Positions 1-64,000 of a stretch of DNA of 64,000 nt are shown here, piece after piece; position 1 is the stretch's first letter, and each line of letters opens with the position of its first letter. The stretch is from Flavobacteriales bacterium (GTDB taxonomy: Bacteria > Bacteroidota > Bacteroidia > Flavobacteriales > Schleiferiaceae): assembly GCA_017795025.1 (NCBI GenBank), contig CP051243.1, positions 1,240,001-1,304,000 on the forward strand, given 5' to 3'. Under the pieces are notes generated by a model. That model had not been told where the DNA came from, made no database searches, and saw only the letters and a program-made list of their open reading frames with translations. The translations under genes and the position numbers were made by a program.

Positions 1-1128
1 TTCCTCAGGAATTAAACTGTAAACTACTAAAATGGCTACCGAGCCTAAAGCTAAGCCTCTAAATATTTGACTGATGCGTACTTGCTTATCATACACCCCA
101 TTTAAAAATAAGCTCAAGACCCAAAAGGCAATGTAAGCGGGAACCGCGTAAAGCATTAGAGCATCTGGATACTCTCCTCCCTGAATAAAGCGATGGTTGT
201 GTTCCCAATACTCCTTGATGTAATAAAGTCCACCGTAAAGTACCGCAACATCAATAAGAGGGAGGCTTATGCTTTTAAGAATCCGGGCCAAAGCCGCCGC
301 GCCCGCTCGCAGGTAAATGGCGAGGTTGATAAAGAGGGAATAAAATCGGGCATAGTTGCTACTAAAGTGCTTTTCGGCGAAAATGACCATAGCCTTGTAA
401 AAGACCCGTACATAATTAAGGGAGCCTTTTTTGGTGGACTCTCCCTTGTAATGAATGATGGTACTTTCCGCTAAATAATAATTCTTGTAGCCCCCTTTTA
501 GGATGCGGTAGCTAAGATCAATATCCTCCCCGTACATAAAGAAGTCTTCATCGAGCAAGCCCACCTCATCCAAGGTCTTTTTACGCATCATCATATAGGC
601 TCCGGCTAAAATCTCTACTTCCTGATTTTCATCTTCCGAAAGGTGACCGAGGTAATATTTTGCAAATCGCTTGGAGCGAGGGAAAATACTGGAAAGGCCG
701 AAGATCTTGTAAAAGGCCACCCAAGGGCTGGGTAAGCCGCGTTTGGATTCGGGTAAATACTCTCCTTTGCCATCAATCATTTTAATACCTAATCCCCCGG
801 CCTCGGGATGAGCGTCCATAAAGTCGATGCTTTTTTGGAAGGTGTGTTCTTCCACCACCGTATCCGGGTTTAATAAAAGGATATACTCCCCTTTAGCTAC
901 TCTTATGGCTTGATTATTGGCTTTCGAAAAACCGGGATTGTCCTGATTAGCGATGAGCTTTACCTCTGGAAACTGAGTGCGCACCATAGTCACCGAGTCA
1001 TCTGCCGAATGATTGTCGACTACAAACACCTCAGCCTCAATTCCATCTAAAGCTCTGTATACGGAGCGTAAACACTGCTCTAAAAAGTAGCGTACGTTGT
1101 AGTTAACAATTACAATACTGAGCTTCAT
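1..1128 (-). CDS. Glycosyltransferase family 2 protein (3' end cut by window edge)
   Basis: The frame is open from an ATG at 1128 to the left window edge (376 codons, no stop seen), so the C-terminus is missing. The N-terminus reads MKLSIVIVNYNVRYFLEQC, the classic GT-A opening strand, followed by a VVDNHSADDS segment and LLLNPDT, which carries the nucleotide-sugar binding acidic residue. A later MYGEDIDLSYR motif fits the catalytic ED pair of GT2 rhamnosyl/galactosyl transferases. The last visible part is hydrophobic and probably forms membrane segments that anchor the enzyme at the cytoplasmic membrane. The expected role is sugar transfer for a surface polysaccharide. Its ATG overlaps the TGA of the upstream GT-C-like gene (ATGA), so the two are probably translationally coupled. 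The sugar donor and acceptor cannot be inferred. Confidence 0.9.
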   Translation of the reverse strand, partial: MKLSIVIVNYNVRYFLEQCLRSVYRALDGIEAEVFVVDNHSADDSVTMVRTQFPEVKLIANQDNPGFSKANNQAIRVAKGEYILLLNPDTVVEEHTFQKSIDFMDAHPEAGGLGIKMIDGKGEYLPESKRGLPSPWVAFYKIFGLSSIFPRSKRFAKYYLGHLSEDENQEVEILAGAYMMMRKKTLDEVGLLDEDFFMYGEDIDLSYRILKGGYKNYYLAESTIIHYKGESTKKGSLNYVRVFYKAMVIFAEKHFSSNYARFYSLFINLAIYLRAGAAALARILKSISLPLIDVAVLYGGLYYIKEYWEHNHRFIQGGEYPDALMLYAVPAYIAFWVLSLFLNGVYDKQVRISQIFRGLALGSVAILVVYSLIPEE

Positions 1129-2492
1129 GGGCTAAGTACGGCCTGACCGTTTTGGTGGACTAAATTATGCCCTTCCATAATTTCATTTTGGGCATCGATT
1201 TCCGGCAAATATAAAATTCGCAAGCCAGCTTCTCGTGCCGAATCAATCTCTGCCTGGCTGCTATAATGATCTATCAAGTGATGATTTTGCGGGTATTTAA
1301 ACACTAATTCGGGCCAGTACCACCCCGCTACTACTAAACTGGGGGGCGCTTTCTTGAGCACCTCAATACTTTGATCTACCGTTTGGGAACGCACCGAACG
1401 CTTTTCTTGGTCTATGCGCAAGGCTCCTTTTACCGGATCACAAAAAACGGTTTGCCCCCCCGCCTCAAATTTAAATGCGGCCGGACCAGGCTCCGCTCCG
1501 CGCCAAGGGTTTTCGTAATCAAAACCGAAAATTAACAAGGAAGCTAAACTGCTATAGGCAGCCCATCGCGACCAGCCTTTCGGCAGATAAATAGCCATCA
1601 AAATAAGGACAAAGGGAACCGCCGGAATAAAGAATTCGGCTTTAAAAGGTAAGCGAAGAAAAACGAAAAGCTGTAGGGCAATCACCAATACCAAAAACGG
1701 TAATAGGCGCGAGGCTTTTAGATGAGGCGCCATTTCCTTAGCTTCAAATCCCCGGAAAAGCCGAATGATAGCCGCGGCGATAAAGAGTAAAAAAGGGAAT
1801 CCCCAAATACCGATGGACAATTTATAAAGGACCGATGCCCAGGACGGGAATGGTGGTTTATGAAAGTCTAAAAATGCCCAACCATAATGAATAAAAGGCA
1901 GGCTATAAGCAAGCATGGACAGTAAGCCCGCCCCCAAAGCAATGGTGAAATAAGACCGCCAGTTTCGAAAGCCTAGTAAAACGATAAAGGGGGCGATAAA
2001 ACCTAAGGAGCTTATGCGGAAGCCTGTGGCCAGCCCAATAAAGATGCCCACCCATAGATACTGCCCCTTTAATAAAGAGCGATAGGCCAATAAGATAAAG
2101 GCCAAGGCAAAATTATAGTCGATACTACTGGTACTGGCTACAAAGAACACCGGAATAAAATTGAAAGCTAGCGTCCATTGCCAAAGCCTTTCCACCTGAT
2201 GTAAAAGGAGAATTTGGTAAAAAGCCCAAACGGCCAGTGCCGAGATTAAAGCGGTCCAAAGATTAAAGAAAAAGGCCGATTGATTTAAGGACCACAGGCC
2301 GGTATACAGTATTTCCTGCAGTGGATGTCCGGGTAAGCGAGATACCTCATACACTCCTGTTTCGGCAATAAGTCGGGCATTGAGCACATTGCTCCAAGCA
2401 TCAAACTCCTCTCCGTAACCGGCATCTAAAAATGGTAATCGACAAAGCAGGGCCAATAGAAATAGGGCTAAACCCGAATACTGCTTAAGCAT
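1125..2492 (-). CDS. Polytopic membrane protein, GT-C (family 39-like) glycosyltransferase candidate
   Basis: A 455-residue protein with about ten hydrophobic helices. It has the shape of lipid-linked-sugar glycosyltransferases of the GT-C fold: a first helix, then a periplasmic loop with acidic residues (GYGEEFDAW, about residues 25-33) and a PGHP motif near residue 54. In that fold the acidic residue of the first loop is catalytic. It is followed by alternating helices and a soluble C-terminal tail of about 130 residues. It sits between recR upstream (its start touches the recR stop) and the GT2 gene downstream (4-bp overlap), so the three genes probably share a transcript. The family assignment rests on topology and loop motifs only. 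It could also be an uncharacterised mannosyltransferase-like membrane protein without activity. Confidence 0.65.
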   Translation of the reverse strand: MLKQYSGLALFLLALLCRLPFLDAGYGEEFDAWSNVLNARLIAETGVYEVSRLPGHPLQEILYTGLWSLNQSAFFFNLWTALISALAVWAFYQILLLHQVERLWQWTLAFNFIPVFFVASTSSIDYNFALAFILLAYRSLLKGQYLWVGIFIGLATGFRISSLGFIAPFIVLLGFRNWRSYFTIALGAGLLSMLAYSLPFIHYGWAFLDFHKPPFPSWASVLYKLSIGIWGFPFLLFIAAAIIRLFRGFEAKEMAPHLKASRLLPFLVLVIALQLFVFLRLPFKAEFFIPAVPFVLILMAIYLPKGWSRWAAYSSLASLLIFGFDYENPWRGAEPGPAAFKFEAGGQTVFCDPVKGALRIDQEKRSVRSQTVDQSIEVLKKAPPSLVVAGWYWPELVFKYPQNHHLIDHYSSQAEIDSAREAGLRILYLPEIDAQNEIMEGHNLVHQNGQAVLSP

Positions 2493-3118
2493 TAAGAGCG
2501 ATTTTGTTGGAGCGACTGTTCATACGGTAAACGATGTTGGATACTTCGCGCTAAAGTAAGCTCATCAGCGTATTCCAGTTGATCGCCCACCGCAATTCCC
2601 CGCGCAATTGAGGAAATTTTCAAATTGTGATCCTTCAGCTTTTTGTACACGTAAAAGCCGGTAGTTTCGCCCTCCATGGTTCCACTTAAAGCCAAAATAA
2701 CCTCCTTTACTTTTCCTTGCTCTACCTTGTGAATCAAGCTTTGCAAGTTTAGTTCCCCGGGACCAATACCATCCATAGGACTAATGAGTGCCCCTAAAAC
2801 TTGGTAAACGCCTTTATACTGACCGGTATTTTCAATGGCCATTACATCGCGAATATCTTCGACCACACAAACGATTGATTGATCACGACTGGGACTTTCG
2901 CAAATCTCACATACCTGTCGGTCGCTAAGGTTCCCACAAGATTCACAACGTTTTACTCGGGTTTTTAAATCCATGAGGCTTTCGGCCAAGGCTTCTACTG
3001 TATTGGTATCCTGACGCAGTAAGTGTAAAGCTAAACGCAGCGCTGTTTTTCGACCAATCCCAGGTAAACCTGAAATTTCTAAAACTGCCTTTTCCAAGTA
3101 TTTTGATGAAAAGTCCAT
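2492..3118 (-). CDS. recR: Recombination mediator RecR
   Basis: A 208-residue protein of usual RecR length that acts with RecO/RecF in loading RecA at gaps. The N-terminal helix-hairpin-helix is visible at residues 17-34 ([18 protein letters not shown]). A zinc finger follows with Cys58, Cys61, Cys70 and Cys73 (CESC and CEIC), and then a Toprim domain at about 81-175 containing VVEDIRD. The C-terminus is the usual short RecR tail. The ATG at 3118 lies only 4 nt after a TATCTTTG box on the minus strand, which matches the Bacteroidota -7 consensus, so the transcript would be nearly leaderless if this box is used. Downstream are the two glycosyltransferase-type genes. Confidence 0.97.
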
Positions 3119-3174
3119 AGGGCAAAGATAAAGTCGCTTCGAGGCATTTTACTTTATTTGTGAAAAATTAAGCC

Positions 3175-4647
3175 ATGGACGCAAGTTTGCTTATAGGCCT
3201 CATCTTGGGCTATTTCGTGATTCTGATCGGAATAAGCTTTTTGGCTGGCAAAAACGACGACCATCAAACCTTCTTTTTAGGAAATCGCAACAGTCCGTGG
3301 TACGCGGTGGCTTTTGGTATGGTAGGCGCCTCATTATCAGGGGTTACTTTTCTTTCGGTACCCGGACTGGTGGCGAATAACTCCTTTGCCTATATGCAGG
3401 TGGTATTGGGTTATGTGGCCGGATACCTCGTGATTATGCAAGTGCTCCTCCCCCTGTATTACCGCCTTAATCTTACCAGTATTTACACCTATTTACAAGG
3501 GCGCTTTGGGCCGAGTTCCTATACCACCGGATCGATTTTCTTTTTGATTTCGAGGGTTATTGGCGCCGCTTTCCGTTTGTATTTAATCGCCATTGTACTG
3601 CAAACCGCCATTTTCGACGGGCTAAATATTCCTTTTTGGATTACAGTACTCATCACCATTGTTCTGATTTGGGTATATACTTTTAGAAGTGGTATAAAGA
3701 CCATTATTTGGACTGATACCCTGCAAACGGCCTTAATGCTGGGAGCGGTTTTTATCACCGTCTACATGATATCTCAGCAACTTTTAGATGGGGATAGCCT
3801 CATCAGCTATGTTCAGCAATCGGAATATTCTCAAATATTCTTTTTTGATGATTGGAAATCCGGGAACTACTTCTTCAAAAACTTTCTGAGTGGCATGTTT
3901 ATAACCATCGTTATGACCGGTTTAGATCAGGATATGATGCAGAAAAACCTCAGCTGTCGCAGTTTGGGTGATGCTAAAAAAAACATGTTTTGGTTGGCCC
4001 TCACTTTAGTGGCTGTTAATTTGGTTTTCTTGGCCTTGGGCGCATTATTGTATGATTTCGCTGCACTTAAACAGATTGCCTTTGACCGACCCGATCAGCT
4101 GTATACCGAGGTCGCGCTTAGTGGAGAACTCGGCTCCACTGTTTTGATATTATTCATTTTAGGTTTAGTGGCTGCCGCCTACTCCAGTGCCGACTCGGCT
4201 TTAACTGCTCTCACCACCTCCTTTTGCGTGGATATCTTACAGATTGAGAAGATGGAGGTGAAGGCTTCTAAAATAACGCGAAAGCTGGTTCACCTTGGCT
4301 TTTCCGCCGTTTTGTTTTTAGTCATCTTAATTTTCCGTCAGCTTAACGACGATAGCGTGATTAACGAACTGTTTACCGCCGCCGGATATACCTATGGTCC
4401 CTTATTGGGTTTATATGCCTTTGGATTATATACACGTAGAAAGGTAGCCGACCAACTAGTTCCGATTGCCGCGGTATTAGCCCCGGTTCTCTCCTACTTA
4501 ATCCGCACGTATGCCAAAGAATGGTATGCGTATAGCATGAGCTTTGAACATTTGATTATCAATGGTTTGTTGATGTTCTTATTCCTTTTAAGCTTATCCA
4601 AACCTAATCCCAGTGCACCCGATGCTAAAACAAAATTCTATGCCTAA
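3175..4647 (+). CDS. Sodium:solute symporter (SSS family)
   Basis: A 490-residue protein with about 13 hydrophobic segments. The SSS core is recognisable in the stretch from ASLSGVTFLSVPG (about residues 58-70) through the VLGYVAGYLVIMQVLLPLYYR segment and GRFGPSS. These helices in the family form the Na+ and substrate sites. It is divergent from recR and overlapped by the following apbE-like gene. The substrate is not predictable: the family covers sugars, proline, pantothenate, iodide and others. Together with the ApbE/NqrM-like neighbours it suggests a sodium-motive-force economy. Confidence 0.92.
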   Translation: MDASLLIGLILGYFVILIGISFLAGKNDDHQTFFLGNRNSPWYAVAFGMVGASLSGVTFLSVPGLVANNSFAYMQVVLGYVAGYLVIMQVLLPLYYRLNLTSIYTYLQGRFGPSSYTTGSIFFLISRVIGAAFRLYLIAIVLQTAIFDGLNIPFWITVLITIVLIWVYTFRSGIKTIIWTDTLQTALMLGAVFITVYMISQQLLDGDSLISYVQQSEYSQIFFFDDWKSGNYFFKNFLSGMFITIVMTGLDQDMMQKNLSCRSLGDAKKNMFWLALTLVAVNLVFLALGALLYDFAALKQIAFDRPDQLYTEVALSGELGSTVLILFILGLVAAAYSSADSALTALTTSFCVDILQIEKMEVKASKITRKLVHLGFSAVLFLVILIFRQLNDDSVINELFTAAGYTYGPLLGLYAFGLYTRRKVADQLVPIAAVLAPVLSYLIRTYAKEWYAYSMSFEHLIINGLLMFLFLLSLSKPNPSAPDAKTKFYA

Positions 4648-5653
4648 GTTCATTTATTTTTTACCCCTCCTTATCCTTATCGGATCTTGTAGTCCTAATA
4701 GTGATTTTGAAGAATCGAACTATACGGGCTATGCCCAAGGAACCACTTTTGAAATCGCCTATTTATACCAAGATTCGGATATAGATGGGATTGCGGCTAA
4801 GTTAGAAGACCTGTTTAAAGCGGTCGATCAATCCCTAAGCACTTATCAGGAAAATTCGCTCATCAGTCAGCTTAACAATGGCGATACCATTACACCCAGT
4901 GCAATATTTAGAACGGTGCATGAAAAATCGATTGAGGTATGGCAGGAAAGCGAAGGTTATTTCGACCCTACCGTAGGAAAATTAGTGCGCTTTTGGGGCT
5001 TTGGACCGGATGCTCGTCGCTCGGTGGATACCAGTCAAGTTGATAGTATTTTACGATACGTTGGTATTGATAAGCTCCCCAAGATGGGCGACACTTGGCT
5101 TTTACCGTCTGGCATGGAGCTCGATTACAATGCGATTGCTCAGGGCTATACCGTTGATTTGATTTGTGAAATGCTAGAATCGGAAGGCATTCGCAATTAT
5201 ATGGTAGAAGTAGGTGGTGAAATGCGTTGTTTAGGGCATAACCTCAAAGAGCAAGCCTGGCGTATTGGTGTGGATAAGCCCATTGAAGAAATTGACTATC
5301 AAGATCGCTATCAGTTTATTTTAGGATTAGATTCCTTAGCCCTAGCTACCTCTGGGAATTACCGGAAGTTTTGGGTCGATACGGCCAATGGCATGCGCTA
5401 TGCTCACACAATAAATAGTAAAACCGGTTACCCGGCGAAAAACCGCTTATTAAGCGCCTCGGTATTGGCCCCTACTTGCATGGAAGCAGATGCCTTTGCT
5501 ACGGCGTTTATGAGCATGGGCCTGCAGCGAAGCCTGGCTTATCTTAAAAACACCGAACAAGATTTAGAGGTGTATTTTATTTACACCGAAGCGGGTAAGG
5601 AAGATTGGCAGGTTTACCAATCCGAAGGCTTCAAAACTCGAATCCTAAATTAG
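4640..5653 (+). CDS. apbE: FAD:protein FMN transferase (ApbE), lipoprotein
   Basis: ApbE covalently attaches FMN from FAD to threonines of exported flavoproteins such as NqrB/NqrC and RnfG. I take the ATG at 4640, giving MPKFIYFLPLLILIGSCSPN, a lipoprotein signal with lipobox Cys17. Upstream in-frame starts (GTG 4613, ATG 4622) only lengthen the signal region. The family motifs are present: ELDYNAIAQGYTVD, MVEVGGEM, the INSKTGYP loop, and DAFATAF near the C-terminus with the metal/FAD-binding aspartate. The start overlaps the symporter stop by 8 bp. It converges with the 74-residue NqrM-like gene, and both are linked to assembly of Na+-translocating NADH:quinone reductase, whose nqr operon is not in this window. 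Confidence 0.93.
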   Translation: MPKFIYFLPLLILIGSCSPNSDFEESNYTGYAQGTTFEIAYLYQDSDIDGIAAKLEDLFKAVDQSLSTYQENSLISQLNNGDTITPSAIFRTVHEKSIEVWQESEGYFDPTVGKLVRFWGFGPDARRSVDTSQVDSILRYVGIDKLPKMGDTWLLPSGMELDYNAIAQGYTVDLICEMLESEGIRNYMVEVGGEMRCLGHNLKEQAWRIGVDKPIEEIDYQDRYQFILGLDSLALATSGNYRKFWVDTANGMRYAHTINSKTGYPAKNRLLSASVLAPTCMEADAFATAFMSMGLQRSLAYLKNTEQDLEVYFIYTEAGKEDWQVYQSEGFKTRILN

Positions 5654-5874
5654 AGCTCCTGGGTTTTGATCATTCCAGAATTGGAATCATCCTTTTTGCA
5701 TTTATCCTGAGGGGAGGCTCCACAAAAGGAACAAGACTCTCCTTCCTCATTTAGGAAAGGACTATTGCTGGCGCAAGTTCCGGCAAATTCACCGTCTTTC
5801 TTAGCCCAAATCTTAATGGCGATTCCGGCAAATCCAAGTCCTAGTAAAAGGGCCGCCACTAAAAAAACTTCCAT
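5650..5874 (-). CDS. Small membrane protein with four cysteines, NqrM-like
   Basis: A 74-residue protein with one N-terminal transmembrane helix (residues 3-22), a basic stop-transfer region, and a short tail with Cys34, Cys48, Cys51 and Cys59. This architecture resembles NqrM (DUF539), a roughly 55-75 residue helix-plus-cysteine protein needed for maturation and iron delivery to Na+-NQR. The tail sequence itself differs from proteobacterial NqrM, which has a GSCGGL motif. It converges with apbE (4-bp overlap), the other known Na+-NQR maturation factor, which supports the assignment. It could instead be an unrelated cysteine-rich membrane peptide often annotated only as membrane or secreted protein. 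Confidence 0.6.
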   Translation of the reverse strand: MEVFLVAALLLGLGFAGIAIKIWAKKDGEFAGTCASNSPFLNEEGESCSFCGASPQDKCKKDDSNSGMIKTQEL

Positions 5875-5884
5875 TTCGAATATT

Positions 5885-6904
5885 TTAAATGATGTTTACT
5901 TCTGCCTCTAAGGCGACCGCAAAGGTACGATATACCGATTCTTGAATCGCCTCCGCCAAGGCCTTAATTTCGGCGCCACGCGCTTGACCATAATTTACTA
6001 AAACCAAGGCCTGTTTTGCATGTACTCCGGCATCTCCTTTTCGATAGCCTTTCCAGCCTGCACGCTCAATAAGCCAACCGGCTGCTAGCTTCATTTGTTC
6101 ATGACCCGCTGGGTAAGCCACCAAATCGGGGAACTCCTTTAGTAGACGTTGGTGATCTTGGTTACTTACAATAGGGTTCTTAAAAAAGCTACCGCTGTTG
6201 CCGATTTCTTTTGGATCGGGCAACTTAGATTGTCGGATTGCAATCACCGCTTTCGCAATATTTTGAATCGAGGGAGCCAAGCTTTGTCGCTCCAGTTCCT
6301 GTCGGATGGCGCCATAGTCCATCCTTAAATTATGATTCCTTCGACTCAGGCGAAAGCCGACCGCTACCACTACATAACGACCCTTGGCTTGCGCCTTAAA
6401 GATCGAATGCCGATAAGCGAACTGACATTCTTCGGGGCTAAAGTAGGTCCATTCCTTTTTTTGAAGATCGTAAGCTTTTAAGCTTTCAAAATGATCTTTA
6501 ATCTCCACCCCATAAGCACCAATATTTTGAATGGGGGCAGTACCTACATTACCGGGAATAAGGGATAAGTTTTCGAGTCCCCCCAAATTTTGATCTAGGG
6601 TCCATTGCACGAAATTATGCCAGTTCTCCCCTCCTGCCGACCAAACAATGGCCTCGCTTTCCGAAATATCTTCTCTTTCTTTACCTAAGAACTCCAGCTT
6701 AACTACTAAACCATCGAAGGATTGAGTGAGCAACATATTGGAGCCACCGCCCAACCAAAGCACTTTATTCTCCTGGTAAATTGGGTTCTCCAGCAGCGCT
6801 TCCAGTTGCGCCTCGGTTTGAACCTTTACAAAGTACTTGGCTTGCTCGGCCAAACCAAAGGTATTATGGGGCGCTAAGTTATAGTTGGGAAGAAATTGGA
6901 GCAT
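5885..6904 (-). CDS. murB: UDP-N-acetylmuramate dehydrogenase MurB (type I)
   Basis: MurB reduces UDP-GlcNAc-enolpyruvate to UDP-MurNAc with NADPH and FAD in cytoplasmic peptidoglycan synthesis. At 339 residues it is the length of the longer E. coli-like type I enzyme. FAD-binding motifs LWLGGGSNMLL and SLIPGNVGTAPIQNIGAYG are present. The catalytic serine lies in GSFFKNP, and the C-terminal HAKQALVLVN motif is present. I chose the ATG at 6904. The codon just upstream (6907) is TTG and would only add one residue. The ATG overlaps the TGA of the aminotransferase gene (TGATG), so the pair is probably coupled. Confidence 0.96.
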   Translation of the reverse strand: MLQFLPNYNLAPHNTFGLAEQAKYFVKVQTEAQLEALLENPIYQENKVLWLGGGSNMLLTQSFDGLVVKLEFLGKEREDISESEAIVWSAGGENWHNFVQWTLDQNLGGLENLSLIPGNVGTAPIQNIGAYGVEIKDHFESLKAYDLQKKEWTYFSPEECQFAYRHSIFKAQAKGRYVVVAVGFRLSRRNHNLRMDYGAIRQELERQSLAPSIQNIAKAVIAIRQSKLPDPKEIGNSGSFFKNPIVSNQDHQRLLKEFPDLVAYPAGHEQMKLAAGWLIERAGWKGYRKGDAGVHAKQALVLVNYGQARGAEIKALAEAIQESVYRTFAVALEAEVNII

Positions 6905-8103
6905 CAATACAGGGTTCCAGGGTACTGTTGCAAGGCCAAACGCATTAATTCTACCGCTTGCGCAAGTTTATCGGCCTCTAAAACATAGGCTAAGCGAACT
7001 TGATTTTGTCCCATCCCTGGAGTAGCATAAAAGCCTTCAGCTGGCGCTACCATCAAGGTTTTATTCTCATGCGAAAAGGCGGATAGCAGCCATTGGGCAA
7101 AACGCTCGGCATTATCAACCGGCAACTGCGCAATCACATAAAACGCGCCGGCCGGTTTCGGACAAAACACCCCTTCAATACTATTAAGGCCATCAACCAA
7201 CACATTGCGACGATGGGTATATTCCTCCTTAACTTCCTGGTAATAAGATTCCTCCACATCCAAGGCGGCTTCTGCGGCAATTTGTGCCATGGTGGGCGGA
7301 CTTAATCGCGCTTGAGCAAATTTTAGCATCGATGCATTTAGGGCGCTATTTCGGGAGATTACGCAACCTATCCGTGCTCCACACATACTGTAGCGTTTCG
7401 ATACCGAATCGATTACAATGGCATGGTCCTCCAAACCCTCGAGGTTTAAGATGGAAGTATGGAAATGCTCATCGTAGGCAAACTCCCGATATACTTCATC
7501 CGCAATTAAATATAAATCATGCTTTAAGACCAATTCCTTTAAAGCATTAAGCTCCTCAAGCGTATATAAATAACCGGTTGGATTCCCCGGATTACAAATC
7601 ATTATTGCACGCGTATTGGGCGTGATTAAAGCCTCAAAGTCTTCGATGGGAGGTAAAGCAAAACCTTCTTCAATTTGAGCCGTAACAGGCACCACATTAA
7701 CCCCGGCATTAATGCTAAAGCCATTGTAGTTCGCATAAAAGGGCTCAGGGATAATAACCTCATCCCCTGGATCGCAGATGGCTCCCATAGCGAAGAGAAT
7801 AGCTTCCGAACCACCGGAAGTAACAATCAAGTCCTCGGAAGTAATATGAATTTCATTCTTGGCGTAATACGCGGCTAAAGCCTTACGATAGGAGGCAAAA
7901 CCCTCAGAAGGACTGTATTCTAAAATGGATAAATCCGCATCTCTTACGGCTTGAATGGCCTGGGCGGGAGTTTGAATATCCGGCTGACCGATATTGAGGT
8001 GATACACTTCTTTTCCTTGAAACTTCGCCGCTTCGGCAAAGGGCGCCAATTTGCGGATCGGGGATTCGGGCATGGTTTGCCCTTTCAAAGAGATTGCCGG
8101 CAT
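6904..8103 (-). CDS. Pyridoxal-phosphate aminotransferase, class I/II
   Basis: A 399-residue fold-type I aminotransferase. Visible landmarks are NIGQPDIQTP near the N-terminus, TSGGSEAILFAMGAICDPGD (phosphate-binding region), the ICNPGNPTG motif with the substrate-contacting Asn, DEVYREF, and the Schiff-base lysine in DSVSKRYSMCGARIG. The C-terminal QVRLAYV carries the arginine that binds the substrate alpha-carboxylate. The closest general type is aspartate/aromatic aminotransferase, but sequence alone does not fix the amino donor. It is translationally coupled to murB. The 260-bp region upstream, shared with the divergent kelch gene, holds no further gene. Confidence 0.9.
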   Translation of the reverse strand: MPAISLKGQTMPESPIRKLAPFAEAAKFQGKEVYHLNIGQPDIQTPAQAIQAVRDADLSILEYSPSEGFASYRKALAAYYAKNEIHITSEDLIVTSGGSEAILFAMGAICDPGDEVIIPEPFYANYNGFSINAGVNVVPVTAQIEEGFALPPIEDFEALITPNTRAIMICNPGNPTGYLYTLEELNALKELVLKHDLYLIADEVYREFAYDEHFHTSILNLEGLEDHAIVIDSVSKRYSMCGARIGCVISRNSALNASMLKFAQARLSPPTMAQIAAEAALDVEESYYQEVKEEYTHRRNVLVDGLNSIEGVFCPKPAGAFYVIAQLPVDNAERFAQWLLSAFSHENKTLMVAPAEGFYATPGMGQNQVRLAYVLEADKLAQAVELMRLALQQYPGTLY

Positions 8104-8363
8104 ACTTAAAATTTTAGGTGGCTAAAGTACAATGAGGGGAAGAGATGGCAAAGGCTAGATTTAAGGCAATTCCTCTCCCCTGCTAAAGCAATGCCTACCT
8201 CCCAATAAATAGACGATAAATATGCCTATTCCATCGGGTCATAGATTTTAAGCTTGAAAGTAGAACAATTACTACGACCTCTTCGGAAATCTATTACAAA
8301 AGCTTATGAATCAGCATGGTAGATTCGCGATAATTATTCAACACTTCCTAAATCAACCGCAAT

Positions 8364-11300
8364 ATGAAACGCAGCATATTATGCCTATTCGTACTATTTC
8401 ACCCCCTCTTCTCTAATGCTCAACAACTCGCTGGAGCCTATTTAAACGGCAGTTTCAACTGGAATGTAAAAGCGCAGTGCAATCAAAAAAATGCTAGTGG
8501 CCGCGAAAGACCAGAGTCGCTCATTGGATCTGTGCTCTGGGCTAAGGGGGATACTCTTTTGCTTTTTGGCGGAGCAGTTAAAGCCGCCGGTAATATGTAT
8601 ACCGACTTTAAAATGTCCAATCGAATTTGGATGTATCAATCAGGAGAGTGGTCTTTTTACAATGGAAACACCGGTTATGTGAGTGGCTGGGGAAGTCCCG
8701 ATTACGACGGTACTTCTACTTATAACTACGGTCAAACGGGAGTGGCTAGTCCCTCAAATTGGCCAGGTGCACGAGTTAATGCTGCCTACACGAGTGATGA
8801 AAGTGGCAACCTTTACATGTACGGTGGCTACGGATTGGGAAATAATGGCAGTGGTTCCAATGTAGATGTGCTCGAAGACCTATGGCTATTCGACGGAACG
8901 CATTGGACTTCTTTAATGAATGGTATTTCTACCCTCAATGCCAATCACGGGACTAAAGGAGTGAGCAGTGCTTCCAATAGCCCCGGTGGTCGGGTGGGCG
9001 CGACCCTTTGGTATGCCAATAACAGCTTATACCTTTTTGGCGGGGCCATATTTCAAAGCGTTCCCTACTCTCATGATTTACAACCTTTAAACAATTTTAA
9101 CGACCTCTGGCAATTTGATTTAGCTACTCAGCAATGGACTTGGATATCCGGTTCCAGTAGTGGTAATACGGGCGCCAGTAGTTCGGGCGGGCAGTATACC
9201 TATCCCCAAAGCTTAAGTGAAAGTGCGAGCTGCCTCGACGAAAACGGCAACCTCTACCTCTATGGCGGTTATTCCAGTCCCGGAGGTACACACCAATCCA
9301 ATTCTTTCTGGAAGTTCGATGGCAGCAATTGGACCCTTTTAAGTGGAGACCCCGATAATCCTAATAACGCAAATGGTAGTTTACCCGGAGCTTTAGCCGG
9401 AGCTCAATTAAGTGCGATGAACGGAAAAATATACCTCATCGGCGGTGGCGGAACTTCCTCTTCAACTTATGTCTGGAATGGAAGTAATTGGTCTTTACAT
9501 AAGTCTTGTTCCAATTCCAATGGTACGCTCCAAGCGGCCTACGATGCCGATGCTTGTCCCGGAGAACTTATCAGCTTTAGCGCCAGTTGTCGATGGAATG
9601 GCGAAAGCTATTTTTACGGCGGTACCGGTGGCTCAAATTGGGACTATTCCTCAAGCCTCTACAAGTTTAACGGCCAAAACTTCGCGCTGGAGTTTTCGGC
9701 TGGTAAAAACCAGTTTAACTACCAATTAAAAAATTCGGCTAACATTTCCTTTCCGGGAGGCCTTAATAGAGCCGCCTGGGCTTTTGATGAAAACAGCCAA
9801 AGCTTATACCTCTATGGTGGAGATAGCTATGATCCTGGCTACCACTCTAACCTTTGGCAGTACCAAAATGGCGAATGGATTTGGCTAACCGGCGCCGGTG
9901 CCTCCTCAAGCACGACTTCCGTACATGGCAGTTTAGGGATACCCGCCGCGACAAATACCCCGGGGTCGAGAATGGACGCCGTTATGTGGATAGGCAGCGG
10001 GGATACCCTTTGGCTTTTTGGAGGTTATGGTTTTGATGAAAGTGGGGCCTTGGGCCGACTCAATGATCTTTTCTGTTATGTGGAAGGCGAGTGGATATGG
10101 ATGAAGGGCAGCAAGTTTAGAAATGACGCAGGAAGCTTTGGAAGTCAAGGAATTAGCTCTCCAAATAACAATCCGCCAGGTTTAAGCGGCATGAAGGTTT
10201 GGACCAACCCTCAAGGTGAGGCCTACCTTTTTGGAGGTTTATCTTCGGCCAGTAATACGGCTTACCATAATGCCATTTGGAAATTCGATGGTCAAAATTG
10301 GACCTGGATTAAAGGCGACAACAGCCCCGGAACCGCCGCGGTATTTGGCACTAAAGGCATCGCCCAGCCTACCAATAATCCCGGGGGCTCTTTCAATTTC
10401 ACGCTGGCTGGCGACGATAATGGCTTTTACATCTACGGAGGGGAAACCTATTACAGTCATCGCAGCAGCTCCCACTTTAGTAATCAACTTTGGTATTTTG
10501 ATGCGGCTAGCGAAAATTGGACTTTCCTTTTTGGGAGCACCCTAGGCGCTAGTAATGTACCTGGTTTCGATTCTATAAGTAAAAACAGTAATGCTGTAAA
10601 TCCCGGCTATAACCGAGGCGGGGCTTCTTGGGTGGCTAATGGTAAATTCTATCTGTTTTCGGGACTTATTTACACCGGACTAGCCAGTCATTATTATACA
10701 CCCTCCAATAACCTATGGGAATGGAATGGCAGCAATTGGTCTTGGTTAAAAGGGGCCCAAGATTTAGAAGGCGCCGATCCCAATTTAGCGCAATATGGAG
10801 ATCGTAAAAGTTTTGATTACGATTACCTCCCTGCCCCTCGCTATTATCCCGTCTATTGGAAAAATGGCAATAGTCTATACCTCGCCAAAGGGCTGGTAAC
10901 CGCGGCTGGCATGAGTTCCCAAAACTTGGATGATGTTTGGGCCTTTCATCCGGGGAATATTTGGGATGGAAGCAGCTGGACCAATGGTAAGCCCCTTTCC
11001 CCTCTTGAAAATGTTCAAATTCAATCCAACCTTAACCCCAGTCTTGAAGTATATGCAAAGTCCTTGTGGATAGATGCCGACCTTAACGCTAACTTAAGTG
11101 GCCAAAACCTTCACCTCACCGGAAATCTTTACCAATATGGATGGCTTTCTGACCTCAACCAAATCTACTTTGAAGGGAACGGCGATCAACATCTTTTAGG
11201 GAAAACTCTAAATGTTGATGACATCTGCTTTGTAAGTGCCAATACTACCTTGCACACTAATAATCTCCTCCAAATTAAAGCATCAGGCCCCAGCCAATAC

Positions 11301-12746
11301 GGGCAGTTGGTAAACCTCGGTACCATTGAAGACTCGGTTGCATTCGAGTTTTACATCAACCTTTCTGCTGCCGCAAATAACGGTCGCTATATTCACCTTG
11401 GTAGCATTTTCGAAAATGCCCAGCTGTCTATTTTGCAGGAGCAGGCAGAAGGAATTGTTGGATTAGATTATTCTGGTGCCAATGCCGGAAAAAACACGGT
11501 TTGGAAATGGAATTCGCAGCAAGGTGTTTGGGAATCGCCAAGCTCCACGGAGGCCTTTGCACCGGGTGCCTCTTATGCCCTCTATGCCGGTTCTAATCCC
11601 GCAGGTGATTTCCTTACTCAAAATGGGGATGCTGGGGTTTTGCGACTCAAAGGATTAATTCCTAATCAAAGTACCATCAGTAAGGCTTTAAATTACCATG
11701 ATGGCCAGGGATCTTCCTCGAGTTTTTCGGGAGGCACCGCCCTAAGTGCCACCGAAGGTTGGAATCATATTTCCAATCCCTTTCCCTTCTCGGTAAAAAT
11801 TAAAGACCTTTTAGCGGGAATGACCAACAAAACCGTCTACCTCTGGGATGGAAACAGCTATGCCACCTATAACACCCATACCGATGTTTACACCAATAAC
11901 GGCTCTACCTACATCGCGCCTGGTCAAGGTTTTTATGTGCAATTGGCGAGTGCAGATGTGGGTACCATTTCGCAGTTTAACTTTCCAAAGGAGCAATTAT
12001 GGAATAGCACCAATGGGATAACAGGAGCCTTTTATAAAGCCAAGGCTCCGCTTGATGGGCTGCGCATCGAGCTTTTGGGTCAAGATAGCCTTCAAGTGAT
12101 TGAAGACCTTTGGTTGGGCTTCGACATCTTGGCCAGCTCCCACTATGATGGACAATTTGATGCCTGGAAAATAATGGACTACAGCGCTAAGAGCTATATT
12201 CTATCGGAAGGAGATGCCTACAGTGTTTCTACCGTAAATCCGGATTCCTGTAAATATGTCGACCTGGGATTTACGCAGCGACTTATACAGGGGGACAGCC
12301 TGAACCTTAATCTTAAAATGGCTGACTTAAAAAGCTTTAAAGACTTCGAAATTGAGGACTTAAAAACCGGCCATCGTCAAAAAATCAGCAGTGATATTCG
12401 TTTTAACTTCGTTTACGACAGTTTAGTTAATCCGCGTATTCGCTTGCATTTTAACCAAGGCTTGGGACTTAGTAAAACGCCAAGCTATAAAGCGGACCAT
12501 TTTGGTTTCTATAATTCAAGTGGAGACTGTTACCTTAAATGTTTTAAGGCTGCCATTTACCCGCAAAACCTGATTGTAGAGATTTATCGTCCCAATGGAC
12601 AGTTAGTGGAGAAATTGGATTGGAGCGATGCCCAGCAGGATCAAACAATTCTAAAAGATAAATCGCCCGGCCTTTATATCGCCAACATTACAAACCAAGA
12701 GGGACAGGTCTTATTTCAAGTTAAGGTATTCCATGAATTCCGGTAA
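8364..12746 (+). CDS. Giant secreted kelch-repeat protein with T9SS C-terminal domain
   Basis: A 1460-residue protein. The N-terminal signal peptide ends near residue 20 (MKRSILCLFVLFHPLFSNAQ). Residues of about 50-880 contain some twelve kelch-type motifs of the form hydrophobic-Y/F-GG (LLLFGG, LYMYGG, LYLFGG, LYLYGG, FYIYGG and others), which fold into beta-propeller blades, probably two propellers. A beta-rich region with cargo-type sequence (ISNPFPFS, GQGFYVQL) follows, then a C-terminal beta-sandwich sorting domain ending in LYIANITNQEGQVLFQVKVF. It is predicted to be exported by Sec, moved across the outer membrane by T9SS and attached or released there. No catalytic residues are recognisable. 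The ligand is unknown. A strong hairpin terminator follows 24 bp after the stop, so it is probably monocistronic. Confidence 0.85.
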   Translation: MKRSILCLFVLFHPLFSNAQQLAGAYLNGSFNWNVKAQCNQKNASGRERPESLIGSVLWAKGDTLLLFGGAVKAAGNMYTDFKMSNRIWMYQSGEWSFYNGNTGYVSGWGSPDYDGTSTYNYGQTGVASPSNWPGARVNAAYTSDESGNLYMYGGYGLGNNGSGSNVDVLEDLWLFDGTHWTSLMNGISTLNANHGTKGVSSASNSPGGRVGATLWYANNSLYLFGGAIFQSVPYSHDLQPLNNFNDLWQFDLATQQWTWISGSSSGNTGASSSGGQYTYPQSLSESASCLDENGNLYLYGGYSSPGGTHQSNSFWKFDGSNWTLLSGDPDNPNNANGSLPGALAGAQLSAMNGKIYLIGGGGTSSSTYVWNGSNWSLHKSCSNSNGTLQAAYDADACPGELISFSASCRWNGESYFYGGTGGSNWDYSSSLYKFNGQNFALEFSAGKNQFNYQLKNSANISFPGGLNRAAWAFDENSQSLYLYGGDSYDPGYHSNLWQYQNGEWIWLTGAGASSSTTSVHGSLGIPAATNTPGSRMDAVMWIGSGDTLWLFGGYGFDESGALGRLNDLFCYVEGEWIWMKGSKFRNDAGSFGSQGISSPNNNPPGLSGMKVWTNPQGEAYLFGGLSSASNTAYHNAIWKFDGQNWTWIKGDNSPGTAAVFGTKGIAQPTNNPGGSFNFTLAGDDNGFYIYGGETYYSHRSSSHFSNQLWYFDAASENWTFLFGSTLGASNVPGFDSISKNSNAVNPGYNRGGASWVANGKFYLFSGLIYTGLASHYYTPSNNLWEWNGSNWSWLKGAQDLEGADPNLAQYGDRKSFDYDYLPAPRYYPVYWKNGNSLYLAKGLVTAAGMSSQNLDDVWAFHPGNIWDGSSWTNGKPLSPLENVQIQSNLNPSLEVYAKSLWIDADLNANLSGQNLHLTGNLYQYGWLSDLNQIYFEGNGDQHLLGKTLNVDDICFVSANTTLHTNNLLQIKASGPSQYGQLVNLGTIEDSVAFEFYINLSAAANNGRYIHLGSIFENAQLSILQEQAEGIVGLDYSGANAGKNTVWKWNSQQGVWESPSSTEAFAPGASYALYAGSNPAGDFLTQNGDAGVLRLKGLIPNQSTISKALNYHDGQGSSSSFSGGTALSATEGWNHISNPFPFSVKIKDLLAGMTNKTVYLWDGNSYATYNTHTDVYTNNGSTYIAPGQGFYVQLASADVGTISQFNFPKEQLWNSTNGITGAFYKAKAPLDGLRIELLGQDSLQVIEDLWLGFDILASSHYDGQFDAWKIMDYSAKSYILSEGDAYSVSTVNPDSCKYVDLGFTQRLIQGDSLNLNLKMADLKSFKDFEIEDLKTGHRQKISSDIRFNFVYDSLVNPRIRLHFNQGLGLSKTPSYKADHFGFYNSSGDCYLKCFKAAIYPQNLIVEIYRPNGQLVEKLDWSDAQQDQTILKDKSPGLYIANITNQEGQVLFQVKVFHEFR

Positions 12747-12770
12747 GATTCTTTTGCTTTAGACCTGCCC

Positions 12771-12812
12771 AGACCGTTCATCGATAAAATTTTCGATGAA
12801 CGGTCTTTTTAT
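12771..12812 (+). terminator. Rho-independent terminator after the kelch gene
   Basis: A near-perfect hairpin: AGACCGTTCATCGA pairs with TCGATGAACGGTCT around an 8-nt AT-rich loop and runs directly into a T tract. It lies between the convergent kelch gene (+) and the LruC-domain lipoprotein gene (-). The T tract is on the + side, so it serves the kelch gene. Confidence 0.92.
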
Positions 12813-12826
12813 TTCGATTAATGGTT

Positions 12827-14839
12827 TTAGTAGATTTTAGCTGCATTTCGGTAGCCCGAAATATCTTGAAACCAGTCAGTTTTAGTAACCCCGCCAGAAA
12901 CGGCCCAAGAACTAAAATTCAAATAGGCATCGTCAATAGGTTCTCTCTCGATGGGATAGGCGAAAGTGCTACTTAAATTGAGCGCCCAGGGTAAGCCATT
13001 ATTGGTTTTATAATAATAGTTATTAGAGGCATTAGTGGCATCACTAAGAGTATTAAACAAGGTTTGATCAGCTAAATCGGTAGGGTCCTTTCCTGGTAAA
13101 TGCACCTCACGACCCCTGATTCCATTTACAATTAAAAAGGCATCGTAGGGTGGTATTCCTACATTCGATTGCTGAATAGGATTACTAAAGCTTATTGCGG
13201 TAGTGAGGGTAACGGGATTCACACTATTCTGCCCTGCTTCGGTATTGATATAGGCTCCTCCGTTGGTGCTGATTAAGTTGTAAACATTATCGAAAACAAT
13301 CACTGTGGCCGTCGATTGACCCGCTTCGGTTCCATTGGCCGATAAGTTGATGTAATTTTCCTGTAAATCAGATCCTGTTACCGAGGTAATCGTTGCTGGG
13401 ACCAATTGATCAAACTCAAAGCCAAAACCATTATTAAAGCTAGCTCCTACTGCTTTAATGGTCCAATCAGCATCAATATTCAGTACCTCATTATCGGCGT
13501 TAAGGATATGGTCAATATCATAATCCAAAACCAAGTCATTAAAATCGTAGTCACCTTGAGCCGGCCATAAATCTTCAAAGGCCAAGGAGCCGGTGTAGTT
13601 GTTTAAGACTGCTCGACTAGGATCATTGGGGAAATCATCGGATTCATCCGCCACCCCATCGCCATCGCTATCTTGCGTAGGAGTTACGGGCGGCAAGGAA
13701 CCTACATCGATACCCTCCCAAGGGTTTGCCGATACGTAATAAATTAAGTCGTTGAAATCATTATCGCTTCCGGTGGATCGGGTTTGATCTTCGAAACCAA
13801 TGAGCACTAATTGGCGACCAATATCTGATAAGGCTACCGTATGCTGACGCTTAGTTGGATCCGACTCATTGGTGTTAAATGCGGAATTGGAATAAAACTT
13901 AGTGTTATTTACCCGCACTCCTGTACCATCCCAAGCATTTTGAAACAGAACCCAAGAAATAGTTTTTCCAGCATCAAAGGTGCCTAAATGGACTTTATCT
14001 CCAGGGTATAATTCGCCCGCGCTGCCCGCTAAAGAAGCATTGGGAAGAATAACAAAAATTGAATCGATTGCAGCGGCGGTGGCTGGTGGATTGCTACTAT
14101 CAAAAACGTAGTATCCTAAGGAATTTCGATAACCGGCGCCTTCTCCAACGAAGGTAATCCACACATCACTACGCTGGGTAATTACAACGTCCAATTCATT
14201 TCCGCTGGTGAGGTATTGCGGGTTGTTGACAGGAACGGGAGCCTCTTCGGGTAAGGAAGCATCCACATCGTCTAAAAACTGTTGACTTAACACATCACCT
14301 TGCGCCTCTAAGTAAAGCGGAAGGCCCTTCCACGAGCCCGTATTATAAGCGCCCATATAATAGTAGTTTCCGCTAATTGGAATAGGATTGGCGGCCAATT
14401 GCGTTTTCATTTTGCGCTGTGGCAAAACACCACCAAAGCTCATGTTTAATAGCGGCTTTACCTTTATGGAATCGATATTAGCGATACCGGTTTGATGTAC
14501 CCTAATAAAGACTTGCTCTGTAAAGGCTGGAACGCGCAAGGGCATTTCTAATAAACCATTTGCCCTGGTAAATCCTGTGCCTAATCGCTCTCCACCAAAA
14601 TCGGGATGGGCATTGTAAAAGCTCACTTTTACACCGCTCAAACTTTGGCCTTGTAAGCCCAATACTTCAATACGGGTTTGCACCTCATTTGCCGTTTCAA
14701 AATTAAAGCCTGGAGGTACCTCTAACTCGGTAATATCATCGCTAATATTAGGGCTTTGAACTTGGGCGGGTTCGTCCTTTTTGCATGAAGAAAGACTAAG
14801 TGCAATGACGAAAACGAGGGGGAACAATTTAAAATTCAT
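12827..14839 (-). CDS. LruC-domain lipoprotein with DUF4114
   Basis: A 670-residue protein with a lipoprotein signal peptide (lipobox serine-serine-Cys19). A carboxypeptidase-regulatory-like or Ig-like beta domain appears at about 55-120. A DUF4114 segment lies at about 290-370 with the conserved GFEDQTRSTGSDNDFNDLIYY pattern. A calcium-binding thrombospondin-type loop follows near 390 (DSDGDGVADESDDFPND), and a LruC C-terminal domain fills 400-660 with DLWPAQGDYDFNDLVLDYD. The repeated acidic DxDxDG and DFNDL motifs imply Ca2+ binding. The LruC family is known from leptospiral and Bacteroidota surface proteins without a defined biochemical role. It stands alone, convergent with the kelch gene. 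Confidence 0.85.
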   Translation of the reverse strand: MNFKLFPLVFVIALSLSSCKKDEPAQVQSPNISDDITELEVPPGFNFETANEVQTRIEVLGLQGQSLSGVKVSFYNAHPDFGGERLGTGFTRANGLLEMPLRVPAFTEQVFIRVHQTGIANIDSIKVKPLLNMSFGGVLPQRKMKTQLAANPIPISGNYYYMGAYNTGSWKGLPLYLEAQGDVLSQQFLDDVDASLPEEAPVPVNNPQYLTSGNELDVVITQRSDVWITFVGEGAGYRNSLGYYVFDSSNPPATAAAIDSIFVILPNASLAGSAGELYPGDKVHLGTFDAGKTISWVLFQNAWDGTGVRVNNTKFYSNSAFNTNESDPTKRQHTVALSDIGRQLVLIGFEDQTRSTGSDNDFNDLIYYVSANPWEGIDVGSLPPVTPTQDSDGDGVADESDDFPNDPSRAVLNNYTGSLAFEDLWPAQGDYDFNDLVLDYDIDHILNADNEVLNIDADWTIKAVGASFNNGFGFEFDQLVPATITSVTGSDLQENYINLSANGTEAGQSTATVIVFDNVYNLISTNGGAYINTEAGQNSVNPVTLTTAISFSNPIQQSNVGIPPYDAFLIVNGIRGREVHLPGKDPTDLADQTLFNTLSDATNASNNYYYKTNNGLPWALNLSSTFAYPIEREPIDDAYLNFSSWAVSGGVTKTDWFQDISGYRNAAKIY

Positions 14840-15029
14840 GACGCTGAGCTAATTGAGGGGACAAATATCTGGAAGATAGACTTACACAAGTTACGAATTC
14901 GACCAATAGCCTAAAAGCCGCGTTGAATAAACTTAAGTAAAGAAGCATATTTTGTTCTCGTTCTAGAATCGCCACAGGAGTTTGCTCAATGAAATTCAAT
15001 TTTCGATAAAAAGTTACTTTAGATTCCAA

Positions 15030-16136
15030 ATGAAGAAAATCCTCCTACTACTCTGCCTCTTTCTTATTCTTTCCTGCCGGAAGGAGAACGAAGCCATTTA
15101 CCAATTCTTCCCGAAGCAATCTGTCTTTAAAGCGGGCTATGCCAATAAGTATTACAACCACTACCTTCCCTACGATTCGAATGAGGAGTCGAAAACAAGA
15201 ATCAGCTATGCCAGCTATCAATTACTGCCGGATGATGTGATTGAAATTCGGAATTACAATGCCGGCTTCGAAATTCGCGGATGGCAGTATTACCATATAA
15301 ATCAAGGGGGGCTCCATCTCGATTCTGCCTGGTATTTATCGGGCTCCGATACCTTACAAGCTCGCATTGAAGCGGGGATTATGAAAAACTTTGTAGATAC
15401 CGGCAGTACGTTTTATCGCGAGAATTACGATTATCAAAATCAAGTGCACCAGTACATCAGCCATCAATACCAAAAGCGCGACACGGCCATCGATGGTAAA
15501 AATGGTTTGCAATTTCTATACAACCGCTCCTATCGAAACCTGGAAACCGATAGCACTCTGCAGAATTGGATGGCTAAGGAAGTTTACCTCGAGGGTTTAG
15601 GTTTTTGGTCTTCCTGGGAACAGTCTACCAATGGCTATTACACCACAGAACTGGTGGAGCAAATGCCGCTATCGAAGTTTCAAAAACTAGCTAATCACCA
15701 CGAAAAGCGCGTGGCTTATATCGATCCGGAGGCTGCCTGGAAATCATCCCCCAACTTTAAACTCTGCGGCCGCGAATCCCAAATCGCAGATTACTACAAC
15801 GGGGAACCAGATGCCGGATACGGAGAAGGAAAAAAAGAACTCGCTCGCTTAATTCATGATAATTCTAAGCAGGCAGAGCTCGGCAGTTTTGAAGGTCTAC
15901 TCACCTTCCGATTTGTCATTTCTTGCGAAGGTTCTGTGGGTCGCTTTATTGCTGAAGCCTATGATTTCGATTATCAAGAAATTGAAGTTCCTCAAGACCT
16001 CGCCCAGCACTACATCGACTTATTTTGCTCCTTAAAATCCTGGCGAGCTACTGTGATTAATGAAGAAGCCCGTGACGCTTACGCTTACATCACCTTAAAA
16101 ATTAAGGATGAAAAAATTATTGATATTCTCCCTTAG
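15030..16136 (+). CDS. Lipoprotein of unknown function
   Basis: The ATG at 15030 gives MKKILLLLCLFLILSCRKEN, a lipoprotein signal with Cys16. In-frame codons upstream to 14982 do not look like coding sequence. The mature 350 residues are rich in Tyr, Asn and charged residues. The C-terminal portion (about 285-365), beginning LLTFRFVISCEGSVGRF, resembles the beta-strand/helix layout of a TonB C-terminal domain, but this is a weak impression. The 3' end overlaps the following TPR lipoprotein gene by 29 bp, so the two are probably made together. No function is recognised. Confidence 0.7.
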   Translation: MKKILLLLCLFLILSCRKENEAIYQFFPKQSVFKAGYANKYYNHYLPYDSNEESKTRISYASYQLLPDDVIEIRNYNAGFEIRGWQYYHINQGGLHLDSAWYLSGSDTLQARIEAGIMKNFVDTGSTFYRENYDYQNQVHQYISHQYQKRDTAIDGKNGLQFLYNRSYRNLETDSTLQNWMAKEVYLEGLGFWSSWEQSTNGYYTTELVEQMPLSKFQKLANHHEKRVAYIDPEAAWKSSPNFKLCGRESQIADYYNGEPDAGYGEGKKELARLIHDNSKQAELGSFEGLLTFRFVISCEGSVGRFIAEAYDFDYQEIEVPQDLAQHYIDLFCSLKSWRATVINEEARDAYAYITLKIKDEKIIDILP

Positions 16137-16959
16137 CCTGATTGCCTTAAGCTCCTGTAAGGAAGAGCATGACTGGTTTAAAAAGGAATACGCCCCCGAA
16201 GAGCTTCCAAGCTTAGCACAATCGCTGCGCAATGGAGTGGCCTATCATTACCAAGGCTCGGTTCCCGAGCAGTATCACATTAAGGAAGCTTTAAAACTGG
16301 ATAGTAGTAATGGGGACTTCTGGCGAGAAATGGGAACCGCCCGGGTTAAACGCGGTATCGCCGATGAAATGTACTATTACTACGACAAGGCCGCGACTTT
16401 AAAACCCGATCCCTGGATGGGTTTTCGGGGCTACCTCTACCTTTACTTCTATCGCGATTATCCGCGGGCAATCGCCGACTTTAACACACTGGATTCCCTC
16501 ATCGGTACGGTGGGAAATTCGCAGGCGCAAGACCACGACTATATGCGAGGTATAGCTTACTATGGCTTAAAAGACTATACCAGTGCCATTGCTTTTTTGG
16601 AGCAGTACATGAAGCGAATTGAATCTGAAGTTGGTAAGGAATGGATTGATGTTAATGCTTACCTCTACTTGGCCTTAAGTAAGGATGCGATGGCTACCAA
16701 TCATCAAGCAGAGGAAATTATTGAAATCTTGAAAAAGGGCTTGGAGCTTTATCCCAATTATGCCGACCTTCATTACCATATGGCTTGGCAATACTACCAG
16801 CAATCGGAATGGAAACTGGCAAAAGAACACCAGCGACTAGCGGCCCGTTATTTTGAAAAAGGCTTTTACCACCATCGCCCCTACGTAGAAGTATTGAACC
16901 AAATATATGCGCAGGACCTGCAAGAATTGGCAGAACTATTAACAATCAAAAGTTCATAA
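16108..16959 (+). CDS. TPR-repeat lipoprotein
   Basis: A 283-residue protein with a lipoprotein signal (ALSSC, Cys17). Several tetratricopeptide-like helices follow. The recognisable ones surround DSSNGDFWREMGTARVKRG, YPRAIADFNTLDSLIG, YMRGIAYYGLKDYTSAIAFL, NAYLYLALSKD and YADLHYHMAWQYYQQSEW. TPR solenoids bind protein partners, and the likely location is the inner leaflet of the outer membrane facing the periplasm. It overlaps the preceding lipoprotein gene by 29 bp, and I infer that the two products work together. Confidence 0.78.
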   Translation: MKKLLIFSLSLIALSSCKEEHDWFKKEYAPEELPSLAQSLRNGVAYHYQGSVPEQYHIKEALKLDSSNGDFWREMGTARVKRGIADEMYYYYDKAATLKPDPWMGFRGYLYLYFYRDYPRAIADFNTLDSLIGTVGNSQAQDHDYMRGIAYYGLKDYTSAIAFLEQYMKRIESEVGKEWIDVNAYLYLALSKDAMATNHQAEEIIEILKKGLELYPNYADLHYHMAWQYYQQSEWKLAKEHQRLAARYFEKGFYHHRPYVEVLNQIYAQDLQELAELLTIKSS

Positions 16960-17021
16960 GGATATAATCAGCTTATCTAAAGGGGCAGGCAATTCTTTAA
17001 CTTCCCCCACAAGCCCATTGT

Positions 17022-17447
17022 ATGTCTTTATCCATTTATCAAATTGACGGTCAAGCCGGAATCGAAATACCCTTTTTTGATGTTGGCGTTGCCGCTGGAG
17101 ACCCCTCTTACGTTCAGGAATACTTTCCCGATAGCATCAATATTTCTCAAGCATTGGTGAAAAATCCCAAGGCTACTTTTTGTGTACGCGTGAGCGGCCA
17201 AAGTATGGTTGGCGCCGGGATTGATGATGGTGACCTATTAATTGTGGATAAGGAATTGCAGGCTCGGGACGGACAAATCATTTTAGCGGTAATCAATGGG
17301 GATTACACCGTAAAACGACTACTCAAAAAGGAGGATGGCTATTACCTCCAACCCGAAAACCCTGCTTTTCAACCCTTGCGAATAACCCAATTCATGGATT
17401 TCCGAATTTGGGGTGTGGTTACAGGACTTATCAAAAAGATGGCATAA
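17022..17447 (+). CDS. umuD: UmuD-like S24 peptidase, no adjacent umuC
   Basis: A 141-residue protein of UmuD size. The self-cleavage site Ala25-Gly26 (VAAGDPS) lies where UmuD is cut. The catalytic serine is Ser61 in VSGQSMVGAGIDDGD and the lysine is Lys98 in YTVKRL, matching the Ser/Lys dyad spacing of E. coli UmuD (60/97). UmuD is activated by RecA filaments and partners the UmuC polymerase in SOS mutagenesis. Normally umuC follows directly. Here the next element is a cobalamin riboswitch, so the gene is an orphan in this window. It could serve a remote umuC/dinB, or act as a LexA-like self-cleaving protein, although no DNA-binding domain is present. Confidence 0.88.
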   Translation: MSLSIYQIDGQAGIEIPFFDVGVAAGDPSYVQEYFPDSINISQALVKNPKATFCVRVSGQSMVGAGIDDGDLLIVDKELQARDGQIILAVINGDYTVKRLLKKEDGYYLQPENPAFQPLRITQFMDFRIWGVVTGLIKKMA

Positions 17448-17453
17448 TTACTA

Positions 17454-17461
17454 TACCTTTG
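17454..17461 (+). promoter_or_regulatory. Predicted -7 box (TACCTTTG) for the cobalamin riboswitch transcript
   Basis: TACCTTTG matches the Bacteroidota sigma-A -7 consensus TAnnTTTG. A start about 7 nt downstream would fall right at the 5' edge of the riboswitch aptamer. No clear TTTG -33 element is visible at the usual spacing, so the call rests on the -7 match and its position. Confidence 0.55.
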
Positions 17462-17467
17462 CGGCGC

Positions 17468-17700
17468 TTTTGGTTTTTGATGTTTCATCGAAATTAAAAG
17501 GGAATTCGGTGTAAATCCGAAACTTTTCCTGAAGCTGTGTTTCTCAACACTTTTTAAGATAATGCCACTGCACTTGCGGGAAGGCCTTAAAAAGGAGATC
17601 AGTCAGAAGACCTGCCATTAGCACATACTTACTTGCTTTCAGGATAAAGGCAATAAGGCTTTGAATTGCATCTTTGGATGTAGCTTATCGCTTTACTTTT
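17468..17700 (+). promoter_or_regulatory. Cobalamin (B12) riboswitch with terminator expression platform
   Basis: The aptamer spans about 17468-17625. Conserved blocks appear in order: AAAAGGGAATTCGGTGTAAA with TCC following, then GCCACTG (17564-17570), GGGAAGG (17578-17584), and the B12 box AGTCAGAAGACCTGCC at 17601-17616. Downstream, 17646-17694 can form a long imperfect hairpin (AAAGGCAATAAGGCT against AGCTTATCGCTTT, with an inner CATC/GATG stem) followed by a T-rich run. This is a plausible ligand-controlled intrinsic terminator. It would shut off the four-gene uptake operon that begins at 17735 when intracellular cobalamin is high. Confidence 0.93.
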
Positions 17701-17734
17701 TCCCCTGGAAGTTTTTTGTTCACTTTAAAAATTC

Positions 17735-18847
17735 ATGATTCTCATGAGCAAAAAACTATTCCCGGGTCTATTAATGGCAGTGCTATTTTTAAGACCCCTT
17801 GCGGCCCAGGTCGCTTTCGCAGATGTTAAATTCTGGATTGGTTCCGGAACCGACACCACCCTCCTTGTTATCGATTTTAATGACGGTAGTACCGACTCCT
17901 CCTACCTTTGGGGCTATGCCTATTCTGGGGCGCAAAACGGCGAAGATCTACTTTTAGCAGTAGCTGCCGCAGATGAAAACCTTCAGGTAAATATTGCTGG
18001 CGGTTTTTTGAATGATGTTCTATACGGTCAACACGAAGGAATTGGCGGTCAGCCCGATTACTGGAGCACCTGGAGTGGCAGCGATACCGCCTCCTTGGTG
18101 ATGAACTCTGGCATTGCCACCCCCTTAGTAGATGGAGAATGGTTTGCCCTCAGTTATACCGACTTTAATCCGGCCACCGTACCGGGCCTTCCCATACCGG
18201 CCTTCGACCCCAGTAGCTTCGCTTTTTCCGATGTAAATCAGTGGTTTGGCAGTGGCTCCGATAGCATGGCCTTATTTATCGACTTTCAATTAGCAGGCGA
18301 TTCGGCCCGCTTGGTATTTGGCTACTTATTTAACGATTCTGTTACCGCGGCCCAGGTCCTGTCCGACCTCGATCAAAACATTCCGGGACTCAGCGTTAAT
18401 GCAGCCAGCTTCTTAAACGATATTAGCTACAATAGCTGGAATGGAATAGGCGGAGCACCTAATTACTGGAGCACCTGGTCGGGCACCAATGTCGGTAACT
18501 GGTTTCTCAATGCGGGGATCAGCACTTATGTTAAAGATGGTGAGCTTTTCGGTTGCAGTTATACCGACTTTGCCCCAGCCTTACGTCCGCAGGTGCCTTT
18601 AGGCCTTCGAGCGATTGGATTAGAACCTCAACTTCTGCCCGAAATTGCGCTTTATCCCAACCCAAGTAAGGGAAAAGCTTTCCTTCAAGTAGCAGGAAGC
18701 CACCAACTTAAGATTTACAATACTGCCGGAGTCTTAAAGTACTCGACTGATTTTAAAGATCGAATCGAGCTTAACTTAGAAGCCTGGCAAAAAGGGATTT
18801 ACCTCCTGCAGATTGATGGAGCTAGTCAGCGCTTGGTGTTACACTAA
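17735..18847 (+). CDS. T9SS-sorted protein with tandem-duplicated unknown domain, B12-regulated
   Basis: A 370-residue protein with a signal peptide ending near Ala24-Gln25; an alternative ATG lies at 17744. Two homologous domains follow, at about 28-153 and 162-280. Both contain W-x-GSG, an aspartate-phenylalanine strand, a hydrophobic GY, FLND, GIGG-x-P-x-YWSTWSG, and a DGE-x-F...SYTDF-x-PA ending. The last 70 residues (IALYPNPSKGKAFLQVAG...) are a T9SS type A sorting domain. I cannot name the repeated domain. As the first gene behind a cobalamin riboswitch, in an operon with a BtuB-like receptor and BtuG-like lipoprotein, it is inferred to act in corrinoid capture at the cell surface. The aromatic-rich YWSTWSG could contact the corrin ring, but this is speculation. 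Confidence 0.8.
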   Translation: MILMSKKLFPGLLMAVLFLRPLAAQVAFADVKFWIGSGTDTTLLVIDFNDGSTDSSYLWGYAYSGAQNGEDLLLAVAAADENLQVNIAGGFLNDVLYGQHEGIGGQPDYWSTWSGSDTASLVMNSGIATPLVDGEWFALSYTDFNPATVPGLPIPAFDPSSFAFSDVNQWFGSGSDSMALFIDFQLAGDSARLVFGYLFNDSVTAAQVLSDLDQNIPGLSVNAASFLNDISYNSWNGIGGAPNYWSTWSGTNVGNWFLNAGISTYVKDGELFGCSYTDFAPALRPQVPLGLRAIGLEPQLLPEIALYPNPSKGKAFLQVAGSHQLKIYNTAGVLKYSTDFKDRIELNLEAWQKGIYLLQIDGASQRLVLH

Positions 18848-19788
18848 TGCGTATTCTTTTCTTCATAGTACTCTTAGGAGGAACGCTTCAAGCGCAAAGT
18901 CCCGGGCCTTTTGCTCCGGCTGCTGGAATGCCTGGTAGCAGTGCCATTCATAAAGACAGCTCCTTAATCGATAGCTGGGCGCAATTGGGCTGGTTAGAGC
19001 AAAGAGGTTGGCTCGATATTGCCAATAAAAGTTTAGGCTATGCTAGTCACGGGGATACCGCGTATGCTATGGCTTACGCTGATGGGCAAGTTATTAGCTT
19101 AGGCGATAGTGGTCGATTTGTTTATCATCTACCGCAAGGTATTTGGGATCATTCCGGAGCAGAGTTTGCCATTTTTGAGAATAGCTTTAGCGATGTATTT
19201 CTCGAATTGGCCTTTGTGGAAGTAAGTAAAGATGGACAGCATTACCATCGGTTTCCCGCCTTGTGTTTATTAGATAGCAGCAGCCAAACGGGAGCCTTTG
19301 GAACGAGCGAGCCTACGCGAATACATAATTTGGCGGGAAAGTACCGGGCCGATTTTGGGGTTCCTTTCGACTTGGCCGATATCACTGGGCTGGATACGGT
19401 TTACTACATCCGAATAATAGATGTTATTGGTAGCATTAACCCCCAATGGGCCAGTCGCGACGCTCAGGGGCGAATAATTAATGATCCCTACCCCACCGCT
19501 TTTGCCTCTGGAGGTTTCGACTTAGATGCCCTTGCTATTTTAAATCCTAATAGCCTTTCGGCAGATGCGGCTCAGAGAATGGTTCATCGGGCCTACCCTA
19601 ATCCCGCAAGTCATTACGTTAGGGTGCCACAGGCGAAGAGTTTAAGGCTTTACAATAGTTCGGGGCGACTGCTTCTCGAGTCCTTAGGCTCCAAACTCGA
19701 TCTAGCCCAACTGCCTCCTGGATATTACCTCTTGGAGGCCACTTTTGCCTCCGGGTCTCGTCAAATGGAAAAGCTCTACCACAAATGA
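18847..19788 (+). CDS. T9SS-sorted cell-surface protein in the B12 operon
   Basis: A 313-residue protein with signal peptide MRILFFIVLLGGTLQAQ. The central domain (about 50-235) contains LGDSGRFVYHLPQGI, FAIFENSF, LELAFVEVSKDGQHYHRFPA and FASGGFDLDALAIL, a beta-sandwich-like pattern seen in Bacteroidota cell surface proteins of unknown role. The final 70 residues (YPNPASHYVRVPQAKSLRLY...) are a T9SS sorting domain. Its ATG shares one base with the TAA of the preceding gene, and its own stop overlaps the receptor gene, so all are tightly coupled under the cobalamin riboswitch. The suggested role is surface binding or presentation of corrinoids. No binding residues can be named. Confidence 0.8.
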   Translation: MRILFFIVLLGGTLQAQSPGPFAPAAGMPGSSAIHKDSSLIDSWAQLGWLEQRGWLDIANKSLGYASHGDTAYAMAYADGQVISLGDSGRFVYHLPQGIWDHSGAEFAIFENSFSDVFLELAFVEVSKDGQHYHRFPALCLLDSSSQTGAFGTSEPTRIHNLAGKYRADFGVPFDLADITGLDTVYYIRIIDVIGSINPQWASRDAQGRIINDPYPTAFASGGFDLDALAILNPNSLSADAAQRMVHRAYPNPASHYVRVPQAKSLRLYNSSGRLLLESLGSKLDLAQLPPGYYLLEATFASGSRQMEKLYHK

Positions 19789-21731
19789 GAAACAGCCTCC
19801 TTGGCTTAGGGCTATTCTTGGTTCCGCTTATTAGCTGCGGACAGGAAAAGGACAGTGCAAACTATAGCATTATCCTTGAGGATACTATTTTCCAATTTAG
19901 GAGCATCGACGTTTTCGCGCATTACAGCCAAGGTCCTAATAAAGCCCACAAAACCAGTGTCATTAGTGAAGATAGCTTGAACCGCTTCCAGTCTTTCAAT
20001 TTAGCCGAAGCGCTTAAACAGGGTACCGCGCTCTTTGTGAAATCCTATGGCGCTAATGGGGTGGCCAGCTTAAATCTTCGGGGAACCGGGGCCAGTCATA
20101 CCAAGGTGTACTGGAATGGCCTCGACATTTCCCCACCGGGCTTAGGTTTGATGGATTTATCCTTACTCCCCAGGGACCCTTTCGAATATAGCGAGCTGAG
20201 CTATGGCGCTGGGGCTCTTCCCTTAAGCTCCGGGAATATTGGTGGTGGCCTGTTTATGCATACGGTGCCTTATGCGCGGGGAAATCAACGAAGTCAGCTG
20301 CAATTAGGTAGTGGAAGTTTTGGCCGCCAATCCTACCTCCTTTCCAACCGCAGTAGTATTCAAAACTTACGCAGTGTAAGCAGCATCTCTTACCAAAGTA
20401 GCGCTAATGACTTTAAGTATCGGCTGCCGGGTGAAACGGAGCGAAAGCATCAACAGCAAAATGCCCAAATTGAACAGTTTCATATCAAACAAGGCTTGCA
20501 TTACCGGCTAAATAGTAAACAGCATATTGGCCTTAACGCTTGGTACAATTTTACCAATCGGGAAATTCCGCGCATCGCCATCGCTAATGCCAGCGTTCAC
20601 GACCGAATGGAAGACGAGAACTTCTACCTCAATGCCGATTGGCAATATGCCATCAATGCACGGCAATCACGTATTCATTGGACCATGGGCTTGGTAAACT
20701 CCTCTAACCGCTTTTATTTGCTAAATGAAGCTGTACCGAGCCGCAATGATTACCGCAGCTATCAGTCTATATTTAAATACGTACTCAGCCCCAAAGACAA
20801 GCCCGGTGTTTACACGCGCAAACTAGAATTTAGCTTGCAAAATCGCTACGACATAGTACGTAACGATGCCTACACCCAGGCCCAGGGGCGCTACACCAAT
20901 GCGCTATATGGAAACTACACCCTCTTGTTGCATTCGGGTTGGGAACTCGGTGCTCAAGGGCGCTTTGAAGTTTTTGACCGTAAGCTGGCCCCCTTAACTG
21001 GTAGTATAAGTTTAGCTTATCAGGCAAAAAATAATTGGAAGCTCTATACCAACCTCAGTCGCAATTACCGCCTACCGGGATTAAACGACTTGTATTGGCA
21101 ACCGGGCGGGAATCCTAGTCTAGAACCGGAATTATCCCATGGAATTGATCTTGGTTATCAGCAGGAGCTGAGGAAGGAACATCAAAGCTTAAGCTGGGAG
21201 CTAAACCTCTTTTGGATGCAAGTGCAGAATTGGATTCAATGGACTCCGAATAATGGAGTTTGGAGCGCCCAAAATTACAAGGAGGTGGCCAACTCAGGAC
21301 TGGAGGCCAGTTTAAATCAGCAATATAAATTTGGCGCTTTGGCTATCGGCCTTGGAATACAATATCAGTACCTAAGGAGTCTTAATTTGGGCAGTACGGC
21401 TAATCCTAGCTTAGAAGGTAAAACCTTGCCTTTTAATCCTAGTCATAACTTCAATTCACAAATTAGTTTGCATTACCATAAGGTGCAACTGGCTTATCAA
21501 TTTAATTTCACCGACCGCTATTTTTTAGATGAGGCTAATTATTATTATCTCCCCTCCTATGCGGTTCAAGACTTACGTTTCGGCTATAAATTCGATTGGC
21601 ATGATCAGCATCTGCAAATTCAATTAGGCATCAATAATTTAGGAAACCGCGATTATCAAATCATTGCTTGGCGACCCGAACCCGGCATTCACTATTACCT
21701 TTCATTAGTATGGGATTGGCGAAAAAACTGA
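19785..21731 (+). CDS. btuB: TonB-dependent outer-membrane receptor, BtuB-like cobalamin transporter
   Basis: A 648-residue protein with a signal peptide (Cys18 near the cleavage region). A plug domain covers about 45-165, with SVISEDSLNRFQSFNLAEALKQG, NLRGTGASHTKVYWNGLDI and a GSGNIGG-type end, followed by a 22-strand-sized beta-barrel. The C-terminus (LQIQLGINNLGNRDYQIIAWRPEPGIHYYLSL) has the expected terminal strands and aromatic end. Its length is near that of E. coli BtuB and shorter than SusC-type receptors. Substrate assignment comes from the cobalamin riboswitch and neighbours, not from residues I can recognise. ATGA-type coupling joins it to the upstream gene, and the downstream lipoprotein begins inside its 3' end. 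Confidence 0.88.
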   Translation: MRNSLLGLGLFLVPLISCGQEKDSANYSIILEDTIFQFRSIDVFAHYSQGPNKAHKTSVISEDSLNRFQSFNLAEALKQGTALFVKSYGANGVASLNLRGTGASHTKVYWNGLDISPPGLGLMDLSLLPRDPFEYSELSYGAGALPLSSGNIGGGLFMHTVPYARGNQRSQLQLGSGSFGRQSYLLSNRSSIQNLRSVSSISYQSSANDFKYRLPGETERKHQQQNAQIEQFHIKQGLHYRLNSKQHIGLNAWYNFTNREIPRIAIANASVHDRMEDENFYLNADWQYAINARQSRIHWTMGLVNSSNRFYLLNEAVPSRNDYRSYQSIFKYVLSPKDKPGVYTRKLEFSLQNRYDIVRNDAYTQAQGRYTNALYGNYTLLLHSGWELGAQGRFEVFDRKLAPLTGSISLAYQAKNNWKLYTNLSRNYRLPGLNDLYWQPGGNPSLEPELSHGIDLGYQQELRKEHQSLSWELNLFWMQVQNWIQWTPNNGVWSAQNYKEVANSGLEASLNQQYKFGALAIGLGIQYQYLRSLNLGSTANPSLEGKTLPFNPSHNFNSQISLHYHKVQLAYQFNFTDRYFLDEANYYYLPSYAVQDLRFGYKFDWHDQHLQIQLGINNLGNRDYQIIAWRPEPGIHYYLSLVWDWRKN

Positions 21732-22708
21732 TACTTGTTTGGGCTAGCCTTAGCTTACTTGCAGCCTGTCACAAGGATTTAGGTCCGCAGTCTGTATCCG
21801 GTAACCAAGTAGTGCCCGACTCCAATGCGGTGATCATCGTAAATGAAGGGAATTTCCAATGGGGGAATGCCAGTTTAGGGCAGTACAACCCCGATTTAGA
21901 CCTTTATGAAGATGGGCTTTTTCGGGAGACCAATGCAGAGGCCCTGGGTGATGTCATTCAAGAAGCCCATAAAATTGGCGATCGCTATTATTTGGTGATG
22001 AATGGTTCCAATGAACTGATCATTTGCGACAGCGAATGGGAAGTCCAAAAGCGCGTGGCCGGACAAAGTGCTCCCTACAGACTCTATTTTTGGCAAGGCA
22101 AAATCTGCCTTAGCGATTATTATCAATCTAAACTGTGGTTCTTGGATTTAGAGGGGAAGCTGCTCTCCGAAAAGCCCATCTCGGGAGCCCCACAAAGCCT
22201 GCTCACTTGGCGCGGTAATTTGATTCTAGCGCATCAGCGAAAGCTTGAAAGCCTAAAGGATGAAAATAGTTCAAGCCAAATAATTTGGACGAGCGATGCG
22301 GATATTTCCGCGGTACTAAACTTTAATAATGAATTATTTATCGCCGCTGCAGATGGGCAGCTATGGCGTTGGTCCCATCCCGATTCTAGTTTAGTATTGG
22401 TAGACAGCCTAACTATTGAAAGCGGAAGCCTAGTCGATGCTGAAGACGCTTTTTACAGTTACGATGGTGACAGTATTTACCGCCATAGTGCAGGGCGGCA
22501 GTATAAAGCTCAGCCCTTAAGCGCGGTAACCTGCGAAAACTATTACGGCCTCGATTACCATCAAAAAAGCCAATGCCTTTACCTTTTTGATGCCCAGCAG
22601 TATATTGCCCCACATCGGGTGCGGCGCATCAGTGCTGCAAATGGGCAAATACTAAACGACTTTGAAGCAGGCGCTTTACCGAATGGATTGGTAAAGGTTT
22701 GGGATTAA
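21710..22708 (+). CDS. BtuG-like beta-propeller surface lipoprotein (YncE/DUF5074 type)
   Basis: The ATG at 21710 gives MGLAKKLILVWASLSLLAAC, a lipoprotein signal with Cys20; the TTG at 21668 is an unlikely start. The 332-residue mature region opens with VIIVNEGNFQWGNASLGQY and continues with ALGDVIQEAHKIGDRYYLVMN, the pattern of DUF5074/YncE-like propellers. In Bacteroides, BtuG proteins of this fold cap BtuB and bind cobalamin with extreme affinity. Here the gene overlaps the 3' end of the BtuB-like receptor gene by 22 bp and ends the riboswitch operon. I infer the same role. The propeller blades are not all identifiable by eye. Confidence 0.83.
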   Translation: MGLAKKLILVWASLSLLAACHKDLGPQSVSGNQVVPDSNAVIIVNEGNFQWGNASLGQYNPDLDLYEDGLFRETNAEALGDVIQEAHKIGDRYYLVMNGSNELIICDSEWEVQKRVAGQSAPYRLYFWQGKICLSDYYQSKLWFLDLEGKLLSEKPISGAPQSLLTWRGNLILAHQRKLESLKDENSSSQIIWTSDADISAVLNFNNELFIAAADGQLWRWSHPDSSLVLVDSLTIESGSLVDAEDAFYSYDGDSIYRHSAGRQYKAQPLSAVTCENYYGLDYHQKSQCLYLFDAQQYIAPHRVRRISAANGQILNDFEAGALPNGLVKVWD

Positions 22709-22721
22709 GAAGCTATCCACT

Positions 22722-23255
22722 TTAAAGGAACACCAAGGCCAGAGCGAAGAGTAAGCCCACTCCTGCAAATAGAAGGCCCTTCTTAAAAACATCCGTACCC
22801 GGGAAATACATCCAAAAAGCGGAAATCACAAAGAACAATAGGCTTAAGCCGAAAAAGATATTTAAAAAGGCCAAAGGTCTGCTGCTGGTGGCTTTATGCA
22901 GATGAGTCATCTTATCTAAAAGGAAGGGCAATTCCTTCAAGGTGTATTCTGCCTGCCCGCTTACTTTATTATAGCTTCCATCTTTAAAATAGAGCGTGGA
23001 ATCATCTTCCTTCTCCACTCGAAACCTACGTATTTCCAAGGCCTCCCCTAAGGCTTCAGCCTCCAAACCTGGGGCCAAGGACTTTTCGATATGGCTCACT
23101 TTCTTAAAGGTATCGGTATCTCTAAAAATCAATACGATGCCGCTAAGGGCATAAACGGCCATAATTCCTGCCAAAAAGAACCCTAGGTACCGGTGCCAAA
23201 CCCGCATTTTCTGATGAAGCTTCATGCTTTGTAATTTGCCGTAAAAGTATTTCAT
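22722..23255 (-). CDS. PepSY-associated transmembrane protein
   Basis: A 177-residue protein. The N-terminus has HQKMRVWHRYLGFFLAGIMAVYALSGIVLIF, the typical first segment of PepSY-associated membrane proteins. A periplasmic PepSY-like region of about 80 residues follows, with KVSGQAEYTLKELPFLLDKMTHLHK. Two further helices end the protein. Family members often lie with siderophore or other TonB-linked uptake and with respiratory reductases. It is convergent with the B12 operon (13-bp gap), so a link to it is uncertain. The start may be the ATG at 23255 or the one at 23225. Confidence 0.75.
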   Translation of the reverse strand: MKYFYGKLQSMKLHQKMRVWHRYLGFFLAGIMAVYALSGIVLIFRDTDTFKKVSHIEKSLAPGLEAEALGEALEIRRFRVEKEDDSTLYFKDGSYNKVSGQAEYTLKELPFLLDKMTHLHKATSSRPLAFLNIFFGLSLLFFVISAFWMYFPGTDVFKKGLLFAGVGLLFALALVFL

Positions 23256-23324
23256 CCTCCTACAGGTCGATACCCCATTCCGAATAAAAAAGGCCTATTT
23301 TGGAATTTTAAATTGCTCCTAAAT

Positions 23325-24242
23325 ATGCCTTGTTTAAGATACCTTTCTCTGCTAATTCTCAGCCTTAGCCTGCACTACGGATTTGCTCAAAACCCCTTGG
23401 GGTCTGGCTATAAGCCTATTCAAATAGACAGTAGTTACGAGCACAACAAATGGGGAATTAGTCCTACTGATATGCCCTATTATTTCGCGGCCTATACCCT
23501 TTCTTTCGATAGTGAAGATGATAATAATGCGGATGGCAGCGGCGACAAATGGGCCATTCCCGAATGGGTGGCCTATGAAGTAAAACGTAAGACAAACCAA
23601 GAAGAACCAAGCTATTCTCGTCCTTCCTGGATGACGGTTGACTCCCTTTTTGAATTAGGGCTAATTCCTACTAACGATTCCTATCATGTAAAAGGAACGC
23701 GCGATTTAAAGGAAGTAAAAACGGATTATCGTTTTATTCGCGGCCATTTATGTCCTAAGGAAACTGCCGATCGGATAAGCATGGAAGCTGGTTGGAATAC
23801 GCATACTTTTCTCAATGCTGTACCGCAGCTGCAATGGCAAAACAACGGACCTTGGAAAGCTCTGGAGCTCGATATCCTAAACTGGGCCGATACCTACGGA
23901 CGCGTTTGGGTAATTACCGGACCGGTTTTCTTTGCCCGAAATCCAGCCCTTTGGTTGGGTCAGGAAACAGAAGTTAAAGTAGCCGTACCGGATGCCCTTT
24001 TTAAAATTGTTATCCGCGAATCGGATGGTCCCAGCGGAATCGAAAGCCTTTGCTTTATCATCCCTAATGTGCTGCCTAAGAACATAGAATACTTCCATTT
24101 TTTATGCAGTATGAAGTATGTAAGTCGCTGCACGGGCTTGCAATTCCTTACCAATTTACCCGAGGATCAACGCAGCATAGAATACCAAAAACAAATTGGG
24201 GAGGACCTGGTCGAAAAACTAAGCCGGGTTGAAGCTTGGTAA
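23325..24242 (+). CDS. Secreted DNA/RNA non-specific endonuclease (NUC1 family)
   Basis: A 305-residue protein. The ATG at 23325 gives MPCLRYLSLLILSLSLHYGFAQ, a Sec signal peptide. The catalytic motif is RGHLCPK at about residues 139-145, a variant of the DRGH motif with His as general base. It is followed by NAVPQLQWQNNGPWKALE, where Asn binds the Mg2+ ion, and by VWVITGPVFF. The enzyme would cleave single- and double-stranded DNA and RNA outside the cytoplasm. No T9SS sorting domain is present, so it is probably periplasmic or released. It ends head-to-head with the next gene with adjacent stops and lies 1.2 kb from a second nuclease gene of another family. Confidence 0.92.
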   Translation: MPCLRYLSLLILSLSLHYGFAQNPLGSGYKPIQIDSSYEHNKWGISPTDMPYYFAAYTLSFDSEDDNNADGSGDKWAIPEWVAYEVKRKTNQEEPSYSRPSWMTVDSLFELGLIPTNDSYHVKGTRDLKEVKTDYRFIRGHLCPKETADRISMEAGWNTHTFLNAVPQLQWQNNGPWKALELDILNWADTYGRVWVITGPVFFARNPALWLGQETEVKVAVPDALFKIVIRESDGPSGIESLCFIIPNVLPKNIEYFHFLCSMKYVSRCTGLQFLTNLPEDQRSIEYQKQIGEDLVEKLSRVEAW

Positions 24243-25328
24243 CTATTGCTTTACTATCCTTCGCTTAAAGGTATGTCCCCGATTTTCCCAGTTAATGAGG
24301 TAAATGCCTTTCGGCAGATGGGCCAGCGAAATACGAGCCTTAGCTTGATTTAGCGGGTAACTGCCTAGCTTAGTTCCATCAAGCCTCCAAAGGCTAATGC
24401 GCGTGCCTTCCCAATCCTTAACTTCCAAATTGAGCCAATCCTGTACCGGGTTGGGATAAACGCTCCATTCCATTGAAGCAATCGATTCTGTTAGCGATAC
24501 ATAGGGACTATAGCCATAAATCCAACGCATTTGCGGAACAATACTGCTATCCCGAGGGTCCAAGACCAGGTTGGTTAATGTATCGAGGGCACCATTCCCG
24601 TTCCAACTGTAGTCTTGTCGACCTGCTAATTGGGGACCCTGACTGGTATGAAGGTAAAATTCAGCATAACTAGTTAGTCCGTTGCTGCCAAAGAAATAGT
24701 CCAGCGAATAAATGGTATCACCCAAAAAATTGAGCAATGCTTCCGTGGTTTTTCGACCTACCAAATCATATTCGTACACGGCCTCTTCATCTAAGATCCA
24801 ACCGTTAAAATCCATCAGGTAAAATTTTTGCCGCAGCAAACGTCCCTGCCGATTAAAGCTTTGCTCTATCTTCTCCATCAACTGCCAAGCTCCTAATCGA
24901 TAAGAGGAAGTGAGAATTTCTATTTGGTTGCCAGCCGAATCGTAGCGATAGGTGGTGCGCTCATAAAATCGTAGGGGCTGGTTTCCATAGGCCGCCTTCT
25001 TTAATATAGAATCTAAGTTTCCATTCGAGCTATAATGGTAATAACTGAGCTCAAAGATCCTTTGGGTAGAATCCATCATTACAATGGAATCGATTAAACC
25101 ATTAGGCCGAGTGTAGCGGATTTCCTGCAGCCTTTGATACCACATCACCTGATTCCAAACCTTAAAATTGGTTTGCCTAAGATGATTGTTAGCGGTATAG
25201 GAATAATCCTTGCGCTCCGAGTCTTGCCACTCCGAACTATGATAAATTTGTGATAGCTCGTATTGAAGGTTTTGCGCAGGAAGGGCTAGGCAGGAAATAA
25301 GTAAAGACAGAAGCAAATAGTTTCTCAT
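24243..25328 (-). CDS. Secreted T9SS protein with YD/RHS-like strand repeats
   Basis: A 361-residue protein with signal peptide MRNYLLLSLLISCLALPAQ. The body consists of short beta repeats such as YSYTANNHLRQTNF, YYHYSSNGNLDSIL, TTYRYDSAGNQIEI and AVYEYDLVGRKTTEAL, reminiscent of the Y-D-x-x-G repeats of RHS/teneurin shells. The C-terminal 75 residues (WSVYPNPVQDWLNLEV to FKRRIVKQ) form a T9SS type A sorting domain. No enzyme domain is seen. It may be an adhesin or binding protein. It lies between the two secreted nuclease genes and shares orientation with the endonuclease I gene, 106 bp downstream of it. Confidence 0.82.
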   Translation of the reverse strand: MRNYLLLSLLISCLALPAQNLQYELSQIYHSSEWQDSERKDYSYTANNHLRQTNFKVWNQVMWYQRLQEIRYTRPNGLIDSIVMMDSTQRIFELSYYHYSSNGNLDSILKKAAYGNQPLRFYERTTYRYDSAGNQIEILTSSYRLGAWQLMEKIEQSFNRQGRLLRQKFYLMDFNGWILDEEAVYEYDLVGRKTTEALLNFLGDTIYSLDYFFGSNGLTSYAEFYLHTSQGPQLAGRQDYSWNGNGALDTLTNLVLDPRDSSIVPQMRWIYGYSPYVSLTESIASMEWSVYPNPVQDWLNLEVKDWEGTRISLWRLDGTKLGSYPLNQAKARISLAHLPKGIYLINWENRGHTFKRRIVKQ

Positions 25329-25434
25329 AGCAGCGAATAGGTTTGCGATTGTATAAAGATTTTAAGGTATACCTTAAAGACGGGGCAAAAGCAAAATGGT
25401 TGCTTTCCATTCCCAATTCAATAAAAAGCAATGC

Positions 25435-28400
25435 CTATTTAAGCACCTTCAAGGTTTCCGTGCCATGGGTGAAGTGAATCTTCACAATAAAAAGTCCATC
25501 AGCATCAGCTAGAGCTAATCTAAGATTTGGCTTATACTCCTGAGCTGTATATACAACTCTGCCGAAGGTATCGTATACTCTTATTTCCTTCCAAGCTCTT
25601 AAGGAATGAATTATCACTTGATCTTCTTCTAAGGTCCAATAAGCCTCGGAGAGGACGGATTGGTTAATAGGGAAATGGGAAACTACCAAATCCAAATGGC
25701 TGCCGAAGTTTGATAGGGAATATTTTTGCCCCTGGGAAAGGGAATAAATTTCACTTTTCTCATTTAAGAGATAGTAGAAATAGTACGCCGGGCCATCTGT
25801 CAACTCTAGGGACCCATTATTTAGCAAGTCCGCACCAATCCCTAATGAGTAAACATTAAATCCAATTAAGGCACTGTCTTTTCGAATTACCAAACCCGTT
25901 ATACCAGATTCTTCAAAAACAAAGGATTTATCATGGAGGTCACCTGCCATTACAGCATCTTCTGAGGGTTTAAAAGAATTGGATGCTGATTCAGTAAACG
26001 CAAGGGCAATTTCATTGCTGAAACTAGAATCCAAAGTTGCTTTTAGTCGGATAATCTCTAAAGCGCTTGCTTTATGCCTTAAAGAGTTGTTGCGATTACG
26101 CATTCCAGTTTGGATATCAAAACTTCTGGAATTACGGCCACCACCTATAATTGGTGTAGCAGAGTGCACATAAAAGGACTGTCCTGATGGGATTGATCCG
26201 CTTGCGCCATTAACACCAACGCCTCCGTTATAAGTTGAAAAGGTGCTTCCGTTGTAAATCCAATAAGATTGATCGAAACCCTGTGCAGACAGATCCGTTT
26301 TACGATCCCAAGTTAAAGCACTGGGGAAAGGATTTGCTAATAGATTCCAGCCACCATTTCCGTCTTCTGTATTTAGCTGCTGGTTGCCGCTTAAGGTCGT
26401 TCCTTCAATACTTAATACCATAGGAATTTGACCAAAATAAGGAGGACCAAGGAATAGATAATATCCGATTAAAGGATTTACACTCGCCGTAGAATCGTGA
26501 ATAGCAATCCAAGTGCCATAGGCTGATGTCCCTTGCGAACCTATATTAATGGAATTAGTGAGACTCGCATCATAATAATATAAATTACAAGTACTACAGG
26601 AGGAGATACCTGCTGATGCAGCATAATTAATAAAGCCTCCATTACTAAACTGTAGGTCTCTAAACTCGATATCGCTAAAAGGGAAAGAAAGCGAATGCCA
26701 ACCCGAGCGATCTATATAATACTCTTTGCGTAGATTAATTGAAGGCCCAATGTATGAGGCCGATCCTGAATTATCTGCTTCAAGAATTAAATCGCCGGCT
26801 GAAGAGATAATGGAACTGGTTTCAAGGCTAGCTGCACTGGTTAAAACAAGGGTAGCGTTTTGCCTCAAATCTAAGCTTTGAACCAAAACTTCGGAGTATA
26901 GCTCCGCATCTTCGCCTGGGTAAATTATTAAATTCTTATTAGCGGTATTTTGGTCTGGCGCTTGGTTATTTTTCCATTCGCTTCCATTCCATACCAATGC
27001 ATCTGAAGTAAAGGTCAGGGAGATATCATCAATGCTCCAAATTTCATTTCCAGAATTATTCTGCACTTCTATTTTCAGCGCTAGCTGATTAATATTAGCT
27101 ATGCCAATCAGAATTTTATGGTAAGCTTCATTCTCTTGATAACCACCGCTGGAAGGCGTAAAGCTTAAGTTCTGCCCATGTTCGACATCTATTTCACCCG
27201 CTGAGTTTAAATTTCCCGAACTAGTGGAATAGGCTCCAAAACCCCATTTAGCATTATTGTTACCATTAATCGTTACATCTGGTTGAGCTGAGAAACCAGA
27301 ATTATTCAGGTTTAAATAAATTTTCACGTAGTCCGATCCATCAGCGCCATTGCCAGAGGTAAGCGCTGTAGAACTGAGGTTTATTTCCAGGGTTACGCTA
27401 TCGGCCGAACTGCAATCTACACTTTGAAGATCTAAACTCTGGTTCTCATCGTTCACCTGCCAAGAATTTGACCCACTTAATATGCGTTCATTAGGTGGGA
27501 AATCGGCCGAACCCTGATCAGAACTGATGTTACCGGAACCGGAGCTTATGTTCCAATTATCATTAGCCGAAGACTCAAAGCCTTGAAAAAACTGGATTCC
27601 ATTGCCACTACCTTCGGCGGTAGGCAAACTAATATTTTGACTAGTCGAAGTACTGTAGGAATTGCCATCAAAGCTAAAAGCAGCAAAGGTATAGTCACCG
27701 CCTTCTGCTAGGCGGGTTATTGGGCTTATGTCATTGGCCTGACCAAAATGCGCGACTGTTCCAACACCCTGAAAAGCTTGGCCAACCTGGTATAAGCCGT
27801 TGGGATTGCTAAAAACTAAATTCAATCCAGAGCCATAAACCAGAAGAATGGAGTCGTTATTGCTATTAGGGGTTAATTGTGCTTCAACTGAAGTCGGACT
27901 GTAGGCTTGTACCGTTAATCCAGGCGCAGCAATGGAGGCTTGAAGTTTCACATTATCAAATCCACCAAAATCACTTCCACCGTCTTGTATCGCGCGTAAG
28001 CGAAATTGTAATTGGTTAATGTTATCTGGAATGCTAATCATTACGGTGGTCCAGCCATTTGAGGATAAGCCGCCGGTGCCACCCTGAAAAATGGAAACCT
28101 GTCCTTGACTTTGTCCGTCATAAAGAAGTTCATATTCCAGCTGATCACTAGACTCAAAGGCTTCGGCGTAGTAGTCGAAACTGAGTTCTACATTATCCAA
28201 TTGGCTGATGTCGATGGTTTGAAATTCTAAAACATGAAAGAAGTTTCCTCCTCCATTGGGATTATTTAAATCCCTAATTGCCCAAAAATTACTGCCATCG
28301 CTTCCAGAATTTATAGAACCATTACTGTTTTGAACATCCCAAATATCTCCTGAAGTATTATAGCTAATAGGGTTTGGTGTGTAGGACCAATTATCTTCTG

Positions 28401-29505
28401 GGGCAGATTCGAAACTATTGCGGAAAAGTAACTGTAAGGCTCCACCATCGGTACTGATGCTTGATTCAATACCATTACTGTAGTTTAAGCTGCCATCAAC
28501 CGACCAAATCTTATACTTATAAATGGTACCTGCGTTTAAGCCTTGATGGTCTGGGATACCACCTGCGTTGCCAACATATAGCACGGTACCTCCGCCAGTG
28601 ATACCATTACCCGGAGCGTAGCTTCCACTTGGAACACCGAAGCTACCATTGGCATTGGTAAAAGCAAGCACAATATTATCACCAGCAGCATTGGCGGTTG
28701 CAGTAAAGCTAACGGCCGTATTGCTTGAACTCAAAACAAAGCTCAAAGGATCGGCCAATGCGCTACTAAAACGATCCTGAGCAGTGGGTCCTCCCCAAAT
28801 TCGGGTCGCGAAAATAGGATTATCAATAAAGGGGTTTCGGTTGCCTTGGATTAGATAAATTTCATCATTCCTTTGGTCCTCTATAGCAGAAACAGGATCT
28901 ATGGCATTCCACTGAAGTAGCAAACTAAGTGTAGACACATCACTAATATCGCATTGGGAGCCGTAGCGTATATTCATGTAAAACACGGCTCTCGCCACGT
29001 CGCCTCGCCAATCATCTCCAGGATACCAACCAGTGCTGCTTACACTACCATAGGTTCCAGAACCCGACTCAAACATTTTATTTCCACGAGCCCCATTAAT
29101 ACTATTGGTGCAAGGCGCTAAATTGTGTGCATCGGCACCTGGTCCACTGGTACCAAGGTTTGGTGAGGCTAAGGATTTAGGGTAGATATGTTCTCGAGTC
29201 CAACCTGTAGCAGCTGTTCCTGTACCACCCCCCCCGTAGCTGTTTGATTTAGCATCGCTCAGTCCACTGTATATCAGAATAACATTACTAGGATTATTTG
29301 GATCCTCATTTGCTTCTTTTATCAACTGATAGGCCGTGCTGTAACTTATGGTATTGGTATGGGTACTACTAATCAAACTACTTAAGGAGTTCTCGAGGGT
29401 AGTACCGGTAGCATTTACATTTATCGAATTATAATAATTAAGGTTCTGGCCATGTACATGAACAATCAGAAAAAGACTGATTATCAACGAATAAATCCTT
29501 GACAT
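25435..29505 (-). CDS. Large T9SS-secreted endonuclease I family protein
   Basis: A 1356-residue protein with signal peptide MSRIYSLIISLFLIVHVHG. Residues of about 20-260 form an endonuclease I (EndA/Vvn, beta-beta-alpha metal) domain: REHIYPKS at 104-111 with the catalytic His, DAHNLAP at 125-131 and NSINGARGN at 134-142. After this come FN3-like and MAM-like beta domains that bind surfaces or substrates (repeated FESSANDNW/FESAPEDNW motifs followed by glycine/serine-rich strands). A T9SS-associated beta-rich region and a C-terminal sorting domain ending in LFIVKIHFTHGTETLKVLK complete it. The predicted role is extracellular DNA degradation for phosphate, nucleoside or biofilm use. The reading frame is intact. 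Confidence 0.9.
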   Translation of the reverse strand: MSRIYSLIISLFLIVHVHGQNLNYYNSINVNATGTTLENSLSSLISSTHTNTISYSTAYQLIKEANEDPNNPSNVILIYSGLSDAKSNSYGGGGTGTAATGWTREHIYPKSLASPNLGTSGPGADAHNLAPCTNSINGARGNKMFESGSGTYGSVSSTGWYPGDDWRGDVARAVFYMNIRYGSQCDISDVSTLSLLLQWNAIDPVSAIEDQRNDEIYLIQGNRNPFIDNPIFATRIWGGPTAQDRFSSALADPLSFVLSSSNTAVSFTATANAAGDNIVLAFTNANGSFGVPSGSYAPGNGITGGGTVLYVGNAGGIPDHQGLNAGTIYKYKIWSVDGSLNYSNGIESSISTDGGALQLLFRNSFESAPEDNWSYTPNPISYNTSGDIWDVQNSNGSINSGSDGSNFWAIRDLNNPNGGGNFFHVLEFQTIDISQLDNVELSFDYYAEAFESSDQLEYELLYDGQSQGQVSIFQGGTGGLSSNGWTTVMISIPDNINQLQFRLRAIQDGGSDFGGFDNVKLQASIAAPGLTVQAYSPTSVEAQLTPNSNNDSILLVYGSGLNLVFSNPNGLYQVGQAFQGVGTVAHFGQANDISPITRLAEGGDYTFAAFSFDGNSYSTSTSQNISLPTAEGSGNGIQFFQGFESSANDNWNISSGSGNISSDQGSADFPPNERILSGSNSWQVNDENQSLDLQSVDCSSADSVTLEINLSSTALTSGNGADGSDYVKIYLNLNNSGFSAQPDVTINGNNNAKWGFGAYSTSSGNLNSAGEIDVEHGQNLSFTPSSGGYQENEAYHKILIGIANINQLALKIEVQNNSGNEIWSIDDISLTFTSDALVWNGSEWKNNQAPDQNTANKNLIIYPGEDAELYSEVLVQSLDLRQNATLVLTSAASLETSSIISSAGDLILEADNSGSASYIGPSINLRKEYYIDRSGWHSLSFPFSDIEFRDLQFSNGGFINYAASAGISSCSTCNLYYYDASLTNSINIGSQGTSAYGTWIAIHDSTASVNPLIGYYLFLGPPYFGQIPMVLSIEGTTLSGNQQLNTEDGNGGWNLLANPFPSALTWDRKTDLSAQGFDQSYWIYNGSTFSTYNGGVGVNGASGSIPSGQSFYVHSATPIIGGGRNSRSFDIQTGMRNRNNSLRHKASALEIIRLKATLDSSFSNEIALAFTESASNSFKPSEDAVMAGDLHDKSFVFEESGITGLVIRKDSALIGFNVYSLGIGADLLNNGSLELTDGPAYYFYYLLNEKSEIYSLSQGQKYSLSNFGSHLDLVVSHFPINQSVLSEAYWTLEEDQVIIHSLRAWKEIRVYDTFGRVVYTAQEYKPNLRLALADADGLFIVKIHFTHGTETLKVLK

Positions 29506-29590
29506 AATGTAGGGGGTTCTAACCGACGAATGTCAAAACATAATTTTAGGTTTATGTTTAGTCATTGTTATTAAAAAAACATAATTACCG

Positions 29591-29628
29591 TAAATAAAAA
29601 GGCCGCTTTAGATGATCTAAAGCGGCCT
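29591..29628 (-). terminator. Rho-independent terminator after the PID-CTERM-like gene
   Basis: An almost perfect stem (AGGCCGCTTTAGAT paired with ATCTAAAGCGGCCT) is followed on the minus strand by TTTTTATTTA. It ends the transcript that carries the 1924-residue protein and the mini-protein, and separates it from the endonuclease I gene. Confidence 0.92.
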
Positions 29629-29651
29629 CAAATAAATTAAAGTGAAATAGT

Positions 29652-29828
29652 TTAGGACTGTTTCTTTTGGTCATATACCTTTTTTACCCCAACCGCTGCG
29701 CCTGCCGCGGCCAATAAAGCTAAACCTGGAATAGGTGCAGGGTTATTAGAATCAGGTGGTGTAGGCTGCGCAGCCAAATCAATGCTAATTAACATTAACA
29801 GAGCGATTGTTAGTTTAAATATCTTCAT
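29652..29828 (-). CDS. 58-residue exported peptide with PID-CTERM-like sorting tail
   Basis: A small ORF: signal peptide MKIFKLTIALLMLISIDLAA (about 20 residues), a short proline-rich linker, then PIPGLALLAAAGAAVGVKK and a charged tail ending in YDQKKQS. The motif-hydrophobic helix-basic cluster layout is that of PID-CTERM sorting signals found in flavobacterial mini-proteins, with PIPG in place of the usual PIDG. Such tails are expected to be processed by an exosortase-like or sortase-like enzyme, none of which is in this window. It starts 20 bp after the stop of the 1924-residue gene and is followed by a strong terminator, so it is co-transcribed with that gene. Function is unknown. Confidence 0.85.
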   Translation of the reverse strand: MKIFKLTIALLMLISIDLAAQPTPPDSNNPAPIPGLALLAAAGAAVGVKKVYDQKKQS

Positions 29829-29848
29829 CTTAAATATCTTTTTTTTTA

Positions 29849-32800
29849 TTACTTGATTAGCATTTTAACCTTGTGCTCCCTGGAATCGCGGTCGATTAAA
29901 CTAAGAATGTAAATGCCTTGAGAGATATTATTTATCTCCAGTGAGTGTTCCTCATTTTGCTGATCTAACTTGTTGGTATAAACTGATACTCCGTCTAGGC
30001 CAATAATTTGGAGATTGGTGAAACCTAAACCGCTTAAATCCCGAATAACTAAATCCGAACTTGCATCTTGGAAAGCATAAAACTTATTGAAGGCATTTTC
30101 CGTTAGGCCTACATTGCTATCACTTCCGAACACCAAGTAGAATCGGTCATGAATGACTCCAGTTTGACCTACAGCAAATTGATAGTTGGTTTGATTGAGG
30201 TCTACCTTGATACCTAGCAAACTATCGACCAACATGATTTTATTGTTTGCATCCCAGTTGTTTAAGGAGTCTAATTCGATAGAGAAGGTCCCAAGGTGCC
30301 ATGCATCAATCCCTAAGGGAACTATCGTTGTAGTGCCTGGAATAATGTAGGGTAAGCCTTGAATGCTATACTCCATGGTATCTTGCATAGAGTAGAAAGA
30401 ATGAAACTGATTGGCTTTGTAAATTGGAGCATCAAACGAACGGTCAAAGCCATTGCTTGCCCGGTCATCAAACATCATAAGAATTTGATTGGCTGCCGTG
30501 TCGGTTCTTAAGTTTAACCAAGCGCGTTCTCTCGTTTCGGTTTTAAAGAAGCCTGCATTTGTATTTCCGGAAGCCTCCCGCATATCATTTTGGAAGGTGA
30601 AGTTGATGCTACCACCCCCAGAATAAGCTGGATCAACCTGTACGAAGAACCCTTGCATTGCTCTTGTGCTACTCGTGGGGCTGTTGCGATTAGAGTTAGG
30701 TGCACTTGTTTGGCCTGAGGCATTCCAACTCGCATATTGAGCGTCACCCGAATTAGCGGGTGAAGCATCCCAATAATATACTGTAGGAAGGATGTCGGAA
30801 TGGTCGGCAGCAAATGTTGCAAAGTTCAAACCACTAGGATAAGGATTACCTAAAAGGATGTAATCACTAGCGGCAATTCCGCTTACATTTAAGCTCACAT
30901 CGCCATTATTGATACTTCCAACAAAGGTTTTCGTATCGGTGAAACCACCTGACACTCCAGGGTTAACGGTTGGCGTAACCGCGTATCCTTGTCCGGCATT
31001 CATCACACCCGTCGAATATGCAGACCAAGCCTGAGCATCAGCATCATATTCATAACGGTCCGTTGCATTCGACGTACTAAAGGCATCTTGAATATCCTCA
31101 TTACTTACTGGTGAGGACCACATGCTGAAACGCAAATGATCCTGAGGAGTAAATTCGCGACTTACAGAATAGGAACCGGTACCCGAATTCGCATCCGCAG
31201 CTTTGGTTTGCAGTAAGGTAGCTGCCGATTCGATTACGATGCTATTATTATTGCTTATATCACCATTAACCGTTAGGGTATTTCCAGCAGAGATGGTTAG
31301 CGTTGCTCCCGATTCAATACTAAGGTCTGCTATGGCAGCATCAGAGCCTATGGCCACTGACTGACCCGTTTTAACCGTGGCATCTAGTCCTCCAGTGTTA
31401 TCGTTAGGAACATTTGTGGCGTTCCATGCACCTGCATCATAAACCAGTGCCGAAAGAGTATCTGTTCCAGGTGTTCCACCTGTACCGTAAGAAGCACGCC
31501 AACTTGCGGCTAAACTGTTGTCGGATGCAGGGTCTATTAAGGTCAAGCTTGGTCCATCGCCATCGGCGGCTGTTGGCCAAGGAGCTCCATCATCGTAGGT
31601 AACATCATCAATAGTTACTGCCGCTCCACTAGGATCATAAATGATACTAATTTGAGCGGTACTATTGGTAAGGTTATTAGAGTTTGATGTATTAGCCACT
31701 GCAGAGTTAAGCACATTCAAGGTGTTAGTATCTGGTGTAAAAGTGCTCCCTTCATTAAAGATCCCATTTTGCCCACTGCCCACCGCAATGGTATAATATG
31801 CCCCGGCATTGAAAGTAAATTCTCCGAAATCGAAATTGTTACCGTTAAAGCTTAATCGCCAAGTACCATCCATATTTATTGCAGATCCAGAGTTATTGTA
31901 AATCTCGATCCACTCATCATCAGAACCGGCATTGGAGCTGTTGTACATTATTTCGGTGATTACGATATCCCCAGCTGCTGGCAATACTGCTGGTGTGGCA
32001 CTACCACCGCTCACTTCGCTAGAGAAATCATCATCATCATTATTGCCTATTACCTCTTCATAGGCATAAGCGTATACATAATAGGTTGTTCCTGTAGTGA
32101 GTCCCGTTACCGTGATACTCCCATCCGCATCAGTGGTTTGATTGGCAACACAATAAGCATTATCAGATGCTCCCGCGTCGGTAGCAAATGTTCCGTTTCC
32201 GTAGGCTAGGTTCGCAGTGTAATCGATACCATCCTGGCCACTTGCACTTAGGTCAATTCCATTAGAACCGTCTGAAACAAATACTAAAACACCATCCCAA
32301 TCCGAACCGTGGGTACCGGAAGGCTTGGTCCAAGAAATATCGAAGGTGGTTGCAGTGTAGCTATCAATGCTCACTGCGCTAGGGTTTGGCGTTGCTCCAG
32401 CAGCCGGACGTAATCCTTGAATCCAAGTTGTATTTGCTCCACCATTTGGACTTCCCGGAGTACCGCTCGTCGATGTGGCGGTCGTCCAATTGTTATTATC
32501 ACCAAGAGCAGCTGTAGTACTCGAAGAGCCCGTGTAGTAGGTCACTTCACCACTTCCCGGTCCGTTAACGGTTGTACTTGGATGGCTTACCGCCATATCA
32601 TGAATAATCACATTGTTATCATCTCGAATGGCAGCTAAGTCATCTCCGTCGGAGTTACCAAAAGAACCCCAGGACCCTGTGAAATAAGTGGCGTTATTAG
32701 AGGCGATGGTGACTTCATTATCACTGAAATCAGAATCAGGTGTAATGGTTCCGTCCACATCACCACCATTATAAATGGCGATAACGGTGCCTGCGTTTAG

Positions 32801-35623
32801 GTTAGACCATGCAGCATCTTGGGAAAATTCCAAGAATTCGGAGTAGCTTCCGTCATCATTATCACCTATGTCCCAGCCTCTTAAATCGGTTCCATTTTCG
32901 GTAACTACAATCTCCATCCATTCCTTAGAGCCTCCAGACCCTTGAGACATTTCATTAATAAACACCGCTAATCCTGAGGCGGGAGTAGCATTGGCTTCAA
33001 CACCCGAATTCCAGTTCGAACCTTTGCGAGCAAAAACCTTAAAGTAATACTGTGTGCCATTACTTAAGCCCGTAATAGTGGTGCTAGTGCCTGTGCCGTT
33101 ATACACCACTGTTCCAGCCGTTGGGAAACTTGGGTTACTCCCGTCGGTATAGTCTTGTGAGTTGGCTGAATAAGTACCGCTCGGTGTTCCAGAAATACTG
33201 GCCGTATGAGCCACCACAATTACTTCTGTAAAGCAAGTAGGGTTAGTCCAACTTATAGTCGATTCACCACTACCCGCGCTGGCAGACAAACCGCTTACTT
33301 CATCAGGCGTAATATCTTGAATCGTTTGTGCGCCACTAGCAGTAGCCGTTCCACTTTTTGTGGTAGACCCGTTGAAACTCAGATCGGCATTTTCGATGGT
33401 CGCAATGCTAATTGTATTTCCTGCAACTGCGGCACAAGGGAAGTCCACGGTGATAAAGAAATAAGCTACCGAACCATTGGTGACAATTTGGTTAAATCCG
33501 CTTAAATTCTGAGCTCCGGCCGCAGCTGGGGAGGCAATATTATCGAGCTCTGTATCTGAGCCTGCATTAAAAGTATTATCACTTGAATACCAAAGTTTAA
33601 GGTTTTCAACATCGCTCGCCTGATAGGCACCAGAAGTTGTAAGGTCCAAGCCATTTAAATCGGCATTGGCATCGCTAACCGAAATTTGAAAAGAGCTCAA
33701 CACATTGTGAGTAGAGTTCTGATCAACATTTCCTGCAGAAATTTGCGTTCCATTGTCGGCAAGAACCGCACGCGGAGTAGCCGCTACAATAGTCTGGGTT
33801 CCCGCTGCAGTAACATTGTTGGTAAGGTTTCCGGTTGAGAAACTAAAACTAGGGATTTGAGCGGTTAGGGTGTTTCCGGCATCAGCAGAAGCGCTAACAT
33901 CGGCAACAAGCCAGAAATAACCTGTAGCTCCGTCTGCAATAGTTTGAGTTAAGCCTGTAAAAGAAACGGTTTGGCTACTTCCGTCCCCATTTCCGCTAAC
34001 ATCACTCCCTAATTGAGCAGCCGCTCCAAAGGAATTGCTTGCAGCGTGAAACAACTGAAAGTTATCGATATCGTCGGAATCGAATGTACCATTCACATCG
34101 ATTGTCACCGTATTTACTTCGGTGTCGTTATCCGCAGAACTGATGGAGAAGGCACTGAGAATATGATTGAGTGCTCCTTGTGCGACATTTCCAGCACTAG
34201 GTTGACTATTATCACTAGCCGTAATTGTTGGCACTGTTGCTGCACTAACTGAAACATCATCAATCCGCCAAAACGAAAAGCGATTACCATTAGTAAAATA
34301 AAGCCACCTTATATATAGGCTTGAGCTTCCTGCCCCATCACCACTTGCTATTTGAACTGTTTCGGTTGCTGTTTCGTCGGCTGTTACCGTTTTGGTGTAA
34401 ACATCCGAGTAGTTAGTACCGTTGGTACTTGTTTGCACCTTAATTACATAATCCGCACCAGAGCCACCTTCAAAATAATCGAGGTTTTGCTTCCAGCTTA
34501 AATCAATCAAGTTGGCCCCAACAGTATTTAGGGGCTCACTAACTACGGCACTTGTTCCTGGGTTATCGTTAGAAAATGAAAGCTCTGCCTCATTTGCCGA
34601 GCCTCCAGCATTGGTTGAGGATTCAATAGTAAAATCCGTAAAAACCCAAGCGTCGGGTACGGTAGCCGAACTAAAATCTTGTGTATAAGGAAGAGGAGCA
34701 TTGTCATTATCGGTAATCGTCAGATCCATTTGATCAGTGAATCCCACTGCAGCATTGTTCCCGCCGGCAACACTTTGAATTTCAAAAATGATATTCTCTG
34801 TACCTTCATATGCCGCATCATCGGTAAGGGTAAGAGTGATGGTTTGATCCGCGGCACTTCCGGCTGGAAATGTCACGTTTGCTTGACTAGCAGGGTTTGG
34901 GTAGCCATCAACATCAGCAGCACTTCCATTGCCTCCCGCAACGATAGCGACAGTACAAGTGGTAGCATTGTTAGCATCTTCATTACTTATTGATAGCGTT
35001 AAATCATAGGTGCCATCGCCCTCATTTACGGTAGCGCTGCTCGATGCAAAATTTACCCGGGTATCAGAAGAAGCGGCAGTGCCTTGAACAAGAATATTGT
35101 CCAAGCGATGATATTCTGAACCGGCTCCATTATTCATGGTTACCCGAATCTCCAAACTTGAACCACTTAAACCAGTTTGAGAAACTGTTGCGGCGGTAAA
35201 ATCATCACTAAGGCTCCCATTGGTAGTAGCTGTTGTCCATGCTCCTCCATCGATACGGTATTCCGTATTAAAGATGTCTGAAGACTCCATCGTTCCGTCT
35301 TCAACCGCGTCCAAACTGAAGCTAACCCCTACGAAACCAGTAATGTCGATTGAAGGACTTAACCAAATGGCATCACCATCAATGTCTCTAGCTTCGAAAA
35401 CTTCGCTCTGTACCTGAAACCAATCGGTTGTGGCCGTTAAGGCAGCCGAGCTAATGTCGATGGACCAAGTAACACCAGTTAGGTCAATTGTAGGCGTAGG
35501 ACCAACGGCCCCCTTATTGTTTTGTCCGGTAAAATCTTCCGAATAAATAGTTGATTGTCCATTTAAGGCTAACAATCCCCCGACAAGGACCATTATTCCA
35601 ATCAATTTGAATTTTTGCAGCAT
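29849..35623 (-). CDS. 1924-residue secreted multidomain protein: Calx-beta, FN3, two lamin-tail domains, T9SS
   Basis: Signal peptide MLQKFKLIGIMVLVGGLLALNG. Domains in order, with approximate positions: a MAM/jelly-roll-like domain 25-185; Calx-beta 190-310 (VNEGDGTYDLTLSISN, ITDNDN); a second jelly-roll 310-465; two copies of a repeat with SAGNVxQ and an ILSxFxIS strand at 465-615 and 615-770; FN3 770-880; lamin-tail domain 885-1040 (VFINEMSQGSGGSKEWMEI); FN3 1085-1215; second lamin-tail domain from 1219 (DIVITEIMYNSSNAGSDDEW); a strand-repeat segment with SGATLTISAGNTLTVNG; and a T9SS sorting domain from about 1850. Lamin-tail domains in bacteria recur with secreted nucleases and phosphoesterases. 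Here an endonuclease I gene follows downstream. No catalytic domain is recognised. Confidence 0.85.
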   Translation of the reverse strand: MLQKFKLIGIMVLVGGLLALNGQSTIYSEDFTGQNNKGAVGPTPTIDLTGVTWSIDISSAALTATTDWFQVQSEVFEARDIDGDAIWLSPSIDITGFVGVSFSLDAVEDGTMESSDIFNTEYRIDGGAWTTATTNGSLSDDFTAATVSQTGLSGSSLEIRVTMNNGAGSEYHRLDNILVQGTAASSDTRVNFASSSATVNEGDGTYDLTLSISNEDANNATTCTVAIVAGGNGSAADVDGYPNPASQANVTFPAGSAADQTITLTLTDDAAYEGTENIIFEIQSVAGGNNAAVGFTDQMDLTITDNDNAPLPYTQDFSSATVPDAWVFTDFTIESSTNAGGSANEAELSFSNDNPGTSAVVSEPLNTVGANLIDLSWKQNLDYFEGGSGADYVIKVQTSTNGTNYSDVYTKTVTADETATETVQIASGDGAGSSSLYIRWLYFTNGNRFSFWRIDDVSVSAATVPTITASDNSQPSAGNVAQGALNHILSAFSISSADNDTEVNTVTIDVNGTFDSDDIDNFQLFHAASNSFGAAAQLGSDVSGNGDGSSQTVSFTGLTQTIADGATGYFWLVADVSASADAGNTLTAQIPSFSFSTGNLTNNVTAAGTQTIVAATPRAVLADNGTQISAGNVDQNSTHNVLSSFQISVSDANADLNGLDLTTSGAYQASDVENLKLWYSSDNTFNAGSDTELDNIASPAAAGAQNLSGFNQIVTNGSVAYFFITVDFPCAAVAGNTISIATIENADLSFNGSTTKSGTATASGAQTIQDITPDEVSGLSASAGSGESTISWTNPTCFTEVIVVAHTASISGTPSGTYSANSQDYTDGSNPSFPTAGTVVYNGTGTSTTITGLSNGTQYYFKVFARKGSNWNSGVEANATPASGLAVFINEMSQGSGGSKEWMEIVVTENGTDLRGWDIGDNDDGSYSEFLEFSQDAAWSNLNAGTVIAIYNGGDVDGTITPDSDFSDNEVTIASNNATYFTGSWGSFGNSDGDDLAAIRDDNNVIIHDMAVSHPSTTVNGPGSGEVTYYTGSSSTTAALGDNNNWTTATSTSGTPGSPNGGANTTWIQGLRPAAGATPNPSAVSIDSYTATTFDISWTKPSGTHGSDWDGVLVFVSDGSNGIDLSASGQDGIDYTANLAYGNGTFATDAGASDNAYCVANQTTDADGSITVTGLTTGTTYYVYAYAYEEVIGNNDDDDFSSEVSGGSATPAVLPAAGDIVITEIMYNSSNAGSDDEWIEIYNNSGSAINMDGTWRLSFNGNNFDFGEFTFNAGAYYTIAVGSGQNGIFNEGSTFTPDTNTLNVLNSAVANTSNSNNLTNSTAQISIIYDPSGAAVTIDDVTYDDGAPWPTAADGDGPSLTLIDPASDNSLAASWRASYGTGGTPGTDTLSALVYDAGAWNATNVPNDNTGGLDATVKTGQSVAIGSDAAIADLSIESGATLTISAGNTLTVNGDISNNNSIVIESAATLLQTKAADANSGTGSYSVSREFTPQDHLRFSMWSSPVSNEDIQDAFSTSNATDRYEYDADAQAWSAYSTGVMNAGQGYAVTPTVNPGVSGGFTDTKTFVGSINNGDVSLNVSGIAASDYILLGNPYPSGLNFATFAADHSDILPTVYYWDASPANSGDAQYASWNASGQTSAPNSNRNSPTSSTRAMQGFFVQVDPAYSGGGSINFTFQNDMREASGNTNAGFFKTETRERAWLNLRTDTAANQILMMFDDRASNGFDRSFDAPIYKANQFHSFYSMQDTMEYSIQGLPYIIPGTTTIVPLGIDAWHLGTFSIELDSLNNWDANNKIMLVDSLLGIKVDLNQTNYQFAVGQTGVIHDRFYLVFGSDSNVGLTENAFNKFYAFQDASSDLVIRDLSGLGFTNLQIIGLDGVSVYTNKLDQQNEEHSLEINNISQGIYILSLIDRDSREHKVKMLIK

Positions 35624-36126
35624 GCTGTAAGATTTTTAATTCGAGGCAATATATTTTGCCCCAAAAAGTCCACAGCCTTTTTTGCTTTATGACATTCTCA
35701 AAGGATGGTTAAGGGAAGGTTAAGTCAATATTGTGAATGCGAAATTTCCGTTAAATAATTATTCAAACAACTGTTTAACAAACAGTTAAGTTAAAATAAA
35801 ACGTTGAGTAAAAATTTGCACTTGGTTTTATAAGCTCTCTAATTTTGAGGGGCTTAACATAGGGAAGTCTTCAGGTGGATTTAGAAAATGAAAAAGTTTG
35901 CAAAAACTTAAAAGTATTGATTGAACATTTAAATGAATAGAAACCTCAAATTTCGGATAGGGTGAAATTAACACTTAATCCTTCCAATTGAGCATAATAA
36001 TCACTTCCTAATTGACAAAGACGATGGCTAGGGTGCAGAAGAAACTTTAGGACAGTTTAACATTATAGCCATACTCCAATTTCGCTGCTAAATCCTTCGA
36101 CAGTTAACTACGAGGTAAAAATTAAC
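35624..36126. other. 503-bp AT-rich intergenic region with a perfect inverted repeat
   Basis: No coding frame of note. A perfect inverted repeat AACTGTTT-aac-AAACAGTT occupies 35769-35787, about 146 bp upstream of the start of the 1924-residue gene. It lacks a T tract and sits in AT-rich DNA, so it looks more like an operator than a terminator. Both flanking genes point left, so the region holds the leader of the 1924-residue gene and the 3' side of the broken VOC gene. Confidence 0.5.
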
Positions 36127-36542
36127 CTAGTAGGCAAACAATTGCTCTGGATCTTTAAAAGCCTTAAACTCCAGAGCATTACCTGAGGGATCTTGGAAAA
36201 ACATCGTGGCCTGCTCCCCTACCTCTCCCGCAAAGCGGATATAGGGTTCAATTACAAAATCGATTTCGTTTTGAAGCAGCTGTGCCTTAAAGGAATGCCA
36301 TTGTTCCATTCTAAAACTACCCCAAAATGCGGCACGGGAACCGATTTCCCATCTACCGGGTTATGGTCCTTTTTCCCGGCGCTTTCGCTGAGATGCAATA
36401 CCAGCTGATGTCCGAAGAAGTTTAAGTCTACCCAATGATCGGAGGATCTGCCTTCTTCGAAACCTAAAATGGTATTATAAAAATGCCTGGTCTCCTGTAA
36501 ATCTTTAACAGGAATAGCCAAATGAAAGGGACTTAAACGCAT
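36127..36542 (-). pseudogene. VOC/glyoxalase family gene with a single-base frameshift
   Basis: The 5' part (36542 to about 36305) encodes MRLSPFHLAIPVKDLQETRHF through [10 protein letters not shown], a typical VOC N-terminal half. The 3' part (about 36300-36127) in another frame encodes [10 protein letters not shown] to the [15 protein letters not shown] motif with the metal-binding Glu and a natural C-terminus. The two halves join at 36300-36308. Restoring one base near GAATGG-AACAATGG would give EWEQWHSF and a single protein of about 139 residues, normal for the family. This may be a real pseudogene or an assembly error. If intact it would be a dioxygenase- or glyoxalase-like metalloenzyme of unknown substrate. 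Confidence 0.85.
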
Positions 36543-36560
36543 GGGATTACTATGTTTTTT

Positions 36561-37643
36561 TTAGGTCTCAATGTAGCTTGCAACGGACGTTTTAATAGGA
36601 ACCACTAAGGTAAAGGTTGCCCCTTTTCCTGGCCCCTCGCTTTGCGCTATTATTTCACCTCCCACATTATTCATCAGGGTTTGACATAAGCTAAGTCCAA
36701 TACCATTAGAATGGCTTTCTTTTACTTCAGATAATTCGGCTAGAGATAGATCGTACTGGAAAATCTTGGCCACATCGGAAGGATTAAAGCCTTTACCTTC
36801 ATCTTTTAACGAAATGTGAATCTCATTCCTGTTTTGCTTAGAACAGTTTAGCTTCAGTGTCCCAGCTTCTTCACTAAACTTGATGGCATTACTCATGATA
36901 TTATTGAGTGACTTTTGAACTGCAGTTAAGGGAAGGATTGCTTGGTTTACATCGCTTGCGATTTGAAGGCGCAAATTTTTCTTTTCCAAGGCAAAGCTGA
37001 AACGTTTCTGCAAATCAGACCAAAGTTTATCCATTTCAATCTCTTCAAATTCTGCATGCTCTTCCGCAGTTTTACGACGCTTCTTTAAATCTGATAAAAC
37101 CTGTTCCAGTTCCGATAACTGGTTTTGTAAGGACTCTTCGATTAAGAGATGGTGCTCTTTTACAAACTCAGGATCTTTTTCTTCTTTAATAAAATCCAGT
37201 ATACCTAGAGTTGTTCGCAAAGGACTTTGTAAGTCATGCGATAGTAATTGCAAACTGGCCAACTTCCGCTCTTCATGAGCCTCCAAAGCATTAATTGCCG
37301 TTTGCACATCGTGCATTAACACCCCCGCCTCATCGGTATAATTCATAGGTAGGTCCGATACCTTAGCGAATTTGATATACTTGTTTAAGGCCTGCTTTGC
37401 GCGCATTACCGGCTTAAGGAGACTATTTAATACAAACAGCGTAATTAAGGTGGCCAACAGAGTGAAGCCTAAGGTTAGCAAAGCGATGGTCCAAGCATCT
37501 TCAGCGTCTAACTTCGAAAAGCTTAAATAGGCAATTATGGCAAACAAAGGGACGTGTATGCCCACAAAGGCCACGAATAAAATTTTCAAGGTAAATTTAT
37601 TCTTGATAGCTGGAATACAGGAAAGTAACTTGTAGGTTTTCAT
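36561..37643 (-). CDS. Membrane sensor histidine kinase, orphan
   Basis: A 360-residue protein. Two transmembrane helices lie at about 20-43 and 52-75 with almost no periplasmic loop, so it senses within or inside the membrane. A HAMP-like linker follows (LKPVMRAKQALNKYI), then a coiled coil. The H-box is LLSHDLQSPLRTTLG with the phosphoacceptor His near residue 139. The HATPase domain has the N-box NNIMSNAIKFSEEAG, the G1 box DEGKGF and the G2 box SNGIGLSLCQ. The H-box and ATP-binding residues are intact. No response regulator is next to it, so the partner must be elsewhere. Confidence 0.92.
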   Translation of the reverse strand: MKTYKLLSCIPAIKNKFTLKILFVAFVGIHVPLFAIIAYLSFSKLDAEDAWTIALLTLGFTLLATLITLFVLNSLLKPVMRAKQALNKYIKFAKVSDLPMNYTDEAGVLMHDVQTAINALEAHEERKLASLQLLSHDLQSPLRTTLGILDFIKEEKDPEFVKEHHLLIEESLQNQLSELEQVLSDLKKRRKTAEEHAEFEEIEMDKLWSDLQKRFSFALEKKNLRLQIASDVNQAILPLTAVQKSLNNIMSNAIKFSEEAGTLKLNCSKQNRNEIHISLKDEGKGFNPSDVAKIFQYDLSLAELSEVKESHSNGIGLSLCQTLMNNVGGEIIAQSEGPGKGATFTLVVPIKTSVASYIET

Positions 37644-37839
37644 TCGGTTTATAGCGTTAAAATGCAGTTTAAGGTGTTTAAAATCAATTGTTTAAGCAAC
37701 ATTAATATAGTTAAAAATCGAATTAAAGTTTAGTAATTGGCATTTAATTTCTAGCGCAAGGGTTATTATTCTCCTAAAAACTTAAGTAATTTCCAAGCCA
37801 GGAACGGACTTCCGCTCAAGGTTATTTTAGGGTTAAGTT

Positions 37840-38919
37840 TTGGAGAATAAGAAACCACGAATTATCGGACTCAATGTAGCGCGAGGCCTAGCCGTTTGCG
37901 GCATGATCATCGTTAATTTCAGCTTGGTTTTTGGAAGCGAGGGACCAGAGTGGATTCAAGCCATCAGCAACTTTTTTAAAGGCAAGGCTGCGGCCAGCTT
38001 CGTGTGCCTCGCGGGAGTGGGCTTGGGTTTATTGGTTTCCTCCGCCGAAGGGAATCCCCTACGCGAAGCCGCGGTAAAGAAGAGGGTTTTTAAAAGGGCC
38101 TTAATCTTACTCATTCTGGGCTTGACCTATTACTCCATTTGGCCGGCCGACATCCTGCACTACTATGGAGTATACATGCTTATCGCCCTGGCTTTTCTTT
38201 TTCAACCGGCAGCTTACAGCTTGCGTTTTGGTGGCTTATTAATTGTTTTATTTCCCATACTATTATTCAATTTCGACTATACCGAAGGTTGGAATTGGGA
38301 AACTTTAGACTACCTCGACTTTTGGAGTTTGGAGGGCTTTTTCCGCAATCTGTTTTTTAATGGCTTCCACCCTTTTATACCTTGGATGGCTTTTCTCCTA
38401 ATTGGCATGTGGCTGGGAAGGCAGGACCTTTATGATGAGACTTTTATTCTAGCCCTCTTCCAGCGGGGATTGGCCTTATTTATTACGATTCAGGTGCTCT
38501 CTCCTTTCGCCGTGTCGAAGGCTATCGAGGTTATGGGTTTTAGCCCTGAAAGTGCCGAATACGTTTTTGGAACCGGTTCCATGCCCCCCAACCCGATGTA
38601 TATGTTAAATGGTATAGGCTTCGCTTTCACTTTAATTTCCGGAAGCATTTGGTGGGCCTGGAAACGCAAAGAAAGTCGCGTGATCAAAGCCCTAGATCGA
38701 ACCGGCAGATTCGCCTTAAGCCTCTACATTATTCATGTGATTTTGGGAATGACCCTCCCCTTATTTTTTACCGAAAAGGAATACGGCGAATTTTCAATTT
38801 ACTTTAGCCTAGCCTACTCCCTTCTGTTTAGTGTTTTCGGAGTTTTCTTGGCCATGCTATGGTTGAGCAAAGCAAAGCACGGTCCATTCGAATGGCTGTT
38901 AAGAAAGCTAAGTGCTTAA
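37840..38919 (+). CDS. Polytopic membrane protein, DUF418/DUF1624-like acyltransferase-type, TTG start
   Basis: A 359-residue protein with about ten hydrophobic helices. The N-terminus RIIGLNVARGLAVCGMIIVNF has the R-x-x-G-L-D/N-x-x-R-G pattern of DUF1624 (heparan-alpha-glucosaminide N-acetyltransferase-like) and DUF418 proteins. It continues with FFKGKAAASFVCLAGVGLGLL and a GFHPFIPWMAFLLIGMWLGR segment. The family is thought to move acyl groups across the membrane to surface glycans, but substrates are rarely known. The start is TTG at 37840: an in-frame TAA lies six bases upstream, and the next ATG would remove the conserved first motif. The gene stands alone. Confidence 0.82.
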   Translation: MENKKPRIIGLNVARGLAVCGMIIVNFSLVFGSEGPEWIQAISNFFKGKAAASFVCLAGVGLGLLVSSAEGNPLREAAVKKRVFKRALILLILGLTYYSIWPADILHYYGVYMLIALAFLFQPAAYSLRFGGLLIVLFPILLFNFDYTEGWNWETLDYLDFWSLEGFFRNLFFNGFHPFIPWMAFLLIGMWLGRQDLYDETFILALFQRGLALFITIQVLSPFAVSKAIEVMGFSPESAEYVFGTGSMPPNPMYMLNGIGFAFTLISGSIWWAWKRKESRVIKALDRTGRFALSLYIIHVILGMTLPLFFTEKEYGEFSIYFSLAYSLLFSVFGVFLAMLWLSKAKHGPFEWLLRKLSA

Positions 38920-39027
38920 GAGATAATTTTCAGTTGTTTTAAGCTCAAAGGCGATGTGTTCATCGAAAACTAATTGCCTACTAGCTGAATCCCAGCTTTT
39001 TCTATTTTTAGGCAGCGAAACCACTTT

Positions 39028-42000
39028 ATGAAACCCCTTCATACTCTAGCATTTATCCTTGCCTTTGGCTTTGGGCTTCAATCTCAGTGCTTAAACCCAA
39101 CAAATTTCACCGGGCAAAATATTACCACTACCTCCGTGGATATCGATTTAAGCGCTAGTGGCAGCGGTCCTTGGGATATAGAATACGGTGCACTTGGCTT
39201 TACCATTGGCAGTGGCACTACCCTTATCTCAACCAATTCTATCATCACTCTAAGTAACTTGAGTCCAGGGAGCAGCTATCGCGTATACATTCGCCGTAAA
39301 TGTGGAGTACAGTTTAGCGGAAGGGCCAGTTTTACTTTTAACACCGCCTGCGGAACTATTGTAAACGCTCCCGTAAAATACAGTTTTGATGGTGCCGCTT
39401 GGCAAAGTCCTACCAATACCATCGGTTTAGGAAATATGGCCACTTGCTGGATAGTGAGTCCTCAAGGCACCAATACTTTTTGGTCCGTTGGGCCATCACA
39501 CGAAACCCACTTAAGTACAGGACCCGCTGGTGACCACAGTACTGGTTATAGTAAATTTCTTCATTTAAATGGTCAAGGAATTTCACAGGATTCCAGTTCC
39601 AGCGTGCAAAGCCCGGCCATCGACCTACAGGGTTTAAATCATCCTCAGCTGGAGTTTTGGTATCACCTCTACGGGGCCCAAATCGATTCTCTGGAGGTGA
39701 TGGTAAAAATGAGCTCCACCATTAACTGGGATACGTTGCACACCTTTTATGGTCAGCAGCAAACCTCGCAAGAAGCTCCCTGGCAAAAACAGCGCTTATC
39801 TTTAAGTTCCTTTTTGGATAGCGTTATCAACATTCAGTTTGTGGCCTACGGAAAAGGAACCGATGTGCAAATGGCGATTGACGATTTATCCGTACACGAT
39901 TCCCTCGCTTGCCGTCCTTCATCCTACTTTAGAAATAGCTCTAATAATCACCAATCTGTTCTATTAGATTGGGACCCAGGTACTGGAACCAGTTTTCAAA
40001 TAGAATACGGATTTAAGGGTTTTAGTCAGGGTAGCGGAACCCTACTTAATGTAGGGGGAGCCCCTTATCGGATTTCGGGTCTTAACCCTGATACCACCTA
40101 CGATTTTTATCTACGTGACAACTGCGGCCCTAATCAATACAGCAATTGGACTGGCCCCCTAGAAGTAGTAACCGATTGCAGTCCCCAATTTGCCCCTTAC
40201 TTCACCGATTTTGAAGGTTCTGATTGGCCTAATGGCGGCTTGGAAGCATGTTGGGACCGCTTTAATTATTTAGATTTCAAATGGCAGGTTGGTCCTCCTT
40301 CCCTTAATTATGTACAAAGTGGACCTGGTCCCAATAACCATACACCAGGCGGCAGTCAATTTATTGTGGCCGATCGTCCCAATCAAAAAGGCAATGCCCG
40401 CAGCAGTATTACCTCCCCCATCATCGACCTTGATACTATCACCAATCCCGAATTGATTTTTTGGTCTCACATGTTTGGTTTACATATTACCGCTTTTGAT
40501 ATTGAGGTCGACAGTGGTGATGGCTTTGTGCGTGTAAAACGAATTATTGGATCACAGCAACTTAGCAAATCAGCTCCCTGGACTGAGCAAATAATTGCTT
40601 TGCCCTCCTATGCCGGAAAGCAGGTAAAAGTGAAGTTTACGGCCATTGCCTCCAGTAATTGGTCCTCCTTAGCGCGAATTGGAATTGATGACTTCTATAT
40701 TGGTGAGGCCCCGCCATGCCGAAAGCCCACGAACTTGGTTGCCAGTGAAGTGAAGTTTAATTCGGCTCGCATTGATTGGTTAAGCGGAGGCGCTACCAAT
40801 TGGCTTTATAAATTAAAAGTAAATGGTGGGGCCGCCACTATTAGTCCCACAAACTCCAATCCTCTCGATTTAAATCAACTACAACCGGGAACAGAGTATA
40901 CCGTTTGGGTAAAGGACAGTTGCGGACAAGGTCTTAGTAGCGATTGGAGCGCCGCGGTGACCTTTAGAACTTATTGTTTACCGGATACCGCCCCCTATTT
41001 TCAGGACTTTGAAGACAGTCAGTTTCAAGTGCAGTCTTCCTGGTTTTCGACCGGAACCATGCACCCCTGCTGGAGCAGAAGTAACGAACTTGGCCCCATT
41101 TGGCAACCATCACCCGCGAGTATTTTACCTAATAACCTTCTTCCTACTCAAGACCACACCAGTGGTAGTGGAAAATATATTGGAGGTTCGCTCTTCTTAG
41201 GAAATGGCACCAATCAGGCGACCTCCTTTACCTCACCGCATATCGACCTATCCGGATTAAGTTCACCCGAGATGTCCTTTTGGTATTTCCTTGGAGGATG
41301 GAGCTTTTCGAGCAATCAAATTCAGGTAGAGGTTAGTAATGGTTCTTCTTGGCAAAATGTAACAACCATTTTCGGGCCCACCCAATTATCCACTTCTGAC
41401 TCTTGGCTGGAGAAGATTGTCGATTTATCGGCCTATGCTGGCGATACTATTCAATTGCGCTTTATTTCCTTAGGGAATAATTTATATGCTGCCACCGCTG
41501 GAGGGATTGATGATGTTCATATTTACGATAACCCAATATGCTCAAAACCTTCCAATTTGAGAGCACACTATGTAAGAACTAATAGCGCTGCCCTTGCATG
41601 GACCACCGGAGGAGCATCGAACTGGATAGTGCGCTACAAGGCCCAAGGAGAAGGATTCCAATTTAAAGCCGCCGCTCAGAATGATACATTCAACCTAGAT
41701 TCTCTCCAAGCTGCTACGCGCTACGAAATTTGGGTTCGGGATAGTTGCGGCTCAATTGTAAGCGGCTGGCATGGACCAATCTATATTTACACCGACTGTA
41801 TTGCGACGTCAGTGCCTTATTACGAAGGATTTGACGGAAGCATTTGGAGGCCATCTGCGGCAAGCGTTGATCCCGGAATAATCGATAATTGCTGGCGACG
41901 TTCCGATACGGTAGAAAAGGTATGGATCCCCAAAACGGGAGGAAGTAGCTCGCCTTTTAGCGGGCCATCGGCCACTCGAAGTGGTTCGGGAAACTATATG

Positions 42001-43602
42001 ATGACGGAGATTCTCTTCAGTCCTGCCCAGCCCGGTAATCTGGTTTACGAACTGCGAAGTCCGGTGATTGCTAATGTGGGTTTACAACAGCCGGAGCTTA
42101 ATTTTTGGTACCACCTCTACGGTCCTCAAATTCAGAAACTGCTGGTATACATTGAAAAGCTGGATGAGAGCCGTGTTTTAGTGGACTCGATTATTGGTCA
42201 GCAACAAACAAGCAAAACCGCGGCCTGGCAACAAAAAAGCATTCCTTTAACAAACTTTAATGGGGATACCTTAAAAGTTGTGTTTGAAGCCTATACCGGA
42301 AATATTCCGGGTAGAGTGAATGTGGCAATTGATGATGTAGAAATTATCGATGCCATTTGTGGCTTGCCCTCCAATTTAGGGGTTAGCAATATCAGCATGA
42401 GCGCCGCCCGTTTAAACTGGCAAAGCATTAGTGTTCGAAGCAACGTCCAATATGGTTTAGCCGGCTTTAACCTCGGCTCAGGAACCCAACTAAACAATGT
42501 TACCTCGGGGCAACAGATTAATGGCTTGCAGCCTTTCACCACCTACGAGTTTTATGTGCAAGATAGTTGCCGATTGAGCAATAGTGCCTGGGTGGGGCCC
42601 TTTAGTTTCACCACCTCTTGTGCTGCTCCCACCGCGGCCTTTAGCGGGCAAAATAATGCCCTCAGCGTAAGTTTTGATGGCTCAAGCTCCTTAGGGACGG
42701 GCTTAAATTACAGCTGGAATTTTGGCGATGGAAACACCGGCAGCGGCTTAAATCCCCAGCACCAATACGCGATGGCTGGTACCTATACCGTAAGCCTGCT
42801 CATTACAGATACCTGCGGCCTCCAAGACAGTATTAACCAAAGTATTCTGGTTTGCGATGCTCCTCAAGCCTCCATTACGTATTCCCGCCAAGGCCTCAGC
42901 GTAAGATTTGATGGCCGCTTTTCCACCGGCGCCAGTCAGTATTTATGGAATTTAGGGCCGGCCGGAATATTCACCACCGATACCCCCACAGCCGTATTCC
43001 CATCCAAAGGAAATTATTCCATTTACCTAGTGGTTACCAATGCCTGTGGCGATAAGGACACGCTTTTCTTGAACTTAAATATTTGTGATAAACCCACCGC
43101 CTCTTTTACCGCTACGATTACCACCATTGGTAATCCATTTATGATGGTAAGCTTTGATGGAACCGCTTCGGTTTTTGCCGATTCCTTTACTTGGGATTTT
43201 GGTGATGGCAGTCAGGATACAAGTACCCTTACTCCCATTCATTTGTATGCGAGTTCCACCCAAAATTATACCGTTAAACTGATAACTGTCGCCGATTGTG
43301 GATTAGCAGATACCATGGTTTATTCGCTCAATCCTATTTCCTTAAAGGAGTGGGAATCGAAAGACCTTAAAGTTTATCCCAATCCTGCTCAGGATCGAAT
43401 TAATCTCAGCACCAGCGATCGAAACCTGAATCCCGAAACCTTTAGGTGGTTTAATAGCAGTGGACAAGAATTCCAAGTGCCACTATTGTCTAAGGAAGAG
43501 CTGCATTTCGAGTTTGATGTATCCCATTTAGCCGCTGGAGAATATTTCCTCCTCATCAATGCTGCTGGTCTTAGGTATAGCGTGAAGATAAATATTCAGT
43601 AG
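39028..43602 (+). CDS. 1524-residue T9SS protein with alternating FN3 and MAM-like modules and three PKD domains
   Basis: Signal peptide MKPLHTLAFILAFGFGLQSQ. The body repeats a pair of modules four times. One is an FN3 domain (YEFYVQDSCR or YTVWVKDSCGQ near the end, with a D-S-C motif). The other is a jelly-roll MAM-like domain with PYFxDFEG, ACWxR, a SPxIDL strand, PELxFW, TSxxAPWxQ and IAIDDV. Three PKD domains follow at about 1195-1440 (WNFGDGNTGSGLNPQHQY, WDFGDGSQDTSTLTPIHLY). The protein ends with a T9SS sorting domain (LKVYPNPAQDRINLSTSD). Such arrays usually bind glycans or proteins at the surface. No enzyme domain is present. The repeats are diverged at DNA level, so they are old. 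Confidence 0.87.
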   Translation: MKPLHTLAFILAFGFGLQSQCLNPTNFTGQNITTTSVDIDLSASGSGPWDIEYGALGFTIGSGTTLISTNSIITLSNLSPGSSYRVYIRRKCGVQFSGRASFTFNTACGTIVNAPVKYSFDGAAWQSPTNTIGLGNMATCWIVSPQGTNTFWSVGPSHETHLSTGPAGDHSTGYSKFLHLNGQGISQDSSSSVQSPAIDLQGLNHPQLEFWYHLYGAQIDSLEVMVKMSSTINWDTLHTFYGQQQTSQEAPWQKQRLSLSSFLDSVINIQFVAYGKGTDVQMAIDDLSVHDSLACRPSSYFRNSSNNHQSVLLDWDPGTGTSFQIEYGFKGFSQGSGTLLNVGGAPYRISGLNPDTTYDFYLRDNCGPNQYSNWTGPLEVVTDCSPQFAPYFTDFEGSDWPNGGLEACWDRFNYLDFKWQVGPPSLNYVQSGPGPNNHTPGGSQFIVADRPNQKGNARSSITSPIIDLDTITNPELIFWSHMFGLHITAFDIEVDSGDGFVRVKRIIGSQQLSKSAPWTEQIIALPSYAGKQVKVKFTAIASSNWSSLARIGIDDFYIGEAPPCRKPTNLVASEVKFNSARIDWLSGGATNWLYKLKVNGGAATISPTNSNPLDLNQLQPGTEYTVWVKDSCGQGLSSDWSAAVTFRTYCLPDTAPYFQDFEDSQFQVQSSWFSTGTMHPCWSRSNELGPIWQPSPASILPNNLLPTQDHTSGSGKYIGGSLFLGNGTNQATSFTSPHIDLSGLSSPEMSFWYFLGGWSFSSNQIQVEVSNGSSWQNVTTIFGPTQLSTSDSWLEKIVDLSAYAGDTIQLRFISLGNNLYAATAGGIDDVHIYDNPICSKPSNLRAHYVRTNSAALAWTTGGASNWIVRYKAQGEGFQFKAAAQNDTFNLDSLQAATRYEIWVRDSCGSIVSGWHGPIYIYTDCIATSVPYYEGFDGSIWRPSAASVDPGIIDNCWRRSDTVEKVWIPKTGGSSSPFSGPSATRSGSGNYMMTEILFSPAQPGNLVYELRSPVIANVGLQQPELNFWYHLYGPQIQKLLVYIEKLDESRVLVDSIIGQQQTSKTAAWQQKSIPLTNFNGDTLKVVFEAYTGNIPGRVNVAIDDVEIIDAICGLPSNLGVSNISMSAARLNWQSISVRSNVQYGLAGFNLGSGTQLNNVTSGQQINGLQPFTTYEFYVQDSCRLSNSAWVGPFSFTTSCAAPTAAFSGQNNALSVSFDGSSSLGTGLNYSWNFGDGNTGSGLNPQHQYAMAGTYTVSLLITDTCGLQDSINQSILVCDAPQASITYSRQGLSVRFDGRFSTGASQYLWNLGPAGIFTTDTPTAVFPSKGNYSIYLVVTNACGDKDTLFLNLNICDKPTASFTATITTIGNPFMMVSFDGTASVFADSFTWDFGDGSQDTSTLTPIHLYASSTQNYTVKLITVADCGLADTMVYSLNPISLKEWESKDLKVYPNPAQDRINLSTSDRNLNPETFRWFNSSGQEFQVPLLSKEELHFEFDVSHLAAGEYFLLINAAGLRYSVKINIQ

Positions 43603-43728
43603 ACTCTGCCTCCGGCGCCACTTACAAAGGAGCAGTTTAGCTAAAACCTAGGGCTGGTGACCGTAAATCCTTAAGCTTGGTAAGGCAGGCATTTTGTAGC
43701 TTTAGAGAGCAGAATTAAAAAATACGAG

Positions 43729-43959
43729 ATGTCCGAAAAACGCATATACACAGGCAGTGCCATTACCATTCAACACCTAGCTTCTTTAATGGAAGAGCAC
43801 GAAATCCCGGTAATTATCAAAAACCCGAGCGAATCGGCTCGATTAGCCGGATTTGGGAGCTTACCCAATGGAGTTGAATTATATGTGAATGCCGAGAATG
43901 AGGAAAAAGCCCTGCAGGTAGTCGCGGCTTTTGAAAAAGAACATTTAAGCGCAAACTAA
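43729..43959 (+). CDS. DUF2007 small protein
   Basis: A 76-residue protein. The order is an N-terminal strand, a helix that selects the segment (ITIQHLASLMEEHEIPVIIKN), a loop with GFGSLPNGVELYV, and a helix ENEEKALQVVAAFEKE. This is the compact PII-like ferredoxin fold of DUF2007 putative signal-transducing proteins. It is cytoplasmic with no known ligand. It converges with a glycosidase-like lipoprotein gene with a 4-bp overlap of the 3' ends. Confidence 0.82.
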   Translation: MSEKRIYTGSAITIQHLASLMEEHEIPVIIKNPSESARLAGFGSLPNGVELYVNAENEEKALQVVAAFEKEHLSAN

Positions 43960-45284
43960 GGCTGTACGTAAAAAGGAATATTAGCATGGGCCACGTGATT
44001 ATGCCCATCAGCTATATACACAAATAGGCGATAAGCTCCGGCCTCGCTTGGCGCGATAAAGTTGATGGTATCATTCAAAGGCCCTTGAAACAATCCCTCC
44101 ATTTGTTCTGGTTTTTCTTCAGGGTCGCCACCGGTAGCTTTACTTTGGCTCTCCCGCAAAATTTCCCAGTGAAAGACCAGGGAATCCTTGTCGGGGTCAG
44201 AAACTGATACCCTGGCTGGATAGAAGTCGCCGGGCCTTAAATAGATATTATCATTGGCCACTTTACCATCTAGACGAAAATCATTTAGACGGGGACTGCG
44301 ATTTTGGGGCCATTCATTATTCCAGATATAGTGCATGGCATCCACCGCTTCCGACTCCTTACCATCAGGCATAAACATGCCGAACCAAGTAGGCGTCCGT
44401 TCTTGTTTTTGTCCCCATAGAAAGGCAAAGGAGCCCATTACTTGAGGCTGATTGGCAATGGACTTGCGGTAGCGACTGCGATACAAATCGGCCTTTACCG
44501 AGCTATTATTTTCAATAGGCGCCCCCCATTTGGTAGTAGGAACTTCCCAGTATCCTGTAGCGCCCCATTCGGTTACTAATAAGGGCCCCTCATAGGCGGA
44601 AGCAGCGATTAATTCGGGTAAAATTTCAATTTCACCATATAGCTGCACACTAATAAAGTCCAATTCTGGCGCCCTTTCCTGCACCAATTGAACGGTTTCG
44701 GCCCGCATACCCGCTAAGGGGGTCGTGCACAAATGCTGCCCATCCACAGCATGGATCATCTTGGCGATATCGTTAACTGCATCCCAAACCTTGGGATTCT
44801 CCGAATGATGATTGAGCTCATTCCCAATTACCCATAAAAATAATGCGGGATGGTCCTTAAACGCTTTAACTGTTTCCTTCAAGCGTGCCAATTGGGCCGC
44901 CACCGCTAAGGAATCGTTGTAATCAAAACCATGGCGCTCTAAACCCACATGCAAACCCATGGCCACCATCAAATTTTGTTCTTGTGCCTGATTTAAAACC
45001 GCTTCTCCGTTACGGGCCCTCCAAGTGCGAAAGGCATTGCCACCGTGCTGGGCTAAGGAAACCATATCTCCTTTTCCTATTCCAGCCCCTTTTACATAAA
45101 AGAGACGGTCATTAATATAGATGCGATAGCCCTCCTCGGTTAAACGAATTTCGGATCGAACAGGCCCTGCCGCTTGCTCCACTTTTGAAGAGCTTGTTTG
45201 GGTCTCAGACGATGAGCTTGGTACATTACAGGAAGTTAATAGGCAGAGGCTAAAGCCTAATAGGATGAATTTGATGGTCTTCAT
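43956..45284 (-). CDS. Lipoprotein with glycoside hydrolase 2-type TIM barrel
   Basis: A 442-residue lipoprotein (signal with lipobox, Cys19). Residues of about 50-325 form a TIM barrel. The acid/base motif is FLWVIGNELNHH and the nucleophile motif is LLVTEWGATGYW, both typical of clan GH-A, family 2/5-like enzymes. The barrel opens with YVKGAGIGKGDMVSLAQHGGNAFRTW, matching the start of GH2 TIM domains. The C-terminal 100 residues (YPARVSVSDPDKDSLVFHWEIL) look like a cadherin/PKD-type beta domain. Both catalytic glutamates are present, so it is probably an active exo- or endo-glycosidase facing the periplasm or surface. The substrate cannot be inferred, and no polysaccharide utilisation locus surrounds it. 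Confidence 0.82.
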   Translation of the reverse strand: MKTIKFILLGFSLCLLTSCNVPSSSSETQTSSSKVEQAAGPVRSEIRLTEEGYRIYINDRLFYVKGAGIGKGDMVSLAQHGGNAFRTWRARNGEAVLNQAQEQNLMVAMGLHVGLERHGFDYNDSLAVAAQLARLKETVKAFKDHPALFLWVIGNELNHHSENPKVWDAVNDIAKMIHAVDGQHLCTTPLAGMRAETVQLVQERAPELDFISVQLYGEIEILPELIAASAYEGPLLVTEWGATGYWEVPTTKWGAPIENNSSVKADLYRSRYRKSIANQPQVMGSFAFLWGQKQERTPTWFGMFMPDGKESEAVDAMHYIWNNEWPQNRSPRLNDFRLDGKVANDNIYLRPGDFYPARVSVSDPDKDSLVFHWEILRESQSKATGGDPEEKPEQMEGLFQGPLNDTINFIAPSEAGAYRLFVYIADGHNHVAHANIPFYVQP

Positions 45285-45346
45285 ACTTAGCGCTAAAGAA
45301 TAGACCTTAAACTTAGGGAATTCGGATTAGAGCCAAAGGTGAAAAA

Positions 45347-45793
45347 CTAATCACTGGATTTCTTAATCTTACTAAGAAGCCCTCCCGATTTAGGTTGAAT
45401 ATGCTCCTCAATATCACTTAGGTGCAGGCTTAATGCCCGAATGGAAATTTGAATTTCTAAGATGAGGAAAGCCAAGGAAAGAATGAGCAAGATAAGTGCA
45501 ATTCCAAAAACCCAAACGGCCATAAGATGAAATTTGATGTAAATCAGGAACATGGTTAGCACACAAAGAAGCAGACTGCTAATCCCTAAAATCTGCATCA
45601 TGCGGGTTAAATGCAAACGCTGCTTAAGGTTTCGGATTTGGGCAATAAGACTAGAATCCTGTTGTTCTAAATACTTATCGTGCAAGTTTCGGATAACGGC
45701 AGCATAAGCCAAAAAGCGATTGGTATAAGCCAACATAATTAAGGAAATCGCCGAGAATAATAAGGCGGGGGTGGTTAATGTAAGTTGTTCCAT
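45347..45793 (-). CDS. DUF2721 membrane protein
   Basis: The ATG at 45793 gives MEQLTLTTPALLFSAISLIMLAYTNRF, the characteristic DUF2721 N-terminus. The frame stays open upstream to 45868 but without family similarity. The 148-residue protein has a first helix, a cytoplasmic helical loop with RNLHDKY and QIRNLKQRL, then two close helices (about 70-120) and a coiled C-terminus. The function of the family is not known. Confidence 0.8.
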   Translation of the reverse strand: MEQLTLTTPALLFSAISLIMLAYTNRFLAYAAVIRNLHDKYLEQQDSSLIAQIRNLKQRLHLTRMMQILGISSLLLCVLTMFLIYIKFHLMAVWVFGIALILLILSLAFLILEIQISIRALSLHLSDIEEHIQPKSGGLLSKIKKSSD

Positions 45794-45948
45794 AATGAGT
45801 AAACCGCTTTGCTTGGTGGATGGTTTTAGATCTTTGGCAAGGAAGAATAAAATGAGCTCGTAAAGCAACGAAATAGGCTAATTTCGTCTCTTAAGTATGA
45901 CTAAAAACTTTTCCTGCTTTTTAATTTGATATAGTCCAACAAGCCGCC

Positions 45949-46140
45949 ATGCTTTGGGGGCAATTAGCTTGGCGCGATGCCTATAATCCGGAAACGGAAG
46001 AACACTTGCGCCTGCTTACTATTGTCAATTTTAACGGGCAGGTATTAGTGCGCTTTAGTTCCCGAGAAAAAGAATCACGCTTCTGGGAAGATGCCGAAAT
46101 CTTGAAAAATAGCCTTCGCCTAATGGAGTTTGGCCCCTAG
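45949..46140 (+). CDS. Small hypothetical protein
   Basis: A 63-codon frame starting MLWGQLAWRDAYNPETEEH, with mixed composition and a plausible alpha/beta pattern. It fills the space between the divergent DUF2721 gene and the convergent E1 gene, leaving 5 bp before the E1 stop. I do not recognise it. The codon pattern is like neighbouring genes, but chance cannot be excluded at this length. Confidence 0.4.
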   Translation: MLWGQLAWRDAYNPETEEHLRLLTIVNFNGQVLVRFSSREKESRFWEDAEILKNSLRLMEFGP

Positions 46141-46145
46141 CTTCT

Positions 46146-48119
46146 CTAGTAAGCTAAGAGGGCTTCTACCGTTTCTTTAAGTCGGGCTTTAGCCAAGAAG
46201 CCTTGTTCCAATTCCGAAGCAAAAGGCACCGGTGTATCCAAACTCGCACAACGACGAACGGGAGCATCCAAGGCTTCAAAAGCCTCCTCTGTTATCAAAG
46301 CGGCGATATCATTAACAATACTTCCAAAGGCGGTGTCCTCCGTTAATACCAAAGCCCGATGAGTTTTGCGAACCGAAGCTAAAATGGCCTCTTCATCTAA
46401 AGGCATTAAGCTTCGTAAATCGATTACCTCCAAATCATAACCATTTTCCTCGGCTAAGTCGAGGGCCCAATGTACGGTAGCTCCATAGGCAATTACGGTA
46501 GCTGCCTTTCCCTCGCGCACCACTGCAGCCTTTCCGATAGGTAAGTTGTAATAATTATTGGCTACCGGCTCCGAAATAGAACGATACAAAGCCTTATGCT
46601 CAAAGAAAAGCACGGGATTAGGGTCTTCGATTGCGGCAATTAATAAACCCTTGGCATCGGCGGGAAACGCAGGATAAACCACCTTTAAACCGGGAACATG
46701 AGTAAACCAAGCTTCGTTACTTTGAGAGTGAAAAGGTCCGGCGGCAACCCCCGCTCCTGTGGGCATGCGCACGACTACATCCGCATTTTGTCCCCAGCGG
46801 TAATGAATCTTAGCCAAGTTGTTAACGATCTGATTGAAGCCTTCCGTTACAAAATCGGCAAATTGCATTTCCACCACCGCTTTCATACCCGAAATGCTTA
46901 AGCCCAATCCGGAGCCTACAATGGCCGACTCGCATAAGGGCGTATTGCGCACGCGGTCGTAACCGTACTTATCAGCCAAACCTTCCGTTACCTTAAAAAC
47001 GCCCCCGTACTTGGCAATATCCTGACCCATCAAAACCAAATTAGGATGGGCTTCCATACTCTGATCTAAAGCATCGTGAATGGCATCAACCAATCGGCGA
47101 TCTTCTTTCTCTTCTCCAGCCTGTTTGGCTTCAAATTGGTAGTCTGCAAAGCGATCCTTTAGCTCCTGCTCCGCATCAAAAACCACTGGGTCTTCTGCGA
47201 AAGCAGCCTCAAAAGCGGCGTTAATTTGCTGTTTAATCCGTTGGGTTAAATTCTCATTTTCGTCAGGGCTAATGATATCCTCATTAATCATATAGGCCCG
47301 GAAATTCTCTACGGGATCTTTTTCCGACCATTCGTCCTGAACCCCATCTGGATAGTATTTGGTACCGCTCGCCTCTTCGTGACCGCGCATTCTAAAAGTG
47401 CGACACTCTAAGATAAATGGCACAGAGTCCTTTTTTATCTCCTCCCGGATTTCCTTAATGGTATGGTATACTTCTAGAAGATTGTTACCATCAATACTTT
47501 TTGCTTTTACTCCGTAGCCCATGGCTTTATAGGCAAAGCTTTTAAAGGCAAACTGCTCGTGACTGGGGGTACTTAAACCCCATTGATTATTCTCCACCAA
47601 AAAAATAACGGGCAGCTTCCATACCGCAGCTACATTCAAGGCCTCATGAAAGTCGCCTTCACTTGCGCCACCGTCTCCCGTAATTACCAGGCATACCTTA
47701 TCCTCTCCTTTTAATTTATGGGCCAAGGCAATACCATCGGCAATCCCCATTTGCGGACCGAGATGGGAAATCATCCCCACTATTTTATGATCCTTAGTGC
47801 CAAAGTGGAAAGATCGATCCCTCCCCTTGGTAAAGCCATTCATCTTCCCCTGAAATTGGGAAAATAGGCGATCCAGTGGCACTTTACGCGTGGTGAATAT
47901 CCCTAAATTTCGATGCATGGGAAGCATAAACTCCTCTTCCTCCATCGCTAAAGCTGCCCCTACCGAGATGGCCTCCTGGCCGTATCCTGAAAACCATTTT
48001 GAAATGCGTCCCTGCCTAAGGGCAATAAGCATTTTTTCTTCAATTAATCGGGGGCTAAGAATGGCGGTATAAAAGTCGATCAGCTCCTGATCGGTCAATC
48101 CTTTACGATTGAATTTCAT
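46146..48119 (-). CDS. 2-oxoacid dehydrogenase E1 component, alpha and beta subunits fused
   Basis: A 657-residue protein combining E1-alpha (about 1-320) and E1-beta (about 330-657) in one chain. E1 decarboxylates a 2-oxo acid with thiamine diphosphate and passes the acyl group to the E2 lipoyl domain. The TPP motif VITGDGGASEGDFHEALNVA sits near residue 140 and ends with the NN pair of FLVENNQWG. The beta half has GSGLGLSISGMKAVVEMQF, PTGAGVAAGPFHSQS and the transketolase C domain with VIDLRSLMPLDEEA. The fused form is usual in Bacteroidota. The closest general class is branched-chain 2-oxoacid dehydrogenase, but the substrate cannot be fixed. E2 and E3 genes are not adjacent. Confidence 0.92.
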   Translation of the reverse strand: MKFNRKGLTDQELIDFYTAILSPRLIEEKMLIALRQGRISKWFSGYGQEAISVGAALAMEEEEFMLPMHRNLGIFTTRKVPLDRLFSQFQGKMNGFTKGRDRSFHFGTKDHKIVGMISHLGPQMGIADGIALAHKLKGEDKVCLVITGDGGASEGDFHEALNVAAVWKLPVIFLVENNQWGLSTPSHEQFAFKSFAYKAMGYGVKAKSIDGNNLLEVYHTIKEIREEIKKDSVPFILECRTFRMRGHEEASGTKYYPDGVQDEWSEKDPVENFRAYMINEDIISPDENENLTQRIKQQINAAFEAAFAEDPVVFDAEQELKDRFADYQFEAKQAGEEKEDRRLVDAIHDALDQSMEAHPNLVLMGQDIAKYGGVFKVTEGLADKYGYDRVRNTPLCESAIVGSGLGLSISGMKAVVEMQFADFVTEGFNQIVNNLAKIHYRWGQNADVVVRMPTGAGVAAGPFHSQSNEAWFTHVPGLKVVYPAFPADAKGLLIAAIEDPNPVLFFEHKALYRSISEPVANNYYNLPIGKAAVVREGKAATVIAYGATVHWALDLAEENGYDLEVIDLRSLMPLDEEAILASVRKTHRALVLTEDTAFGSIVNDIAALITEEAFEALDAPVRRCASLDTPVPFASELEQGFLAKARLKETVEALLAY

Positions 48120-48337
48120 AGAGAGGTAAAAATAAGGTGGACCAAAGTTAGATTTAATTGCCGAATAAAAGCGCGGGAATAGGGATTGCTTCCCGGCAAA
48201 ATTGCTTGATTAAAACCAATGGCAAAATGAAGCTTTAAGCGAATGGGGATAGAAGCACTTCCCTTAAGTACTGCCTTTAGCCACAATAGCCATAAGGAAC
48301 AAATTAAAGCGAGTTCCAAGCGAGAACACAAATGCCT

Positions 48338-48345
48338 TACCTTTG
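48338..48345 (+). promoter_or_regulatory. Predicted -7 box TACCTTTG
   Basis: TACCTTTG fits the Bacteroidota -7 consensus and lies 18 bp before the ATG of the small lipoprotein gene. It would drive that gene and perhaps the methyltransferase and priA genes, which follow without gaps. No clear -33 TTTG is seen. Confidence 0.5.
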
Positions 48346-48363
48346 TGAAAATTCCCAAAAAAC

Positions 48364-48711
48364 ATGAAGAAATTAGGATTTCTTGGACTCTTAGCCCTAG
48401 TGGCTTGTCAGAATAATCCCGAAGCTGAAACCACGAGCAGCAATAGTATTGAATACCCTATTTACGAGCAGGTAGAAGTGGAAGTAGGCGGTAATGTGGT
48501 TTATGGCGTGATTGTTAGAGACTCGAGCGCCGAGCGCAGTAACCGCGGTTATGAGGTAACCTTTAAACTGCAGGATCGCGTTTGGATCGACACCGTATTT
48601 TTGGAATTACCCCCCAAGCAAATGGTGCAGGGTGAAATGATTTTTGCCGAAGCCGTGGTGAATGATATGGGTGGCGCAAGCTATGAAGTGAAGCGCTTGG
48701 AAATCGAGTAA
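48364..48711 (+). CDS. Small lipoprotein, unknown function
   Basis: A 115-residue protein. MKKLGFLGLLALVAC is a lipoprotein signal with Cys15. The mature part is one small beta domain with alternating charged and hydrophobic strands (YEVTFKLQDRVWIDTVFLEL). I do not recognise the family. It is followed directly (stop TAA, then ATG) by the RNA methyltransferase gene and priA, so all three appear to be one transcript. That pairing is probably transcriptional convenience and not functional. Confidence 0.75.
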   Translation: MKKLGFLGLLALVACQNNPEAETTSSNSIEYPIYEQVEVEVGGNVVYGVIVRDSSAERSNRGYEVTFKLQDRVWIDTVFLELPPKQMVQGEMIFAEAVVNDMGGASYEVKRLEIE

Positions 48712-49872
48712 ATGTCGGATCAAAATCTAAGCATCTTAATTAAAACCCACGCGGGTTTAGAGCGCGTTTTAGCGAGGGAAGTACGGCAATTAGGCGGACG
48801 AGAAATAAAAGAAGTTCGTCGGGGCGTAAGCTGCAAGGGCGACCTGGGCTTTGTATACAAATGCAACCTTTGGCTGCGCACGGCCATTCGGGTTTTAGTT
48901 CAATTAGACAGTTTTCAGGTTCGCGATGAGCAAAACCTTTACAAGCGCATCAAGGAAATGCCTTGGGAAAATTACTTCGCGGTAAACAATACCCTGGCCA
49001 TTGATGCTACCGTTTTTAGCGACCGCTTTCGGAATAGCCTGTTCATAGCCCAAAAGTCTAAAGATGCCATTGTAGATCGTTTCCGCGAGCGTGAAGGGAA
49101 ACGGCCCTCAGTAGAATTACGAGAGCCCGATATTCGCATAAATGTGCATATCCAAAAGCATATTTGTACGGTTTCCCTTGATAGTAGTGGCGACTCCTTA
49201 CATAAGCGTGGCTACCGTGTGGAAGTAGACAAAGCTCCCTTAAATGAGGTTTTAGCTGCCGGCATCTTAGCCTTAATGGATTGGCAAGGCAAAGGCCCTT
49301 TAATGGACCCCATGTGTGGCTCGGGCACCTTTTTAACCGAGGCTGCGCTGTATGCTAGCAATGTTCCAGTAAATGTTTTTCGCAAAAAATACTCTTTTCA
49401 GCATTGGCTTGATTTCGATCAAAAGCTTTTCGATACCATATTTGAAGCGGCCCTGGCCAAGGAAAATGCGAATTTGCCCGAAATCCGGGGATTTGATATC
49501 GACCTGATGGTTTTAGCTAAAAGCCGCCGAAACATTAAGAATGCCTTAATGGAAGAGGTAATTAAGGTCCAAAAACGCAATTTCCTAAACTGGCCCGAGG
49601 AGGAAACCGTAACTCCGGGAACTACCGTGGTAATGAACCCTCCCTACGATATGAAGATTGAGGCTGATATTCCGGAACTTTACAAGGGAATTGGCGACAG
49701 CCTAAAGCGCCATTTTAGCGGCTGCACGGCGTGGGTATTCACTGCCTCAGCCGAAGGCTTAAAGCATCTGGGCCTAAAGCCCACCAAAAAGATTGCTTTA
49801 AAAAATGGTAAACTCGACAGCTGGCTGGTGCGCTACGATCTGTACGAAGGCAGCAAGAAAAACCAGTCCTAA
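48712..49872 (+). CDS. THUMP-domain class I SAM-dependent RNA methyltransferase (RlmL/YpsC-like)
   Basis: A 386-residue protein. An N-terminal ferredoxin-like plus THUMP region (about 5-160) binds RNA. The Rossmann methyltransferase has the SAM motif MDPMCGSGTFLTEAAL near residue 198 and the catalytic NPPYD near 308, typical of N2-guanine methyltransferases. It matches the N-terminal half of E. coli RlmL and the Bacillus YpsC type, which modifies 23S rRNA G2445. The exact target base in this organism is inferred by family. It abuts priA with the stop and start touching. Confidence 0.88.
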   Translation: MSDQNLSILIKTHAGLERVLAREVRQLGGREIKEVRRGVSCKGDLGFVYKCNLWLRTAIRVLVQLDSFQVRDEQNLYKRIKEMPWENYFAVNNTLAIDATVFSDRFRNSLFIAQKSKDAIVDRFREREGKRPSVELREPDIRINVHIQKHICTVSLDSSGDSLHKRGYRVEVDKAPLNEVLAAGILALMDWQGKGPLMDPMCGSGTFLTEAALYASNVPVNVFRKKYSFQHWLDFDQKLFDTIFEAALAKENANLPEIRGFDIDLMVLAKSRRNIKNALMEEVIKVQKRNFLNWPEEETVTPGTTVVMNPPYDMKIEADIPELYKGIGDSLKRHFSGCTAWVFTASAEGLKHLGLKPTKKIALKNGKLDSWLVRYDLYEGSKKNQS

Positions 49873-52317
49873 ATGAGGCAATTTGCCGAGATATTGCTCC
49901 CTCTGGCATTGCCGGTGAATTACACCTATAGTATTCCTGAGCATCTCCAAGAATATCTTCAAATTGGTATGCGTGTAGTGGTACCCTTGGGAAAGCGTAA
50001 GCTTTATACGGGTATCGTTAAGGAGATTCACCAAAGAGAACCCAAGGATATTAAGGTTCGGGATATTTTGGATGCCGAAGACGCCTCCCCTATTATCTCT
50101 TCCAAGCAATTGGTGTTTTGGGAGTGGCTGGCCCAGTATTACCTCTGCAGCGAAGGTGAGGTGATGAATGCGGCTTTACCCGGTGGCTTAAAGCTGGAAA
50201 GTGAAATGGTGATCCAGCGGAATTTAGCCAAGGAAATCGTAGACGAAGAACTTAATGATGCCGAATTCTTGATTGTTGAAGCCCTGGAGCAACAGGATCG
50301 CCTAAGCATTAAGGAAATAGCGGAAATCACGGGCTTTGCTAATCCGCTTTTTACGATAAAAGAATTGCTGTCTAAGGCCTATATCCTATTGGAAGAAGAG
50401 CTAAAAGGCGGCTATAAACCCCGCAGAGTTCGCCTGGTAAAAGCAGGACCAAAATTAAATGAAGATCAAGTAGATCTAGCCTTCGAATTAGTGGGGAAAG
50501 CGGCTAAACAGCGGGAACTTTTACTCGGCTTTTTTCAATATCGTAATGAGATGGGTCAGCTACCTGCGGCCCAGCTTTTAAAACGCTGTTCGGCGGGTGA
50601 TAGTAGTTTAAAGGCCCTTCACGAAAAAGGCCTCCTCGAAATTTTTTACGATGATCCCCAAGCGGGACTCATAAGTCAGAACCCTCAAGCAGCCGGACTA
50701 TTTCCTTTGCAAGAAAATCAGCAAAAGGCGCTGCAAGAAATTCGCGCGAAACTCGACAAGCCGGTGCTTTTTCATGGGGTTACTTCCTCGGGTAAAACCG
50801 AGATCTATACCCACCTTATGGCCGAGGTCCTGCACCAAGGGAAACAGGTGCTTTATCTCGTTCCCGAAATTGCACTCACCACCCAGCTTATTCAGCGTTT
50901 AGAGCGCTTTTTTGGAGATACCCTTTTGGTTTATCACTCGCGCTATAGCGACCGCGAGCGTGTGGAAACCTGGTTAAAGCTCTTTCAAAAGGAGCATGAA
51001 CCAGCCTTGGTTATTGGGGCTAGAAGTAGCATTTTTCTTCCCTTTCAAAATCTAGGTTTGGTGCTTGTAGATGAGGAACATGAGAATAGCTATAAGCAGT
51101 ACGAACCCGCGCCACGCTACCATGCTCGAGATGCTGCTCTAATGCTGGCACACCAACAGAGCGCGAAGGTATTATTGGGTAGCGCAACCCCGGCCTACGA
51201 AAGTTATTTTAATGCCCGCAAAGGAAAGTACCACCTGGTAGAACTTTTCGAGCGCTTTGGCGACATTGCCATGCCCGAAATCAGAGCGATTAATACCCGC
51301 GAACTTCGCAAGCGAAAGCAAATGCGCGGCGATTTTGCCCCCGAGCTGATTGCCGAAATTGAAAGCCAGATGAAAAAGGGAAAGCAGGTAATCCTCTTTC
51401 AAAACCGACGCGGCTTTTCCACCTTTCTGCAATGCGAAACCTGTGGCCATGTGATGCAATGCAAAAATTGCGACATCAGTCTTACCTACCATAAATATCA
51501 GCACCAAATGCGCTGCCATGTGTGCGGCTACCACAGTCCGCCCCCGCGCGAATGTCCGGCCTGTAAAAGTCAGCAAATAAAAAGCCTAGGCTTTGGCACC
51601 GAAAAGCTGGAAGATGAGCTGCAGCTGATGTTTCCCCAGGCACGTATTCAAAGGATGGACCTGGATACCACCCGCAAGAAGAAAGCTTATGAAAATATCA
51701 TTGCCGCTTTTGAGGATGGTGATACCGACATTTTAGTAGGTACGCAAATGGTAAGCAAGGGTTTAGACTTTGAAAATGTGGGCTTGGTGGGCATTATGAA
51801 TGCCGATTCGCAACTGTTCTTTCCCGACTTCCGGGCGCATGAGAAGGCCTATCAAATGCTCGCACAAGTATCGGGCAGAGCAGGTCGTAAAGGCGAACAG
51901 GGATTGGTACTCATCCAAACTTCCAGCCCAGATCATCCGGTGATCTCCGACGTGATCGGTCATCGTTACCGTAGCGGTTACGAGCGGGAGCTTCAAGAGC
52001 GTATGGAATTCCACTACCCGCCCTATTACCGCTTAATTCGAATCAGTATTAAACATCGTAAGCGCGAGGTTTTAGAACAAAGGGCGTCCATTTTAGGTCG
52101 CGATCTAAGAAGCTTGTTTAACCGCAGGGTTTACGGTCCCGAATATCCCTTGGCCAATCGTTTACGAGGTTGGTACCAGATGGAAATTCTTTTAAAAATC
52201 GAATCGAAGCTCAGCTTAAAAGCCGTTAAACAAGCCTTGCACAATCAAGTCGAAGCCTTTCAACAAGAGCATAAGAAAAGTGCGGTCCGCATCATTTATG
52301 ATGTAGACCCCCTTTAG
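49873..52317 (+). CDS. priA: Primosomal replication restart helicase PriA
   Basis: An 814-residue protein. PriA reloads the replisome at stalled forks. An N-terminal DNA-binding domain (about 1-105, with MRVVVPLGKRKLYTGIV) is followed by a winged helix. The helicase core carries Walker A GVTSSGKTEIY near residue 302 and the DEEH box near 399. A zinc-binding insertion lies at about 521-565 with CETCGHVMQCKNC, CHVCGYH and CPACKS, all eight cysteines present. QVSGRAGR is motif VI. The 3' end overlaps the convergent yhhN-like gene by 26 bp. Confidence 0.97.
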   Translation: MRQFAEILLPLALPVNYTYSIPEHLQEYLQIGMRVVVPLGKRKLYTGIVKEIHQREPKDIKVRDILDAEDASPIISSKQLVFWEWLAQYYLCSEGEVMNAALPGGLKLESEMVIQRNLAKEIVDEELNDAEFLIVEALEQQDRLSIKEIAEITGFANPLFTIKELLSKAYILLEEELKGGYKPRRVRLVKAGPKLNEDQVDLAFELVGKAAKQRELLLGFFQYRNEMGQLPAAQLLKRCSAGDSSLKALHEKGLLEIFYDDPQAGLISQNPQAAGLFPLQENQQKALQEIRAKLDKPVLFHGVTSSGKTEIYTHLMAEVLHQGKQVLYLVPEIALTTQLIQRLERFFGDTLLVYHSRYSDRERVETWLKLFQKEHEPALVIGARSSIFLPFQNLGLVLVDEEHENSYKQYEPAPRYHARDAALMLAHQQSAKVLLGSATPAYESYFNARKGKYHLVELFERFGDIAMPEIRAINTRELRKRKQMRGDFAPELIAEIESQMKKGKQVILFQNRRGFSTFLQCETCGHVMQCKNCDISLTYHKYQHQMRCHVCGYHSPPPRECPACKSQQIKSLGFGTEKLEDELQLMFPQARIQRMDLDTTRKKKAYENIIAAFEDGDTDILVGTQMVSKGLDFENVGLVGIMNADSQLFFPDFRAHEKAYQMLAQVSGRAGRKGEQGLVLIQTSSPDHPVISDVIGHRYRSGYERELQERMEFHYPPYYRLIRISIKHRKREVLEQRASILGRDLRSLFNRRVYGPEYPLANRLRGWYQMEILLKIESKLSLKAVKQALHNQVEAFQQEHKKSAVRIIYDVDPL

Positions 52318-52972
52318 CCTCTTTTCCCTGAATTAAGCCTAGGATTATCGCCCCTTGCGCGACAGCATAAGTGAACATGATGAGGATTCGGTTATGCCAA
52401 TGCTCCTCAAAGCCTCCTCCAAATTTGGAGTACGCAATCCACCAATCGGAGAAAATAAATAAGGCGATCCCTATTAAAGGCCAAATTAATTTACGTTCGG
52501 TGTACGAAAGCGTGGCGAAAATCAAATGCAGCGCTAAAAAGCCGAAATAGGCAAAAATCGGAATTTGCAAATCCGAGGGAAGCTCCACCTTTAAAAGCAA
52601 GAGGTATAAACTTAGTCCCGCAAAAGCTACCGCCCCAAAAATAGGTATTGGCTTAAACCTTAACCCAGCTTTAGCATAAAACAAGATGTAGAAGAGATGC
52701 GCCAAGGCAAAGGCGCCCATGCCAATTAAAAATGCCGGGGCCTCGCTAAACATCAAAGCAAGATCTCCAATTAGGGAGAAAACCAAGGCGGGAAGCAAGA
52801 GTAGCCAGTATTTGGCATAGGCTCTTAACTTGCTTTGCGCAAAAAGAATAAGGGAAATGATGATTAAGGGCTTGCTTAAATAAAGCATCTGGCCCGTATT
52901 TTCTCGGTAAATCACCGCCAAGTGAAAGAGGATAATGGCCCCATAAATCTTTAAAAAGTCTTTTATCTGCAT
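52292..52972 (-). CDS. Lysoplasmalogenase-like membrane protein (YhhN/TMEM86 family)
   Basis: A 226-residue protein with about eight transmembrane helices. Conserved family residues are seen in LVFSLIGDLALMF (about 60-72) and in LFIFSDWWIAYSKF (about 176-189), the two acidic sites likely forming the hydrolase centre. Human TMEM86B cleaves vinyl ether lysoplasmalogens. Bacterial homologues are annotated by similarity, and plasmalogens are not known in aerobic Bacteroidota, so the real substrate may differ. Its start follows the M48 protease gene stop directly, so the two are probably co-transcribed. Confidence 0.8.
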   Translation of the reverse strand: MQIKDFLKIYGAIILFHLAVIYRENTGQMLYLSKPLIIISLILFAQSKLRAYAKYWLLLLPALVFSLIGDLALMFSEAPAFLIGMGAFALAHLFYILFYAKAGLRFKPIPIFGAVAFAGLSLYLLLLKVELPSDLQIPIFAYFGFLALHLIFATLSYTERKLIWPLIGIALFIFSDWWIAYSKFGGGFEEHWHNRILIMFTYAVAQGAIILGLIQGKEAKGGLHHK

Positions 52973-53776
52973 TTATTTGTTTTGCTGTTGCAGATAGTAT
53001 TTCATCGCTTCGCCCATACCGGCATTTAAATCCTTAACCCGGGTTTGATGCGAAGGGTGGGTTGATAAGAACTCAGGAACCTGACTACCACCAGAGTTTG
53101 CGGCCATTCGCTCCCAAAATTTAGGTGCTTCCCGAGGGTCATATCCCGCCATGGCCATAAATACCAATCCCATTTCATCGGCCTCACTTTCATGTAAACG
53201 GCTAAAAGGAAGCATCGCCCCATATTGTGAACCAATACCGTAGGCCGCCATATAAAGACTTTGGGCTTTTTCGGGTTGCTCCTTAATGGCCACTTGTAAA
53301 GCGACTCCACCCATTTGTTGGATTAATCCCTGACTCATCCGTTCGGATCCATGCTTGGCCACGGCATGAGCAATTTCATGACCCATTACTACGGCAACGC
53401 CAGCCTCATCTTGACAAACGCCTAAGATACCGGTGTAAAAAGCCACTTTACCACCAGGCATACACCAAGCATTGGCTGATGGGTCGTCGATCAAAGCAAA
53501 CTCCCAATTAAAATCCTTAATCATATCGGCGTGTCCCTTCTGCCGAAGATACTTCTCCACCGCAGCAGCCACCTTTTGACCAACGCGTTCAATCATTTGC
53601 GCCTGGGCCGTTCCGGTAATCACCTTTGATTTAGATAAAACCTCCTGGTACTGAGTTACCGCCATCGCATTCATCTGCGAGCCCGGAATTAAAGACACTT
53701 GTTTACGACCGGTTAAAGGAACTGTGTTACAGGCACTTAAAGCTAATACAAATACACTTAAAGCTATCTTTCGCAT
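52973..53776 (-). CDS. M48 family metalloprotease lipoprotein
   Basis: A 267-residue protein with lipoprotein signal (lipobox LALSAC, Cys16). The zinc site HEIAH has His133, Glu134 and His137, and the third ligand is in HESEADEMG at about residue 197. It has the length and layout of BepA/LoiP-type periplasmic M48 peptidases but no TPR domain, so it is closer to LoiP/YcaL, which degrade misfolded outer-membrane proteins. It lies just upstream of the YhhN-like gene. Confidence 0.92.
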   Translation of the reverse strand: MRKIALSVFVLALSACNTVPLTGRKQVSLIPGSQMNAMAVTQYQEVLSKSKVITGTAQAQMIERVGQKVAAAVEKYLRQKGHADMIKDFNWEFALIDDPSANAWCMPGGKVAFYTGILGVCQDEAGVAVVMGHEIAHAVAKHGSERMSQGLIQQMGGVALQVAIKEQPEKAQSLYMAAYGIGSQYGAMLPFSRLHESEADEMGLVFMAMAGYDPREAPKFWERMAANSGGSQVPEFLSTHPSHQTRVKDLNAGMGEAMKYYLQQQNK

Positions 53777-53908
53777 GGGATTGTTTTAGAGGAACAAAGA
53801 AAGCAAATTTGACAGGTAAATTTAGGTCAATCTGAAAAATTGTCTGCTTAATTTCAAAATAAATGACAAATAGTCATCATAATCGATAGAAAGTACTTTA
53901 AAAATGTA

Positions 53909-53924
53909 TTGGCATTTGAATTGC
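53909..53924 (+). promoter_or_regulatory. Sigma54-like -24/-12 element upstream of hsp20
   Basis: TTGGCATTTGAATTGC matches the sigma54 consensus TGGCAYR-N4-TTGC at all positions except the R (here T), with exact GG-to-GC spacing. A start about 12 nt downstream would leave a leader of roughly 30 nt before the hsp20 ATG at 53964. It is predicted only by sequence. No enhancer site was identified. Confidence 0.5.
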
Positions 53925-53963
53925 CTAAAAGTGATTGAAGTTTAATCTTAAAAACGAATTAAA

Positions 53964-54401
53964 ATGAAAGTTATAAAGTCACACAACAACCTACCCTTAT
54001 TTGATCAATTCTTCGATGGTTTCTTTCGCGATGAACCGCTTCATTGGATGAATAAAACCACCGGGCATAGTCGTGCCGATTTGGTAAACATCAGCGAAAG
54101 CGATGAAGGTTTTGAAATTGAGTTGATGGCGCCCGGCTACCGCAAGGAAGACTTGCATATTGAGGTAGACGGTGACCTGCTTCATCTAAAAGCAGAGCGC
54201 GAAGAAAGCACTGAGAATGAGAAGCGAAACTACCTTCGTAGAGAGTTTAGTATCCAAAAACTAGAGCGTCAGTTCCGTTTACCGGAAGACAAAATTGACA
54301 TCGATAAAATTGAAGCTCGTTTTGAAGATGGCGTACTATTCGTACAGCTCCCTAAGAAGGCGGAAGTTAAAAAAGCGAGCCGCTTGATTGAAGTGCACTA
54401 A
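53964..54401 (+). CDS. hsp20: Small heat-shock protein, Hsp20/alpha-crystallin family
   Basis: A 145-residue cytoplasmic holdase that prevents aggregation of unfolded proteins. The alpha-crystallin domain covers about 40-135: FEIELMAPGYRKEDLHIEV, then RREFSIQKLERQFRLPEDKID, then ARFEDGVLFVQLPKK. The C-terminus lacks a clear I-x-I/V oligomerisation motif (it ends SRLIEVH), although LIEV may serve. The gene is monocistronic, with a sigma54-like element 40 bp before the ATG. The next gene converges. Confidence 0.95.
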   Translation: MKVIKSHNNLPLFDQFFDGFFRDEPLHWMNKTTGHSRADLVNISESDEGFEIELMAPGYRKEDLHIEVDGDLLHLKAEREESTENEKRNYLRREFSIQKLERQFRLPEDKIDIDKIEARFEDGVLFVQLPKKAEVKKASRLIEVH

Positions 54402-54404
54402 GCG

Positions 54405-55100
54405 CTAATCTCCCGATTCGAAGGGCTTTAGAAATGTTTCTAAGACTTTAGAATCGTATCTATAAATAGACAGGTTAATAGTATCTTTGTCGTTAATTAA
54501 AAGCTGATCAGCCTTCGGGTTGCTCAGCTTTTTAATTTCTGTAAAGTTATACTTTTCGTAATTCCCAAAGGGATGAACCTTAGTAATACTGGCCTTATCT
54601 AAGCCCAAGCCGGTACTGAGCGCCGAATAACTTAAAATGGAGAAAAGGACTAGGCCAATTCCGTACTGCAAATAGCGGAAGGTCCCGAAGCTTTGATAGC
54701 CTTGCGCCAATTCTTGCAACTCTTCTAAATAAAAGCTTAAACCATCGTGCTGCAATCGGCGGTTTAAATGGAAGGCAGCTAAGGAGCCCAAAAGCAACCC
54801 CCCTAATAAAGAGGCTTGCCACAGTGCCGAATCTTTAAGCGGGAAGTACAAGTGGAAGTTTGACTGATATAAGCCCAAGTCGTTTTTAATCCATGCCAGT
54901 AAGAAATAAAGCAGGGCCCCAATGAGGAGAATAAAAAGCAGCAGCAAGCGGAAATAGCGACTTCGGAACTGACGCAAAGCTTCTAGCGATTCGGGCGAAA
55001 AGCCATCCATCTTGGCTTTTTTGGGCAAGAAGCGTTTCACCGCTCCTCTAAAAAGCGCAAATAGTACGGCTAAGGTTAAAAGTTCGAGAAGGAGTTTCAT
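54405..55100 (-). CDS. Membrane protein of unknown function
   Basis: A 231-residue protein with hydrophobic segments at about 1-20, 50-72, 95-112 and 145-165, and a soluble C-terminal tail of about 65 residues containing FTEIKKLSNPKADQLLIND. I recognise no family. Its start overlaps the stop of the pseudouridine synthase gene by 4 bp (ATGA-type), so panB, the pseudouridine synthase gene and this gene form one run on the minus strand. Confidence 0.65.
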   Translation of the reverse strand: MKLLLELLTLAVLFALFRGAVKRFLPKKAKMDGFSPESLEALRQFRSRYFRLLLLFILLIGALLYFLLAWIKNDLGLYQSNFHLYFPLKDSALWQASLLGGLLLGSLAAFHLNRRLQHDGLSFYLEELQELAQGYQSFGTFRYLQYGIGLVLFSILSYSALSTGLGLDKASITKVHPFGNYEKYNFTEIKKLSNPKADQLLINDKDTINLSIYRYDSKVLETFLKPFESGD

Positions 55101-55792
55101 GCCATGATCTTCGCATTAAAGATACGCCAAATTGCATCTTCTCCCGGATTGGCTGCTTTAAGATCAATATCCTCTTTGCTCACCGGATGTTCAAATTGCA
55201 ATCGGCCAGCATGGAGACTGATACTTGCATCATGATTGCTCCGGGCGAAACCATACTTTAAATCTCCCTTTATCGGACATCCAATCGCAGCTAACTGGGC
55301 TCTAATTTGGTGATGTCGTCCGGTATGTAGTTCTACTTCAAGTAAATGGTAGCGTTGTGAACTGGCAATCATCCGATATGTTAAGTCCGCCCGCTTGGCC
55401 TGTTTATCACTTTCGGGTCGTGGGAATGATCGATTTTTACGCGCATCCTTTTTGAGGTAATGCACCAATCGGTCTTCCTGCTTTTTGGGAGCGTTTTGCA
55501 CGACCGCATAATAATACTTGCGAATTTGCCTTTGCTCAAAGATTTTACTCATCCGCGCCAGCGCCTTTCCTGTTTTAGCAAAAACCACCATCCCGGAAGT
55601 GGGACGATCAAGACGATGCACGAGGCCGCAAAAAACATTTCCGGGTTTATTGTAAGTGTCGCGAATATAATCCCGCACCTTCTCCAACAAAGGCTTATCC
55701 CCGGTTATATCGCCCTGCACCAATTCACCGGCGAGCTTGTTTACAATAATCAGATGATTATCCTCGAACAAAATGCGCTCGGAAATTTGCAC
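55097..55792 (-). CDS. RluA-family RNA pseudouridine synthase
   Basis: A 231-residue protein with the catalytic aspartate in VHRLDRPTSGMVVFAKT and the usual second motif HTGRHHQIRAQLAAIGCPIKGDLKYG. There is no S4 domain, so it is a short RluA/TruC-type enzyme. The rRNA or tRNA target is not deducible. The start is GTG at 55792, in a TAGTG overlap with the panB stop. There is no earlier in-frame ATG, and the protein begins properly at QISERILFEDN. Confidence 0.92.
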   Translation of the reverse strand: MQISERILFEDNHLIIVNKLAGELVQGDITGDKPLLEKVRDYIRDTYNKPGNVFCGLVHRLDRPTSGMVVFAKTGKALARMSKIFEQRQIRKYYYAVVQNAPKKQEDRLVHYLKKDARKNRSFPRPESDKQAKRADLTYRMIASSQRYHLLEVELHTGRHHQIRAQLAAIGCPIKGDLKYGFARSNHDASISLHAGRLQFEHPVSKEDIDLKAANPGEDAIWRIFNAKIMA

Positions 55793-56610
55793 TAATACTG
55801 CTCTTTCTCATTAGGGAAATCAAGGCTCTTTACGTCGTGCACATAAGATTGGATGGCCGTTGAGATTTCGGTATACAGGTCTAAATAACGTCGTAAAAAA
55901 CGAGGATTAAATTCATGGGTCATGCCCAGCATATCGTGTAAAACCAATACCTGACCGTCTACTCCGGCGCCGGCCCCAATTCCAATAACCGGAATGGATA
56001 ATTCTTGCGCTACCTTCTCGGCTAAATCAGCTGGAATCTTTTCTAAAACCAAAGCAAAGCAACCTGCTTCTTCCAAAGCCTTGGCATCGCTGATTAGCTT
56101 TTCAGCTTCTGCCTCCTGACGGGCCCGAACGGTATACGTTCCAAATTTGTAAATACTTTGTGGGGTCAAGCCCAGATGCCCCATTACGGGAATACCTGCA
56201 GTTAAAATCCGCTCAATCGATTCTATAATCTCCACTCCGCCTTCCAGCTTAACCGCATGTCCTCCACTCTCCTTCATAATCCGAATGGCAGAACCTAAGG
56301 CCTCTTTAGAGTTTCCCTGGTAACTACCAAAAGGTAAATCCACTACTACCAAGGCACGTTCTATGGCACGCACTACACTGGAAGCATGGTAAATCATCTG
56401 GTCGAGGGTAATGGGTAAGGTAGTCTCGTGACCGGCCATAACATTGGAAGCACTGTCTCCCACTAAAATCACATCAATTCCCGCTTTATCAACAATGCCT
56501 GCTAAGGTGTAGTCATAGGCGGTTAACATGGATATTTTTTCACCCTGACGTTTCATTTCCTGAACCGAATTGGTGGTAACCTTTTTAAAGTCGGAGCTTG
56601 CTACTGACAT
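55792..56610 (-). CDS. panB: 3-methyl-2-oxobutanoate hydroxymethyltransferase PanB
   Basis: A 272-residue enzyme that adds a hydroxymethyl group from methylene-THF to 2-oxoisovalerate, the first step of pantoate synthesis. Family marks: [31 protein letters not shown] with the Mg2+ aspartate, [31 protein letters not shown], and [21 protein letters not shown]. The length is typical. It is divergent from the DUF4249-type lipoprotein gene and leads the pseudouridine synthase gene. Confidence 0.97.
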
Positions 56611-56629
56611 AAATAATCTTTTCTAAGCG

Positions 56630-56645
56630 CAAATTTATACTTTTG
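56630..56645. promoter_or_regulatory. Back-to-back -7 boxes in the panB / DUF4249 intergenic region
   Basis: On the minus strand TAAATTTG (56637-56630) lies 19 bp before the panB ATG. On the plus strand TACTTTTG (56638-56645) lies 38 bp before the ATG at 56684. Both match TAnnTTTG and are immediately adjacent, so one promoter may exclude the other. Confidence 0.5.
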
Positions 56646-56683
56646 AAGCGTGTCCATTCGTTGGACCATCATTTACTCTGCAC

Positions 56684-57751
56684 ATGAAGAAAATTATTCT
56701 ATCCATCACTGCCTGTTTAAGTCTCCTTGCCTGCAATAATGAAATCGACATTAACGCTGAATATAAGGACATCACGGTGATGTACGGACTCTTAGATCCG
56801 AAATTAGATACCAATTACCTCCGTATTCAGAGAGGTTATTTGGGGGAAGAAGCGGCCAGTGCTTCCTTTGGCATCAGCGATTCTTTGTACTACGACAGTG
56901 CCGAGATCGACGTTTTTATTCGCGAATATCGTCCGGGTTCCACTACTATTGAAAAGGAAGTTCAGCTTATTTATGATGAAAATGTACCGGTAGACTCGGG
57001 CACTTACACCACCGAAGGGCATCATTTATACCGTATCCCCGATGGGTTTGATATCCTGAGAAGTAGGGAGTACGAAGTTTTAGTGCGTCGCAGTGACGGC
57101 ACCGAAGCTTATGCCCGTACCGGGATTGTGGGTAATATCGATATTCGTCGCCCGCTTTCTATTATTACGGCTCGCCTATTTGACGGCCGTATCGAATTTT
57201 GGATCAATCAAGATACCGAAGGCAATAACCCCGAAGCTACGGTGAAGATGATTGCCTATCAGCCCGTTATTTACTTCCATTACAAGGAAGTAGATCAGGC
57301 CGCTGGAACCGAAGAATTTAAAACGGCCACCATTCGCTTGCCTTTAGAAGAAAATCCGTTTGACCAGATCGAGATTTTGTATTCCTCCTCTCAGCTTTAT
57401 TCCGCTTTAGCCGACCGAATTGAAAAAGACCCCAGTAAAAACATTCTGCGCTTTTTCCAGGGAATGGACATTGAAATTACGGGAGCCTCCGAAGACATGA
57501 TGACTTTTATTGAGCTCAGCAAACCCGCCACGGGCGTTAATCAAAATCGTCCTCAGTTCGAACAAGTGGTAAATGGCACCGGTATTTTAACCTCCCGCAC
57601 CGTATCCCGTCGCAACGATATCAAATTACAATCTACCATCTATGACCGCCTTTTAGAAGCGGGCATCGTTTGCGACCTAAATTTCGCTCGGGTAGAATTA
57701 GGTGGGGCTGACACATGTTACTGCATCGACAATCAAAAAGTTTGTTTTTAA
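56684..57751 (+). CDS. Lipoprotein of the DUF4249 type
   Basis: A 355-residue lipoprotein (lipobox SLLAC, Cys17). The start of the mature part (ITVMYGLLDPKLDTNYLRIQRGYL) and later beta strands resemble DUF4249, a family of outer-membrane lipoproteins in Bacteroidota often found next to TonB receptors. No receptor gene is adjacent here. The last residues contain three close cysteines (CYCIDNQKVC), which could form a disulfide pair. A strong terminator follows 46 bp after the stop. Confidence 0.7.
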   Translation: MKKIILSITACLSLLACNNEIDINAEYKDITVMYGLLDPKLDTNYLRIQRGYLGEEAASASFGISDSLYYDSAEIDVFIREYRPGSTTIEKEVQLIYDENVPVDSGTYTTEGHHLYRIPDGFDILRSREYEVLVRRSDGTEAYARTGIVGNIDIRRPLSIITARLFDGRIEFWINQDTEGNNPEATVKMIAYQPVIYFHYKEVDQAAGTEEFKTATIRLPLEENPFDQIEILYSSSQLYSALADRIEKDPSKNILRFFQGMDIEITGASEDMMTFIELSKPATGVNQNRPQFEQVVNGTGILTSRTVSRRNDIKLQSTIYDRLLEAGIVCDLNFARVELGGADTCYCIDNQKVCF

Positions 57752-57797
57752 CTGACAGAGCGACACAAGCCTCACAAATAGTCAGCATAAAATATAG

Positions 57798-57826
57798 ATC
57801 CTGTCAGTATTGGCAGGATTTTTTTT
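57798..57826 (+). terminator. Rho-independent terminator before dnaK
   Basis: A 9-bp stem ATCCTGTCA/TGGCAGGAT (one G-T pair) with a GTAT loop is followed by eight T. It ends the DUF4249-type gene and insulates dnaK. Confidence 0.93.
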
Positions 57827-57853
57827 GTCCCAGGCGCTTGGCACAAGCTTTGT
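57820..57853 (+). promoter_or_regulatory. dnaK promoter region, sigma-A-like and sigma54-like readings
   Basis: Two readings overlap. A TTTG at 57824-57827 and AAGCTTTG at 57845-57852, 17 bp apart, fit the Bacteroidota housekeeping TTTG/TAnnTTTG promoter with one mismatch. TTGGCACAAGCTTTGT at 57838-57853 fits the sigma54 -24/-12 consensus, with only the final C replaced by T. Neither a CIRCE inverted repeat nor another heat-shock operator is visible before the ATG at 57903. Confidence 0.5.
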
Positions 57854-57902
57854 CCTTTGGAAGGCGAACAAAAGAGCTAACCATTAAAAATCAATTATAG
57901 CC

Positions 57903-59813
57903 ATGGGAAAAATCATTGGCATTGACTTAGGAACTACCAACTCTTGCGTTGCCGTGATGGAAGGTAACGAGCCGGTTGTAATTCCAAATAGCGAAGGAAA
58001 ACGTACCACCCCATCCGTAATCGCATTCGTAGAAGGTGGCGAGCGTAAAGTAGGTGACCCTGCCAAACGTCAGGCGATCACCAATCCACATAAAACGATC
58101 AGCTCCATTAAGCGTTTCATGGGTTCTTCTTTCACCGAAGTAGAGAAAGAGGCAAGCCGTGCAGCCTATAAAGTTGTGAAAGGCGACAATAATACCCCCC
58201 GAGTAGAAATTGACGAGCGCAAATATACCCCTCAGGAAATCTCAGCAATGGTTCTTCAAAAAATGAAGAAGACCGCCGAGGATTACTTAGGTGAAGAAGT
58301 AAGTGAAGCGGTAATTACCGTACCTGCTTACTTTAACGATTCTCAACGTCAGGCTACCAAAGAAGCGGGTGAAATCGCCGGCTTAAAGGTGCGTCGTATC
58401 ATCAACGAACCTACCGCGGCTTCTCTAGCTTACGGTATCGATAAAAAAGGTACAGACCAAAAAGTAGCCGTATTTGACTGTGGTGGTGGTACCCACGATG
58501 TATCCATCCTAGAACTTGGCGATGGTGTATTTGAAGTATTATCTACCGATGGTGACACCCACCTTGGTGGTGATGACTTTGACCAAGCCATTATTGACTG
58601 GCTGATTGAGGAGTTTAAAGCCGAAGAAGATTTTGATTTAGCCAAGGACGCTATGGCCTTACAGCGCTTGAAAGAAGCGGCTGAGAAAGCCAAAATCGAA
58701 TTGTCTTCTTCTAGCGAAACGGAAATCAATCTTCCTTATATCACCGCTACTGCAAGCGGTCCTAAGCACTTAGTTCGCAAATTATCTCGTTCTAAGTTTG
58801 AGCAACTAGCACACGACCTTATCGATCGTACCATTGCTCCATGTAGAACTGCACTTAAGAATGCCGACCTTGATGTATCAGACATTGACCAGGTAATCTT
58901 AGTAGGTGGTTCTACCCGTATCCCTGCCGTACAGGAAGCAGTAAAGAAATTCTTTGGAAAAGATCCTTCTAAAGGGGTAAATCCTGATGAAGTGGTAGCC
59001 CTTGGTGCTGCTATTCAAGGTGGTGTTTTGGCCGGAGACGTTAAGGATGTATTGTTATTAGACGTTACTCCTCTGTCTTTAGGTATCGAAACTATGGGCG
59101 GCGTATTCACTAAGCTGATTGAAGCGAATACCACCATTCCTACCAAGAAATCAGAAACCTTCTCTACCGCGAGTGACAATCAGCCTGCAGTGGACATCCA
59201 CGTATTGCAAGGCGAGCGCCCAATGGCGAAGGATAATAAAACCATCGGTAACTTCCAGTTAACAGATATTCCACCTGCACCTCGCGGAGTTCCTCAAATC
59301 GAAGTGAGCTTTGATATTGATGCGAATGGTATCTTGAATGTAAGTGCTAAGGATAAAGCCACCGGAAAAGAGCAAAGTATTCGTATTGAAGCTTCCTCCG
59401 GATTAAGCAAAGAGGAAATCGAGAAAATGAAGCAGGAAGCCGAAGCTAATGCTGATGCTGATAAACAAGCCAAAGAGCGCGTTGACAAGCTAAACGAAGC
59501 AGATGCGATGGTTTTCCAAACCGAGAAGCAATTAAAAGAGTTCGGCGACAAACTGTCGGATGATAAAAAAGCGCCCATCGAAACTGCTTTAGAAGCTTTA
59601 AAGAAAGCCCATGGTGCGCAAGACCTTGACGGTATTACTGCCGCCATGGAGCAAATTAATGAGGCTTGGAAAAATGCTTCCGAAGAAATGTACAAAGCCC
59701 AACAAGAAGGTGCTGGCGCTGATGCCAATGCCGGAACCGAAGGGGCTGCGCAAGATTCCAATGGCGGTGACGACGTGACCGACGTTGAATTTGAAGAAGT
59801 TGACGATAAATAA
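57903..59813 (+). CDS. dnaK: Chaperone protein DnaK (Hsp70)
   Basis: A 636-residue protein. The ATPase domain is complete: [14 protein letters not shown] at the start, the [12 protein letters not shown] hinge, and [11 protein letters not shown]. The phosphate-2 loop reads [10 protein letters not shown], a form common in flavobacterial DnaK. The substrate-binding domain begins near 395 with [17 protein letters not shown], and the helical lid ends in a Gly/Ala-rich linker and the acidic terminus [13 protein letters not shown], expected for cytosolic DnaK. It is monocistronic here, without dnaJ or grpE next to it. Confidence 0.98.
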
Positions 59814-59836
59814 TTATCGACGCTGAATATTTTTCA

Positions 59837-59867
59837 AAACCCCGGCGATCATTGTCGGGGTTTTTTT
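59837..59867 (+). terminator. Rho-independent terminator after dnaK
   Basis: AAACCCCG and CGGGGTTT form the stem around a short loop, followed by seven T. It sits 24 bp after the dnaK stop and 27 bp before the tpx start. Confidence 0.94.
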
Positions 59868-59893
59868 GTTCCACTTAAAAACAACCTAAAACT

Positions 59894-60394
59894 ATGGCTC
59901 AAATTAGCTTGGGAGGAAATCCCATTCAAACTCAAGGAGAATTACCCCCAATTGGAACCGAAGCTCCAGACTTCAGTTTAGTAGATACCAATTTAGAAAG
60001 TCGCAAGCTTAGTGAGTTTCGAGGTAAGATGGTAGTATTAAACATCTTCCCTAGCGTCGATACCGGCGTTTGTGCGGCCTCGGCTCGAAAGTTTAATGCC
60101 GATGCCGCCGGAAAAGACGGCGTAGTGGTATTAAATATTTCCCGCGATTTACCCTTTGCCCATAAGCGCTTTTGTGCTGCAGAAGGCATTGAAGATGCCA
60201 TTGGCCTGAGTGAATTGCATGATCATGATTTTAGCGCTAAGTATCCCGTGCGCATGTTAAATGGCAAATTGCAGAGTCTGTTCTCCCGTGCAGTAGTAAT
60301 TGTGGATGGAGAAGGCAAAGTAAAATACGCGGAGCAAGTTCCCGAAATTGGACAAGAACCCAATTATGAGGCGGCGCTTGCCGCCCTTGCCTAA
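59894..60394 (+). CDS. tpx: Thiol peroxidase Tpx (atypical 2-Cys peroxiredoxin)
   Basis: A 166-residue protein that reduces peroxides with thioredoxin as donor. The peroxidatic cysteine is Cys60 in FPSVDTGVCAAS, and the resolving cysteine is Cys94 in KRFCAAEG, both at standard Tpx positions. The N-terminus ISLGGNPIQTQGELP is typical. It is convergent with a thioredoxin gene, separated only by a shared terminator, so reductant and enzyme are encoded side by side. Confidence 0.96.
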   Translation: MAQISLGGNPIQTQGELPPIGTEAPDFSLVDTNLESRKLSEFRGKMVVLNIFPSVDTGVCAASARKFNADAAGKDGVVVLNISRDLPFAHKRFCAAEGIEDAIGLSELHDHDFSAKYPVRMLNGKLQSLFSRAVVIVDGEGKVKYAEQVPEIGQEPNYEAALAALA

Positions 60395-60403
60395 GTAGAT
60401 AAA

Positions 60404-60440
60404 ATAAAAAAGCCCGCTCAATTCGAACGGGCTTTTTTTT
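60404..60440. terminator. Bidirectional terminator between tpx and the thioredoxin gene
   Basis: AAAAAAGCCCG and CGGGCTTTTTTT flank an 11-nt loop. The A tract on one side and T tract on the other let it work for both convergent genes. Confidence 0.93.
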
Positions 60441-60455
60441 AGTTCCAATAAAGAA

Positions 60456-60770
60456 CTATAATTTATCCATTATGCTGCGTAAGTAGTCCTCCTTATTGCT
60501 GGCACTTCCTTCAACCAATTCGCCATCTTTAAATACGGCTAAGAAAGGAAGGTTATCTACACCGGCCATTTTACGGGCTTCAGGGTTTTGCTCGGCATTG
60601 ATATCTATAAATACCTTATCCGAATGCTCTTCCTCGTTGCTCACGCGCTTATACTTGGGCGCAAATAACTTGCAACTGCCACACCAGTCGGCGTAATACT
60701 TTACAACTACTTTCGAATTATTAGCGAGGATATCTTTAAACTCGCTATCATTTACAACTTGTACTGCCAT
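60456..60770 (-). CDS. Thioredoxin family protein (WCGSC active site)
   Basis: A 104-residue single-domain thioredoxin. The active site is WCGSC (Cys30, Cys33) in place of WCGPC, followed by the usual K-x-x-A-P helix. The cis-proline is in DNLPFLAVFKDGE. The serine should shift the redox potential slightly. It is cytoplasmic, with no signal peptide. It may be the electron donor to the neighbouring Tpx, but the classic thioredoxin is probably elsewhere. A TATATTTG -7 box lies 21 bp upstream on the minus strand (60798-60791). Confidence 0.92.
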   Translation of the reverse strand: MAVQVVNDSEFKDILANNSKVVVKYYADWCGSCKLFAPKYKRVSNEEEHSDKVFIDINAEQNPEARKMAGVDNLPFLAVFKDGELVEGSASNKEDYLRSIMDKL

Positions 60771-60848
60771 GTCTTTCTTGATTTGTGGTACAAATATAAT
60801 ATATGCATTCGCTATTGAATATTATATCCAATAGTTATTAATTATACC

Positions 60849-61739
60849 TCATTGGAAATGCTCGCGATAAAGGAAGCGCACAATCCCATCGGCCAAGCCT
60901 TTTTTAGGAACAATCATTTCCTCACTACCCGACCATTTCATGGCATTGATGTATATCTTGAGGGCATGCGGTAAAACGTCGGTCCGGTCGGGGTTTAGGT
61001 CAAATTCAATCATCCGCTGATCGGCATCAAAACTCAAAATTTGCTCACGGATACGGCGTAAACCTTTTAAGCTCATGGTTTCCCCCTTACGTTTTTGGGC
61101 CAATTTAAAAGTCCGGTTAATATTACCTCCCGACCCTACCATCAGAACTTCCTTATAGTCCGCTGTTTTCTCTTCAATCCATTCCTGCATTTCCTGCCAG
61201 CGCTTCTTCTTCACCAAATCTTTCAGCAGGCGGATTGTTCCTATTTTAAAAGAACGACTGCTTTGGATTTCACCTTTATGAAAAAGGGTTAATTCGGTAC
61301 TACCCCCCCCTACATCGATGTAAAGAAAGGTCTCGTGCATCTCGGCGAGATCGCCAATCATATCCGAACTAAAAATCATGCGGGCTTCTTCCTTGCCACT
61401 AATCAGCTCAATATTGACGCCCGATTCCTTGTAGATTTTTTCCACTACTTGAATCCCATTTTTAGATTCCCGTAAAGCGGAAGTGGCACAGGCGCGATAC
61501 TTCTCCACTCCATGGACCTTCATAATCTTTCGATAGGCCGCCATGCCCGTTACTAATCGCTCGATATTCTCTTCACCAATCTGACCATCTGCGAAAGCAT
61601 CCGGACCTAAGCGAATAGGTAAACGCGTTAAGGAGGATTTCTTAAATAATACTTTATCTCCAGACTCGATCACATTGGAAACCAATAAGCGAACAGAGTT
61701 GGAGCCGATATCGATCCCGGCTAGTTTATGAATTTTCAC
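60849..61739 (-). CDS. ppx: Exopolyphosphatase / GppA family phosphatase
   Basis: A 296-residue protein with an actin-like fold. Phosphate-1 loop GIDIGSNSVRLLV, the ALRESKNG region, and the phosphate-2 loop YIDVGGGSTELTLF with the catalytic Glu upstream in SGKEEARMIF. It is the short form without the C-terminal HD domain, common in Bacteroidota. Expected to hydrolyse polyphosphate and/or pppGpp. It is coupled to ppk1 (4-bp overlap), so synthesis and breakdown of polyphosphate are controlled together. Confidence 0.93.
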   Translation of the reverse strand: MKIHKLAGIDIGSNSVRLLVSNVIESGDKVLFKKSSLTRLPIRLGPDAFADGQIGEENIERLVTGMAAYRKIMKVHGVEKYRACATSALRESKNGIQVVEKIYKESGVNIELISGKEEARMIFSSDMIGDLAEMHETFLYIDVGGGSTELTLFHKGEIQSSRSFKIGTIRLLKDLVKKKRWQEMQEWIEEKTADYKEVLMVGSGGNINRTFKLAQKRKGETMSLKGLRRIREQILSFDADQRMIEFDLNPDRTDVLPHALKIYINAMKWSGSEEMIVPKKGLADGIVRFLYREHFQ

Positions 61740-63790
61740 TTACCTCTTTTTAATTGCTTTTTCACGTAATCGTACATCGCGTACTGCGAGCGGATTTTAG
61801 GTCCACGGATTTGGCGGTATTCATTATCCAGGGCGGCATTATGCCAACGCGACTTCACATTATCCTTCCAAATAATCTCGAAGTGATCCCGTAACTGTCG
61901 CTTCACTGTTTCGTCGAACACCGGAGTCGTAACCTCCACCCGATAATCCAAGTTGCGCGGCATCCAGTCGGCCGAACCTAAATAATACTTAGGATTGCCT
62001 CCATTCTCAAAGATAATTAATCGGGAATGCTCTAAGAACCGGTCTAGGATAGAAATCGCTTCGATATTTTCACTGAGGTTTTTCTGACCAGGCACCAAAG
62101 AGCAAATTCCGCGAATCACCATTTGCACCTGCACCCCATAAGCACTGGCTTCGTAAAGTTTATCAATGAGCTTCACATCCGAAAGGGAGTTGAGCTTAAT
62201 GCGAATACCTGAAGCCAATCCTTTCTTGGCATTTTCAATTTCCTTCTCAATCAACTTAATAAAGCCCTTGCGGGTATCATGCGGCGATACCAGTAAATGC
62301 CGGTACTTTTTGATTTTATAATTATTGCGGAGGAAGTCGAATAAACGGGCCACATCCTTGGTAATCCGACGATCGGCAGTAAGTAAATGATAATCGGTAT
62401 AAAGCTTTGAGGTGCTCTCGTTAAAGTTACCGGTGCCAACGGTAGCATAGAGTTGCTCTTTTCCTTCCTTCTCTTTGGTGATGAGGATAACCTTGCTATG
62501 CACTTTTAAACCTTGCACCCCAAAGATGACATTCACCCCTTCACTTTGGAGAACTTCGGTCCACTGAATATTATTTGCTTCATCGAAGCGGGCCTGCAGT
62601 TCAATTACCGCCGTAACCTCCTTCCCATTTTTTGCGGCATTCACCAGCGCAGAGATTACCCGCGAATCGGAGGCCATACGATACAAGGTGATATCGATGG
62701 AGCGCACCTCCGGGTCAATGGCCGCTTCGCGAAGGGTACGGATGATATAACTGAAATTGTGATAGGGCAAGAAGAGCAAAATATCCTTGCGTTCCAGCAC
62801 TTCCAGAATACTGCGGTCCATATCCAAATCGGGATGGGCCAGCTGTGGAAGTTTCTCAAATTCAAGCTCTTGATTCCCCAAATTAGGGAATTTAATGAGG
62901 TCTTTTTTATTGTGATAACGACCCCCGGCAATAAGGCTGTCGTAGCTATCCAACTCCATTTCTCCAATTAAATACTGGAGGGTTTCCTCGGCGATTTCCT
63001 TATCAAAAACAAAGCGTACGGGATCTCCCGAGCGACGATTCTTTACCGAGCGGGTCATTTTTTCTAAGAAGCTCTTCGAAACATCATCATCCAAATCTAG
63101 TTCGGCATCCCGCGTAATTTTCACGGTATGGGCTTCAATACGATCAATATTGTATATAAAAAGGATGTACTCCAAATTGTAGCGAATCACATCCTCGAGG
63201 TACATCACGTATTGTTTGCCGTAGCGGGGCAAACTCACAAAGCGACCTACTTGCTCGCTCGGTACCTCAATAAGGGCAAACCGTGGCGAATCGGGCGCCT
63301 GCTTCTCGTACATGCGTATCGCCAGATAGATAGACTTATCCCGTAACTCCGGCAGCTCCTCGCTTTGTCCGAGCATTAAGGTAAAAACCGTTGGACTTAC
63401 TTTATCGATAAAGAATTTCCGAACAAATTCCTGCTGACCAGCGGTTAGGTCTTTTTCATTAACAATCTCAATTTCTGCCGAAGAAAGCTCCTCCATCAAC
63501 TGATCGTTGATCTCTTGGGAGCGCTTTTGCATTTCCTGAACCTTCTCCGAAATCTCCAAGAGCACTTGCTCTGGTTCCTGATCACCTAAACGTTCTTGCT
63601 TCTTGTCGGTAAGCTGCGCTAATCGCTTCATGGAAGCATATCGCACCCTAAAAAACTCGTCCATATTGGAGGAGAAAATTCCCAGAAAGCGCAAACGTTC
63701 AATAAGGGGATTATTCTCCTTATCCAAAGCCTCTTGCAAGACTCTTTCGTTAAAGGCCAACCAAGAAATATCGCGGGCTATAATCCGCAT
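61736..63790 (-). CDS. ppk1: Polyphosphate kinase 1
   Basis: About 684 residues from the ATG at 63790 (MRIIARDISWLAFNERVLQ). A GTG at 63808 would overlap the upstream stop (GTGA) and add six residues, so the start is uncertain. The enzyme makes polyphosphate from ATP at the inner membrane. The N domain holds FLGIFSSNMDEFFRVR. The phosphohistidine site GLKVHSK is near residue 430 and the second histidine, in FLEHSRL, is near 587, both in phospholipase-D-like domains. ELQARFDEANNI is a strong family signature. It is followed by ppx and preceded by a SixA-like gene. Confidence 0.97.
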   Translation of the reverse strand: MRIIARDISWLAFNERVLQEALDKENNPLIERLRFLGIFSSNMDEFFRVRYASMKRLAQLTDKKQERLGDQEPEQVLLEISEKVQEMQKRSQEINDQLMEELSSAEIEIVNEKDLTAGQQEFVRKFFIDKVSPTVFTLMLGQSEELPELRDKSIYLAIRMYEKQAPDSPRFALIEVPSEQVGRFVSLPRYGKQYVMYLEDVIRYNLEYILFIYNIDRIEAHTVKITRDAELDLDDDVSKSFLEKMTRSVKNRRSGDPVRFVFDKEIAEETLQYLIGEMELDSYDSLIAGGRYHNKKDLIKFPNLGNQELEFEKLPQLAHPDLDMDRSILEVLERKDILLFLPYHNFSYIIRTLREAAIDPEVRSIDITLYRMASDSRVISALVNAAKNGKEVTAVIELQARFDEANNIQWTEVLQSEGVNVIFGVQGLKVHSKVILITKEKEGKEQLYATVGTGNFNESTSKLYTDYHLLTADRRITKDVARLFDFLRNNYKIKKYRHLLVSPHDTRKGFIKLIEKEIENAKKGLASGIRIKLNSLSDVKLIDKLYEASAYGVQVQMVIRGICSLVPGQKNLSENIEAISILDRFLEHSRLIIFENGGNPKYYLGSADWMPRNLDYRVEVTTPVFDETVKRQLRDHFEIIWKDNVKSRWHNAALDNEYRQIRGPKIRSQYAMYDYVKKQLKRGK

Positions 63791-63804
63791 GTGTGCCGGA
63801 AAAT

Positions 63805-64000
63805 TCACTTGTTCTTTCGTCTTTTCGGATAATCAAAAAACACTAACTCCGCCTGTTGCCCTAAAGAACTCCAATCCTCAGATTCGAATTTTAAGCAAGC
63901 CACACCGGTGGTAGGCACATTGTCGATGATATGATCAATACAATGATTGACAAAGTTAGTGAGGGTGGGATTATGACCGAAAAGGTAAACGGATTCTATT
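63805..64000 (-). CDS. SixA-like phosphohistidine phosphatase, C-terminal part (cut by window edge)
   Basis: Only the last 65 codons are inside the window. They read IESVYLFGHNPTLTNFVN and continue to FFDYPKRRKNK and a TGA at 63805-63807. GHNPTLT is the second catalytic histidine motif of the histidine phosphatase superfamily in SixA-type short enzymes. It overlaps the alternative GTG start of ppk1, which points to one operon. A phosphohistidine phosphatase beside Ppk1, itself autophosphorylated on histidine, is a suggestive pairing but not proof of interaction. Confidence 0.82.
   Translation of the reverse strand, partial: IESVYLFGHNPTLTNFVNHCIDHIIDNVPTTGVACLKFESEDWSSLGQQAELVFFDYPKRRKNK

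Follow-up and report, generated by a model that had tools for sequence, protein, structure and literature searches.

What do two proteins destined for type IX secretion (T9SS) contribute to an operon that otherwise resembles a vitamin B12 receptor locus? This question is raised by a locus of a Flavobacteriales bacterium (contig CP051243.1), in which the two proteins, here called P1 and P2, are encoded between a cobalamin riboswitch and genes for a BtuB-like receptor and a BtuG-like lipoprotein. Positions are those of the window, the whole 64,000-nucleotide stretch of DNA that we analysed. The locus consists of the following features:

17454..17633, + strand: cobalamin riboswitch aptamer (RF00174; cmscan 101 bits, E 4.2e-24)
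17635..17717, + strand: probable intrinsic-terminator expression platform, an outer stem CTTTCAGG...CCTGGAAG followed by T6 (from the fold, with arms and T-run kept in relatives)
17735..18847, + strand: P1, a T9SS cargo predicted to carry a tandem pair of transcobalamin-beta-like domains (ORF; an alternative start ATG at 17744 is possible)
18847..19788, + strand: P2, a T9SS cargo of a B12-locus family and probable distant BtuH relative (ORF, profile comparisons and locus context)
19785..21731, + strand: BtuB-like TonB-dependent receptor (Pfam Plug and barrel; TIGR01779 E 3e-24)
21710..22708, + strand: BtuG-like beta-propeller lipoprotein (phmmer to BtuG chain 8p97_B, E 3.6e-13; lipobox LLAAC)

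The aptamer is the single copy of RF00174 in the whole 3.44 Mb genome, which also encodes B12 enzymes. As the first-pass annotation of the sequence had described, it precedes four overlapping genes in the order P1, P2, BtuB-like and BtuG-like, with overlaps of 1, 4 and 22 bp, so that P1 and P2 each overlap the next gene by the 1-4 bp given there. The same annotation had placed an intrinsic terminator behind the aptamer. CTTTCAGG at 17636-17643 pairs with CCTGGAAG at 17704-17711, directly followed by T6 at 17712-17717, and the arm pair and T6 are present, slightly varied, in six of seven relatives; the extract of the seventh ended within the 3' arm. Because of this recurrence, a terminator is likely at this position. 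A simple scanner for short-loop terminators found none 3' of the aptamer because the loop of the stem is long, and the predicted fold of the platform is no more stable than those of shuffled sequences (z -1.2).

The last two genes had been read as a BtuB-like receptor and a BtuG-like propeller lipoprotein, and our searches agree. TIGR01779 is the best NCBIfam match of the receptor, yet its 85 bits fall far below the equivalog cut-off of 599.7, and we therefore name the gene BtuB-like. The best PDB match of the lipoprotein is the BtuG protein 8p97_B, in an alignment that spans only about residues 39-130, and its score against DUF5074 (23.2 bits) is under the cut-off of 27.2; the assignment draws on the BtuG sequence match, the lipobox and the adjoining BtuB-like gene. 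In Bacteroides, BtuB and BtuG form a known lidded receptor complex (PMC10404256, PMC6143338). The two genes likewise lie side by side here, whereas the scores below the BtuB equivalog cut-off and the partial BtuG alignment set this pair apart from the Bacteroides one.

The sorting of the first two gene products by the type IX system, also proposed from the first reading, is borne out by a C-terminal sorting domain in each and by the SprA encoded in the genome (E 6e-159):

18650..18829, + strand: type IX secretion C-terminal sorting domain of P1 (PF18962, 34.4 bits, cut-off 27)
19594..19761, + strand: type IX secretion C-terminal sorting domain of P2 (PF18962, 27.1 bits, cut-off 27; TIGR04183, 28.2 bits, cut-off 23)

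With 27.1 bits against a cut-off of 27, P2 barely passes for PF18962. Proteins with T9SS tails are frequent in genomes of this kind, as would suit incidental surface proteins that lie in the operon by chance, a reading to which we give almost no credence. It is strongly contradicted by the genomic association of both families. Outside the window, 35 of the 36 examined loci with a P1-domain gene have a cobalamin riboswitch ahead of that gene, the exception being at a contig end; for P2 genes the count is 30 of 45 loci, against about 0.05 expected. Fusions of P1 to a BtuG-like propeller and of P2 to DUF4465 also speak against chance. The order riboswitch-P1-P2-BtuB-BtuG is common to seven relatives and one relative has the order riboswitch-BtuB-P1-P2-BtuG, while five loci in other genera consist of a riboswitch and P1 alone with no adjoining receptor. 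In a pattern-based scan of named genomes, P1 is fused to a DUF5074 BtuG-like propeller and adjoins BtuH in 77 of 80 loci; such fusions occur in Flavobacterium and Chryseobacterium. For a collection scan the narrower alignment A8 served, as alignment A4 had no sufficiently conserved stretch. No B. thetaiotaomicron locus was among the 80 loci kept from the pattern-based scan, a weak test of kinship between P1 and Bacteroides BtuK/BtuL, and in Bacteroides pyogenes a P1-domain lipoprotein adjoins BtuH (L050/L171). P2 lies directly 3' of DUF4465 in 21 of 45 loci, with one DUF4465-P2 fusion. For 12 of the 45 P2 homologues no riboswitch or DUF4465 lies nearby; two of these 12 are on short contigs. 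Homologues of both proteins are thus found mostly behind cobalamin riboswitches and beside BtuB/BtuG rather than away from them, and the enlarged B12-capture apparatus suggested in the first-pass annotation is well supported by context.

Given this association, we asked to which families P1 and P2 belong. DUF4465/BtuJ, a family with proven B12 binding (PMC12751083, PMC13398666) in which about 28% of the proteins (229/824) carry the T9SS tail annotation IPR026444 (PMC12751083), shares the role that we propose, and P1 here holds the slot before P2 that is occupied by DUF4465 in the relatives mentioned above. However, PF14717 (DUF4465) matches neither P1 nor P2 and the family is missing from this genome, which rules out both proteins as DUF4465/BtuJ. 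Single-sequence PDB searches with either protein returned at most a weak match to the T9SS tail.

For P1, the AlphaFold model (pLDDT 83) predicts the same order of secondary structure elements, strand-strand-helix-hairpin-three-strand, in two consecutive repeats:

17834..18160, + strand: P1 repeat 1, predicted strand-strand-helix-hairpin-3 strands (AF2 secondary structure, model residues 10-118)
18242..18565, + strand: P1 repeat 2, predicted element order as in repeat 1 (AF2 secondary structure, model residues 146-253; hhalign to TC/IF/HC E 0.003)

This order, which is all that the repeats are compared on, defines the transcobalamin-type beta-grasp (SLBB transcobalamin-like clade, PMC1796856; TC-beta structures, PMC5599065). 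In a Foldseek search of the model against the PDB, for which transcobalamin had been set down as the expectation in advance, transcobalamin appeared about 13 times among the best 50 matches, with entries including 7qbe, 2bb6, 4zrp and 8ixu (109 columns, rmsd 3.9, and the highest prob, 1.00); the E-values of these matches are weak (about 2e-3 to 7e-3), unrelated folds are interspersed and whole-model TM-scores are low. Profile comparison by hhalign with transcobalamin, intrinsic factor and haptocorrin (TC/IF/HC) gave E 0.003 for repeat 2 and 0.006 for both repeats, with a score exceeding those of 150 shuffles and 26 unrelated windows, at a probability of just 6-10%. Repeat 1 alone was at background level (E 0.31) and the merged P1 set reached E 0.044. 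The landmarks of the alignment are collinear (EDVLKKA with GEDLLLAV, (F/Y)W with YW, and GIADY..DGE with GIAT..DGE). The clade has two signature glycines, one after strand 2 and one before the third core strand; by eye, an invariant Gly of P1 (GGFLN) matches one of them and the Gly after strand 2 is partly kept. The sequence support for kinship is weak but in register. The P1 profile had no match in the PDB, and Foldseek against viral models gave nothing informative. Neither P1 itself nor any P1 locus in 20 P1-bearing genomes was matched by the DUF4430 HMM (PF14478). As hhalign gave no signal between P1 and either P2 or BtuH, P1 was dropped as a relative of these.

We thus predict from the model that P1 consists of tandem transcobalamin-beta-like domains and is probably an additional B12 catcher. 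P1 and the C-terminal beta domains of TC/IF/HC belong to proteins that are extracellular and B12-linked. In contrast to those carriers, P1 lacks the alpha/alpha-toroid partner and has two tandem beta domains and a T9SS tail. It also differs from the known transcobalamin-like clade, described from animals, low-GC Gram-positives, planctomycetes and some archaea (PMC1796856), in coming from Bacteroidota and in escaping the DUF4430 HMM.

P2 points to a different family. Its conserved part is as follows:

18910..19548, + strand: P2 conserved core, about 210 aa (alignments A1/A3)

The full P2 profile retrieved BtuH (8blw_B) from the PDB with E 0.0025, and direct comparison gave an hhalign P of 1.7e-4 over 35 columns and an HMM E of about 5e-4. 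The similarity is confined to about 35-45 columns around the shared core motif SLG..GG...F...I.N..G.DF....N.F, outside which it is not significant, and a core-only profile did not retrieve BtuH from the PDB. BtuH comprises BT_1956, BT_1488 and the C-terminal domain of BT_1490 (PMC8941943), and, like P2, occurs in riboswitch-BtuB-BtuG loci. P2 differs in its core, about 50-60 aa shorter, in having no PKD domains or lipobox and in its T9SS tail. The predicted fold is generic and beta-sandwich-like; BtuH was absent from the best 50 Foldseek matches of the model, which were just weak generic beta folds (carbohydrate-binding, discoidin-type) and the T9SS tail. P2 is probably a distant BtuH relative, on weak partial similarity, and probably a further B12 catcher. 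The first-pass annotation could name no family for either protein, and the two assignments, transcobalamin-beta-like by predicted fold and probable BtuH relative, supersede that statement.

Context alone does not distinguish a binder from a helper. Like P1 and P2, Bacteroides BtuK and BtuL are accessory proteins from riboswitch-B12 loci, and the B. theta operon lipoproteins BtuL and BtuK2 do not bind cobalamin, while BtuL promotes early vesicle release (PMC12751083). P1 and P2 might similarly aid uptake without binding corrinoid, by serving BtuBG as structural or assembly partners or by promoting vesicle release. We regard this as unlikely, since the predicted fold of P1 resembles a B12-carrier domain, P1 also forms a riboswitch unit of its own with no adjoining receptor, and P2 resembles BtuH and comes after DUF4465. 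T9SS cargo is often enzymatic, and the generic fold of P2, with its weak resemblance to carbohydrate-binding and discoidin-type domains, would suit proteins that liberate corrinoid from other carriers, cells or particles by hydrolysis or displacement instead of storing it; BtuG2 can indeed strip B12 from intrinsic factor (PMC6143338). Neither P1 nor P2 matches any enzyme family in our family searches, and we judge this role to be very improbable.

We therefore favor, as the likely reading, an enlarged, riboswitch-repressed outer-membrane B12 capture operon whose T9SS-exported P1 and P2 would act as binders. At low intracellular cobalamin, the riboswitch would permit transcription into P1-P2-BtuB-BtuG. 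BtuB and BtuG would form the lidded receptor, and Sec and the type IX system would carry P1 and P2 out to the cell surface or the medium. There, we infer, they would act as further corrinoid binders and hand their ligand over to BtuG/BtuB, P1 through a tandem pair of domains like the beta domain of transcobalamin and intrinsic factor, P2 through a diverged domain of the BtuH type. P1 fills, in this lineage, the slot of the DUF4465/BtuJ binders of relatives. More tentatively, and with odds that we put below even, P1 could be a bacterial counterpart of transcobalamin, in which two tandem SLBB beta domains sandwich one corrinoid in place of the animal alpha/beta domain pair, forming a T9SS-delivered carrier, surface-bound or released, that is recognized by BtuG/BtuB or, in Flavobacterium and Chryseobacterium, by the fused propeller.

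A 2007 study that compared sequences and structures predicted B12 binding by bacterial transcobalamin-type domains (PMC1796856), and no test of this prediction is reported in the literature that we examined. Such a domain is now predicted in Bacteroidota under direct B12-riboswitch control and, in some genera, fused to a B12-receptor propeller, which makes the 2007 prediction experimentally addressable. The finding also points to an interchange of unrelated binder folds (BtuJ, BtuH-like and transcobalamin-like) in one operon slot. It would add T9SS-exported proteins of environmental lineages to the lipoproteins with which Bacteroidota scavenge B12.

The operon consists of a cobalamin riboswitch followed by four genes that overlap in series, in agreement with the first-pass annotation.

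17454-17633, + strand: cobalamin riboswitch aptamer (RF00174, 101 bits)
17735-18847, + strand: P1, with a C-terminal T9SS sorting domain
18847-19788, + strand: P2, with a C-terminal T9SS sorting domain
19785-21731, + strand: BtuB-like TonB receptor
21710-22708, + strand: BtuG-like lipoprotein

The riboswitch is the only cobalamin riboswitch in this 3.44 Mb single-contig genome. The proposed BtuB/BtuG pair is borne out by a B12 receptor as the top NCBIfam model of the TonB receptor (E 3e-24, yet far under the equivalog cut-off) and by BtuG proteins as the top PDB matches of the lipoprotein (8p97_B, E 3.6e-13). T9SS sorting of P1 and P2, also proposed, is supported by both tails, that of P2 barely exceeding the Pfam cut-off, and by SprA encoded in the genome. 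The genome yielded no BtuC-type FecCD permease; two weak FecCD matches (G000:C1:2726181-2728129; L154, L155) resemble metal (ABC-3 type) permeases instead. An S24-type peptidase gene (17022-17447), whose length and family are UmuD/LexA-like, stops 6 bp short of the aptamer match.

The interval between the aptamer and the start codon contains a long hairpin, whose outer arms are CTTTCAGG and CCTGGAAG and which is followed by six T. As to the intrinsic terminator claimed for this region, the stability of the hairpin is ordinary for its composition (z -1.2) and a short-loop terminator scanner did not pick it up downstream of the aptamer, but the arms and T-run recur, slightly altered, in six of seven relatives (the extract of the seventh ended within the 3' arm), which makes a transcription terminator likely. 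At 17710-17755, the T-run AGTTTTTTGTTC is able to pair with the start region GAGCAAAAAACT. Because similar pairing can form in the relatives, a translational switch is also possible.

The P1 model, built from an alignment of 15 full-length homologues, has a mean pLDDT of 83 and a pTM of 0.69. Both tandem repeats are predicted to run strand, strand, helix, two-strand hairpin and three strands, matching the order that sets the transcobalamin clade apart among beta-grasp domains, in which the hairpin contributes prominently to B12 contacts (Burroughs et al., PMC1796856). The transcobalamin idea was recorded ahead of the fold search, in which Foldseek (350,542 PDB chains) returned transcobalamin about 13 times within the top 50 with a probability of up to 1.00 (8ixu: 109 columns, rmsd 3.9), at modest E-values (from ~2e-3) and with unrelated beta folds ranked in between. 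Alignment with transcobalamin, intrinsic factor and haptocorrin (TC query identical to the PDB chain, IF query off by one residue) gave E 0.003 for repeat 2 and 0.006 for both repeats together, outscoring every one of 150 column shuffles as well as 26 unrelated windows; taken by itself, repeat 1 (E 0.31) did not outscore these controls, and pooled P1 domains gave E 0.044. The DUF4430 HMM does not match P1. We therefore describe P1 as transcobalamin-beta-like on the basis of its predicted fold, without assigning it to DUF4430. Cyanocobalamin is bound by the human TC beta domain in isolation (PMC5599065), so a beta domain can bind even when it lacks its alpha partner.

The first-pass annotation suggested that P1 and P2 are additional parts of the capture apparatus, and homologues of both are found mostly behind cobalamin riboswitches. 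The genomic outcome that it had named as a refutation, homologues lying mostly away from B12 riboswitches or receptors, was thus not observed. For P1, this holds in 35 of 36 loci outside the window, the exception being truncated by a contig end. These loci fall into four arrangements (RS, riboswitch).

1: RS-P1-P2-BtuB-BtuG (seven relatives of the window's family) or, in one case, RS-BtuB-P1-P2-BtuG
2: RS-P1(single)-BtuB-BtuG
3: RS-P1 alone, once as two adjacent units
4: RS-BtuB-BtuG-BtuH followed by a P1 domain fused to a DUF5074 propeller and a T9SS tail

Stand-alone riboswitch units with a two-repeat P1 T9SS protein were seen at L062 and L138-L141 (two units in L139), and no BtuB was found beside them. 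P1-domain genes are much rarer than P2, occurring in 8/395 genomes of a phylum sample (single-sequence search) and 32/296 genomes of the order (profile search). A scan of named genomes, partly overlapping the earlier draws, added 80 loci, chiefly in Chryseobacterium and Flavobacterium and also in Bacteroides pyogenes, with BtuG and BtuH nearby in all 80, BtuB in 79 and a P1 domain-propeller fusion in 77; its patterns derive from fused-type domains, so this sample is biased.

P2 was surveyed in 149 genomes drawn evenly across the class, the same draw serving the riboswitch and DUF4465 (BtuJ family) counts. Of 45 strong homologues (44 genomes), 30 lie on the same strand as, and no more than 6 kb downstream of, a cobalamin riboswitch (expected ~0.05), 21 have a DUF4465 gene immediately 5', and 33 have one or both; two of the 12 with neither (G113, G071) are on short contigs. 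One genome encodes a 534-aa fusion of DUF4465, the P2 core and a single T9SS tail (L037:7335-8939), with a cobalamin riboswitch and BtuB upstream. The window's genome has no DUF4465 gene, and P1 takes the slot that DUF4465 occupies ahead of P2 in relatives. B12 binding has been demonstrated for BtuJ1, BtuJ2 and six diverse other DUF4465 members (PMC12751083, PMC13398666), and the T9SS tail annotation IPR026444 is attached to 229 of the family's 824 members (PMC12751083), so T9SS-exported B12 binders were already expected by annotation. In one relative (L041, RS-X-P2-BtuB-BtuG), X is a 422-aa T9SS protein (6340-7608) whose only NCBIfam match is the tail; it may be a third protein to fill the slot. 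P2 homologues at L035, L040, L047 and L048 sit apart from riboswitch, BtuB and BtuG. At L051:599-4322, corrinoid-salvage genes (a BluB-CobT fusion according to NCBIfam, together with genes judged by eye to be CobU- and CobS-like) lie immediately 5' of a riboswitch-BtuB-BtuG-P2 locus.

P2 is probably a distant BtuH homologue, judging from profile comparisons. Tail matches aside, the top PDB hit of a 25-protein profile was to B. theta BtuG1, in its BtuH domain (8blw_B, E 0.0025), the P2 HMM matches BtuH genes in relatives (E ~5e-4; BtuH identity confirmed in the PDB for one, 7biz, E 7e-41), and hhalign aligned P2 with BtuH over 35 columns (P 1.7e-4). The PDB match was lost with a core-only profile, and BtuH was absent from the Foldseek top 50 of the predicted P2 fold.

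We infer that P1 and P2 would capture corrinoid outside the cell and then hand it over to BtuG/BtuB, by analogy with the hand-over proposed for BtuH in Bacteroides (PMC10404256). Riboswitch-controlled B12 capture in Bacteroidota is a known kind of system; what is new here is P1, a T9SS-exported tandem-domain protein with a predicted transcobalamin-like fold, its placement in the BtuJ slot, and the fusion, in other genera, of its domain with a BtuG-like propeller.
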